In this document: one piece after another, positions 1 to 37,646 of the stretch
Layout: each line of letters starts with the position of its first letter
How positions within the stretch are numbered: the first letter of the stretch is position 1
IMG/VR virus record: IMGVR_UViG_3300025645_000186
Span: 1-37,646 of that record
DNA: 37,646 nucleotides
DNA from: a virus
Reading direction: 5' to 3' (one strand)
Notes under the pieces: generated by a model
The model's input: the letters and a program-made list of their open reading frames with translations, nothing else
Databases searched by the model: none
What the model was told of the DNA's origin: nothing
Program-made: the position numbers and the translations under genes

Positions 1-1990
1 TGTCACCGTCGGTGGATAACCTGTTAAAAATAGCCGCTGTATTTGCCTGGCGCGTACTCCAGAGATATCCGTCAGATAAACCAGAGCCAGTAGCTGATGC
101 ACTGTTACCTGCATAGAATGTAGAACCTACAAATAATGAACCAGCGCTGTCTATGCGTGCTGCTTCTGAGCCGCCATTATTAAAAGTAATTACATCAGAA
201 CCCGGAAAATTAATTGAAGTATTAGTGTCATTCTGACCTGCAATGAATGATGCATAAGCACCTGCTGATAGGTAAAGGTCTTTGAAGCGTTCGGTGTTTC
301 GCCCTAAACTGCAAACGCCGTCTGTTTGAACGCCACTGCCGTCTGTTGGGTCTATCCGATTAGTTGCGCCTGTTAGTCCTGCTCCGTTGGTTCGTGGGTC
401 AAGAATAATAGTGGAAACTAAATTTGAGCGAGACTCAATACTACCTACGACGTTGCCGTTAAATCTAAACTCTGCAATAGTTCCATTGCTGTCCATACGA
501 TTAATGAAAAGACCTGCGTTACCTGACCTAGCCATTTGTATATGGTCGGGAGCAACCATTACACCCTCGGCACCTCCAGCGCCGTTAGCAGCTAAACTAG
601 TATCAGTAGTACCCACCAACAGGTTGCCAGAGGAGTCGAGCCTCATACTTTCTATGTCGTTAGTCTTAAAAACTAAAGGATACGCGCCAGTTCCTGTTAA
701 TCGGTGTTCTGAACTACCCGAATGAGTCTGCAAAATAAGGTTTGAAGATAAACCAGTGTCTTCTAGTTTAAGTGTAGGAAATGTTGCTCTTGAAATGTGT
801 AGCGCATCACTAGGCGAATCAGTACCAATACCAACACGGCTATTGGCCATATCAACATGAATCGTATCATCAACCTGAACAGATCTATTAGAAGAATTAC
901 CTACAAATATCTTACCTTCATCAAGATTAGGAGTAGCATTAGCTCTACCCGCACCGGTAATGTCAATAGAACCAGTTGATGGATGAACCTTGGTAATCTT
1001 TGCTATCTGTTGAACTAGAGATGCAGAACCGCTTGGAGGTACATCAGTCATTTCCCCTGGAATAGTTGATACATATAATGGAGAACCTTCAGTCCAACCA
1101 TTTATATTGGTTGTCAAGTTACTCATAATACCAAAACTGTAAATATCAACTGGCACATTAATAGATACAGTTTCAGCGGCAACACCAAATGCCGGCATTA
1201 GAGAAGCATCATTAGCATCGGCTTTAGAAACAACTGTTGTATTACCACTAATACCGGTGATAGTAACAACATCTCCTTTAGATAATGCTTCTCCGGCTTG
1301 TGCTTTAAATAAGACAGAACCTCTTAAATCTCCAATAAATTCAGTAGCTTCTACATCCAATCCATCAGCAAGTACAATACCATCGCTTGTACTTTCAAAT
1401 ATTTCTGTTCCACCAATTTGAAACTGAAGATTACCTGTACCAGTATCATTTATGATAGATTTTAAACCATCATGATAAATTTCAAGATCATCATCATCGC
1501 CTAATAGAATCTTTTGATTATCAGCAAGATCTAGGTCTGCTGTAACTGTAACATTTGATTTATATGCAGCAATTTGAATTAAGTCACCAGCACTAACAGC
1601 AACACTAAATACAACACTCGAACCATTTGTTGCAGTAAAATCAGTTCCGTAATCCAATAAAATACCATTTAGATATACTTGTACTTGAGGGAGGTTAGTT
1701 CCTGATCCTGTGTTATAATCTAATGTGTTACTATTTTGATCAGCGCCAGAAAAGGTTGTTTGATTTGCTACTTGGGCTGTATATTCAAACATTTCAAATG
1801 ATGAATATATTGATCCTGGATCTCCACTCCCAATTTCTATAACAGTGTCAACACCGCCAATAGATTTCTTCATATACGCTTTACCGTCGGCGGTATTAAG
1901 CGCTAATTCACCAAGATTTAGATTTGCTGGAAGGGGTATCGCACCTGATACTGCGGAGCGTCTTATACGAATGTCTGTTTGTCTGGCCAA
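1..1990 (-). CDS. Tail fibre-like structural protein, 3' end outside window
   Basis: An open frame of 663 codons runs from a TTG at 1990-1988 to the left edge without a stop, so the C-terminus is missing. TTG is chosen because an in-frame TAA lies five codons upstream and a CAGGAG Shine-Dalgarno sits 9 nt before it. The N-terminus contains PANLNLGELALNTADGKAYM, a motif common at the start of phage fibre proteins. The middle is Gly/Ser/Thr/Asn-rich beta-type sequence with a RVGIGTDSPSDALHI segment often seen in S74-type fibres. It is the last cistron of the fibre cluster and has its own late promoter (2071-2078). I infer a distal tail fibre or adhesin; the receptor-binding end is not visible. 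An S74 chaperone beyond the edge is possible but unseen. Confidence 0.8.
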   Translation of the reverse strand, partial: MARQTDIRIRRSAVSGAIPLPANLNLGELALNTADGKAYMKKSIGGVDTVIEIGSGDPGSIYSSFEMFEYTAQVANQTTFSGADQNSNTLDYNTGSGTNLPQVQVYLNGILLDYGTDFTATNGSSVVFSVAVSAGDLIQIAAYKSNVTVTADLDLADNQKILLGDDDDLEIYHDGLKSIINDTGTGNLQFQIGGTEIFESTSDGIVLADGLDVEATEFIGDLRGSVLFKAQAGEALSKGDVVTITGISGNTTVVSKADANDASLMPAFGVAAETVSINVPVDIYSFGIMSNLTTNINGWTEGSPLYVSTIPGEMTDVPPSGSASLVQQIAKITKVHPSTGSIDITGAGRANATPNLDEGKIFVGNSSNRSVQVDDTIHVDMANSRVGIGTDSPSDALHISRATFPTLKLEDTGLSSNLILQTHSGSSEHRLTGTGAYPLVFKTNDIESMRLDSSGNLLVGTTDTSLAANGAGGAEGVMVAPDHIQMARSGNAGLFINRMDSNGTIAEFRFNGNVVGSIESRSNLVSTIILDPRTNGAGLTGATNRIDPTDGSGVQTDGVCSLGRNTERFKDLYLSAGAYASFIAGQNDTNTSINFPGSDVITFNNGGSEAARIDSAGSLFVGSTFYAGNSASATGSGLSDGYLWSTRQANTAAIFNRLSTDGD

Positions 1991-2012
1991 TTTTGGCTTC
2001 TCCTGTTATCAA

Positions 2013-2026
2013 TCTCTATATAGAGA
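2013..2026. repeat. 14-bp perfect palindrome in fibre leader
   Basis: TCTCTATATAGAGA is a perfect palindrome lying between the terminator-like hairpin and the Shine-Dalgarno of the fibre gene. It would form a small stem inside the loop of the larger inverted repeat. Confidence 0.5.
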
Positions 2027-2035
2027 ATTTTATAA

Positions 2036-2059
2036 AATTAAAAAACTTGTATTTACAAG
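2036..2059 (-). terminator. Hairpin plus U-tract after the 569-aa gene
   Basis: On the minus strand CTTGTAAATACAAG (2059-2046) folds into a 5-6 bp stem followed by TTTTTTAATT. It lies 42 nt past the 569-aa stop and could end that transcript. It also lies just downstream of the late start near 2065, so it could instead be a 5' stabilising hairpin or attenuator. The stem is short and AT-rich. Confidence 0.4.
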
Positions 2060-2070
2060 CTATATAGTTC

Positions 2071-2078
2071 TATTTATA
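2071..2078 (-). promoter_or_regulatory. T4-type late promoter octamer TATAAATA
   Basis: An exact TATAAATA reads on the minus strand. With T4 late-promoter geometry (octamer at -13 to -6) the start would be near 2065, about 75 nt before the TTG of the fibre gene. Confidence 0.7.
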
Positions 2079-2100
2079 ACAGGAGAAACCTTAGATCAGA

Positions 2101-3810
2101 TTAGTATGTGCCACCATCAATAATAGCAGAAGCAATTGGTACACCAGATGCATTAAATTGCATAACATCACCAAGTGTTCCGGTAACAAAGGCAAGAGCA
2201 GTACCCGCAGTATTAGCAATAAATACTCCGTTTCCAGTAAAGCTAGATAAACCAGTACCGCCATGAGTAACTGCAAGGTCGGTGCCAAGTGTTAATGAGC
2301 CAGATACATCTAAATTGCCATTTAGATCTAAGTCTGCATTAACTTCAACTTCATTAGTATTTGAATCGAGTACTAACTTACCAGATGTTGTGGTAATTGT
2401 TTGATCATCAGCAATAGCAATTGTAATATTGCCAAGAGCTGCACCAGTACCATATACATCACCAAATTGAGCATCACCCCATGGTGTAGTAAAGTTTTCA
2501 TCAGATGAGTTTGCTTCTGCTGAATCATCTGGCTTAAATACAAACCTTTGTGATTGTATATCAAAACCAAAGAAACCATCAACAACTGCAGTACCATTAC
2601 CCCACTTAAAGTTAATACCACGATCAATACCATCTGAAGTAACAACTGTTGTGTTATCAGCCAACATTAGAACTGGATCGTCTAGAGTAATAACGCTAGA
2701 GTTAACAGAAGTTGTTGTACCATTAACAGTTAGGTTACCACCAACAATAAGATTATTACCAATTTCTACATCATTGGTAAGTGCAACAGTAATTGTATCA
2801 CCAGTAACAGAAGTTTCAATTTGATTTGTAGTACCAAGTATAGAAAGAGTATCTGTTAGTAGTGAAACGCCATCATCAGTACCAGAATCTGCAGCAATAT
2901 TAAGAACAGTAGCAATAGTGGTTGTACTTGCCGCTGTTAATCTACCTTGTTGGTCAACTGTAAACGCCGGTATTGTAGTTGCTGATCCATAAGATCCAGG
3001 AGTAACCGATGTATCATCAAGATCAATATTTACGTTATTTGCAGTAACTTGAGTAGTAATACCAGTAAGACCGCTAAAGTCTAGAGTTTCTGATAATAAA
3101 GCAATTCCATCTGAGCCAGAATCACCTGTAATATTTAATGTTGTTGCTAATGCTGCTGTTCCAGCTGCTGTTAATCTACCCTGTTGGTCAACTGTAAACG
3201 TTGGTATCTGAGTTGTAGAACCATAAGATCCTGGGGTAACTATTGTATCATCAAGATCAATACTAAGACTATTACCAGATGCTGCTGTGGTAATACCAGT
3301 ATCACCAGTAAAAGTAATTGTTTCGCTGTCTAGATCAATTGCGCCGGTTCCAGTATCGCCAGCAAAATCTAAGTCTTGAGCAGTTACAACACTGTCAATA
3401 TAAGTCTTAGCAGCTAATGCTGTAAGTAGTTGAGAGTTAGAAGCACCAGCAAGAGTTGTAGATGTAGAAATACTTGTAACAACTTGACCAGTGCCACCCG
3501 ATACTTCAAGAGCAAGAGATCCAATGTTTAAATCTGTTACATGCTTATTAGCATCAACTATAAGAGCTGAGTTTGCTGTTGTAGTACCATGAACATGATC
3601 AAGTAGATCAGTAAAGTATTTACCACCAATAATACCTATACCAGTAGCAACTCCACCGGCTTCATTTCCAGTACCAATGTATAATCTATCGCCATTATTT
3701 GCTTGTGTACCAGCTACATAAGAGTATGCTAATTCGCCAGTTTTAATATTACTAGGAGCAGCAGTTGTTGCGCCCGTAGTTAAGATTTTAATTCTTGTTA
3801 AATTGGCCAC
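2101..3810 (-). CDS. Fibre-like structural protein, 569 aa
   Basis: The gene starts with GTG (3810-3808), overlapping the TAG of the upstream 81-aa gene as TAGTG, and has an AGGAGG Shine-Dalgarno 9 nt before the start. The protein is Gly/Thr/Ser/Asp-rich and nearly free of Cys, typical of beta-structured fibres. The early part has a fibre-type segment, IKTGELAYSYVAG. Residues about 185-345 hold two diverged copies of a roughly 80-residue unit with PGSYGS and FTVDQQGRLTAA. Further on, NLIVGGNLTVNGTTTSVN resembles modules in the 2596-aa fibre. It ends in GGTY, as does the 81-aa protein. I infer a tail-fibre or baseplate-attached adhesin subunit; its exact place in the virion cannot be told. Confidence 0.75.
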   Translation of the reverse strand: MANLTRIKILTTGATTAAPSNIKTGELAYSYVAGTQANNGDRLYIGTGNEAGGVATGIGIIGGKYFTDLLDHVHGTTTANSALIVDANKHVTDLNIGSLALEVSGGTGQVVTSISTSTTLAGASNSQLLTALAAKTYIDSVVTAQDLDFAGDTGTGAIDLDSETITFTGDTGITTAASGNSLSIDLDDTIVTPGSYGSTTQIPTFTVDQQGRLTAAGTAALATTLNITGDSGSDGIALLSETLDFSGLTGITTQVTANNVNIDLDDTSVTPGSYGSATTIPAFTVDQQGRLTAASTTTIATVLNIAADSGTDDGVSLLTDTLSILGTTNQIETSVTGDTITVALTNDVEIGNNLIVGGNLTVNGTTTSVNSSVITLDDPVLMLADNTTVVTSDGIDRGINFKWGNGTAVVDGFFGFDIQSQRFVFKPDDSAEANSSDENFTTPWGDAQFGDVYGTGAALGNITIAIADDQTITTTSGKLVLDSNTNEVEVNADLDLNGNLDVSGSLTLGTDLAVTHGGTGLSSFTGNGVFIANTAGTALAFVTGTLGDVMQFNASGVPIASAIIDGGTY

Positions 3811-4055
3811 TAATATGTGCCTCCTATTATATTCAGATTTTCATTTTCAATCTGAGTTGTAACTTTATATTCTCCGGCAGTGGCGTCATAAATCATCATA
3901 ACTCCATCACTTTGTCCTGACGCGTTTACATCTGCTAAATCACCAAGACGTAATTCACCGGCTTGGATTTTTACAGTAGTGGCTACAATTTCTTGTTGAG
4001 TTTGAGCCTTGCCTTTTAATTTGCCTGTAGTTCTAACTTTAGCTTTTATGCTCAT
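3810..4055 (-). CDS. Small conserved-type structural protein, 81 aa
   Basis: The ATG overlaps the upstream stop (TAATG), so translation is probably coupled. The N-terminal 20 residues are Lys/Gln-rich and basic. The rest, with GELRLGDLADVNASG and DGVMMIYDATAGEYKV, resembles short beta segments common in phage fibre and tail proteins (L-x-D-V ... DG-x-M-x-Y-D). Its place between the 113-aa protein and a 569-aa fibre suggests a fibre connector or accessory protein. I do not recognise a named family, and function is inferred only from context. Confidence 0.65.
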   Translation of the reverse strand: MSIKAKVRTTGKLKGKAQTQQEIVATTVKIQAGELRLGDLADVNASGQSDGVMMIYDATAGEYKVTTQIENENLNIIGGTY

Positions 4056-4396
4056 TAACTTGCCCTTGTCACTCCTGGTCTAACTTCTAACTGGCCTTCT
4101 ACTATTCGAGTAACTTCGCCAGTAACTGTTTTAGTAATTTCTACATCATAGACATAACGACCAGCTTTCATACCATTAGTAGTAATAGCTGATAATTCTA
4201 TTTTTACAGTACCTCCAATCGCATTATACAATGAGGCTGTAAAACTAGTTGATGTTGAAGACGTGTAAGTTTTTCTTATTTGGCCTTCAACTGTATATCC
4301 AGCAAGATCTAAAGCATCTCCACTTGAATCAGTAACATCGATTTCAACTGAAAAGGTAGTACCTTGATCAACTGATAAATTAGAATATATCGCCAT
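4055..4396 (-). CDS. Small beta-sandwich-like structural protein, 113 aa
   Basis: It follows the giant fibre by 17 nt and has a strong purine Shine-Dalgarno (AAGGAAAGGAA) before ATG. A late octamer at 4419-4426 lies in the end of the upstream gene. The sequence has the rhythm of an Ig-like or BppU-N-like domain: N-terminal YSNLSVDQGTTFSVEIDVTD, then LAGYTVEGQIRK, then GRYVYDVEITKTVTGEVTRI with a final EGQLEVRPGVT strand. Comparable proteins in other phages sit at the baseplate-fibre interface. I infer a baseplate or fibre accessory role. Confidence 0.65.
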   Translation of the reverse strand: MAIYSNLSVDQGTTFSVEIDVTDSSGDALDLAGYTVEGQIRKTYTSSTSTSFTASLYNAIGGTVKIELSAITTNGMKAGRYVYDVEITKTVTGEVTRIVEGQLEVRPGVTRAS

Positions 4397-4413
4397 TCTA
4401 TATTTCCTTTCCT

Positions 4414-7400
4414 TTAGTTATTTATATCTTTTAAGTTTTCGATCTCAGATCTAAGTAATTTATTTTCTTCTTTAAGTTCTTTAATTGCTTCAATAAAGAG
4501 AGCAGATAGTTGGTTATAGTCTACAACCTTATGAGTCTCGCCTTCTGTGTTTAAAGTTTCGGTATCTTTAACAGCTGAAGGTAATACATCTTCAACGTTT
4601 TGAGCAATTACACCAGCAGATTCTTTACCATCTTTAATCCATTCGAACGTAACACCATCCAATTGACATACTTTATCAAGCGCATTTTCTACTGTCTTGA
4701 TATTTTCTTTTAATTTAATATCTGAAGAAGTTGAAGTAGAGTATGCAATAATATCAGCGTCTGCGTGGAATGTTCCACCTTCCGACATCCTAAAGTCTTC
4801 ACTGTTGTTTGTACTAGTACCTAGATAAAAACTTATTTGGTCAGGGCCTGACGAATACGGGACGAAGCGTATATATTGGTCTGTATTACCTACATAAATA
4901 TTATCCGTTGTGCTGTTTATTCTTTGATCGTCCATCAAACTAATGGTTAGCGTGTCATAGTCTGTATTACCAACAAATTTTATCCCCTCGGCCTGATTTA
5001 GATAGAGGGTATCTGTTGGGCCATCTGCTGTCATAATGCCAACATCCTCAACCGATATATAGCTAAATGCATTTTGATTAACATCAGCACTAGCAGAAAT
5101 GCCATCAAGTTTATTATGATGAGCAACTGACATCACACCTGCCGCAGTACTTGAGGCCTCAAATATTTCAGTATTATTACCAGTACTAGAATTAATACCA
5201 ACAATAGCAGTACTTGTTGTAACACTTAGGTTAGTACCAGGAGCGCTAATAGTCAGATCATCACCACTTGGAGTTAGAGTAACAATACCACCAGGAACAT
5301 ACTGTATATCATCAGAACCTGTGCCTGATCCTCCAGCCGCTAGTCTATGAATTACGTTAGCGCCATTATCAACAAAGCTGTGAGAATATGTTGTATCACT
5401 ATCAGTAGCTGAAATAGTAAGCGATGCATCAGTACCTCTTGTTACTGCTACGTTAGCTCCACCGGTAAGTAAAATATATTGTGGGCTTTCAGTACTGCCA
5501 TCTAATCTTAAGTATGGATCATTATTGCTAAGAACATTTTGTACACATTTAAATGTATATCTTTCATCAGTATTATCAGACGCAGGAATTGTAACAGTTT
5601 TTGTCTGTACTCCAGTTACATGACCTCTTGTATTTGATGTAACACCACTAACTGCTGTGAATGTTCCGCCATAAGTAGGAGCAGCTGTGGTTGTTGTATT
5701 AGTACGTGCAGTATCTTTATGAGCAAATGTTAGATCAAATGGGTCAGCGTCTGAGCCTGGAGTGATATCAGACCAGTTAATATCAATATCATTACCTTCA
5801 ACAAACTTCCATTCTTTACCATGACTAATAGTTACTTCAGTACCATCGCCGTCTTCAACTTGGAAAGTTGTTAACTGATTAGTATCGGTATTATCTGAAG
5901 CAGGAATTGTAACAGTTTTTGTTTGTACTCCAGTTATGTGACCTTGAGAATTTGATGTAACAGCAGAAATTGCTGTGAATGTTGCGCCATAAGCAGGAGC
6001 AGCTGTGGTTGTTGTATTAGTTCTGGCTATATCACTATGGTTAAGAGTAATAGTTTCATTAGTACTTTGGTCAGTTGTAAAATTGCCTCCAAGAGTATTA
6101 ATTGCAGTACCACCACTTATAGTAATAGTTGCATTATTTGGAACCGAACCAGCGGGCAATGTAAATGGCTTAGTAATTACTTGAGTTACATGGCCTTGAG
6201 CATTTACATCAACACCCGATACTACAGAGAACTGACCACTATGTGCAAGTGTTGTGCCGTCGGCCGTTGTATCTGTATGTGATACATTGGAATGATTAAT
6301 TTGTAATCTATGGCTCTCACCAGTTTCAACAGTAACAAAGTCAGTAGCAATTGCTGTTCCACCATCAATAGCCAATGTTTCATTTCGAGTTATTGTTACA
6401 GCACTGTTACTATCATCACGAATTACAAAGCTTGTTTGGTCAGCATTATCAGGGGCATATGACATATTGTGATACGCCATTGCTGTATCACCAATAGATT
6501 GCTGCCATCTATTACTTGACTCATTCCACTTTAAGAATGCGTTGGTGTATGATCCACGTTCTACTTCAATACCAGCATCTTCAGTTGGAGCCTGATTCGG
6601 ATAATCAGAGTTAACAACCATAAAGTTATCAGCAATATTAAGATTAGCAGTATTAACTGAAGTTGTTGTACCAGTAATAGTTAAATTACCTCTGATTCTT
6701 AGATCTAGATCATTACCACCATCGCCTATATAAGCAACGCCTTGTAAAGGATTTAATCCAGCAAGCCTTGCTCTTAGATTAGAATCGTTAACGTTAATGT
6801 CTGTATTTGTGTCTGTACCGGTAATAGTAATTCTATCTAAAGATTCACTTCCAGTAACTGTTACAGTACCACCACCAACAACTTGAACAAGATCTGACGT
6901 ACCATCATTTAATCTTATATATGGATTGGCACCATCACCCTGAACATCTAAAGTTGCTGTTCTTTGTGATGAGATATAACCTGGATTAACAAAAGCAACA
7001 GTAATGTTATCGCCACTTCTAGTAGTAGTAATATTACTTCCACCAGTAATGTTTACAGTATTTCCAGATGTTACAGCCGAAGTTGTCGAACCATCGCCGA
7101 TATTCCATGATCCATAATTATCAAATCTTCCATCTAGATCTCTAGTTCCAACTGCAGTAAGATGTCCTCTTGTATCAACTGTGACAGATTCAATTACTAT
7201 ACCATTATCATCACCGCCATATGTTCCATTTAATGCGGTTGCTGGATGACCATAAGATACAGTATTATTTGTAGAACTATAAGTGGTTGTTAAGAATCCA
7301 TCATCAGCAAAGTTAACAATTCCATTAACATTAATATCAGCTCTCTTAGTTCCTTCAGTATAAAGATCCCAGCCATCCCATCCAAGATTAGCAAGAGTAA

Positions 7401-10400
7401 GATTTCTTGTAGCAACTGTTGCATTAGCATCAGTAACATGACCAAGAGTATTGGTTGTAATATTAAAGTCTAAATCAGAAATTACTGTAGCACCAGTTAA
7501 TAGGCCAGTATCGATATTAATATCATCACCAGGATATGTTGGTGGAGTGTAAACATATGATTCAGTTGCTGATGAAATAGCAGTAATATGACCAAATGTA
7601 TCAAGAGTAATATCTTGAATATAGGTTCTTCCACTGTTATTTACAGAAGCAGCACTTGAAGTATCTGCGTGAGATACGCTAAAAGTACTAGCAGCTGACT
7701 GATTAGCTGACCAGTTAGTATCACCGCCCAGAGATATACCACTACCAGCGGTAACTGTTGTTGCTCCATTACCTATTGAAACAGTTCCTGTGGAAGCAGT
7801 TGCTCCAGTAACGTGACCAAAGGTATCAAACGTAAAAGCAAGATCTTGTATAAACGTATTACCACTATTATCTTGACTAAGGTTACCTACACTTGAAGTA
7901 TCTTGGTGAGATATTGTAATACCACTTTCGGTTCCAACTAATGAACCAGAGATATCAATACCACTACCTTCAATAAGATCAATCGCATCACCAGGAAATA
8001 CATCATCAACTTTTACATCATTTACTTTAATTTCAAATGATGGATTAGTTGCTTGATATCTTGTATCAAAATCAGCAGATGTTACACCAGTTACATGACC
8101 TTGAGCATTAGTAATAATTGACTTAATATATTGACCATCTTGTGTACCTGTTATACCATATGTTCCTGCAGTACCATGATTGTCATGATCAATATTAATA
8201 GTATCTGTTCCAGGCGTTGAAGTCAAAGTGATTGAATCTAAACCTCTAAGATTTAAAGTATCAGCATTTGAATCGGCTACAACGTCATTGGCTGGAGTTG
8301 CATCAATTGTAAATGTCTTAAACATTCTCAAAGCAGATGCAGCAACAGAACCTCTATCACTGTTTGTAATAGTTATAATATTATCGCCACTACCTACTGT
8401 AGTAATACCAGTGCCTTGAGTAAGATTTAATGTATCTGAATTAGTATCTGCTGTAGCACTAGTACCACTTGAAGGAGCTACAGTTTTAAATATATTTTGC
8501 GCTGAACCTTTATCAGTGTTAATATAATTAGTTACAATTGTAGCTCCTGTTTTAACAGAACTTTCACTTAGTCCCGATCCGGCACTAAAGGTCAAATTAT
8601 CATTAGGGCCAAAATCAACACCTTCAATTTGAGGAGTTGCAAGTGTAGCTGTTGATAGGATTAATGATCCATCAGCTTCCCATTGTCCATAAGTACCATC
8701 GCCATTATCATGACCATAGTTATATACAATACTATGCGCACCGGTTACTCCATCAGCCAGGCCGGTTGGACTTGTGAGTGGTCCAACTTCTAAACCAAAC
8801 CCACCAGTAGCAGGTTCAGCTTCTAAGTTGTTACCAGCAAGAACTAAAGTATCTTCAACAGTTAAGGTTTCAGTATTTAAAACTGTTTGTGTACCTTCAA
8901 CCTGTAAGTTTCCACCAACATATAAATTCTTACCAATCGAAGCGCCACCTGCTACAATCAATGCTCCATCTGTTGCACTACTTACTGATGATTGAGTAGT
9001 ATTTGTTATTGAAGTTATGCCATCAATAGTTACTGATGAATTAAGATCTGTATGTCCATCAACACGGCCAGTGCCTTTAGCAACAAAGTTGCCTGAAGTT
9101 GCTGTTACATTAAACTTAGTTGCTCCTACTTCAAAGTTTCCATCAACATCTAATGTACCATCAATCTGTGTATTACCATTAGAAGCAGTAACATTAAACT
9201 TATCTGCTCCAGCACTACCAATTCTAAAGTCGCCATTACCACCTAGAGTTCCTGCAATTTCAGTATTACCTGAAGTAGCAGTTATAGTAACTTTACCAGT
9301 AGCAAAGTCACCACCACCAACTCTAAAGTTATTATCAAATCCACCAGTTCCATCAACTTCAAGATTACCATCAATTTGTGTATTACCAGAAGCAGCAACA
9401 ACATCAAACTTAGATGCACCTGCTGATCCAACCCTAAAGTCACCATCAACTCCAGTTGCGCCATCTACTTCTAATGTACCATCGATTTGTGTATTACCAG
9501 AAGCAGCAACAACATTAAACTTATTTGTGCCAACTCTTAAGTCACCATCAACACCTAGTGTTGAATCAAGCTCAGTGGTTCCTGTTACAGATAGACTATC
9601 GCCAATGCCAACATTTCCAGATGTTCCAAGAGTAGATAGCGATGTATGATCAGAAACTCCAAGAGTTCCGCCAATAGCAGTATTAACATTAACTACTAAA
9701 TCATTTTCAACTGTAAGATTATTATTAAATGTAGCATTAGTGTTTGATGCTGTTAAGAATGTTTGATTAGCTCCAGACTTTAATACTAATTGATGAAGCG
9801 CAGTAGATGTAAATCTACCAAACTCATCCCCAGCTTCTTTAAGAATAATATCATCACCAGCGGCATCTAGTACAATATCACCACCAGCATCTATTGTAAA
9901 TGCCCCTGAAGTTACATTAAATGCATTTGCTCCAGCTGAAATTTCATATTGTGATGCATCGAAGACACCTTCAATTTCGTTAATAGCACCTACTAAGAAA
10001 TTAGCATTTGTATTTAATGTAACAGAACCCGCAGTATGAATGTCATCGTAGATTTCATTAATAGAATCTACAATTGAAGTTTTGTCTGCGGTTTTGAGAT
10101 CGGACATTTCTCTTCTGTCACCACCAGATCCGGCATTACCAGCATTAAATAGATCAGCTTCGATTTCGTTAATAGCGCCTTGAATAAACTTATTAGTCGT
10201 TGTAAGAGTTGTAAGCGATCCAGCAGTTAAAATATCGTCTTGTGTATTTCTAATTGCAGTAGTAAGATCAATTCCAGTATATGGGGTATCTCCAATCTCG
10301 GCATCAAGAACTCTAACAGCAGCCGAAAGATTAGTAGAGTCAGCAGCATCGACAGGGCCACCAGTTCCAAACAACATATTACCAATTTGAGTCTCATGTT

Positions 10401-12204
10401 CTCTTAATGAATCTCTTACGTTTTGAGCGCCTGTTGTTAACTCATAGTCTGAGTTTTCGCCTCTTAAAAATGTTTCGATTTCGTTAATCGCAGCAACAAC
10501 GTTATTAGCATTTGTGCCCATAACATAACCAGTTCTTTGAGTTGTATCATCTCTTAAAACATTTTCTAATTCGTTAATTGCAGAAACAGCATCAGTTGTT
10601 ACATTAGTATCTAAGACTGTATGGTTACCAAGTTCAGTTCTTAGTTCTTCAATAGCTTCTTTAAAGAAGTCAGCAGATAATCCAGTAAACGATACACCAG
10701 TACCATTAACAAATAACTCTTTATGTAATTCATTAATAGAATCTACAATCGAAGATTTATCTGTGGTTAATAGACTTGCTCTTGTTCTTTTAGTTCCACC
10801 TTCGCCATTAAATAGATCTTCTTCTAATTCGTTAATCGCTTCTGTTAAATCAGTTGACGTTGTGTGTAGATCAAGATCACCAACTTCTGTATGTAATTGA
10901 TTAAGTGCGCCAGTAATTGTATCTGAACCAGAATCAATAGAAGTAATATTTTCGTTACCAATTTGATCTTCATGTTCTCTTACTGCTGCTGTTAGGTTTG
11001 AAGCAGATGTTCCTAAATTAATAGCGGTAACATCTCCAACTTCATCGTGTAATTGATCGAGGGCGCCAGTAATAGTATCGTTAACGGCATCAATACCAGT
11101 AATATCAACATTACCAATTTGATCTTCGTGTTCTCTAATAGCAGTTTCTACAGTTGAAGCTGTTGTACCCATTGCTATAGAAGTAATTGTTCCAAGTTCA
11201 GCATCGTGTTCATTAATTGCTAGAACTAAGTCATTAGCAGCAGTTGTTAAACTTTCAACAGTACCAATGTCATCTTGTAATTCGTTAATTGCAGCAACAA
11301 GATCTAAAGAAAAAACTTTAATTTGCTCTGCGCTAGAAGCTGGAGTAGTTAATTGTATGTATGTTCCATAAGTGTTATCAACTACAACCAAGGGTCCATG
11401 ATTAGTTCCAGTAATTGTATCGTTACTACCCAATGCTCTAATTAAAGTTGAAGCACTAAACGTACCATTATATGTTTTAACTCTTATAACACCATCAGAT
11501 ACAGAATGTAAAGTACCATACCAAGTAGAATTAGATTCAACAAGTGCCTGTGTGGCTTGAGTATCACCTTGATAAATTGTAACACCTTCTGTATAATTTG
11601 TAAGAGTAGGTGATCCAGTTTGAGTAATAGTCGCTTTAATATTTACTGAGTGGAATCCATTAGGACCCATTCCTTGAGTAAGTTCAGTACCACCGTTATA
11701 AACTCTAGCAATAGCAACAGGGTATGATTCAATTACGATTCGAATTATTTTTGCAGCTGCTACTGTATCAGGAGAAGAAGCTCCAACTTTAAGATCAGCT
11801 GTTGTACTGAATGTACCAGAAGAATCTCTTACCAGAATTTTATCAGTAGTTGCTGATACAATATAGCCTTGCCAGCTTGGCGTTCCACTTGTTCCTTGAT
11901 AAATAACAGCATCTTGTACATATGACGCGTCAAGAGAAGAAACAGATTCTAGAATAATATAACCAGCAGTATTATCAATAGTATGAGCTGGACTAGTCTC
12001 AAATCTACTAGTTTTAGCTGGAGACGAAGTATCAGGACCAGCAAAAAGAGTTTGGCCTGCTGAAGCTGAATAGACATATGTCTTATCAGCCATTAGCGCA
12101 TTGAGTTGTTCGTTATCACCTAAGTGTAACGAAATCTCGTTTGACTTCTGTCTAAGTTTCTCTAATGTGTCCGTTTTATAAATTCTAGTTTCTTTGTTAG
12201 CCAT
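4414..12204 (-). CDS. Giant tail fibre with C-terminal S74 intramolecular chaperone, 2596 aa
   Basis: This is the largest gene in the window. The N-terminus (KTDTLEKLRQKSNEISLHLG) probably attaches to the baseplate. Residues about 300-800 repeat helical units of the type AINELEEDLF / REHEDQIGN. Residues about 865-1065 hold tandem repeats of about 25-40 residues of the type FRVG..KFNVTA.SGNTQIDGTLEVDG. The later part is Thr/Ser/Asn-rich with duplicated units around GHVTGVQTKTVTIPASDNTD. The C-terminus is a Peptidase_S74 (endosialidase-type) chaperone: the Ser2494-Asp2495 dyad opens SDIKLKENI, followed by VTFEWIKDG, SAGVIAQNVEDVLPSAV and a closing coiled coil. In that family the domain trimerises the fibre and cuts itself off. 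The ATG overlaps the 76-aa stop (TAATG). I infer a trimeric long tail fibre. Confidence 0.9.
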   Translation of the reverse strand: MANKETRIYKTDTLEKLRQKSNEISLHLGDNEQLNALMADKTYVYSASAGQTLFAGPDTSSPAKTSRFETSPAHTIDNTAGYIILESVSSLDASYVQDAVIYQGTSGTPSWQGYIVSATTDKILVRDSSGTFSTTADLKVGASSPDTVAAAKIIRIVIESYPVAIARVYNGGTELTQGMGPNGFHSVNIKATITQTGSPTLTNYTEGVTIYQGDTQATQALVESNSTWYGTLHSVSDGVIRVKTYNGTFSASTLIRALGSNDTITGTNHGPLVVVDNTYGTYIQLTTPASSAEQIKVFSLDLVAAINELQDDIGTVESLTTAANDLVLAINEHDAELGTITSIAMGTTASTVETAIREHEDQIGNVDITGIDAVNDTITGALDQLHDEVGDVTAINLGTSASNLTAAVREHEDQIGNENITSIDSGSDTITGALNQLHTEVGDLDLHTTSTDLTEAINELEEDLFNGEGGTKRTRASLLTTDKSSIVDSINELHKELFVNGTGVSFTGLSADFFKEAIEELRTELGNHTVLDTNVTTDAVSAINELENVLRDDTTQRTGYVMGTNANNVVAAINEIETFLRGENSDYELTTGAQNVRDSLREHETQIGNMLFGTGGPVDAADSTNLSAAVRVLDAEIGDTPYTGIDLTTAIRNTQDDILTAGSLTTLTTTNKFIQGAINEIEADLFNAGNAGSGGDRREMSDLKTADKTSIVDSINEIYDDIHTAGSVTLNTNANFLVGAINEIEGVFDASQYEISAGANAFNVTSGAFTIDAGGDIVLDAAGDDIILKEAGDEFGRFTSTALHQLVLKSGANQTFLTASNTNATFNNNLTVENDLVVNVNTAIGGTLGVSDHTSLSTLGTSGNVGIGDSLSVTGTTELDSTLGVDGDLRVGTNKFNVVAASGNTQIDGTLEVDGATGVDGDFRVGSAGASKFDVVAASGNTQIDGNLEVDGTGGFDNNFRVGGGDFATGKVTITATSGNTEIAGTLGGNGDFRIGSAGADKFNVTASNGNTQIDGTLDVDGNFEVGATKFNVTATSGNFVAKGTGRVDGHTDLNSSVTIDGITSITNTTQSSVSSATDGALIVAGGASIGKNLYVGGNLQVEGTQTVLNTETLTVEDTLVLAGNNLEAEPATGGFGLEVGPLTSPTGLADGVTGAHSIVYNYGHDNGDGTYGQWEADGSLILSTATLATPQIEGVDFGPNDNLTFSAGSGLSESSVKTGATIVTNYINTDKGSAQNIFKTVAPSSGTSATADTNSDTLNLTQGTGITTVGSGDNIITITNSDRGSVAASALRMFKTFTIDATPANDVVADSNADTLNLRGLDSITLTSTPGTDTINIDHDNHGTAGTYGITGTQDGQYIKSIITNAQGHVTGVTSADFDTRYQATNPSFEIKVNDVKVDDVFPGDAIDLIEGSGIDISGSLVGTESGITISHQDTSSVGNLSQDNSGNTFIQDLAFTFDTFGHVTGATASTGTVSIGNGATTVTAGSGISLGGDTNWSANQSAASTFSVSHADTSSAASVNNSGRTYIQDITLDTFGHITAISSATESYVYTPPTYPGDDINIDTGLLTGATVISDLDFNITTNTLGHVTDANATVATRNLTLANLGWDGWDLYTEGTKRADINVNGIVNFADDGFLTTTYSSTNNTVSYGHPATALNGTYGGDDNGIVIESVTVDTRGHLTAVGTRDLDGRFDNYGSWNIGDGSTTSAVTSGNTVNITGGSNITTTRSGDNITVAFVNPGYISSQRTATLDVQGDGANPYIRLNDGTSDLVQVVGGGTVTVTGSESLDRITITGTDTNTDINVNDSNLRARLAGLNPLQGVAYIGDGGNDLDLRIRGNLTITGTTTSVNTANLNIADNFMVVNSDYPNQAPTEDAGIEVERGSYTNAFLKWNESSNRWQQSIGDTAMAYHNMSYAPDNADQTSFVIRDDSNSAVTITRNETLAIDGGTAIATDFVTVETGESHRLQINHSNVSHTDTTADGTTLAHSGQFSVVSGVDVNAQGHVTQVITKPFTLPAGSVPNNATITISGGTAINTLGGNFTTDQSTNETITLNHSDIARTNTTTTAAPAYGATFTAISAVTSNSQGHITGVQTKTVTIPASDNTDTNQLTTFQVEDGDGTEVTISHGKEWKFVEGNDIDINWSDITPGSDADPFDLTFAHKDTARTNTTTTAAPTYGGTFTAVSGVTSNTRGHVTGVQTKTVTIPASDNTDERYTFKCVQNVLSNNDPYLRLDGSTESPQYILLTGGANVAVTRGTDASLTISATDSDTTYSHSFVDNGANVIHRLAAGGSGTGSDDIQYVPGGIVTLTPSGDDLTISAPGTNLSVTTSTAIVGINSSTGNNTEIFEASSTAAGVMSVAHHNKLDGISASADVNQNAFSYISVEDVGIMTADGPTDTLYLNQAEGIKFVGNTDYDTLTISLMDDQRINSTTDNIYVGNTDQYIRFVPYSSGPDQISFYLGTSTNNSEDFRMSEGGTFHADADIIAYSTSTSSDIKLKENIKTVENALDKVCQLDGVTFEWIKDGKESAGVIAQNVEDVLPSAVKDTETLNTEGETHKVVDYNQLSALFIEAIKELKEENKLLRSEIENLKDINN
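4419..4426 (-). promoter_or_regulatory. T4-type late promoter octamer TATAAATA
   Basis: An exact TATAAATA on the minus strand lies in the last codons of the giant fibre gene. The predicted start near 4413 gives a 16-nt leader carrying the Shine-Dalgarno of the 113-aa gene. Confidence 0.65.
5580..6040 (-). repeat. Intragenic direct repeat in giant fibre gene
   Basis: Two closely similar segments of about 140-150 nt, near 5582-5733 and 5901-6040, encode the ARTNTTTTAAP.YG.TF unit followed by GHVTGVQTKTVTIPASDNTD. They look like a recent internal duplication in the distal shaft. Confidence 0.7.
9020..9610 (-). repeat. Tandem coding repeats in fibre shaft
   Basis: About seven diverged copies of a unit encoding a pattern like DFRVG..KFNV.A.SGNTQIDGTL.VDG run head to tail. 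The copies differ by substitutions and small length changes, as expected for a repetitive beta shaft. They are coding repeats, not a CRISPR array. Confidence 0.75.
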
Positions 12205-12434
12205 TATTTTCCACCAATTAGTTTCTGTAGCATTTTCTTAATTTCAGCAACATCGCTCTTTAGATTATCTATATCTTTACTCTGTTGCATATCAAGTTTT
12301 TGTTTATTTTCATTTGCTTTAATCTGAGTTCTTCTAGATAGATAAGCATCGTTATTAGTATTTATAATAGCTTTAGTAGCGGTATCTCGCTCGAGGCCAG
12401 GATTATCTTTTACTTTTACTTTTTTATTAGCCAT
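12204..12434 (-). CDS. Small coiled-coil protein, 76 aa
   Basis: The gene sits between the DUF4815 gene and the giant fibre. It starts at ATG with AGGAAA upstream and its stop overlaps the fibre ATG. The N-terminal third is basic and contains NPGLERDTATKAIINTNNDAYL; the C-terminal half (QQSKDIDNLKSDVAEIKKML) has a clear heptad pattern for a short coiled coil. Small genes of this type accompany the large structural genes of marine T4-like phages, as I recall. A role in fibre attachment or assembly is an inference. Confidence 0.7.
   Translation of the reverse strand: MANKKVKVKDNPGLERDTATKAIINTNNDAYLSRRTQIKANENKQKLDMQQSKDIDNLKSDVAEIKKMLQKLIGGK
12359..12366 (-). promoter_or_regulatory. Possible late promoter octamer inside 76-aa gene
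   Basis: An exact TATAAATA on the minus strand lies inside the coding sequence, about 155 nt before the giant fibre start. It could drive the fibre gene, but a chance match in AT-rich DNA is possible. Confidence 0.35.
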
Positions 12435-12445
12435 AATATTTCCTA

Positions 12446-15400
12446 TTAAGTAGCAGCAATTGCTCTAAAGTCTTTAACAGTTGGTGGTGTTGATGAATTT
12501 TGAGATCTTAAAATAATCTTAAATGCCATAGAACCAAAACTACCTGTAGGATCAATTGAATATTTAACTTCGTTATAAACACTATTATTATCATTTGTTG
12601 GAATTGCATCAACTGGTAAAGCAGCAATCCAATCTAATCCATTAAAATCAATATCAGAACCGGAAGGTAGGGTTTTATAATATAGATCTATATTGGTACC
12701 CGATGGTCTATTTACTGAAAGAAACATATCAATAACATCAGCTTCTTCAGCTAAATCGATTTTCTTAGTTATATATTTAGAAAGTTCCGAACCACCATAA
12801 GCATTCGTTTCTGCTACAGTTCCATTGCTACCAATTTTGTTTTGAACAGTAATAACTGATAATCTATTAGCATCGAGGACTGGAGTAAGGTGATCATTAT
12901 CACTTGTAAGAACTGCTTTCAGCGTAAACGTTTTAGTTCCGCCAACTTCGTTAGCAGTTGAAGATACAACTCTTGGTGTTGGGAAGAACTGATTCATATT
13001 AGGTAATATTTCAATTATATCTTTTACAGCATATGGAGTTTCAGAACCATCAATTGACTTCTGTGAAGTTGCTGTTAAGTAGTATCTAATATCAGTACCT
13101 GGAAGAATTACTTGAGCCGCTTGTAAATGACATACATCGTAATGTCTATTTTCAGTAGCTGTAATATTTACTCCACCGCCTGATCCACTTGTATCTGCAG
13201 TATCACTATTGTTTGCTGTGATTGTATATGAATCATGAGTAATATTACTAATAGTATGAGTACCATTAATATTAGTATTATCAATTCCATTAAACGTTGA
13301 TACACCAGCAATAATAACAGAAGACGATGCTCCATGCATACCATGATTTTTATGTCTTACTGTAATTACGCCAGATCCACTTGTTGTTGATAACGCATCG
13401 GGTTTTAACGATTTAACTTCAATAGTATCATTTACAAATGTTACTTCTTTATTAGTACTAAACTGCGCTCGATTAATAGTAAACTTAAGATCTCTGCTTT
13501 GATCTGGAGTCCAAGTAGAAGCATTCTGTGAAGTAAAGAACGACCCACCATGTGGTTGCTTATTAATTCTGTAATTAGTATTTGTTACATCAAAGCCTCC
13601 CATTTCAGCGACCCAACACTCGTACTCATCACAATCAGCTTGAATAACAATAGCGTATTCTTGATCTTGCATTAGATACACTGGAGTTTCAAAAGTAAAT
13701 CTAGTTGCAGTTGTTGCAGTTGCTGATGTATTTACATTACCAGGATATAATTCAACTTCACTTCCTGGAACAACAATTTGAGTAGGAGTTCCATTTTCAG
13801 TTGCAACAATACTAATTGATACTGGAATTTGAACATCATCCCCAGTCTTTATTGTATACTTGCTTTTAAAGAATAAGTCAATTGAAGTTGCATATATACC
13901 ACCAGACTTTTCAATCAATATACTTTGTGCTAAAGGATCTGACCAGGTAGTTGCTGTTCTACTAAACGTTTCACTAATAGTTCTATTATCATTTAATCTA
14001 GAAGTTTCTAATCTAGGAACCTTAGTGTTGGTAACAGTTCTTTGCGTTGATTCTATAAGACCTTGAGCATGAAACATAGTTTCAGCTGAAGTTCCTTCTG
14101 CTTGCTTATCATTAGCAGTAGAGTCTGATAATCTAAATTCCTTAGTACCAGTTTTAAATTTAATAGAAGCATTTCGTGGAATAATAAATGATCCAGTAAT
14201 AGCACCTGTATTATCAGTAGTTAAAACTCCTGAAGATCCACCTGGGTGCGAAGTTGCTCCAGAATAGTTAATTACATTTGAAGTATTAGACCATTCTTGA
14301 TATGCTTCTTCTCTACAAAACGCTGTAACATTAATATCATTAAAGAATGCATATACTTTAGTTTTAGGTTTCATTTGTGATGCTTTAAAGTATACCTTTC
14401 TAGATCTCATAAATGGTACAAAGTTAACTTCAACAATTCTATTACCAGCTTCTCGTGTTACAGTATCAAACGCTACGTCAGTTCTTAAACCAGATCTAGA
14501 CTGATTTGAAGTAGCAGTAGTAGTTGTTAATGTTGTTGTACCAATTTGTCCACCACCACCAAAGGGTCTAAATCCTCTTCCAGTAAAGTCCCACCAATCA
14601 CCTCCGCGAACTCTTCTAGTAGTAGAAGAAACTTCAGTCTCTAATTGTCGACCCGTCCAGTTGGTTTCCCATTCATTCCAAACTGTTCCTAAGATTCCAT
14701 CTTCTTCAGCTCTTTGAACAAATTGATCATATTGGCCAGTGGCATCAATAATAATGTCTGGTCTTACGTCAGTTTCTTTCCATTCATCTGATTCTGGAGA
14801 TAGTTGAACTCTACCATTCCAAGTAAATACATTGTATGGATTAACATTAATTGCAACAGAAGCATAAGGCTGTTTAGTGTGAATGACCTGACTATATGGT
14901 AGTGTCCAATTTGAACCAGTCTTTTGAGCTGTTCCTGCAATGCTAGGAGAAGTAATAAGATTTACATTTTTTGCTGGACATTCAGGTCTTAAAATACCAT
15001 TTTCTTTATCAACAGACTCACTACATTCGGGGTGTGTCATATCAGCGATTGATTGATCTTTAAATGAATCTACAATAATACCATTTTTAAATCTGCTTAA
15101 ACCAGCTCCATCAACCATATGAACATCAGCAGCTGATTGCTCAAGTAAAGAAAGTGATGTATAGTATTCTATATTTTTAATTCTTTTATCAAGCTTACCA
15201 ATATCTTCCATTGTGTAACGCTTGTTGTCTTTCATTTCTGGAATAATATCAGCTAAGGTAAATCCATAAGGCTTAAGCTTTAATTGATATAGGGTAAGAC
15301 CATCTTCTTTATCTTCAGGTGGCTGTGGATATTCAGATGGAACACCTTTAATTATTTCAAATTCGCCATCGCGTTTAATAATAAGCTTGTCGATTCTAGG

Positions 15401-17680
15401 AAGATAGTAATTAATATCAGCAACTAATGCATGACCTACTTTAGGAGCTCCAGATAAACTTGCTCCAGCACTAGTAAAGTTGTTAGCAACATCTGATTTT
15501 CTTGGTCTAAAGTCTATGCAATCTCTTAATTGTAAATTGCCAGCTGCTCCAGAAAAACTTGGAATGTTTACATAATCTGCAGTAGGATATGAATCAACAC
15601 AGAAATAATCTCCAGCTCCATGAATATAATATTTAAATGTTACTACCATATCACCAGTTGGTAAAGGTGCAGTACCACCAATTTTAACAATCTTACCTTC
15701 ATCATAGAAGTTATCTCTTTGACCATTGTCAAGAGTAAAGTTTGCTGTTTGATCTGTACCACCAAAATCAACAATAGAAACAATTTCAATAATATCAGCT
15801 TTGTTTAACTCATAAGAAGCTGCGCTACCATTGGTAACATTTATTGTTTCTACTTGAGTTGTATTAGTTTTAGTTTTTGGTGCAATTGTCTTTTTAATTG
15901 TAGCTACAACATTACAAACAACGCCATCAGAAATTCCAATAGCTGATGTATCATATGAAACTCCAGTAGTACCATTACCACCAGCACTTTTATTTCCAAG
16001 AACATTAGTTTTAACATCGCCTCCAACGGGAGCAATAATAATATCATTAACGTCTTCAAATAAACCAACTGAAGTTGTTATTGATAAAGTTCCAGATCCA
16101 GTTGTTGCTTGAAATAATCTTTTAATAGAGTACGTCGTATCTCGAGTTGGATCTGCTAATGTTTTAATAGCACTTTGTGGTAATTTAAATACTGCTGCGT
16201 TATGACCAACATCAAATCTTGTACCATCAGCTGCTGCAACCAAGTTACCAACAAAACCATATGTCGATTGTGATACGTTATCAACAGCGCTAAATGTGCC
16301 GGACGACATTACAATATCGAATAGGTATAGTCTTACATGATCCGAGAATGATTCCATTCCTCTTACACGAGCAGTACCAACTGAAGCGGCTGCAGCTTTT
16401 AAAGTAATTGGAGTAAAGTTTTCTAGATCTGGAACACCTTGTAATCCAGTTGTATCTAATTTAATATAGTTACCAACATTAATTTGCGTATTAGATTCAT
16501 TATAGAATCCAGTAGCATCTGATCCTCTAGGCTTATCAATATCAATGTAAGTTGTTCCAACCTTATGGTTTCTATAACCTTGAACATACGCAGTGGATGG
16601 TTCAACACCTAACGCAATTTTATCAGCGCTTCCACCTTCAGCCGCCGTATATTTACCAAAGTTACCTGCCTCGTCATTTAAGTGTTCTAGAATTTCTAAT
16701 TCAAATGGCTTAACGACATAATCACCAGACTCATCAAAGGTTCTTTGCGCAAGTCTTAACGATAGTCCAGTATCTTCAGTTTTATCAGTTTTATCAACGC
16801 CTATAGATCCATTTTGAATTGTTAGTAGCGTGATATATTTATCAATTGTTCTACTATCAATATTAATTGGTTGTTTAATTAAAGTTGTTAATATTTGATA
16901 TCTGTTAGCACCTGGGGCAGAAGTGTTTGGAACTCCTTGAGCATTGTCAACTAACGTAGCATCGCTTGCCGAACTTACAAGATTTTCAGCAACTTGCAGT
17001 CCAACAATATAAGAAGGATTTGACGTGTACTTATCTAAAATAAGAGTAGATGAAGGTACATATGTAAAACATCCAGATATAAAATAAACACCTTCTGTTA
17101 TAGAAACAGAAGAACCTTGACCTACTGGATCAGCAATAGTCGAAGCTGATCCAGTGCCTGTATCTGATCCGCCACCAACCATTCCATATTTTACTGGATC
17201 TGCATTTGATGTAAATACTTCGCCTGAAGCAAACTTTTCTACTGTATTATTTGTACCACCAGATTTTTGATATTTAATATAAAGAGTATCTGGATCTAAT
17301 CCTTCTGCAACTACTGCTTGTAAAACTGTTGCTGTTACTTGGTTACCACTATTACCAGTACCAGTAATTGTACTTCCAACAAAGCTTTGTAACCCACCCG
17401 AAGTATATGCTACACTACTATAAGTAAATGAAGCTTCAACTTTGATATAGTCATATTCAATGTTAAGAGATAAGTCTCCATTTACAACTCGTGAACCATC
17501 TTTAAAAGCGTATTGTCCATGCCTATCAATCTGAGCCTGCAAGGCTGATTGCATTTGAGTAAGTTCTCTAGCTTGTACTGCAAATCCAGGACGAAACAAA
17601 ATCCTATGATAGTTTTTAGCTTCATTGAAGTCGTCGTAATATGGCGAGACTGAATAGGTTTTTATAGATGTTGTAGTCAT
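12446..17680 (-). CDS. DUF4815-domain baseplate/structural protein, 1744 aa
   Basis: The N-terminus (YSVSPYYDDFNEAKNYHRIL, then FRPGFAVQARELTQMQSALQ) is the hallmark of the DUF4815 family found in marine T4-like phages beside baseplate wedge genes. After the domain comes a long mixed beta region. A Gly/Arg/Trp-rich stretch near residues 1000-1030 includes GGDWWDFTGRGFRPFGGGG. The C-terminal part is again beta-rich. It directly follows gene 8, where T4 has genes 9 and 10, and neither is recognisable in this window. I infer a large peripheral wedge or fibre-socket protein; this is a positional argument, not a homology claim. A late promoter (17702-17709) and a GAGAG Shine-Dalgarno precede the ATG. 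Confidence 0.8.
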   Translation of the reverse strand: MTTTSIKTYSVSPYYDDFNEAKNYHRILFRPGFAVQARELTQMQSALQAQIDRHGQYAFKDGSRVVNGDLSLNIEYDYIKVEASFTYSSVAYTSGGLQSFVGSTITGTGNSGNQVTATVLQAVVAEGLDPDTLYIKYQKSGGTNNTVEKFASGEVFTSNADPVKYGMVGGGSDTGTGSASTIADPVGQGSSVSITEGVYFISGCFTYVPSSTLILDKYTSNPSYIVGLQVAENLVSSASDATLVDNAQGVPNTSAPGANRYQILTTLIKQPINIDSRTIDKYITLLTIQNGSIGVDKTDKTEDTGLSLRLAQRTFDESGDYVVKPFELEILEHLNDEAGNFGKYTAAEGGSADKIALGVEPSTAYVQGYRNHKVGTTYIDIDKPRGSDATGFYNESNTQINVGNYIKLDTTGLQGVPDLENFTPITLKAAAASVGTARVRGMESFSDHVRLYLFDIVMSSGTFSAVDNVSQSTYGFVGNLVAAADGTRFDVGHNAAVFKLPQSAIKTLADPTRDTTYSIKRLFQATTGSGTLSITTSVGLFEDVNDIIIAPVGGDVKTNVLGNKSAGGNGTTGVSYDTSAIGISDGVVCNVVATIKKTIAPKTKTNTTQVETINVTNGSAASYELNKADIIEIVSIVDFGGTDQTANFTLDNGQRDNFYDEGKIVKIGGTAPLPTGDMVVTFKYYIHGAGDYFCVDSYPTADYVNIPSFSGAAGNLQLRDCIDFRPRKSDVANNFTSAGASLSGAPKVGHALVADINYYLPRIDKLIIKRDGEFEIIKGVPSEYPQPPEDKEDGLTLYQLKLKPYGFTLADIIPEMKDNKRYTMEDIGKLDKRIKNIEYYTSLSLLEQSAADVHMVDGAGLSRFKNGIIVDSFKDQSIADMTHPECSESVDKENGILRPECPAKNVNLITSPSIAGTAQKTGSNWTLPYSQVIHTKQPYASVAINVNPYNVFTWNGRVQLSPESDEWKETDVRPDIIIDATGQYDQFVQRAEEDGILGTVWNEWETNWTGRQLETEVSSTTRRVRGGDWWDFTGRGFRPFGGGGQIGTTTLTTTTATSNQSRSGLRTDVAFDTVTREAGNRIVEVNFVPFMRSRKVYFKASQMKPKTKVYAFFNDINVTAFCREEAYQEWSNTSNVINYSGATSHPGGSSGVLTTDNTGAITGSFIIPRNASIKFKTGTKEFRLSDSTANDKQAEGTSAETMFHAQGLIESTQRTVTNTKVPRLETSRLNDNRTISETFSRTATTWSDPLAQSILIEKSGGIYATSIDLFFKSKYTIKTGDDVQIPVSISIVATENGTPTQIVVPGSEVELYPGNVNTSATATTATRFTFETPVYLMQDQEYAIVIQADCDEYECWVAEMGGFDVTNTNYRINKQPHGGSFFTSQNASTWTPDQSRDLKFTINRAQFSTNKEVTFVNDTIEVKSLKPDALSTTSGSGVITVRHKNHGMHGASSSVIIAGVSTFNGIDNTNINGTHTISNITHDSYTITANNSDTADTSGSGGGVNITATENRHYDVCHLQAAQVILPGTDIRYYLTATSQKSIDGSETPYAVKDIIEILPNMNQFFPTPRVVSSTANEVGGTKTFTLKAVLTSDNDHLTPVLDANRLSVITVQNKIGSNGTVAETNAYGGSELSKYITKKIDLAEEADVIDMFLSVNRPSGTNIDLYYKTLPSGSDIDFNGLDWIAALPVDAIPTNDNNSVYNEVKYSIDPTGSFGSMAFKIILRSQNSSTPPTVKDFRAIAAT

Positions 17681-17701
17681 ATTTTCTCTCTTTTAAACTA
17701 A

Positions 17702-17709
17702 TATTTATA
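17702..17709 (-). promoter_or_regulatory. T4-type late promoter octamer within a palindrome
   Basis: TATAAATA on the minus strand starts one base after the gene 8 stop. It lies within CTAATATAAATATTAG (17698-17713), arms of 7 bp around AA. The predicted start near 17696 gives a 16-nt leader for the DUF4815 gene. Confidence 0.7.
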
Positions 17710-19113
17710 TTAGAATTCGATGATGATTTTTATATCTTCAATTTGCGAAGCGGTTCTATCAATCGGGTTTCTGTTTTCTAAGAATATAACATCACCACTA
17801 TGAACGTCAACTTCTGGATTAATTAGGAAATCATTAGAAGCTGGTTTTGGTGTTCCTTCAGCTCCTGATGTTGCTCCAGCAACAGTACTTCCAGTAACAA
17901 AATTACCATAACCAGTTTTAGAATTTTGTAGATAATGCACATAACCAGTTCCACTATCAACTTCAACTACAAACGCTTGTGCTAAGGTTGCGCCACTGCC
18001 TTGAGTGATTAGTTCATCAACAGTAAAAGAAGATGTTGTTGACGCAAAGCTAAGAGCTGGAGTTGCCTTTAGAGTAGCAGAAGTTGAAATAGTAGCAGTT
18101 CCAAAGTTAAATGGATTTTTTACTAATGTGATTTGTCTAAAGTCATTACCAGTTGTTAGGTCACCACCACCAGTTCCATCTAGTAATGTATTAACTGCCG
18201 AGAAGAAACCACCAAGTTCTTTAACTGGATTTGTTCCATGACCATTTTCAGGAGAGAGTACAGCCCGAGCCGAAGCATCAGAACCACCTCCACCAGAAAT
18301 TACAATATGAGCAGTAGAATAATCAGTACCTTTTGCGGTAACTGTAATTTCTGTTACAGCACCACCAGAAATAGTAGCAGTAGCAGTAGCTCCTGTTCCA
18401 GATCCAGTAATATAGACATTAGGAGCTGATGTATAACCAGTACCACCCGAGCCAGCTGGTACTTCAATTCTTTCAATACCAGCTGCAGTTGTAGAATCCC
18501 TTGAAGCCTTTTGGTTTAAATACTGAGCATAATCACCTTCAGATAAAGCAACTTCAGCAGCAGCATCATCAGCAAATGATTCAACATTAATAGTTTTAAC
18601 AGGCATATAAGAAGTTGTAAGGAATTTTTCTGCATCGGCGACGGCTACCGTATACATATATTTCCAAATATAACCATCAGATTCCGCTGTTGGAGCAGTC
18701 AATGTTTGTGTTGGTTCTTGAGTTGATCCAGTGCCAGGAGAGTATATAACCTTATATACTTTAAACTCTGATGTAATAACATAGAATGCTTTGTCAAACA
18801 TATTAGGATCGTTTGAGTCCCATTCAACATAGCTAGTACCAGTAGTCCAAGTATGTCTTGGAACAACATGAGATACATCTGCAGCATTTAGCTTTTTAAG
18901 CGCAAAAATGTTTTCTCTAGCTTCTACAAGATCATCAATTGTATCGCTTGGGGTAAATGGTTCAGTATCTGTTGTGTCTGAAACTGAGTATGACCATGCA
19001 TCTGTTTTACCAATTGCTACGAATACGCTTGAACCAGATACCGGTGTGTTAATATCGTCTTTGAAATTCTCTGCATTCAAAGTTCTGAATTTAGAAGTTA
19101 CTATTGCCGTCAT
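17710..19113 (-). CDS. 8: Baseplate wedge subunit gp8
   Basis: The ends match T4 gp8. The N-terminus has AIVTSKFRTLNAENF (T4: RAIVTSKFRTEKMLNF), with VVPRHTWTTG and ESDGYIWKYMYTV in place of T4 VIPRRDWG and GDGYVWEYLFEI. Near the C-terminus FRQITLVKNPF and VIFLENRNPIDR...IEDIKIIIEF match T4 FRQISIITNPL and MIYMENRPPI...EEINILFTF. In T4 gp8 joins gp7 and gp10 in the baseplate wedge. At 467 aa it is longer than T4's 334; the extra length includes a GTGYTSAPNVYI module near residues 220-290 and a beta segment near 390-440. It follows gp7 by 12 nt, with a TAGGAAA Shine-Dalgarno. Confidence 0.9.
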   Translation of the reverse strand: MTAIVTSKFRTLNAENFKDDINTPVSGSSVFVAIGKTDAWSYSVSDTTDTEPFTPSDTIDDLVEARENIFALKKLNAADVSHVVPRHTWTTGTSYVEWDSNDPNMFDKAFYVITSEFKVYKVIYSPGTGSTQEPTQTLTAPTAESDGYIWKYMYTVAVADAEKFLTTSYMPVKTINVESFADDAAAEVALSEGDYAQYLNQKASRDSTTAAGIERIEVPAGSGGTGYTSAPNVYITGSGTGATATATISGGAVTEITVTAKGTDYSTAHIVISGGGGSDASARAVLSPENGHGTNPVKELGGFFSAVNTLLDGTGGGDLTTGNDFRQITLVKNPFNFGTATISTSATLKATPALSFASTTSSFTVDELITQGSGATLAQAFVVEVDSGTGYVHYLQNSKTGYGNFVTGSTVAGATSGAEGTPKPASNDFLINPEVDVHSGDVIFLENRNPIDRTASQIEDIKIIIEF

Positions 19114-19125
19114 GATTATTTCCTA

Positions 19126-21534
19126 TTAATTTGTGTGTACAAACGAGTTAACGTTATATTTATTTATATCACTTATCGAAGTACTTTGTAAATCTACACC
19201 GCCTAATACCTCTAAAGTTTCATTAAAATCGTAAAGCATATTATTGTTTAATATGTTTGTTTTTTGACTATAATAGTCATTTTCTGGTTGGGTTCTATAT
19301 CCAGCTGAAACAACGGTTACTTCATTACCGCCCATAAATTTATCTGATGCTGGAGTAGTTTCTGTTATATTCCAGTTTTGGCCAGATGTAAGAACGCCCT
19401 TTTGTAAAAGCTTGCCATTATATAATTGCCTGGCTCTGACTGAAGCAACAGTTTGGACAGGGTTTATAACTTTATTAAATTGCGGATCAATACTAGTATG
19501 ATTTAATTCTAAAATCCTAGTAACCTTTTGCACTTTAACTCTATCTTCATTCTTAGCTCTTGAAGCAATATAAACTCCAGGTGTTATAACATAACCAAAT
19601 CCTGGATTAACAATTTCTGCTGATACTATTTTAGATGGAACTAATTGTACCTTTGCTGTTGCGTTACCAGCAATAGATATAGTAGGAACTTCAGTATATC
19701 CAGAACCAGGATTAATAATATTGATATGTGACACAGAACCATTTTCAATATAAGCAATAGCAGTTGCGCCAATACCATTTCCGCCAGATATAACAACTGT
19801 AGGTTGTGATGTGTATCCACTACCAATAGAATTCATTTCTATTCTATTAACACTAGTAGGTGCTAATATATATTTACCACTTGCTGTAATATTAGTTTCT
19901 AATGGTATGCCAAGATTATCTTTAGATGTTGGTTGATCAAATAATATTTCTGGTGGTATAGAATATTTTTTAGTTGTATCTGGAACAACATTAATACTAG
20001 CAATTTTAGATAAATTTGGATTTCCTGCAACATTAGCAAAGGCAGAAGAATAATTAGCTCCAGCATTTGTAACTGTGGCTCCATTAATTCTGCCTTTAGC
20101 ATCAATAGTACATGTAACAACAGCTTGTGTTATTGTTTCACCAGTCCGTTCTACACCATTAATCACAATTGTAGGAGCACTTGTATAACCAAAACCAGTA
20201 TCTGCTATTTCAACACCAGTTACTGTACCAGCATTTACGCCAGACTGTGGTACAACCAATGATAATCTTCCAGATCTATGAATATCTACATATGTAAATG
20301 GTAAATACTGTGAAGCAAACATTTCAACAAGTAACGCAATATCTTCAATACCTATAACACCAGGCTGTAAGTCTGGCATGGAAGATAATGTAAATCTATT
20401 TGTTCTTCCATAACCAAAATAGCTTTCACCTGTTAATTGATTATGTTTAGGACCACCAACATATCTTAATTCTCTTAGGAGTTTTTGATCATCTCCTAGC
20501 TCATCACGAGTAGCAAATAACTGAATTAAAATTTCAGCAAAGTATTTAAAACCTGCTGGGTGAACTAATCGATTATAGAAGAAATCCCACGATGATAAAT
20601 TTTGACCAGTACGTATGAGATACGAGAATTTTTGATATCTTAAACTATCTTGAATTTTAATTGTATCAGACAAGAAACCTTTCTTATCTAAATAGATACC
20701 ACCCTTTGGAAGAGCTGGATTTACTTCCCAATTACCTGATGATGGAATAAGAGTTTCATCCCATGGATATTCGACTTCAACTTCATCATCAAATAAAAGT
20801 CTAAAGAAAACTTCAATAGAATCTGATGAACCACGAATTTTATAATACTCTGTAATTGCTTTATAAAGATTTCTTTTATTAACTTGAATCGAACGAGGAA
20901 TAACAGCAGCAATTTCTTTTTGTATAAGTTCTAGGTATTGAGATGATGTCCTATCAATATCCATAGACTCTTCAATCGTATTAAGAGCATATGAAGCGCC
21001 TGGGCCAGCCCAGTATTTAATTGGTGTTACAAGAGAAGCTTTTTGTGTATTATAAGAATCTAATCCTGTGACAGTGAATGTCTTACCAATAGCAGACCTC
21101 GTCGTAGCAAGAGACCCTGGAAGATTATTACCGTTTGTAATAAAAACATTGTTTTCATCCATTGCAAATGTAACAATAAATCCAGCACTATCAGTTAATG
21201 TAAGTACCGAGTTTGCTCCATCATCATCAGTAAAGAAATGATCGTTTTCATTCTTAGGATCATTAACTCTAAATACTGCTTTACCATCTAATACTATATC
21301 AGTGTATGTCTCTGTCTCTTGATATATAAACTCTTCTAAGTTCATATACGTATAATAAGCTTCTAATAATAGTTGTATACCACCAGAATTTTCTAGTATC
21401 TCAGATGGTATTAACTCTTCAGTTCTTAAGTTTTCTTTTGTTACCGCTTTGGAAGAAGCTCTAGATTCAATATACCCAGGTGAAGATATATCCGAAGAAA
21501 AATGAACATTATTAGGGTTATGAGTTCCAGCCAT
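19126..21534 (-). CDS. 7: Baseplate wedge subunit gp7-like
   Basis: The start is set at the ATG at 21534 (MAGTHNPNN), one base after the gp6 stop. A longer reading from 21606 would add 24 residues that overlap the end of gene 6 and look unlike the family. Residues about 220-290 (ITEYYKIRGSSDSIEVFFRL, then DDEVEVEYP) and FFYNRLVHPAGFKYFAEILI match the T4 gp7 C-terminal region (FYSTKGIEASYKFLFKVL, IRFVHPVGFGFIAI). gp7 is the central organiser of the wedge, binding gp6, gp8 and gp10 in T4. At 802 aa it lacks the large N-terminal part of T4 gp7 (1032 aa). Instead, residues about 440-660 carry four GxGY-x(2-3)-P-x-V-x-I beta modules not seen in T4. Confidence 0.8.
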   Translation of the reverse strand: MAGTHNPNNVHFSSDISSPGYIESRASSKAVTKENLRTEELIPSEILENSGGIQLLLEAYYTYMNLEEFIYQETETYTDIVLDGKAVFRVNDPKNENDHFFTDDDGANSVLTLTDSAGFIVTFAMDENNVFITNGNNLPGSLATTRSAIGKTFTVTGLDSYNTQKASLVTPIKYWAGPGASYALNTIEESMDIDRTSSQYLELIQKEIAAVIPRSIQVNKRNLYKAITEYYKIRGSSDSIEVFFRLLFDDEVEVEYPWDETLIPSSGNWEVNPALPKGGIYLDKKGFLSDTIKIQDSLRYQKFSYLIRTGQNLSSWDFFYNRLVHPAGFKYFAEILIQLFATRDELGDDQKLLRELRYVGGPKHNQLTGESYFGYGRTNRFTLSSMPDLQPGVIGIEDIALLVEMFASQYLPFTYVDIHRSGRLSLVVPQSGVNAGTVTGVEIADTGFGYTSAPTIVINGVERTGETITQAVVTCTIDAKGRINGATVTNAGANYSSAFANVAGNPNLSKIASINVVPDTTKKYSIPPEILFDQPTSKDNLGIPLETNITASGKYILAPTSVNRIEMNSIGSGYTSQPTVVISGGNGIGATAIAYIENGSVSHINIINPGSGYTEVPTISIAGNATAKVQLVPSKIVSAEIVNPGFGYVITPGVYIASRAKNEDRVKVQKVTRILELNHTSIDPQFNKVINPVQTVASVRARQLYNGKLLQKGVLTSGQNWNITETTPASDKFMGGNEVTVVSAGYRTQPENDYYSQKTNILNNNMLYDFNETLEVLGGVDLQSTSISDINKYNVNSFVHTN
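19161..19168 (-). promoter_or_regulatory. Possible late promoter octamer for gene 8
   Basis: An exact TATAAATA on the minus strand lies in the last codons of gene 7. The predicted start near 19155 is about 42 nt before the gene 8 ATG. Confidence 0.55.
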
Positions 21535-21535
21535 C

Positions 21536-23401
21536 TTATCTGAGCCTTGAAGTAGTTGTATAGTTAATCGTACCCGAAGAACCTGATACAGAAATTGTAT
21601 CGACACTTGGAGTGATTTGTACTCTTAATGGATCAATAGCAATTAACTGATCTCTCTTTGGTGCTAAATCTAATGAATCCGGAGTAACTGTAACTCTAAT
21701 TGTATTATTAGAATCATCATCAGGAACAAAGTTGTTTAAAATAATTGATCCAGCTGTCACATCAATAAGTCCAGCATCATTAATAACAGTTACATTCTCA
21801 GAGTTAATAACTTTGTAAACAATAACCTGTCTGTCTGTAGATCCACTAATAGGAATATCACCAAAGTATACTTCTTCACCACCATATTTCCACATTGTTG
21901 AAGAAATAATAAAGTTAGCAGAAGATCCTGACTTAAAGAATGGTGCTGTAAACTGCAAGTTAAAATTGTTATCCTGGCCAGACGCAAGTTTATTGGGAGT
22001 AATATTCATAAACATATATGGTCTTACATTACTATTTTGAATAGACGGATCAGCATTATCAATCGCTTTAAGTAATTGAGAATGTCTAAATACACCATCA
22101 AACTTATTAAGTTCATTAAAGTTATAATCAGATATAGTATCTCTCACAACAGCAGTTAATTCAACAGATGATCGATCTGTTAAGTTTGGATTATATTTAA
22201 ATGCCACGTCTAATTCTAGATATGTAAAATTAGGATCAACAATAACTGGAGTAATAGATACAACACTCTTACCTTTAAGAATTGTATTGGTAATTTCGGT
22301 TTTTTCGTTTTGAGTTAATATCTCGTTAACAAGTGGTTTAATTGAAATATAAACAGCACCATAATCTGGTGGATTATTATCTTCGCCACCCCATGTAGAG
22401 ATAGAATTAATATTAGTAAATTCTTTTTGAATAATTGCTCTATAATCATCAGAAGTTACAGCTCTATTCTGAGATGTAAATGTTAAAGGCGCGTTAAATC
22501 TTATAGATTCGTTTGTTTCTTTTGGTGTGCCGCCTTGAGCTTTAGATAATGTATTAACTGTAATATTTGCATATCCACTAATGTTATCTACCATTGTAAA
22601 TACATTAGCACCATTTGAATCTTCACCATTTGTAAAGACATAGTCAAGAGTTACAATATTATTATTAAGCGGTTTCTTACCTGTAACACCATCGCCGAAA
22701 TATACCTCAAAGTATTCATTCGAATTTTCTTGGAGATAAAAAACTCTACTTGATGAATTAACATTAAGTAAAGATTCAAACTGCGTATAGTTATCATAAG
22801 ATGTAGATTGCTCATTAGCTTGAATAAGAACTCTTAATGTTGAAGTATCGGCGTCGTCATCAGATATTTGATACTTTTGATTTTCAATATCATTATCAAC
22901 TCTATATAAAAGCTTCTTACGAGTTCCTTCTACAACTATTACATTATCAAATGTAAATGTATTACCATCGTCTGAAATAACAGCAGACTGCTCTTGAAGT
23001 ACAACATATCTATAATTTCTACCATCAACTTGAGTGGTTAGCTTAGACCCACGAGGAAGAGTTAGCGTAGATGGAATAACACCAGACTCAGCAGAGACGT
23101 CTACTGTAATTGTAATAGTAGCTCGAGGTGCTAGAACTGAACGAGGTATATAACCTAAGAGCTTAGCACGAGTAACAATGTTACCACGTATCTGAGCTGA
23201 ATCTAAAAACGCTTCGTTTAAAGCAAAGTGCGCGGTCATAGCATTATAATGTGTATTATAAGCTAATACATCTAAGAGTGAAGACAAACCCGATCCTTCA
23301 AAATCATGACTATTAAAAGCTGTTTGAGTCTTTAAATAGTTCTTAAGATTCTTTTTAATCTGATCGAAATCAAGTTCGGTTACATTTAAATTAGTTGCCA
23401 T
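21536..23401 (-). CDS. 6: Baseplate wedge subunit gp6
   Basis: The order gp25-gp6-gp7-gp8 and the sequence identify gp6, the ring-forming wedge protein of the baseplate J family. The N-terminal segment (residues about 8-95) contains DFDQIKKNLKNYLKTQ, GSGLSSLLDVLAYNTHYNAM and RAKLLGYIPRS, the typical gp6/J opening. A middle segment has FEVYFGDGVTGKKP, a motif shared across J-like wedge proteins, followed by RAVTSDDYRAIIQKEF. Length is 621 aa against 660 in T4. It follows gp25 by 6 nt with an AAGG Shine-Dalgarno. Known role: gp6 dimers tie neighbouring wedges together around the hub. Confidence 0.93.
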   Translation of the reverse strand: MATNLNVTELDFDQIKKNLKNYLKTQTAFNSHDFEGSGLSSLLDVLAYNTHYNAMTAHFALNEAFLDSAQIRGNIVTRAKLLGYIPRSVLAPRATITITVDVSAESGVIPSTLTLPRGSKLTTQVDGRNYRYVVLQEQSAVISDDGNTFTFDNVIVVEGTRKKLLYRVDNDIENQKYQISDDDADTSTLRVLIQANEQSTSYDNYTQFESLLNVNSSSRVFYLQENSNEYFEVYFGDGVTGKKPLNNNIVTLDYVFTNGEDSNGANVFTMVDNISGYANITVNTLSKAQGGTPKETNESIRFNAPLTFTSQNRAVTSDDYRAIIQKEFTNINSISTWGGEDNNPPDYGAVYISIKPLVNEILTQNEKTEITNTILKGKSVVSITPVIVDPNFTYLELDVAFKYNPNLTDRSSVELTAVVRDTISDYNFNELNKFDGVFRHSQLLKAIDNADPSIQNSNVRPYMFMNITPNKLASGQDNNFNLQFTAPFFKSGSSANFIISSTMWKYGGEEVYFGDIPISGSTDRQVIVYKVINSENVTVINDAGLIDVTAGSIILNNFVPDDDSNNTIRVTVTPDSLDLAPKRDQLIAIDPLRVQITPSVDTISVSGSSGTINYTTTSRLR

Positions 23402-23407
23402 ATCTTA

Positions 23408-23881
23408 TTACCTTAAACGTTTTAGTACGATTTCTACTGTTTCTTGAGAATCGTATTCTTTGATTCTAAATTTAACAAGAATCCTATATGAATTATTATC
23501 TACTTCATCAACAATATTAATGAATATAAGTTCTACTCGTTGTTCACCATCAGTTATAGCTCTTGCTATATTTTCTTTTAAAGCTTGTTTTGTAATTTCA
23601 TCAGCCGGTTCAAAGAGAAGAGCTCTCATATTAGCTCCAAGACCAAGAGCAAATGGTTTTTCATAAAAATTAGTTAAGAGTAAATTACGTACAGCATATT
23701 TAATAGCTCTATCATCCTTTAATGGTATAATATCATTACGTATTGGATGAAGAGTTAAGTTAAGATCAAGATCAGTCCAGGGCTTTAGTCGCGACGCAGA
23801 CTGTACTCGCTTAAGATCGCCAATAATACCGCTTGGTTCAAGTATCTGACTGGATTTATCTGATAAATTTGTAGTAGACAT
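23408..23881 (-). CDS. 25: Baseplate wedge subunit gp25 (GPW/gp25 family)
   Basis: At 157 aa it is a little longer than T4 gp25 (132 aa). The family core is clear: TDLDLNLTLHPIRNDIIPLK, IKYAVRNLLLTNFYEKPF, GLGANMRALLFEPADEIT, then REQ-like LKENIARAITDGEQRVEL and a final beta hairpin. The family's usual EPR motif reads EPA here. gp25 sits at the inner baseplate, contacts gp6 and gp53, and helps start sheath assembly. The late octamer ends 6 nt before the ATG, so a transcript started there would be leaderless; the only Shine-Dalgarno-like sequence (AAGAGG) is about 15 nt away. Confidence 0.93.
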   Translation of the reverse strand: MSTTNLSDKSSQILEPSGIIGDLKRVQSASRLKPWTDLDLNLTLHPIRNDIIPLKDDRAIKYAVRNLLLTNFYEKPFALGLGANMRALLFEPADEITKQALKENIARAITDGEQRVELIFINIVDEVDNNSYRILVKFRIKEYDSQETVEIVLKRLR

Positions 23882-23886
23882 ATAAC

Positions 23887-23894
23887 TATTTATA
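23887..23894 (-). promoter_or_regulatory. T4-type late promoter octamer, leaderless geometry
   Basis: The minus strand reads TATAAATAGTTATATG, with the final ATG being the gp25 start. T4 late geometry places +1 exactly on the A of that ATG. The octamer overlaps the stop codon of the upstream 309-aa gene. Confidence 0.65.
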
Positions 23895-24819
23895 CCTCTT
23901 CGGTAGCAAGATTAGCTTTTCTTCTTACAAGATATTGATTGCATGCAGTAGTAAAATCTTCAGCTTGACTAAATCTTGAATTATTATTTTTTACTAAACC
24001 ATAAGTTTCACTACATATCTGACCTTCTTTTATAAAGTCCCATGTCGCATCTGGATATTTAGAACTAAGAGTTTTTTGAGCAAGCCTTAGTTCTTCTTTT
24101 GTTCTACTATGTTTCTTATACGTGTTATAGTCTCCACCTGCGGCTTCTATGACTTCAACAAAAAGTTCTTCCCATGTGCTATTATAAAAAAGTTGATTCT
24201 TTTTCTTTGATCCAAATCCACTAAAGATACTTCCAGCTTTAGGTCCAGCTGCAATATACTTAACGCTATTTCTCATAGCTGTAGATAACAATTTTCTATT
24301 TAATTCTTCTAAGTCTTTAACTATTACAGGAGTAGGTTCAGGAGCAACAGGAGGTTCTTCAGGTACCTTAGGTTCGCTTGGTTCTTCTTTTACTGTACCA
24401 TCATCTTTAAGTTCCATATTAGGAACCGCTGAACATATATCAGATTTAGCTGAAGTTATTAAAGAATCAGAAGTAGTCCCAGCGGGTAGACCTAATTTAG
24501 CGACTAAACTAGTTTCATCTAATCCAAGGTTACCTAATATACTATCTAGGTCAGGAAGAGCAGATCCAAACTTTGATTTAAGTTCGGCTATCTTACTCGT
24601 CACATCAATAGGATTAGTAGTACCAGATAGATCGTTTATCTTATCTTGAAGACTTTCAACAGCTGGAAGAGTAGGTTTAAATGTATCTAAGTCAGCTTTC
24701 ATGGCAGTCAATTTAGATTGCATAGCACCAAGCTGATCTTTACCTCCAGCTAAGAGACCGTCTAATTCTGCTTGTTTAGCCTTTAAATCATCTAAGGCTT
24801 TATTATTACCACAACTCAT
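23890..24819 (-). CDS. Unknown coiled-coil protein between gp5 and gp25, 309 aa
   Basis: I do not recognise a named family. The first 60 residues (ALDDLKAKQAELDGLLAGGK and on) form a strong coiled coil, followed by a second helical part ending around residue 130. A Pro/Glu-rich linker (EEPSEPKVPEEPPVAPEPTP) separates it from a C-terminal domain of about 140 residues rich in Lys and aromatics (SGFGSKKKNQLFYNSTWEEL). The C-terminal part keeps a single internal QICSE cysteine and a late ACNQYLVRRK. It lies between the central spike and gp25, so a hub-proximal or assembly role is plausible. There is no lysozyme or transglycosylase motif that I can see. An AGGAG Shine-Dalgarno lies close to the ATG. 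Confidence 0.7.
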   Translation of the reverse strand: MSCGNNKALDDLKAKQAELDGLLAGGKDQLGAMQSKLTAMKADLDTFKPTLPAVESLQDKINDLSGTTNPIDVTSKIAELKSKFGSALPDLDSILGNLGLDETSLVAKLGLPAGTTSDSLITSAKSDICSAVPNMELKDDGTVKEEPSEPKVPEEPPVAPEPTPVIVKDLEELNRKLLSTAMRNSVKYIAAGPKAGSIFSGFGSKKKNQLFYNSTWEELFVEVIEAAGGDYNTYKKHSRTKEELRLAQKTLSSKYPDATWDFIKEGQICSETYGLVKNNNSRFSQAEDFTTACNQYLVRRKANLATEEV

Positions 24820-24828
24820 TTATATCTC

Positions 24829-26205
24829 CTATGTTCCACTGATTGGTGCAGTTGTTGGTTGTGTTGCTGGACTTGGACTTGCTGATCCGCCAGTACCTGG
24901 AACTTCTGTATGCGTATGAGTATGTAATGTAACGTTATTAGATGTAATATTACCAGCAGGTAGATCAATACTTCCTGTAGGTGAATCTAATGTCATAGAA
25001 GTAAGAGCATCAATATCCATTGTATCAGCCGATGTTGTTTGACTACCAACAACACCGATTATCTGATTAGCATTAACGCTAAGAGTATAATCGGCTAAGG
25101 AGGTATGACTAAATGTACCAGCATTCATAACAGTCTTATTATTCAAAACAGTTGTTGCCATATTATTTGTAATAGCAGAAGTAAAATCATTACCAACAGT
25201 TAAGAGCTTATCGTTTATAATATTAGTAGTAGAGTTATTCATAACACTTAGGTTATCATCCACACCAATATTAGTAGATCGGCTACGGACGATTTCAGCC
25301 TCATGATTACCACCAATCTTCTGTTGTAAGGAACCTTTGATATTCATAGTCATATCTTTCTCTACCTGAAGATGATAGTTACCATAGACCATCTGTCTTA
25401 AATCGCCATCAACAGTCATAGAACAATTACCTTTAATATGAATATTCTTATTACTAAATACTACTTCATAGTCATCACCGACTATTTTAACCTGTCTTGT
25501 ACCGTCTGTATAAATCTCTTCATAAGAACCTGATGTATGCATACGATGAGTACGTTCATTACCTGGTGTATCGTCAATTTCTGTAACATGACCTGACTCT
25601 GACTGATTTACTTTATTATATGGATAATCAGGTATATGACCATTCATAGGAGGTAATTCATTCCATGGACTCTCAGCATAATATGCGTCAGCCTTATTAT
25701 CGGATACAGAAGGAATTTTAGGAGGAACCGCAATCTGAATATCGGATGGAGAGGAACCTTGAGCTCTTATATCCATCTGATCAGAAGCGGAATACTTAGT
25801 CTGGCGACCTGCGAAGTTTATATCTGATTCATTCTGATATTCTTGTAAAGGATAATGATCTCCCGTAAAGCCTAATGACTTGGACCGAGGAGAATTTTGA
25901 GAAGCGATAGTACCCATGATAATAGGATCTTGAGCTGATACACCATCTCTAAAGAAACCGACTACCCATGAACCTTCCATTAAACCGTGAGGCGTATCTC
26001 CTATACCAGAAGTACCAGATGACGTAGTAGGTAACATAACTGTAGCCCATGGTAAGTTGTCGACATCTATAGTACCTTTATTCTCTGTATGAAATCCAAA
26101 GCATCGTACTTTAACTCTGTTCATTTCTAAAGGATCAAATCGATCTTCCACTACACCGGTAAACCATGTGAATCCACCACCTATAAACTGATCCATTCTA
26201 TTCAT
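24829..26205 (-). CDS. 5: Baseplate central spike gp5, no lysozyme domain
   Basis: The N-terminal OB-fold domain (residues about 10-110) is recognisable: FTWFTGVVEDRFDPLEMNRV, VRCFGFHTENKG, LPWATVMLPTTS, GSWVVGFFRDG and QDPIIMGTI. Residues about 215-425 form a repetitive beta-helix (SMTVDGDLRQMVYGNYHLQV, MTMNIKGSLQQKIGGNHEAE), the trimeric needle of the T4 gp5 C-terminal domain. The protein is 458 aa against 575 in T4: the lysozyme domain between OB and helix is missing. The end carries His428-Thr-His430-Thr-His432 followed by a Gly/Pro/Ser/Thr tail. HxH tips of this kind bind iron in P2 gpV and phi92 spikes. An AAAGGGAG Shine-Dalgarno precedes the ATG. It pierces the outer membrane in T4; the same role is inferred. 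Confidence 0.92.
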   Translation of the reverse strand: MNRMDQFIGGGFTWFTGVVEDRFDPLEMNRVKVRCFGFHTENKGTIDVDNLPWATVMLPTTSSGTSGIGDTPHGLMEGSWVVGFFRDGVSAQDPIIMGTIASQNSPRSKSLGFTGDHYPLQEYQNESDINFAGRQTKYSASDQMDIRAQGSSPSDIQIAVPPKIPSVSDNKADAYYAESPWNELPPMNGHIPDYPYNKVNQSESGHVTEIDDTPGNERTHRMHTSGSYEEIYTDGTRQVKIVGDDYEVVFSNKNIHIKGNCSMTVDGDLRQMVYGNYHLQVEKDMTMNIKGSLQQKIGGNHEAEIVRSRSTNIGVDDNLSVMNNSTTNIINDKLLTVGNDFTSAITNNMATTVLNNKTVMNAGTFSHTSLADYTLSVNANQIIGVVGSQTTSADTMDIDALTSMTLDSPTGSIDLPAGNITSNNVTLHTHTHTEVPGTGGSASPSPATQPTTAPISGT

Positions 26206-26279
26206 TATTACTCCCTTTCCGACTCATTTTTTCTGCGGAAAAATTTTTTTGATGTGTTTCTGTCAGAACTAAATTCAAC

Positions 26280-27593
26280 TTAAATATCTCTTTTCTGTAT
26301 ATTATCTAATGACTCTATAAAGGAATCCTTTACTAAGAGTAACTTCATACGATACTCGTCTTTAAAGTCATGTAGTATAGAAGATACTATATACTTACCA
26401 GATAAGAACAAATCTTTACCTCTCTTATCATCTCCAGCCTCCACCGATTTAACTACATTAATATCTATAGTCATACCAACAGAGAGATTAAAGTCTCCGT
26501 ATATCTCAACGTTTAATTCCAAGGTATCCATATTCTGTATATAAGCATTCGCTGAAAGTATCTCAGTGTTCGCTGGGGCATGGTAACTAGACCCCCCTGA
26601 TACGGCTTGGGAGTTAAGACTGATATAAAAGTTAGTCGAATCACTATGCTCATTGAGTACTCTCTCTTGTATCTGACTACCCTTAGGTAATACTCCATTA
26701 GCATTGAGTCTAAGGTCTTTATCACTGTATGAGTGACTGTGTGTCTCGTATGACTTAGTTGCTATATCTATAGTATGTAATGTAGATGAATAAGCTCCAG
26801 CACCTATGTTCATATACTGACTCATATTAAACTCAGATGATAACGTTAATACCTTCCGAGCAAGTAACTTATTGTTCTCTTCACTACCAACTATAGTATT
26901 AATATTAGGAGCGTACTTATACTCTCTATAGGATTCCTTATTAACAATGTTCTCATAAGAATTAAAATGTATACCATCACCAAGAGTCTCATAGAAGAAG
27001 AACGGTGTACCATTATCATAGGATCTCCTTACTAACCAATTAATAAGGTACATAGGTCTCATACGTGGATATACACCTACTATAGTCTGTTTAGTCTCTG
27101 TATTAATAGAAAGATTCTTCTCATCTATAGACAACTCATCTGTACAGATATTCTTTATTAACTGTCCTGGTACATTGTTAAACGGCTTAGATATAGTCTT
27201 AGACTGACTGATATAGGCATGCTCTGAGACTACTCTGAATACATACGTCGCTGTACCTGGACTGAGTTTAGCGTAACTATGTATCTCTGCGATTCTGAAT
27301 TTGTGCGAGTATTTGTCCTGTTGACCATCTTGAAGTCGTCTCTTCAGTACTAGGTGTAGTCCCTCCCCACTCACACATTTCACTTTTTCAAGCAGTTGGG
27401 CAGCATCTAATATAGATACCTCACCTTGCAAACTACCACTATACAGAGACTCTTCTATAGAGAGAGATGCTATAAGATCTCCTATACTATACTCTGTTCC
27501 ATTACTACAAGTAAGTACTGCTTCTTGTAACTCATACGATGATGGTATTATAGCATCTGATCCATTAGCAAGTTTACTATTAGTATTAGACAT
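26280..27593 (-). CDS. 27: Baseplate hub subunit, gp27-like
   Basis: At 437 aa (T4 gp27 is 391) it lies directly before gp5, its partner in the hub. The pattern SIEESLYSGSLQGEVSILDA near the N-terminus matches the T4 MRDSLYGRNEGMLQFYDS region. Later parts read as gp27-type tube domains: HKFRIAEIHSYAKLSPGTAT, YPRMRPMYLINWLVRRSYDN, TPFFFYETLGDGIHFNSYEN, and near the end FNLSVGMTIDINVVKS and SGKYIVSSILHDFKDEYRMK, equal in place to T4 FNLTPGVKIIFNDS and FYVDEVIHEL. gp27 trimers form the ring that links the tube to the spike. The ATG overlaps the gp53 end by 8 nt. Confidence 0.82.
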   Translation of the reverse strand: MSNTNSKLANGSDAIIPSSYELQEAVLTCSNGTEYSIGDLIASLSIEESLYSGSLQGEVSILDAAQLLEKVKCVSGEGLHLVLKRRLQDGQQDKYSHKFRIAEIHSYAKLSPGTATYVFRVVSEHAYISQSKTISKPFNNVPGQLIKNICTDELSIDEKNLSINTETKQTIVGVYPRMRPMYLINWLVRRSYDNGTPFFFYETLGDGIHFNSYENIVNKESYREYKYAPNINTIVGSEENNKLLARKVLTLSSEFNMSQYMNIGAGAYSSTLHTIDIATKSYETHSHSYSDKDLRLNANGVLPKGSQIQERVLNEHSDSTNFYISLNSQAVSGGSSYHAPANTEILSANAYIQNMDTLELNVEIYGDFNLSVGMTIDINVVKSVEAGDDKRGKDLFLSGKYIVSSILHDFKDEYRMKLLLVKDSFIESLDNIQKRDI

Positions 27594-28407
27594 TGTTTAT
27601 TATCGCCTCATATTTTTCTACGAAGTCTGTTATATACTTTGGATCTATTACTCTTATCTTAGATCGGCCTTCGTTACTTGTAAAGAGTTGATTCCTATTC
27701 GTATGATATGAAAGTTCTCCGCTCGGCTGTCCACCATTAATGAATGTCCCAACTGTTTGCAATCTCATATCTGGATCGTCTGTCCTATAGTAGTCATGGG
27801 GTGCATCGATATACTTATAGACATCATATGTATTAACGCTATCGTCTGAATCAGATCCTGTTATAGATTCTGTTGCATTAGATGGTCCTGGAGCTGAAGA
27901 TCCTATGAATGATCCTACAACAGATTGCAAGACGAGTTGATTCATATCTAGATTCTTCTTTACTACAATACCTGTTGCATTCGACGTCGTACCTGTTACT
28001 GTTTCTCCTAACTGAAATCGTCCTGCTAAGCTATTAGGATAGGATGATATCACTCCTGGATCTCCTGTCTCATCTACATAGGGATTCGTTGTAATGACTA
28101 CTCCCTCATATTCTTGTGCCATATACGCTTGAAGCTTTTCTTGACTCATCGGCCATGCAGCAAGTCCGTCATGAAGGAAATCATTAATAACGAAGAACGT
28201 CCAATAGAACTGAGTAGTACCATACAAGCGTTGCGACACAATATCCGGTCTTTCACCATTCTTTATATCATAGAAGCTATACGCATTAAGATCATCAAGG
28301 AATGCTTTGAGTGGTCTTGCACTTCTATAGATATCGACTACTGTCTGTTTGATACCATTACGATCAAAATCATAAGGTAGATTAGGAAACTGTCTAAAGT
28401 AACTCAT
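27586..28407 (-). CDS. 53: Baseplate wedge subunit gp53
   Basis: The first about 105 residues match the gp53 family: TVVDIYRSARPLKAFLDDLN, YDIKNGERPDIVSQRLYGTT and QFYWTFFVINDFLHDGLAAW (T4: GSPRPEELANAIYGNPQLYW, VLLMCNDNYDPYYGW). The C-terminus (IRVIDPKYITDFVEKYEAII) matches the T4 IKIIAKSDINSFMNDLIRIM end. Between them, residues about 108-195 hold an insertion with GRFQLGETVTGTTSNATGIV, a small beta unit also seen in other marine phage structural proteins. At 273 aa it is longer than T4 (196). In T4 gp53 clamps neighbouring wedges. The Shine-Dalgarno TAGGAGG lies inside the last codons of gp48. Confidence 0.9.
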   Translation of the reverse strand: MSYFRQFPNLPYDFDRNGIKQTVVDIYRSARPLKAFLDDLNAYSFYDIKNGERPDIVSQRLYGTTQFYWTFFVINDFLHDGLAAWPMSQEKLQAYMAQEYEGVVITTNPYVDETGDPGVISSYPNSLAGRFQLGETVTGTTSNATGIVVKKNLDMNQLVLQSVVGSFIGSSAPGPSNATESITGSDSDDSVNTYDVYKYIDAPHDYYRTDDPDMRLQTVGTFINGGQPSGELSYHTNRNQLFTSNEGRSKIRVIDPKYITDFVEKYEAIINNV

Positions 28408-28408
28408 A

Positions 28409-29245
28409 TTATCCTCCTACTCTATTAGATACGTTTACTTCTTTATTCTGATTAAGGCTATCTGCAGAATCGCCAACAACATGACCGGCTGATTCATATC
28501 CATCTATATAGTTAAGACCTGATCCATATAGATCATCTCTTGTAATTGCACGTACCTCTTGGAATGATAACGTAAGATCAATCTCTACTGGTGCAGCTCC
28601 GAGCTTACCATCGTTTGCATGAAAGGAATTACCTGTTGCATTATAGCTCGCTGTCATTCCAGTAAGATATGTATCTATGATTCTTGGCATATACTTATTG
28701 ACCTTACCACCAGCCATGAATTTGATACGAAACGTAGGTGGATACTCTAACGATCCTGCACCTATATCCTTTGGATACATATACTTTCTAAACGCATTCT
28801 CTATATCATGAGCTGTTACTGATTCTGAAGCTGATGTAGGTACAAGCTTGAATGCAAATTCGAATTGTCTTACATTGACTCCTTCGAATGTCGTTGCAGT
28901 ATAGGGATTAACTATCAATCCACTCTTCAGTTCAGCTGATTTTGCAAATCCACCAATGCCAGGAACAGAACCCAGGGCCCCTGTTATGTTTTTAATGCCT
29001 ACTGATGCCACGTCAGCTCCAGTAACGCTTTCACCATTTACTGCAGCATTTGCAACCATACCACCAATGCCTAATTCAGCAGACCCGTAGTTCATACCGT
29101 CATTAGATCCTATACCCACTGGGACGAACAAGTGAATCTGAGTGAACTCAGGAACTCCTTTTCTTGCCATTGAGAAAGATACGTGTGGAAATCCATCTTC
29201 GGATACTCTTGACCTGAGTGTCTCAGGGAATGTTAAGATTGTCAT
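28409..29245 (-). CDS. 48: Tail tube cap / baseplate protein gp48-like
   Basis: This is the first gene of the minus-strand virion run, 278 aa (T4 gp48 364 aa). The C-terminal APVEIDLTLSFQEVRAITRD-DLYGSG resembles T4 TFTLEITMREIITLNRASLY, and the preceding MPRIIDTYLTGMTASYNATG plus FHANDGKLG resembles FGPCQIQSIRFDKTPNG. The middle VRQFEFAFKLVPTSASESVT with HDIENAFRKYMYP is the tube-fold core shared by gp48, gp54 and gp19. In T4 gp48 binds the hub and caps the baseplate for tube growth. The N-terminal 110 residues are Gly/Ala-rich. It is served by a late promoter on the minus strand (29293-29300). Confidence 0.78.
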   Translation of the reverse strand: MTILTFPETLRSRVSEDGFPHVSFSMARKGVPEFTQIHLFVPVGIGSNDGMNYGSAELGIGGMVANAAVNGESVTGADVASVGIKNITGALGSVPGIGGFAKSAELKSGLIVNPYTATTFEGVNVRQFEFAFKLVPTSASESVTAHDIENAFRKYMYPKDIGAGSLEYPPTFRIKFMAGGKVNKYMPRIIDTYLTGMTASYNATGNSFHANDGKLGAAPVEIDLTLSFQEVRAITRDDLYGSGLNYIDGYESAGHVVGDSADSLNQNKEVNVSNRVGG

Positions 29246-29260
29246 GTGTTTGTCTACCTA

Positions 29261-29268
29261 TATAAATA
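29261..29268 (+). promoter_or_regulatory. T4-type late promoter octamer, rightward
   Basis: TATAAATA reads on the plus strand; the predicted start near 29274 gives a 26-nt leader for gene 4. The leader has no clear Shine-Dalgarno. Confidence 0.75.
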
Positions 29269-29292
29269 CTAATACATTAATAACTATAGAAC

Positions 29293-29300
29293 TATTTATA
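29293..29300 (-). promoter_or_regulatory. T4-type late promoter octamer, leftward
   Basis: TATAAATA reads on the minus strand and overlaps the gp4 start codon on the other strand. The predicted start near 29287 gives a 41-nt leader for gene 48 and the baseplate genes beyond. Confidence 0.75.
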
Positions 29301-29782
29301 TGGCTTGGAAGTCTACATACTCTGGAAAATACACTGTTAAGAACAAAAAGAAGTATGCTGGAGATCCTACTAAGGTTAAATACAGATCACTATGGGAACG
29401 TAATGCAATGCGTTGGTTCGATGGTAATCCTGCTATAGTACGATGGAATAGTGAAGAGGTAGTCATTCCATATAAGTGCAACACTGATGGTAGATGGCAT
29501 AGATACTTTATCGATATGATGATTGAACAATCTAATGGTGACATCATCCTAGTTGAAATCAAACCTGCAAAACAGACTGTACCACCTAAGAATCCTAAGC
29601 GTAAAACAAAAAAGTATCTCAACGAAGTAAGTGCTTATATAAAGAATACGTCTAAATGGACCTATGCACAAGAGTACGCTAAGTCACGTGGTTGGAAGTT
29701 CCAAATTTGGACCGAAGTAACTCTTAAAAATATCGGCGTTAAGATGATTAACGAGTCTCCTAAGAAGAAGCCTTATAAATAA
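29300..29782 (+). CDS. 4: Head completion protein gp4 (nuclease fold)
   Basis: At 160 aa it matches the gp4 head completion family of T4-like phages (about 150 aa). The N-terminal YSGKYTVKNKKKYAGDPTKV with YRSLWERNAMRWFD, then EEVVIPYKCNTDGRWHRYFI, is typical. It carries a PD-(D/E)xK-like set: Glu33 in SLWER, Asp72 in YFIDM and Glu86-x-Lys88 in LVEIKP, consistent with a nuclease-type fold. gp4 acts on filled heads before tail joining. The C-terminus is Lys-rich. It begins the plus-strand late run, divergent from gene 48. The stop overlaps a further late octamer (29774-29781). Confidence 0.88.
   Translation: MAWKSTYSGKYTVKNKKKYAGDPTKVKYRSLWERNAMRWFDGNPAIVRWNSEEVVIPYKCNTDGRWHRYFIDMMIEQSNGDIILVEIKPAKQTVPPKNPKRKTKKYLNEVSAYIKNTSKWTYAQEYAKSRGWKFQIWTEVTLKNIGVKMINESPKKKPYK
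29774..29781 (+). promoter_or_regulatory. T4-type late promoter octamer at end of gene 4
   Basis: TATAAATA on the plus strand spans the last codons and the stop of gene 4. The predicted start near 29787 falls inside the hairpin at 29783-29799 and leaves a 33-nt leader with AGGAAG. Confidence 0.5.
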
Positions 29783-29799
29783 ATTGGTAAACTACCAAT
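29783..29799 (+). other. 7-bp hairpin after gene 4
   Basis: ATTGGTA and TACCAAT form a perfect 7-bp stem around AAC. No T-run follows, so it is not a standard terminator. It lies between two late octamers. Confidence 0.5.
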
Positions 29800-29806
29800 A
29801 GGAAGA

Positions 29807-29814
29807 TATAAATA
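29807..29814 (+). promoter_or_regulatory. T4-type late promoter octamer, leaderless geometry
   Basis: The plus strand reads TATAAATAGTTATATG, the same 16 bases as before gene 25. The predicted +1 is the A of the ATG of the next gene. Confidence 0.65.
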
Positions 29815-29819
29815 GTTAT

Positions 29820-30413
29820 ATGGCTGATTCATTATTCGATACACTACAATCGCAAGCATTTAGAGCTGGGATAACACCTAGGACTAAGGACGCTCAAAAC
29901 TGGTTTAAGCGCAACGTTAAGAAGTTGGGTGATACTAATCCACGATCATTGCTTAAGGATACAGCATTAGAACCTACAACAAAGCCAAGAGTTGGCGATA
30001 TGATGATGTATTTCTATGATCCTAAGCATAAGGCAACATTACCATACTACGATAGATTCCCTCTAACGATTATGGTTGAACCTGCTAAGGGTGGTTTCTA
30101 TGGACTAAACTTGCACTATCTATCACCAGGAGTACGTGCTCGGTTCTTAGATGCAATGATGGACTTAGCACCTAAGACTATGAATGATACTACACGATTG
30201 CAGAAACTACGTTATGCAACTATTGTTGGCGCTAAAAAATATAAAGAATTTGCACCATGTTTTAAGCATTACTTAATGGACCATGTTAAGTCTCGTATAG
30301 TACGTGTGCCTATGACTGAATGGCCTATTGCAATATTCTTACCAACAGAACAGTTCAAAGGTGTTAAAGCCGAATCTGTTTGGAGATACTCAAGGAAACA
30401 ATACGCATCATGA
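29820..30413 (+). CDS. Head/neck protein candidate (possible gp2-like DNA end protector)
   Basis: The 197-aa protein lies directly after gene 4. It has a basic N-terminal part (NWFKRNVKKLGDTNPRSLLK), then MMMYFYDPKHKATLPYYDRF, PLTIMVEPAKGGFYGLNLHY and LSPGVRARFLDAMMDLA, motifs I associate with proteins labelled gp2 (DNA end protector) or virion protein in marine T4-like genomes. I cannot confirm that link without a profile search. In T4 gp2 protects DNA ends and acts at head completion with gp4, which fits the position. The C-terminus is basic and aromatic (ESVWRYSRKQYAS). Its stop overlaps the next ATG (ATGA). Confidence 0.7.
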   Translation: MADSLFDTLQSQAFRAGITPRTKDAQNWFKRNVKKLGDTNPRSLLKDTALEPTTKPRVGDMMMYFYDPKHKATLPYYDRFPLTIMVEPAKGGFYGLNLHYLSPGVRARFLDAMMDLAPKTMNDTTRLQKLRYATIVGAKKYKEFAPCFKHYLMDHVKSRIVRVPMTEWPIAIFLPTEQFKGVKAESVWRYSRKQYAS

Positions 30414-31072
30414 ACAGTATAGACAACCTTAAAGCAGTAATATCTAAGAAGGGTGGTCTTGCAATGCAAAATCGCTTTCAAATATTCTTTACTCCTCCTA
30501 CAGCCAACAGTGTTAGGTCATTACTTAATCAGGATATTGGTAGTTTGATTGGTGACCTTGCAAAGAACGCTATTAGTGGTGGATCACCAAAAAATCTTAT
30601 ACCAGATCCAAGAGATATTGCATTACTATGCGAAGCTGTTAGCTTTCCTGGTAGGCAAATTAGTACTATAGACTATATTGCTGAACGACAAGCAATTAAG
30701 ATCCCATACTCGGTTATCAATGAAGATATCAGTATGACCTTTCTTCTTACTAATGATTACTATATCAAAAAGATGTTTGATGCGTGGTCTACTGGTATAT
30801 TCGATGTTGAAAATTATAGGGCAGGATACAAAAAAGATTTCGTTACAGATATTGTTATACAACAGTTAGATCAAAACAATATCCCAGTTTATGCTGTAAA
30901 ACTGGAGGGTGCATTCCCTACAACAATCAGTGCAATTAATCTGGACAACAACAGTGAAAACACCGTTCAGAAAATGACAGTGACAATGAGTTACGAAAAC
31001 TACGTACCAGAAGATATTGTGGATACCGCGTTCTCAACAGCAGGAACGGTTCTCAATTCGCTTCTTGGTTAA
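30410..31072 (+). CDS. 54: Tail tube initiator, gp54-like (tube fold)
   Basis: The start is set at the ATG at 30410, which overlaps the upstream stop as ATGA; a TTG ten codons earlier would only extend into the upstream gene. The 220-aa protein has the gp19/gp54 tube-protein pattern: NRFQIFFTPP at the N-terminus, ALLCEAVSFPGRQISTIDYI, PYSVINEDISMTFLLTND, a DAWSTGIFD segment, and a C-terminal VKLEGAFPTTISAINLD-x-TVQKMTVTMSYENYVPED strand set. T4 gp54 (320 aa) starts tube growth on the baseplate; gp19 (163 aa) is the tube itself. The place near genes 26 and 29 favours gp54, but a tube protein cannot be fully excluded. Confidence 0.72.
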   Translation: MNSIDNLKAVISKKGGLAMQNRFQIFFTPPTANSVRSLLNQDIGSLIGDLAKNAISGGSPKNLIPDPRDIALLCEAVSFPGRQISTIDYIAERQAIKIPYSVINEDISMTFLLTNDYYIKKMFDAWSTGIFDVENYRAGYKKDFVTDIVIQQLDQNNIPVYAVKLEGAFPTTISAINLDNNSENTVQKMTVTMSYENYVPEDIVDTAFSTAGTVLNSLLG

Positions 31073-31110
31073 TATGATTTAATATAATTTTTTATAATTA
31101 GGAGAATAGA

Positions 31111-31815
31111 ATGGCTTTACCCAAGATTAACGTACCTATGTATGACGTGTATTTACCGTCAACAGGTGCAAAACTAAATATGAGACCTTACTTAGTAAAA
31201 GAAGAAAAGGTCCTAATGATAGCATTAGAATCCAGTGACCCTGGACAAATTGCACAATCAGTACGGAATGTTATTAGTTCGTGTTATTCAATTGAAAACA
31301 TTGATGATCTAACAACATTTGATATAGAATATTTGTTCTTACAACTAAGAGGTAAATCAGTTGGTGAGGATATGGAATTACAGCTTAAGTGCGATAAGTG
31401 CGATACGTTAAATCCACTTGTTGTTAATGTTAATAATGTTAAGATGACAAATATTAGTGATAAAACTAATGTTGTAATGATAAATGATGAAGTAGGTCTT
31501 AAAATGAAGTGGCCTTCAGTTAAGACATTTGGTAGCATTGATGCAACAAAGTTAAACTCAGTTGAAGGTTTAATGGATCTAATAATGGAATGCATTGAAA
31601 GTATATTTGATGCAGATGCAGTATACAATAGAGATGAAATGGGTAAAGATGAATTAGTTAATTTTATTGACAACTTAAATTCAGCACAGTTTAAAAAGGT
31701 GCAAGAATTCTTTCAAGACATTCCAGCTGTAGAGTATAAGACTAAGTTGATATGTCACCAATGCAAAGAAGAGAATGAGATTGAGTTAAAGGGTCTGCAA
31801 AGTTTTTTTTCATAG
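31111..31815 (+). CDS. 26: Baseplate hub assembly protein gp26-like, zero-frame product
   Basis: The 234-aa product has the T4 gp26 pattern (T4_baseplate family): PMYDVYLPSTGAKLNMRPYL, VKEEKVLMIALESSD, VRNVISSCYSIENIDDLTTF, DIEYLFLQLRGKSVGE. Two CxxC pairs, Cys94/Cys97 and Cys215/Cys218, suggest a zinc ribbon that brings the middle and the end together. In T4 gp26 is needed for hub assembly. A good AGGAG Shine-Dalgarno precedes the ATG. The last codons AGT TTT TTT TCA TAG include a slippery U UUU UUU heptamer, so a second, longer product is likely. The family resembles tail assembly chaperones of other phages in place and size. Confidence 0.82.
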   Translation: MALPKINVPMYDVYLPSTGAKLNMRPYLVKEEKVLMIALESSDPGQIAQSVRNVISSCYSIENIDDLTTFDIEYLFLQLRGKSVGEDMELQLKCDKCDTLNPLVVNVNNVKMTNISDKTNVVMINDEVGLKMKWPSVKTFGSIDATKLNSVEGLMDLIMECIESIFDADAVYNRDEMGKDELVNFIDNLNSAQFKKVQEFFQDIPAVEYKTKLICHQCKEENEIELKGLQSFFS

Positions 31816-31834
31816 GCCTTTCGCACGAAAGCTT
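31803..31834 (+). promoter_or_regulatory. Candidate -1 ribosomal frameshift signal
   Basis: The T TTT TTT heptamer (31803-31809) is in the zero frame of gene 26, two codons before its stop. It is followed after 8 nt by a 5-bp stem CTTTC/GAAAG (31818-31822 and 31827-31831) with a 4-nt loop, extendable by AGG/CTT around one bulged base. Slipping one base back gives TTC ATA GGC and opens the gp51-like frame. Confidence 0.7.
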
Positions 31835-31994
31835 AACCAATTATTATAAGACAAACTTTGCATTAGTACAACATCATAAGTACAGCTTGACAGAATTGGA
31901 AGATATGCTACCATGGGAAAGGCAAATATACGTTAGTCTATTACACCAATATATTGAAGAAGAAAATCGAAAAATGAAACAGAGGAATCGATAA
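31809..31994 (+). CDS. 51: gp51-like segment, -1 frame extension of gp26
   Basis: In the -1 frame after the heptamer lies a 61-residue segment ending at TAA 31992-31994: FIGLSHESLTNYYKTNFALV, then QHHKYSLTELEDMLPWERQI, YVSLLHQYIEEENRKMKQRN. It reads like the gp51-type hub catalyst or the T part of tail assembly chaperones. The frame is closed by TGA at 31782-31784, and there is no ATG, GTG or TTG before the SLTE segment, so it lacks its own start ahead of its conserved-looking part. Fusion by -1 frameshift would give a 294-aa gp26-gp51 protein. The stop overlaps the ATG of the next gene (TAATG). The gp51 name is from memory of the family. Confidence 0.68.
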   Translation, partial: FIGLSHESLTNYYKTNFALVQHHKYSLTELEDMLPWERQIYVSLLHQYIEEENRKMKQRNR

Positions 31995-32311
31995 TGACAG
32001 AAGAAACAAAAGTACATCACCCAGCAGATAGCAACGGTGATGGTAAGGTATCCAAAGAAGAAGAAGCTATGTACCTTGAGTTTAAACGTAAAGAGCTTGA
32101 TGATCAAGATGCTATGCGAGATGCACAAAGATCAATGGCTTGGTTTGCGCTAGGTGGTATGTTACTGTATCCTTTTGCTGTAGTACTAGCATCATTAGCT
32201 GGTCTAGACCAAGCGCAAGCAACTCTAGGTAGTATGGCACCTACATATTTTGTAGCTGTTGCTGGTATTGTTGCAGCATTCTTTGGGGCTCAGGCATTTA
32301 ACAAAAAATAA
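31994..32311 (+). CDS. EF-hand plus two-TM membrane protein, 105 aa
   Basis: Residues 12-23 form a canonical EF-hand loop, DSNGDGKVSKEE, with ligands at loop positions 1, 3, 5, 7, 9 and 12 (Asp12, Asn14, Asp16, Lys18 carbonyl, Ser20, Glu23). A charged helix follows. Two hydrophobic segments, about residues 49-70 (WFALGGMLLYPFAVVLASLA) and 80-100 (YFVAVAGIVAAFFGAQAF), predict a small hairpin membrane protein with a cytoplasmic or periplasmic calcium-binding N-terminus. It sits between the gp26/51 unit and the tape measure. A holin-like or tail-tip membrane role is possible; I do not recognise a named family. GAGG precedes the ATG. Confidence 0.78.
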   Translation: MTEETKVHHPADSNGDGKVSKEEEAMYLEFKRKELDDQDAMRDAQRSMAWFALGGMLLYPFAVVLASLAGLDQAQATLGSMAPTYFVAVAGIVAAFFGAQAFNKK

Positions 32312-32323
32312 AGGTAGACACTC

Positions 32324-34222
32324 ATGGCAGATGATAACACAGGGCAATTTCAAGAACTAATCGATTTAATGGCGGCTAATAATAAGTCAACCATTGAGAT
32401 TGAACGTGATGGTAGAAATACACGACGTCATTTATTGGAAATGAAGAAACTGCAAACATCTGCTCTTGAGACCAATAAGAGTATATCAACAGTATTTGAA
32501 AACTTCTTTGAGGCTATGGACGCTAATAGGCTTTCTGATGCAGAAGGAGAGATGGAAAGATTATCTTTATTCGAAGATATTAGAGCGTCGTTAGATGGTG
32601 GTATAGTAGTTAACGATAACGGTAAGTCGGATAGTAAATCTGGTCCTGGTATGATGGGCAAGCTCGGTGGTATGATGGGCGGAGCTGCTATGGCCGCTGG
32701 CGCATTACTTGCAGGTGTAGGTATAGGTGCAGCTGGTCTTACATATGCTATGGGCAAGATGGAAGAGTTAGACACTAAAAAGATTAAAGAAAACGTTGAT
32801 GATCTATTGTCAATGGCTGAATCTGATAGAATGACTGTAGGTAATGTTGCAGCAGTTTCTGCTACAATGCTGGCTTTAGGCGTTGGCTTAGCTGCATTTA
32901 CTATAGGCGAAGGCGCATCAAAAGCTGTTGCTAAGTTCTCTGAAGGTAACGACTGGCCACAAGATATTAAAGATAACGTAGAAACATTATTATCTATTGG
33001 TGATATACCAGGCATGGGTGGAAATGCTGCTGCTGTAAGCTTAACATTAACTGGTCTAGGAATTGGACTGGCTGCATTTGGTATAGGTAAAGCTGCAGAC
33101 GGTGTTGGTACTGCAATATCATCATTTAGTGAAGGCAACTTCGCTGATAACATTAAGAAAGAAGTAGAGACTCTATTATCAATAGATACTGCATCAGCTA
33201 AAGATACAGCCGGTTTAGTTGCTACATTAACAGGCCTAGGAATAGGCTTATCAGCGTTTGCTATAGGTAAAGCTGGATCTGGTGTTGGTGACGCAATAAC
33301 AACATTTCAGGGCGATAACTTTGCTGCTGATATTAAGAAAGAAGTAGAAACATTACTATCAATTGATACGGGTGCTAAAGGCGATGTTAGTGGATTTGTA
33401 GGAACTATGACAGCTCTATCAGCCGGTTTAGTTGCATTTGCTATAGGTAAAGGCAGCGCTGGAGCTGCAGATGCTCTTACTAAATTTACAGCTGGTGATA
33501 ATTTTGCTGAAGATATTAAACGCGAAGTCGATACACTATTAACTATTGGCGATAGCGCTGATATAGAAAGAACACTAGCGGCTACTGGATCTCTTGCTGC
33601 CCTAGGTGCTGGTCTAACTGCATTTGGTGCAGGTAAAGGTGTCAATGCTCTTGCTGACCTAGGGTCTTCTATTGTTGGATTCTTTACTGGATCTAAGAGT
33701 CCTGTAGAACAAGCTATAGAAGTAGGCGAAAAGGCAGATACTATTACTGCTGGTGCAAATGCATTTAGTGCGTTTGCTGATGTATTTGAAAGAATGAGTA
33801 CGATGGGTGATATATCAATTGATATGGATGATGCAATTGAAGAAATGGTAGAATATACCAAGCTCTTAGAAACTGTATTACAGGGTGGTAAATTGACCAA
33901 AGGTACAAACTTTGAAACTGATGGTCTTGCTAATCTTACAGGTGATGTTGATAAAGCTGTTAGTAATATTAATAGAGTACGTGATGTATTACAATTACAA
34001 TCTGGTTCAGGTTCTCAAATGCAAGCTGAAGAGTCTCAATCTGGTAATAAGATCATCACTATATCAGCTGAAAATATAGAATTAAGAATGCCACAAGCAG
34101 CGGCTCAAGGTAGTACAGTAGCTGTGGCCGATAATAGTAAGAAGTCTAATGTTACCACAACTATAATCAATAGTCAACCTAAAAATAGAATTAACGATAC
34201 TCTTCAAAATGCTTATGGATAG
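32324..34222 (+). CDS. 29: Tape measure / baseplate hub protein gp29-like
   Basis: The 632-aa protein has the place and size of T4 gp29 (590 aa). Residues 1-100 are helical and charged. Residues about 107-145 are Gly/Ala/Met-rich and hydrophobic (GGAAMAAGALLAGVGIGAAG). Residues about 170-455 repeat a roughly 60-residue unit with the core LTGLGIGLAAFGIGKAADGV and DNIKKEVETLLSI. A Ser/Gln-rich stretch and a basic end (QPKNRINDTLQNAYG) follow. gp29 spans the tube interior and sets tail length. At about 1.5 Angstrom per residue the tail would be about 95 nm. AAGG precedes the ATG. Confidence 0.85.
   Translation: MADDNTGQFQELIDLMAANNKSTIEIERDGRNTRRHLLEMKKLQTSALETNKSISTVFENFFEAMDANRLSDAEGEMERLSLFEDIRASLDGGIVVNDNGKSDSKSGPGMMGKLGGMMGGAAMAAGALLAGVGIGAAGLTYAMGKMEELDTKKIKENVDDLLSMAESDRMTVGNVAAVSATMLALGVGLAAFTIGEGASKAVAKFSEGNDWPQDIKDNVETLLSIGDIPGMGGNAAAVSLTLTGLGIGLAAFGIGKAADGVGTAISSFSEGNFADNIKKEVETLLSIDTASAKDTAGLVATLTGLGIGLSAFAIGKAGSGVGDAITTFQGDNFAADIKKEVETLLSIDTGAKGDVSGFVGTMTALSAGLVAFAIGKGSAGAADALTKFTAGDNFAEDIKREVDTLLTIGDSADIERTLAATGSLAALGAGLTAFGAGKGVNALADLGSSIVGFFTGSKSPVEQAIEVGEKADTITAGANAFSAFADVFERMSTMGDISIDMDDAIEEMVEYTKLLETVLQGGKLTKGTNFETDGLANLTGDVDKAVSNINRVRDVLQLQSGSGSQMQAEESQSGNKIITISAENIELRMPQAAAQGSTVAVADNSKKSNVTTTIINSQPKNRINDTLQNAYG
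32841..33690 (+). repeat. Tandem about 180-nt coding repeats in gene 29
   Basis: Five diverged copies, with the best three near 33022, 33202 and 33382 spaced exactly about 180 nt apart, encode the alternating hydrophobic glycine-rich helix and the IKKEVETLL amphipathic helix. Confidence 0.75.
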
Positions 34223-34364
34223 TAGTCCTGTTGTATACTGGACATCCAAATGGATTGAGACGGGTAATATTATTGAAGTTGAAAAAAATAATGGCAAAAA
34301 AGAACTGATACCTGAATTAGTATTAGTAGGAGAAAGAAATCCGGATTATAATCCTAGGAAATAA
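34215..34364 (+). CDS. Small hypothetical protein, 49 aa
   Basis: An ATG overlapping the last codons of gene 29 opens a frame of 49 codons: SSPVVYWTSKWIETGNIIEV and later ELIPELVLVGERNPDYNPRK. The composition is protein-like (Trp, Tyr, balanced charge) and the stop lies just before the terminator at 34371. There is no clear Shine-Dalgarno, so translation would rely on coupling to gene 29. I do not recognise a family. Confidence 0.5.
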   Translation: MDSSPVVYWTSKWIETGNIIEVEKNNGKKELIPELVLVGERNPDYNPRK

Positions 34365-34390
34365 AAAAAAGGACTCCGAAGAGTCCCTTT
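34363..34390. terminator. Bidirectional intrinsic terminator with UUCG loop
   Basis: On the minus strand GGACTC-TTCG-GAGTCC is followed by TTTTTTTT, a strong intrinsic terminator for gene 32. On the plus strand the same stem ends in CTTT and could weakly stop transcription from gene 29. UUCG loops are typical of T4 terminators. Confidence 0.85.
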
Positions 34391-34498
34391 AAAGATTACA
34401 ACAAGGATATACATCCTTCTTTCTTATTATTATATTTGTTATGGCTCTTCGACCAGGTTACTCCCAATCCTTATAGACTTCACCGTTGCCTATTTAAG
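34391..34498. other. Non-coding convergence zone
   Basis: This stretch holds a second hairpin, AAGGAT-ATAC-ATCCTT (34403-34418), followed on the plus strand by CTTTCTTATT, possibly a second terminator for the plus-strand genes. I see no tRNA and no credible ORF in the rest. Confidence 0.5.
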
Positions 34499-35404
34499 TT
34501 AGCCCTGTTGAGCTAGCTTGTCAAAGTAGGACAAAGTATCCTCTTCAGCTTCATCACTAGAACTCATAGATACAGATTCAGTCGCTGCCATTGTTGGTTG
34601 TTCAACAACTGGAGCTGATTGCATCATGGAATTATTATCCATAGAGATGTGACCAGCATCAACGCCTAGTACCTTATTCATCTTAGCTTTAAGTTCATCA
34701 TATGACTTATAGTTCTTAGGGTCAATGAAGTCATTTAAAGAGTGTAGTTTATTATATACACCTTCAAGTTGTTCTTCATCACCACCCATAAGAGGAGCAG
34801 CCTGTGCAAACTCTGACTTATCATAGTTTACCCAACCTTCGACTTTACGAATTTTAATCTTAAAGTCAGCACCTTCCCAGAAGTCGTATGGATTTACTGG
34901 TTGTTCATCTGCAAATTGTGGTTGCATTACATCCATGATTTTATCAAAGATCTTTTTACCAAACTTGTATACAAATACCTTACCTTCATTTTGAGGATTA
35001 GATGGATCAGATACGACTAGCACATTACTTACATAATGTAACCTACGCTTACGATCACGGGCTAATGCTTTATCCTCATCACGACCAGAGTTCCATAGTA
35101 AACCATTTGATTCACTAACAGGATCATCTTGTCCAATTGAAGTTCGGCTATTTTCGATGTACCAAAGACCGCTAGGACCTTTAAATCCGTGATCCCAATA
35201 ACGAACCCAGGGAAGATCTTCGCCTTCTTTAGCAGGTAAGAATCGTACCACTGCATAACCATTACCAGCTTTATCGCGGGATGGTTTCCAGAAACGATCA
35301 TCGTCATAGTTCTTTGATTCAGTTTTAGAGTTAACAGATTCTGCTGCTTGTACGAGTTTGTCGATTGACGAGCCTCGCGAGCTCTTTAGGTTTGCAAATG
35401 ACAT
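34499..35404 (-). CDS. 32: Single-stranded DNA-binding protein gp32
   Basis: At 301 aa it equals T4 gp32 in length and matches it throughout: AGNGYAVVRFLPAKEGEDLP, DHGFKGPSGLWYIENSRT, VSNVLVVSDPSNPQNEGKVF, VYKFGKKIFDKIMDVMQPQF, WEGADFKIKIRKVEGWVNYD. The N-terminus carries the basic cooperative-binding part; the C-terminal tail is moderately acidic (SSSDEAEEDTLSYFDKLAQQ). Of the T4 zinc ligands only the His (His72) is kept: the Cys77 position is Ser86, and SCPVC reads DDPVS. The protein has no cysteine at all. It coats single-stranded DNA in replication, recombination and repair. GGAG precedes the ATG. Confidence 0.95.
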   Translation of the reverse strand: MSFANLKSSRGSSIDKLVQAAESVNSKTESKNYDDDRFWKPSRDKAGNGYAVVRFLPAKEGEDLPWVRYWDHGFKGPSGLWYIENSRTSIGQDDPVSESNGLLWNSGRDEDKALARDRKRRLHYVSNVLVVSDPSNPQNEGKVFVYKFGKKIFDKIMDVMQPQFADEQPVNPYDFWEGADFKIKIRKVEGWVNYDKSEFAQAAPLMGGDEEQLEGVYNKLHSLNDFIDPKNYKSYDELKAKMNKVLGVDAGHISMDNNSMMQSAPVVEQPTMAATESVSMSSSDEAEEDTLSYFDKLAQQG

Positions 35405-35430
35405 TTTATATCTCCGTATTGCGTTGTATT

Positions 35431-35446
35431 ACGACAAAATTGTCGT
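35431..35446 (-). promoter_or_regulatory. Hairpin in gp32 leader, possible autoregulatory element
   Basis: ACGACAATTTTGTCGT on the minus strand forms a 6-bp stem with a 4-nt loop about 27 nt before the gene 32 ATG. T4 gp32 represses its own mRNA through a leader pseudoknot; this hairpin sits in a comparable place. No clear pseudoknot partner was found. Confidence 0.4.
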
Positions 35447-35482
35447 TTCTATTGTATTTCACATAATGCATAATATAGATCT

Positions 35483-35511
35483 ATTATAACACATTTTCAT
35501 GCGTTTGTAAA
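35483..35511 (-). promoter_or_regulatory. Sigma70-type promoter for gene 32
   Basis: TTTACA (35511-35506), a 17-nt spacer and TATAAT (35488-35483) read on the minus strand, at the end of gene 59. The -10 box is a perfect consensus and -35 differs by one base from TTGACA. It would give an early leader of about 70 nt. Confidence 0.75.
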
Positions 35512-36084
35512 CGTTTTTTGTAATAAACTTATACATTTATTACGACTAAAGTTTACGAATGGACTATACTTTTCGATCTTCCGCTTGGTATCAGGCCACA
35601 TAATAGTGTCTGTTATCGTTGCAGATTCTCTAGGTATGAATCCAAAGATGGCATTAAGAATAACAACAGTCTCTAGACTAATCTCTTCTTGCAGCCATAG
35701 TTTAACAAGAGGGGGTAGTTGTCCATCAACAGATTGAAACAATCGATCAAAGGGTATATCCGCTTCTTGTAATCTATTTATATCGATAGAAAACACCCTA
35801 TGAATACTTTCACGTATTCGCTTAAACTCTCTGTAATTGCGTTCTCCATCTTCATCCATCATATCTCCAATGTAACTAAGACCCATTTTAAAGTTAGAGA
35901 CATAGTAATCCTTTAGATCACCTTCATGTTTCTTTGCTAGTTTGGCAAAGAAATACTTATCTCGTCGTTTAAAAAAACTCTTTTGAGTTACATTGGATTT
36001 AAAGTTATATTTAACAGCGTCATATCCAGACTCAAAGTGTAGCTTTAACGCGTTATATAACTTATATGATTCAAATGGATCCAT
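35497..36084 (-). CDS. 59: Helicase loader gp59
   Basis: The start is set at ATG 36084 (MDPFESYKLYNALKLHFESG) because CAGGAG lies 10 nt before it and the first residues match T4 gp59 (SVYKLYLMIKQHMNGKYDVI). A reading from 36147 would add 21 residues overlapping the 37-aa gene. The protein of 195 aa (T4 217) contains YDAVKYNFKSNV, FFKRRDKYFFAKLAKKH, then SNFKMGLSYIGDM, the gp59 two-domain helical pattern. gp59 loads the gp41 helicase onto gp32-coated DNA, consistent with its place just before gene 32. The end contains the gene 32 promoter. Confidence 0.92.
   Translation of the reverse strand: MDPFESYKLYNALKLHFESGYDAVKYNFKSNVTQKSFFKRRDKYFFAKLAKKHEGDLKDYYVSNFKMGLSYIGDMMDEDGERNYREFKRIRESIHRVFSIDINRLQEADIPFDRLFQSVDGQLPPLVKLWLQEEISLETVVILNAIFGFIPRESATITDTIMWPDTKRKIEKYSPFVNFSRNKCISLLQKTFTNA
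35775..35782 (-). promoter_or_regulatory. Possible late promoter octamer inside gene 59
   Basis: An exact TATAAATA on the minus strand lies in gene 59, about 370 nt before gene 32. T4 gene 32 also has a late promoter within gene 59, but a chance match is possible. Confidence 0.4.
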
Positions 36085-36197
36085 TATTGTATAGCTCCTG
36101 ATTCTGACAAGTAGATTGTTAAAATAACCGCGCCAATTAAAGACCAAATTGTTAGTTTAACAATCCCATTAACTATTGCGGTTAAAAAATCAAACAT
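36084..36197 (-). CDS. Small single-TM peptide, 37 aa
   Basis: Between dsbA and gene 59 an ATG at 36197 opens 37 codons: MFDFLTAIVNGIVKLTIWSL, then IGAVILTIYLSESGAIQ. Residues about 8-31 form one hydrophobic helix. It starts 2 nt after the dsbA stop and its TAA overlaps the gp59 ATG (TAATG), so all three are probably translated in a chain. The gp59 Shine-Dalgarno lies in its last codons. No family is recognised; a membrane anchor or small regulator is possible. It is too short to be certain, but the tight fit on both sides supports it. Confidence 0.6.
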   Translation of the reverse strand: MFDFLTAIVNGIVKLTIWSLIGAVILTIYLSESGAIQ

Positions 36198-36199
36198 TA

Positions 36200-36460
36200 T
36201 TAAGCCATGACTCCTTCGTACAAAGCTTCTACAACTTCGATCTCACCTAGGATTTCAGATAGGTTTTGCTTATGGTAGATGGTTGACATCTTTTTCAAGT
36301 GCTTCTTATCAATTTCAACATCTTCACAACATAATTCTACAGCTTCTTTGATAAAATCTTTTTGAGCTTGGATTAAAGTCATAGCATTACTAATTTCAAT
36401 AATACAGTCTTTGATTCGCTTAACATCTGCTGGTGATGATGGTATAATAACGTTACTCAT
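36200..36460 (-). CDS. dsbA: dsDNA-binding protein DsbA
   Basis: At 86 aa it matches T4 DsbA (89 aa). The C-terminal part HLKKMSTIYHKQNLSEILGE with IEVVEALYEGV aligns with T4 FNRLLALYHKDNRDVFEAET and EEVVELYDTVF. The N-terminus is helical with paired Cys44-Cys45 (ELCCEDVEIDKKH). In T4 DsbA binds double-stranded DNA near late promoters and helps late transcription. The T4 order rnh-dsbA-33-59-32 places it beside the same neighbours, with the 33/dsbA order swapped here. TTAGGAG precedes the ATG. Confidence 0.85.
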   Translation of the reverse strand: MSNVIIPSSPADVKRIKDCIIEISNAMTLIQAQKDFIKEAVELCCEDVEIDKKHLKKMSTIYHKQNLSEILGEIEVVEALYEGVMA

Positions 36461-36469
36461 AATATTCTC

Positions 36470-36712
36470 CTAAATGGGTAATTGATTACCCTTTTTGCCT
36501 CTAATTAAATTAAGTCTTATTGCTTCAACTTCCATCTTATCTTTGAGTGAGTCTGTCAATAGTTTACGTAGATTACTATAGTCCATACCCCTCTCTTCAA
36601 TAATATAAGTAGCTGCATCTATATAAGACATATTACCTTTCACAACTAGTTGTTCTACGGTAGTTGAGAACCGCTTCTTTGTCATTATCTTTTGTTCTAA
36701 ATCTATATTCAT
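36470..36712 (-). CDS. 33: Late transcription co-activator gp33
   Basis: At 80 aa it is shorter than T4 gp33 (112 aa). FSTTVEQLVVKGNMSYIDAA with TYIIEERGMDYSNLRKLLTD aligns with T4 FIIEKMVEEFGMSYLEATTA and FLEENSIPETQFAKFI, and VEAIRLNLIRG with SEAIDENLLRP. gp33 binds the beta flap of host RNA polymerase and, with gp55 and the gp45 clamp, activates late promoters. The T4 C-terminal clamp-binding end (LDFLL) is missing; this protein ends GKKGNQLPI. The ATG overlaps the upstream stop (ATGA). Confidence 0.85.
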   Translation of the reverse strand: MNIDLEQKIMTKKRFSTTVEQLVVKGNMSYIDAATYIIEERGMDYSNLRKLLTDSLKDKMEVEAIRLNLIRGKKGNQLPI

Positions 36713-37646
36713 AGTACCCTAAGTAGTATGCAATCGTCATTTATTCTACCATTGGGTATACTGATCTTAGTAGTAATAGATTCCCAAACTAGCTTGTCGA
36801 TTTGCTTGATTGATTTCTTTAAAATAAGCGGTAGTATTTCATCTGGCTTTCTTAAGGTAGTAACCCTAGACTCTTTATCGCAGATGTTTTTAATAGTGGT
36901 ACCGCTTACTTCAAACCCTTTTGTTGAATTTGCAATCAACTGAATCAATTTCCTCGACTTAGTATTGTATATGAACAATACGTCTTTGCCTGGTATCATT
37001 ATAGGATTAATTGAACTTACTTTAAATTCAATGCTATCTGTTAGATATTTGAGACCTTTGATTTGAACATCAGACGCCTTAGGCTTTTTAGCCTTTGGCA
37101 CTTTAGCAGCTTTATTAGCTGTTTTTAACTGCTCTAAATCACTGAAGATACCTTCCATTAACTTAAGCATTTTGTTCTGCTTACGTCTAGTGATATGACC
37201 ATAAGCTTCAACAGCTTGCTCACACGCATTTTCATAAGCATCTTTAAGTGGGCGATACTCAATTTGTACCATATCATTAAACATATTGATACATGAACCT
37301 TTAAGATCATATTGCTTAAACAATTTAAACACATCGATCTCTTGATTATAAGTACCACCAACCCATCCTTCAACAATATCGTCCCAATCGCTGCCTATGG
37401 TATCATTAACTTTAATACGCTGTCTATCTTGAACTGATATCTTAGGTGCCGTAACTACAGCTGCAGTTTCAACATCAGCGATCTTATCAGCTTGTTCGGA
37501 CATCCTTTTAAATTCTAAACCAAAGCGTTTGATTTCTGGCTTGGTATATTCATAGCCACGTTGCCATAGCTTTGCTACATTACCTAGTGTAAGAGTAAGC
37601 TCCCAGTCCTTAAGCTTCTTAAGAGCTTTGATTTGAGTTTTGTCAT
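36709..37646 (-). CDS. Unknown conserved-type protein, 5' end outside window
   Basis: The frame is open to the right edge, so the ATG at 37503 is internal; 311 residues are visible. Upstream of it the frame reads LKKLKDWELTLTLGNVAKLW, then QRGYEYTKPEIKRFG. After that come a charged region (IKVNDTIGSDWDDIVEGWVG), a long helical part with a Lys/Ala-rich basic stretch (KTANKAAKVPKAKKPKASDV) and a beta-rich end with VLFIYNTKSRKLIQLIA. I associate the YTKPEIKRFG motif with a large gene of unknown function in marine T4-like phages. Coupled to gp33, it may share timing with the replication/transcription cluster. T4 has rnh in this area; no RNase H motif is seen. Confidence 0.75.
   Translation of the reverse strand, partial: DKTQIKALKKLKDWELTLTLGNVAKLWQRGYEYTKPEIKRFGLEFKRMSEQADKIADVETAAVVTAPKISVQDRQRIKVNDTIGSDWDDIVEGWVGGTYNQEIDVFKLFKQYDLKGSCINMFNDMVQIEYRPLKDAYENACEQAVEAYGHITRRKQNKMLKLMEGIFSDLEQLKTANKAAKVPKAKKPKASDVQIKGLKYLTDSIEFKVSSINPIMIPGKDVLFIYNTKSRKLIQLIANSTKGFEVSGTTIKNICDKESRVTTLRKPDEILPLILKKSIKQIDKLVWESITTKISIPNGRINDDCILLRVL

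Follow-up and report, generated by a model that had tools for sequence, protein, structure and literature searches.

A cysteine-free His-Ser-Asp state of the gp32 zinc site in a marine T4-like phage and its relatives

Introduction

The gp32 single-stranded DNA (ssDNA)-binding protein of phage T4 is a textbook zinc metalloprotein, and its zinc is described as holding the DNA-binding conformation. A viral contig 37,646 bases long, analyzed here in full and referred to as the window, carries a gene 32 (positions 34499 to 35404, minus strand) whose product of 301 amino acids contains no cysteine. This raises the questions of what occupies the positions that bind zinc in T4, whether the change is peculiar to this protein, and what might do the work of the metal in its place.

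Results and Discussion

Identity of the gene

The open reading frame (ORF) is identified as gene 32 by Pfam, PHROG, and PDB matches. The match to PF08804 has an E value of 1.1e-41 and scores 143.6 bits against a curated cutoff of 26.8, covering profile positions 1 to 207 of 208; PHROG 224 is matched at 4.9e-112, and the PDB entries 2a1k and 1gpc (T4/RB69 gp32 chains) are matched at about 1e-40. Upstream lie genes for a gp59-like DNA helicase loader (35497 to 36147, minus strand; PHROG 269, E of 5.6e-54) and a gp33-like late promoter transcription regulator (36470 to 36712, minus strand; PHROG 254, E of 5e-21), and the same kinds of genes occur near gp32 in phage Melnitz. At the contig edge, a 264-amino-acid ORF (36709 to 37503, minus strand) matches PHROG 11903, which is of unknown function (E of 4.8e-52). 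A nucleotide search with bases 14000 to 37646 returned, among named phages, just a small match to Pelagibacter phage HTVC008M, and the nearest named gp32 by protein is that of Phage C48C1, at 54%. An Rfam search for the gene 32 leader pseudoknot gave no match in the window, and two T4-type control loci were equally without a match, which leaves the search uninformative. The window protein appears to be an ordinary marine T4-like gp32, and its ssDNA binding is presumed to be normal.

The zinc ligand columns

T4 gp32 holds zinc through His64, Cys77, Cys87, and Cys90, according to the available portions of two reports (PMC3012046, PMC10862658). The initial annotation stated that the histidine is retained here, that the cysteines correspond to Ser86, Asp94, and Ser97, and that the protein has no cysteine, and both the swap and the absence were confirmed. 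Read by alignment to the T4-type gp32 L095, the four columns hold His72 (codon at 35189 to 35191), Ser86 (AGC, 35147 to 35149), Asp94 (GAT, 35123 to 35125), and Ser97 (AGT, 35114 to 35116), all on the minus strand. The whole ORF has zero cysteines, with histidines at 72, 123, 221, and 252 only, so the protein lacks a zinc-type site of one histidine and three cysteines (HCCC, in column order). The alignment register can be trusted, since in aquatic relatives whose loop is equally long the cysteines fall exactly at 86, 94, and 97, as in L216 (ENCPTTLGQKCPVCEAN versus ENSRTSIGQDDPVSESN).

The lack of cysteine is weak evidence in itself, because 11 of the 25 ORFs in the window have none; at the frequency found in those ORFs (40 cysteines per 12,016 residues), the probability of a 301-residue protein without cysteine is 0.37. 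Although the absence alone is unremarkable, the site itself does carry a genuine substitution. Relatives exist at 96, 95, and 92% identity, L001 and L003 among them sharing the site, and these together with the large class described below rule out sequencing error as its source.

Elsewhere in the window, a gp26-like baseplate hub protein (PHROG 150; 31111 to 31815, plus strand) has two CxxC pairs and 6 cysteines in 234 amino acids. It is a candidate zinc ribbon, and since it keeps these pairs, the phage does not appear to avoid such sites altogether. Near it, an ORF of 632 amino acids (32324 to 34222, plus strand) had no PHROG match at an E value of 0.001 and shows by eye about five internal repeats of the type VETLLSIDT...GLGIGLAAFAIGKA.

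Two states among the relatives

Relatives were gathered as the 80 loci nearest each query, first 342 loci, then 409, and then five more named phages, for a total of 366 distinct gp32 sequences. The 409 loci yielded 361 distinct ORFs, that of the window among them, with identical ORFs merged and L081, which is the window itself, omitted; some contigs were taken twice with different ends and are possibly double-counted in this set. Within the 366 sequences gathered, whose tallies are not prevalences, 302 carry His-Ser-Asp followed by a varying residue (HSD; 237 HSDS, 54 HSDG, 9 HSDA, 1 HSDR, and 1 HSDT), 55 are HCCC, and 9 are mixed. The cysteine-free site is the commoner state in this set. The substitution first noticed in one protein is not a single-protein oddity but belongs to a large class.

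Both states occur inside one family. HSD was found in the Kyanoviridae C48C1, HTVC008M, Melnitz, S-MbCM100, P-SSM4, AG-345-F15, S-H9-1, ACG-2014f, S-B05, and S-SCSM1, and HCCC was found in S-PM2 and DSL-LC03, which were chosen for their high rank with an HCCC-type query and are no gauge of how frequent HCCC is. The five sequences nearest to S-PM2 with the site columns masked (0.73 to 0.79) are all HSD. The named Straboviridae sampled (S13, FriedrichMiescher, 44RR2.8t.2, Lazarus, BL02, and TG1) are all HCCC, a state also found in many other contigs that share the loop length of the window protein; the gp32 of contig L109 is HCCC as well. Mixed states were seen in Acidovorax phage ACP17 (YCDN), Campylobacter phage F370 (YSCQ), and the Ackermannviridae BX-1 and Kuja (HSCR). 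The gp32 of Sinorhizobium phage phiM12 (L413, 509 to 1447) reads HCDS, having cysteines at 86 and at 96 rather than 97 and keeping Asp94. One gp32 match in a viral contig (L148, 1501 to 2385) contains an in-frame stop codon.

Conservation was counted in the 308 non-HCCC rows of the 361 set, with no selection on the counted residues beyond omission of the HCCC rows. Histidine is found at column 72 in 306 rows, serine at 86 in 304, aspartate at 94 in 303, and proline at 95 in all 308, whereas column 97 is variable (S in 237, G in 53, A in 9, and others in 9). The median conservation per column is 0.78, and by this measure Ser86 ranks first of the 13 core columns with a serine majority and Asp94 ranks third of the 21 columns with an aspartate majority. 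A ranking inside the HSD rows only was discarded, because for columns 72, 86, and 94 it is circular. Judged from these alignments, chance does not account for the pattern seen at the ligand columns, and because His72, Ser86, and Asp94 are near-invariant in the non-HCCC class, the site seems to have been replaced and not simply lost.

Repeated switching of the whole site

Trees were built from core residues 31 to 250 after removal of columns 72, 86, 94, and 97, using 81 of the 361 sequences for a careful tree and 129 for a quick one. The careful tree requires 8 state changes, or 6 when branches below an ultrafast bootstrap (UFBoot) support of 70 or 80 are collapsed and 5 when those below 90 or 95 are. 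The quick tree requires 14, which drops to 10 with a support cutoff of 70 or 80 and to 5 with one of 90 or 95. The HCCC sequences, a grouping based on the very trait under study, were also forced into a single clade with the trait columns masked; this costs 209.5 log units and is rejected (AU test, P of 1.03e-9). Five independent cross-state contrasts fall on starred branches. The whole site has thus switched between states at least five times on well-supported branches, and gain cannot be told from loss because the root of the tree was not inferred. Shuffled labels on the full quick tree give about 22 changes against the 14 observed, so the state is also inherited and not only switched.

Some switches separate close relatives. 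The entire site differs between L366 (HCCC) and L382 (HSDS), at a core identity of 0.851, and between L364 and L221, at 0.850. Recombination of the site segment is not supported by the comparisons made: in six close cross-state pairs, DNA identity over residues 66 to 106 was not consistently out of line with the flanks, and HCCC site segments are mutually only slightly nearer (0.78 versus 0.73, against 0.67 versus 0.64 for the rest of the core).

It could be argued that zinc is simply dispensable, that its ligands drifted, and that serine and aspartate are common leftovers. The presence of the zinc site in the sampled Straboviridae and its absence from most other sampled sequences would fit such a neutral loss, as would the sharing of states by related rows, with fewer changes than under shuffled labels. 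However, drift does not lead one to expect near-invariant Ser86 and Asp94 or repeated switching between the same residues. A change from Asp94 to cysteine requires two base changes (GAT or GAC to TGT or TGC), yet partial states make up just 9 of 366 sequences. We consider neutral loss improbable.

Predicted structure and a possible second shell

An AlphaFold2 model of the window gp32 (45 aligned sequences) has a mean pLDDT of 79 overall and of 89 to 92 over residues 71 to 100. It aligns to 2a1k with a Z score of 23.9 (root mean square deviation [RMSD] of 2.0 over 211 residues) and to 1gpc with a Z score of 23.0 (RMSD of 1.8 over 208 residues), and the top Foldseek entries are the same. For the zinc-type L216 (35 sequences, mean pLDDT of 87.8), the corresponding values are 25.9 (2.0, 211) and 25.2 (1.8, 209). 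The T4/RB69 core fold is therefore predicted to be kept in the window protein. This prediction is weak evidence regarding zinc because metals are not represented in AlphaFold2, which would likely predict the same fold with or without one. The initial annotation had held that the core fold must be stable without zinc; the T4 ligands are indeed absent and the model retains the fold, and a fold that stands without zinc is the likely reading.

In the model, Ser86 directly precedes helix 87-90 and Asp94 directly precedes helix 95-104. The L216 model has its helices placed alike, helix 83-86 following C82 and helix 91-100 following C90, so serine and aspartate would occupy the two cysteine positions just ahead of helices. 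Serine and aspartate are favored helix N-cap residues.

Two nearby columns may form part of a second shell. At column 82, 287 of 300 HSD rows have Tyr, but 35 of 39 non-Straboviridae HCCC rows have Phe, Leu, or Met there; at column 84, all 300 HSD rows have Glu, and 23 of the 39 have Asp. The T4-type HCCC rows, 14 Straboviridae-type sequences set apart by our own assignment, some of them from contigs, keep both Tyr82 (13 of 14) and Glu84 (14 of 14). On independent pairs, the association was consistent in direction and not significant (median P of 0.25), and we regard the link to Tyr82 and Glu84 as a lead rather than a result.

The conserved polar residues bear on whether the site holds a different metal. 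The initial annotation had named an alternative set of ligands conserved in relatives as the observation that would count against it, and His72, Ser86, and Asp94 partly answer to this description, although their conservation does not imply that they bind metal. It is conceivable that His72 and Asp94, together with other conserved polar residues (Glu84, Glu98, and Ser86), bind a harder ion, for example Mn, Mg, or Ca, or Zn by way of His, Asp, and water. The near-invariance of the three ligand-column residues and of Glu84 is what such a center would produce, and conserved His, Asp, and Glu are also compatible with a non-zinc metal. Serine, however, is a rare metal ligand, and the fourth ligand column varies (S, G, or A), which leaves this reading unlikely. 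Glu98 was rejected as a replacement ligand because it is also kept in non-Straboviridae HCCC rows. An extended version, in which HSD is a metal-swapped center with a different ion held by His72, Asp94, and conserved acids close by, and in which T4-like phages toggled between zinc and that ion several times, possibly tracking metal supply, strikes us as a shade less likely again.

The conserved serine and aspartate could alternatively serve the binding of ssDNA, RNA, or a partner protein. In the accessible part of one study, the zinc domain lies near DNA-binding residues, T4 residues beside it are described as DNA contacting, and the domain is tied to translational repression (PMC535899). Against this, the T4 zinc finger is described as buried in the available text of a 2026 paper (PMC12893549), and the swap coincides exactly with the ligand columns. 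A binding role is accordingly doubtful, to about the same degree as a different metal.

A proposed metal-free replacement of the zinc knuckle

We propose that, of the two states of the site, the window gp32 represents the zinc-free one, with a metal-free network of helix caps and hydrogen bonds in place of the zinc knuckle; we give this reading a probability of roughly two in three. In the zinc state, found in T4 and, by sequence, in S-PM2, a His and three Cys coordinate Zn(II), which fastens two short helices to the OB-fold core. The zinc-free state retains the His and has Ser86 and Asp94 in place of the first two cysteines, whereas the position of the last cysteine is free to vary. Because Ser86 and Asp94 directly precede the two helices in the window model, they may act as their N-caps. 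His72, and perhaps Tyr82 and Glu84, would join them in a metal-free network of hydrogen bonds or salt bridges that takes over the structural role of zinc, and we infer that no metal is held at the HSD site. The histidine contact would not be universal, as ACP17 and F370 lack both the three cysteines and the histidine. The gp32 family has toggled this site in its entirety no fewer than five times.

The finding is larger than first stated, in that a core replication protein shows a conserved replacement of its structural zinc knuckle that has recurred. If many aquatic relatives lack the zinc site and lineages toggle it, they offer several natural replicates of zinc-knuckle replacement. Close pairs at 85% core identity and cultured phages of both states, such as S-PM2 and S-SCSM1, would allow a direct test of the benefit of structural zinc and of its substitutes. 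The titles and abstracts searched held no description of a zinc-less gp32 or a two-state site; most subscription journals lay outside that search, and such a description may be in print.

Comparison with known systems

The gp32 core of T4 and RB69 (PDB 1GPC and 2A1K) resembles the window protein in its PF08804 domain, in the OB-fold core predicted here, in the gp59-like and gp33-like neighbors, and in the histidine of the zinc site. It differs in having three cysteines where the window protein, with none at all, has Ser, Asp, and Ser, and the loop before the second ligand is two residues shorter in the window protein. In the available portions of the T4 literature, complexes are more stable with zinc, and once it is removed DNA binding is weaker but persists (PMC10862658), and zinc was found in every gp32 of a crystal (PMC11551737). 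The gp32 proteins of the cultured Kyanoviridae P-SSM4, S-MbCM100, S-SCSM1, and HTVC008M and of Phage C48C1 have the same His-Ser-Asp-(Ser/Gly) site; those of C48C1, HTVC008M, and S-MbCM100 are about 53 to 54% identical to the window protein overall, and the site does not differ.

Among bacterial ribosomal proteins (L31, L36, S14, and others), zinc-binding cysteine versions and cysteine-free versions likewise alternate within one family, and the window gp32 resembles the zinc-free versions in that its Cys ligands are replaced and its fold is kept, the latter by prediction. As described in the accessible text of three reports, the ribosomal versions are alternative copies in one genome, used under zinc limitation (PMC9825181, PMC13343924, PMC5912738). 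In contrast, a search for a second, zinc-bearing copy found a single gp32 match in the 37.6-kb contig, which is probably a fragment, and for gp32 it is between lineages that the state differs.
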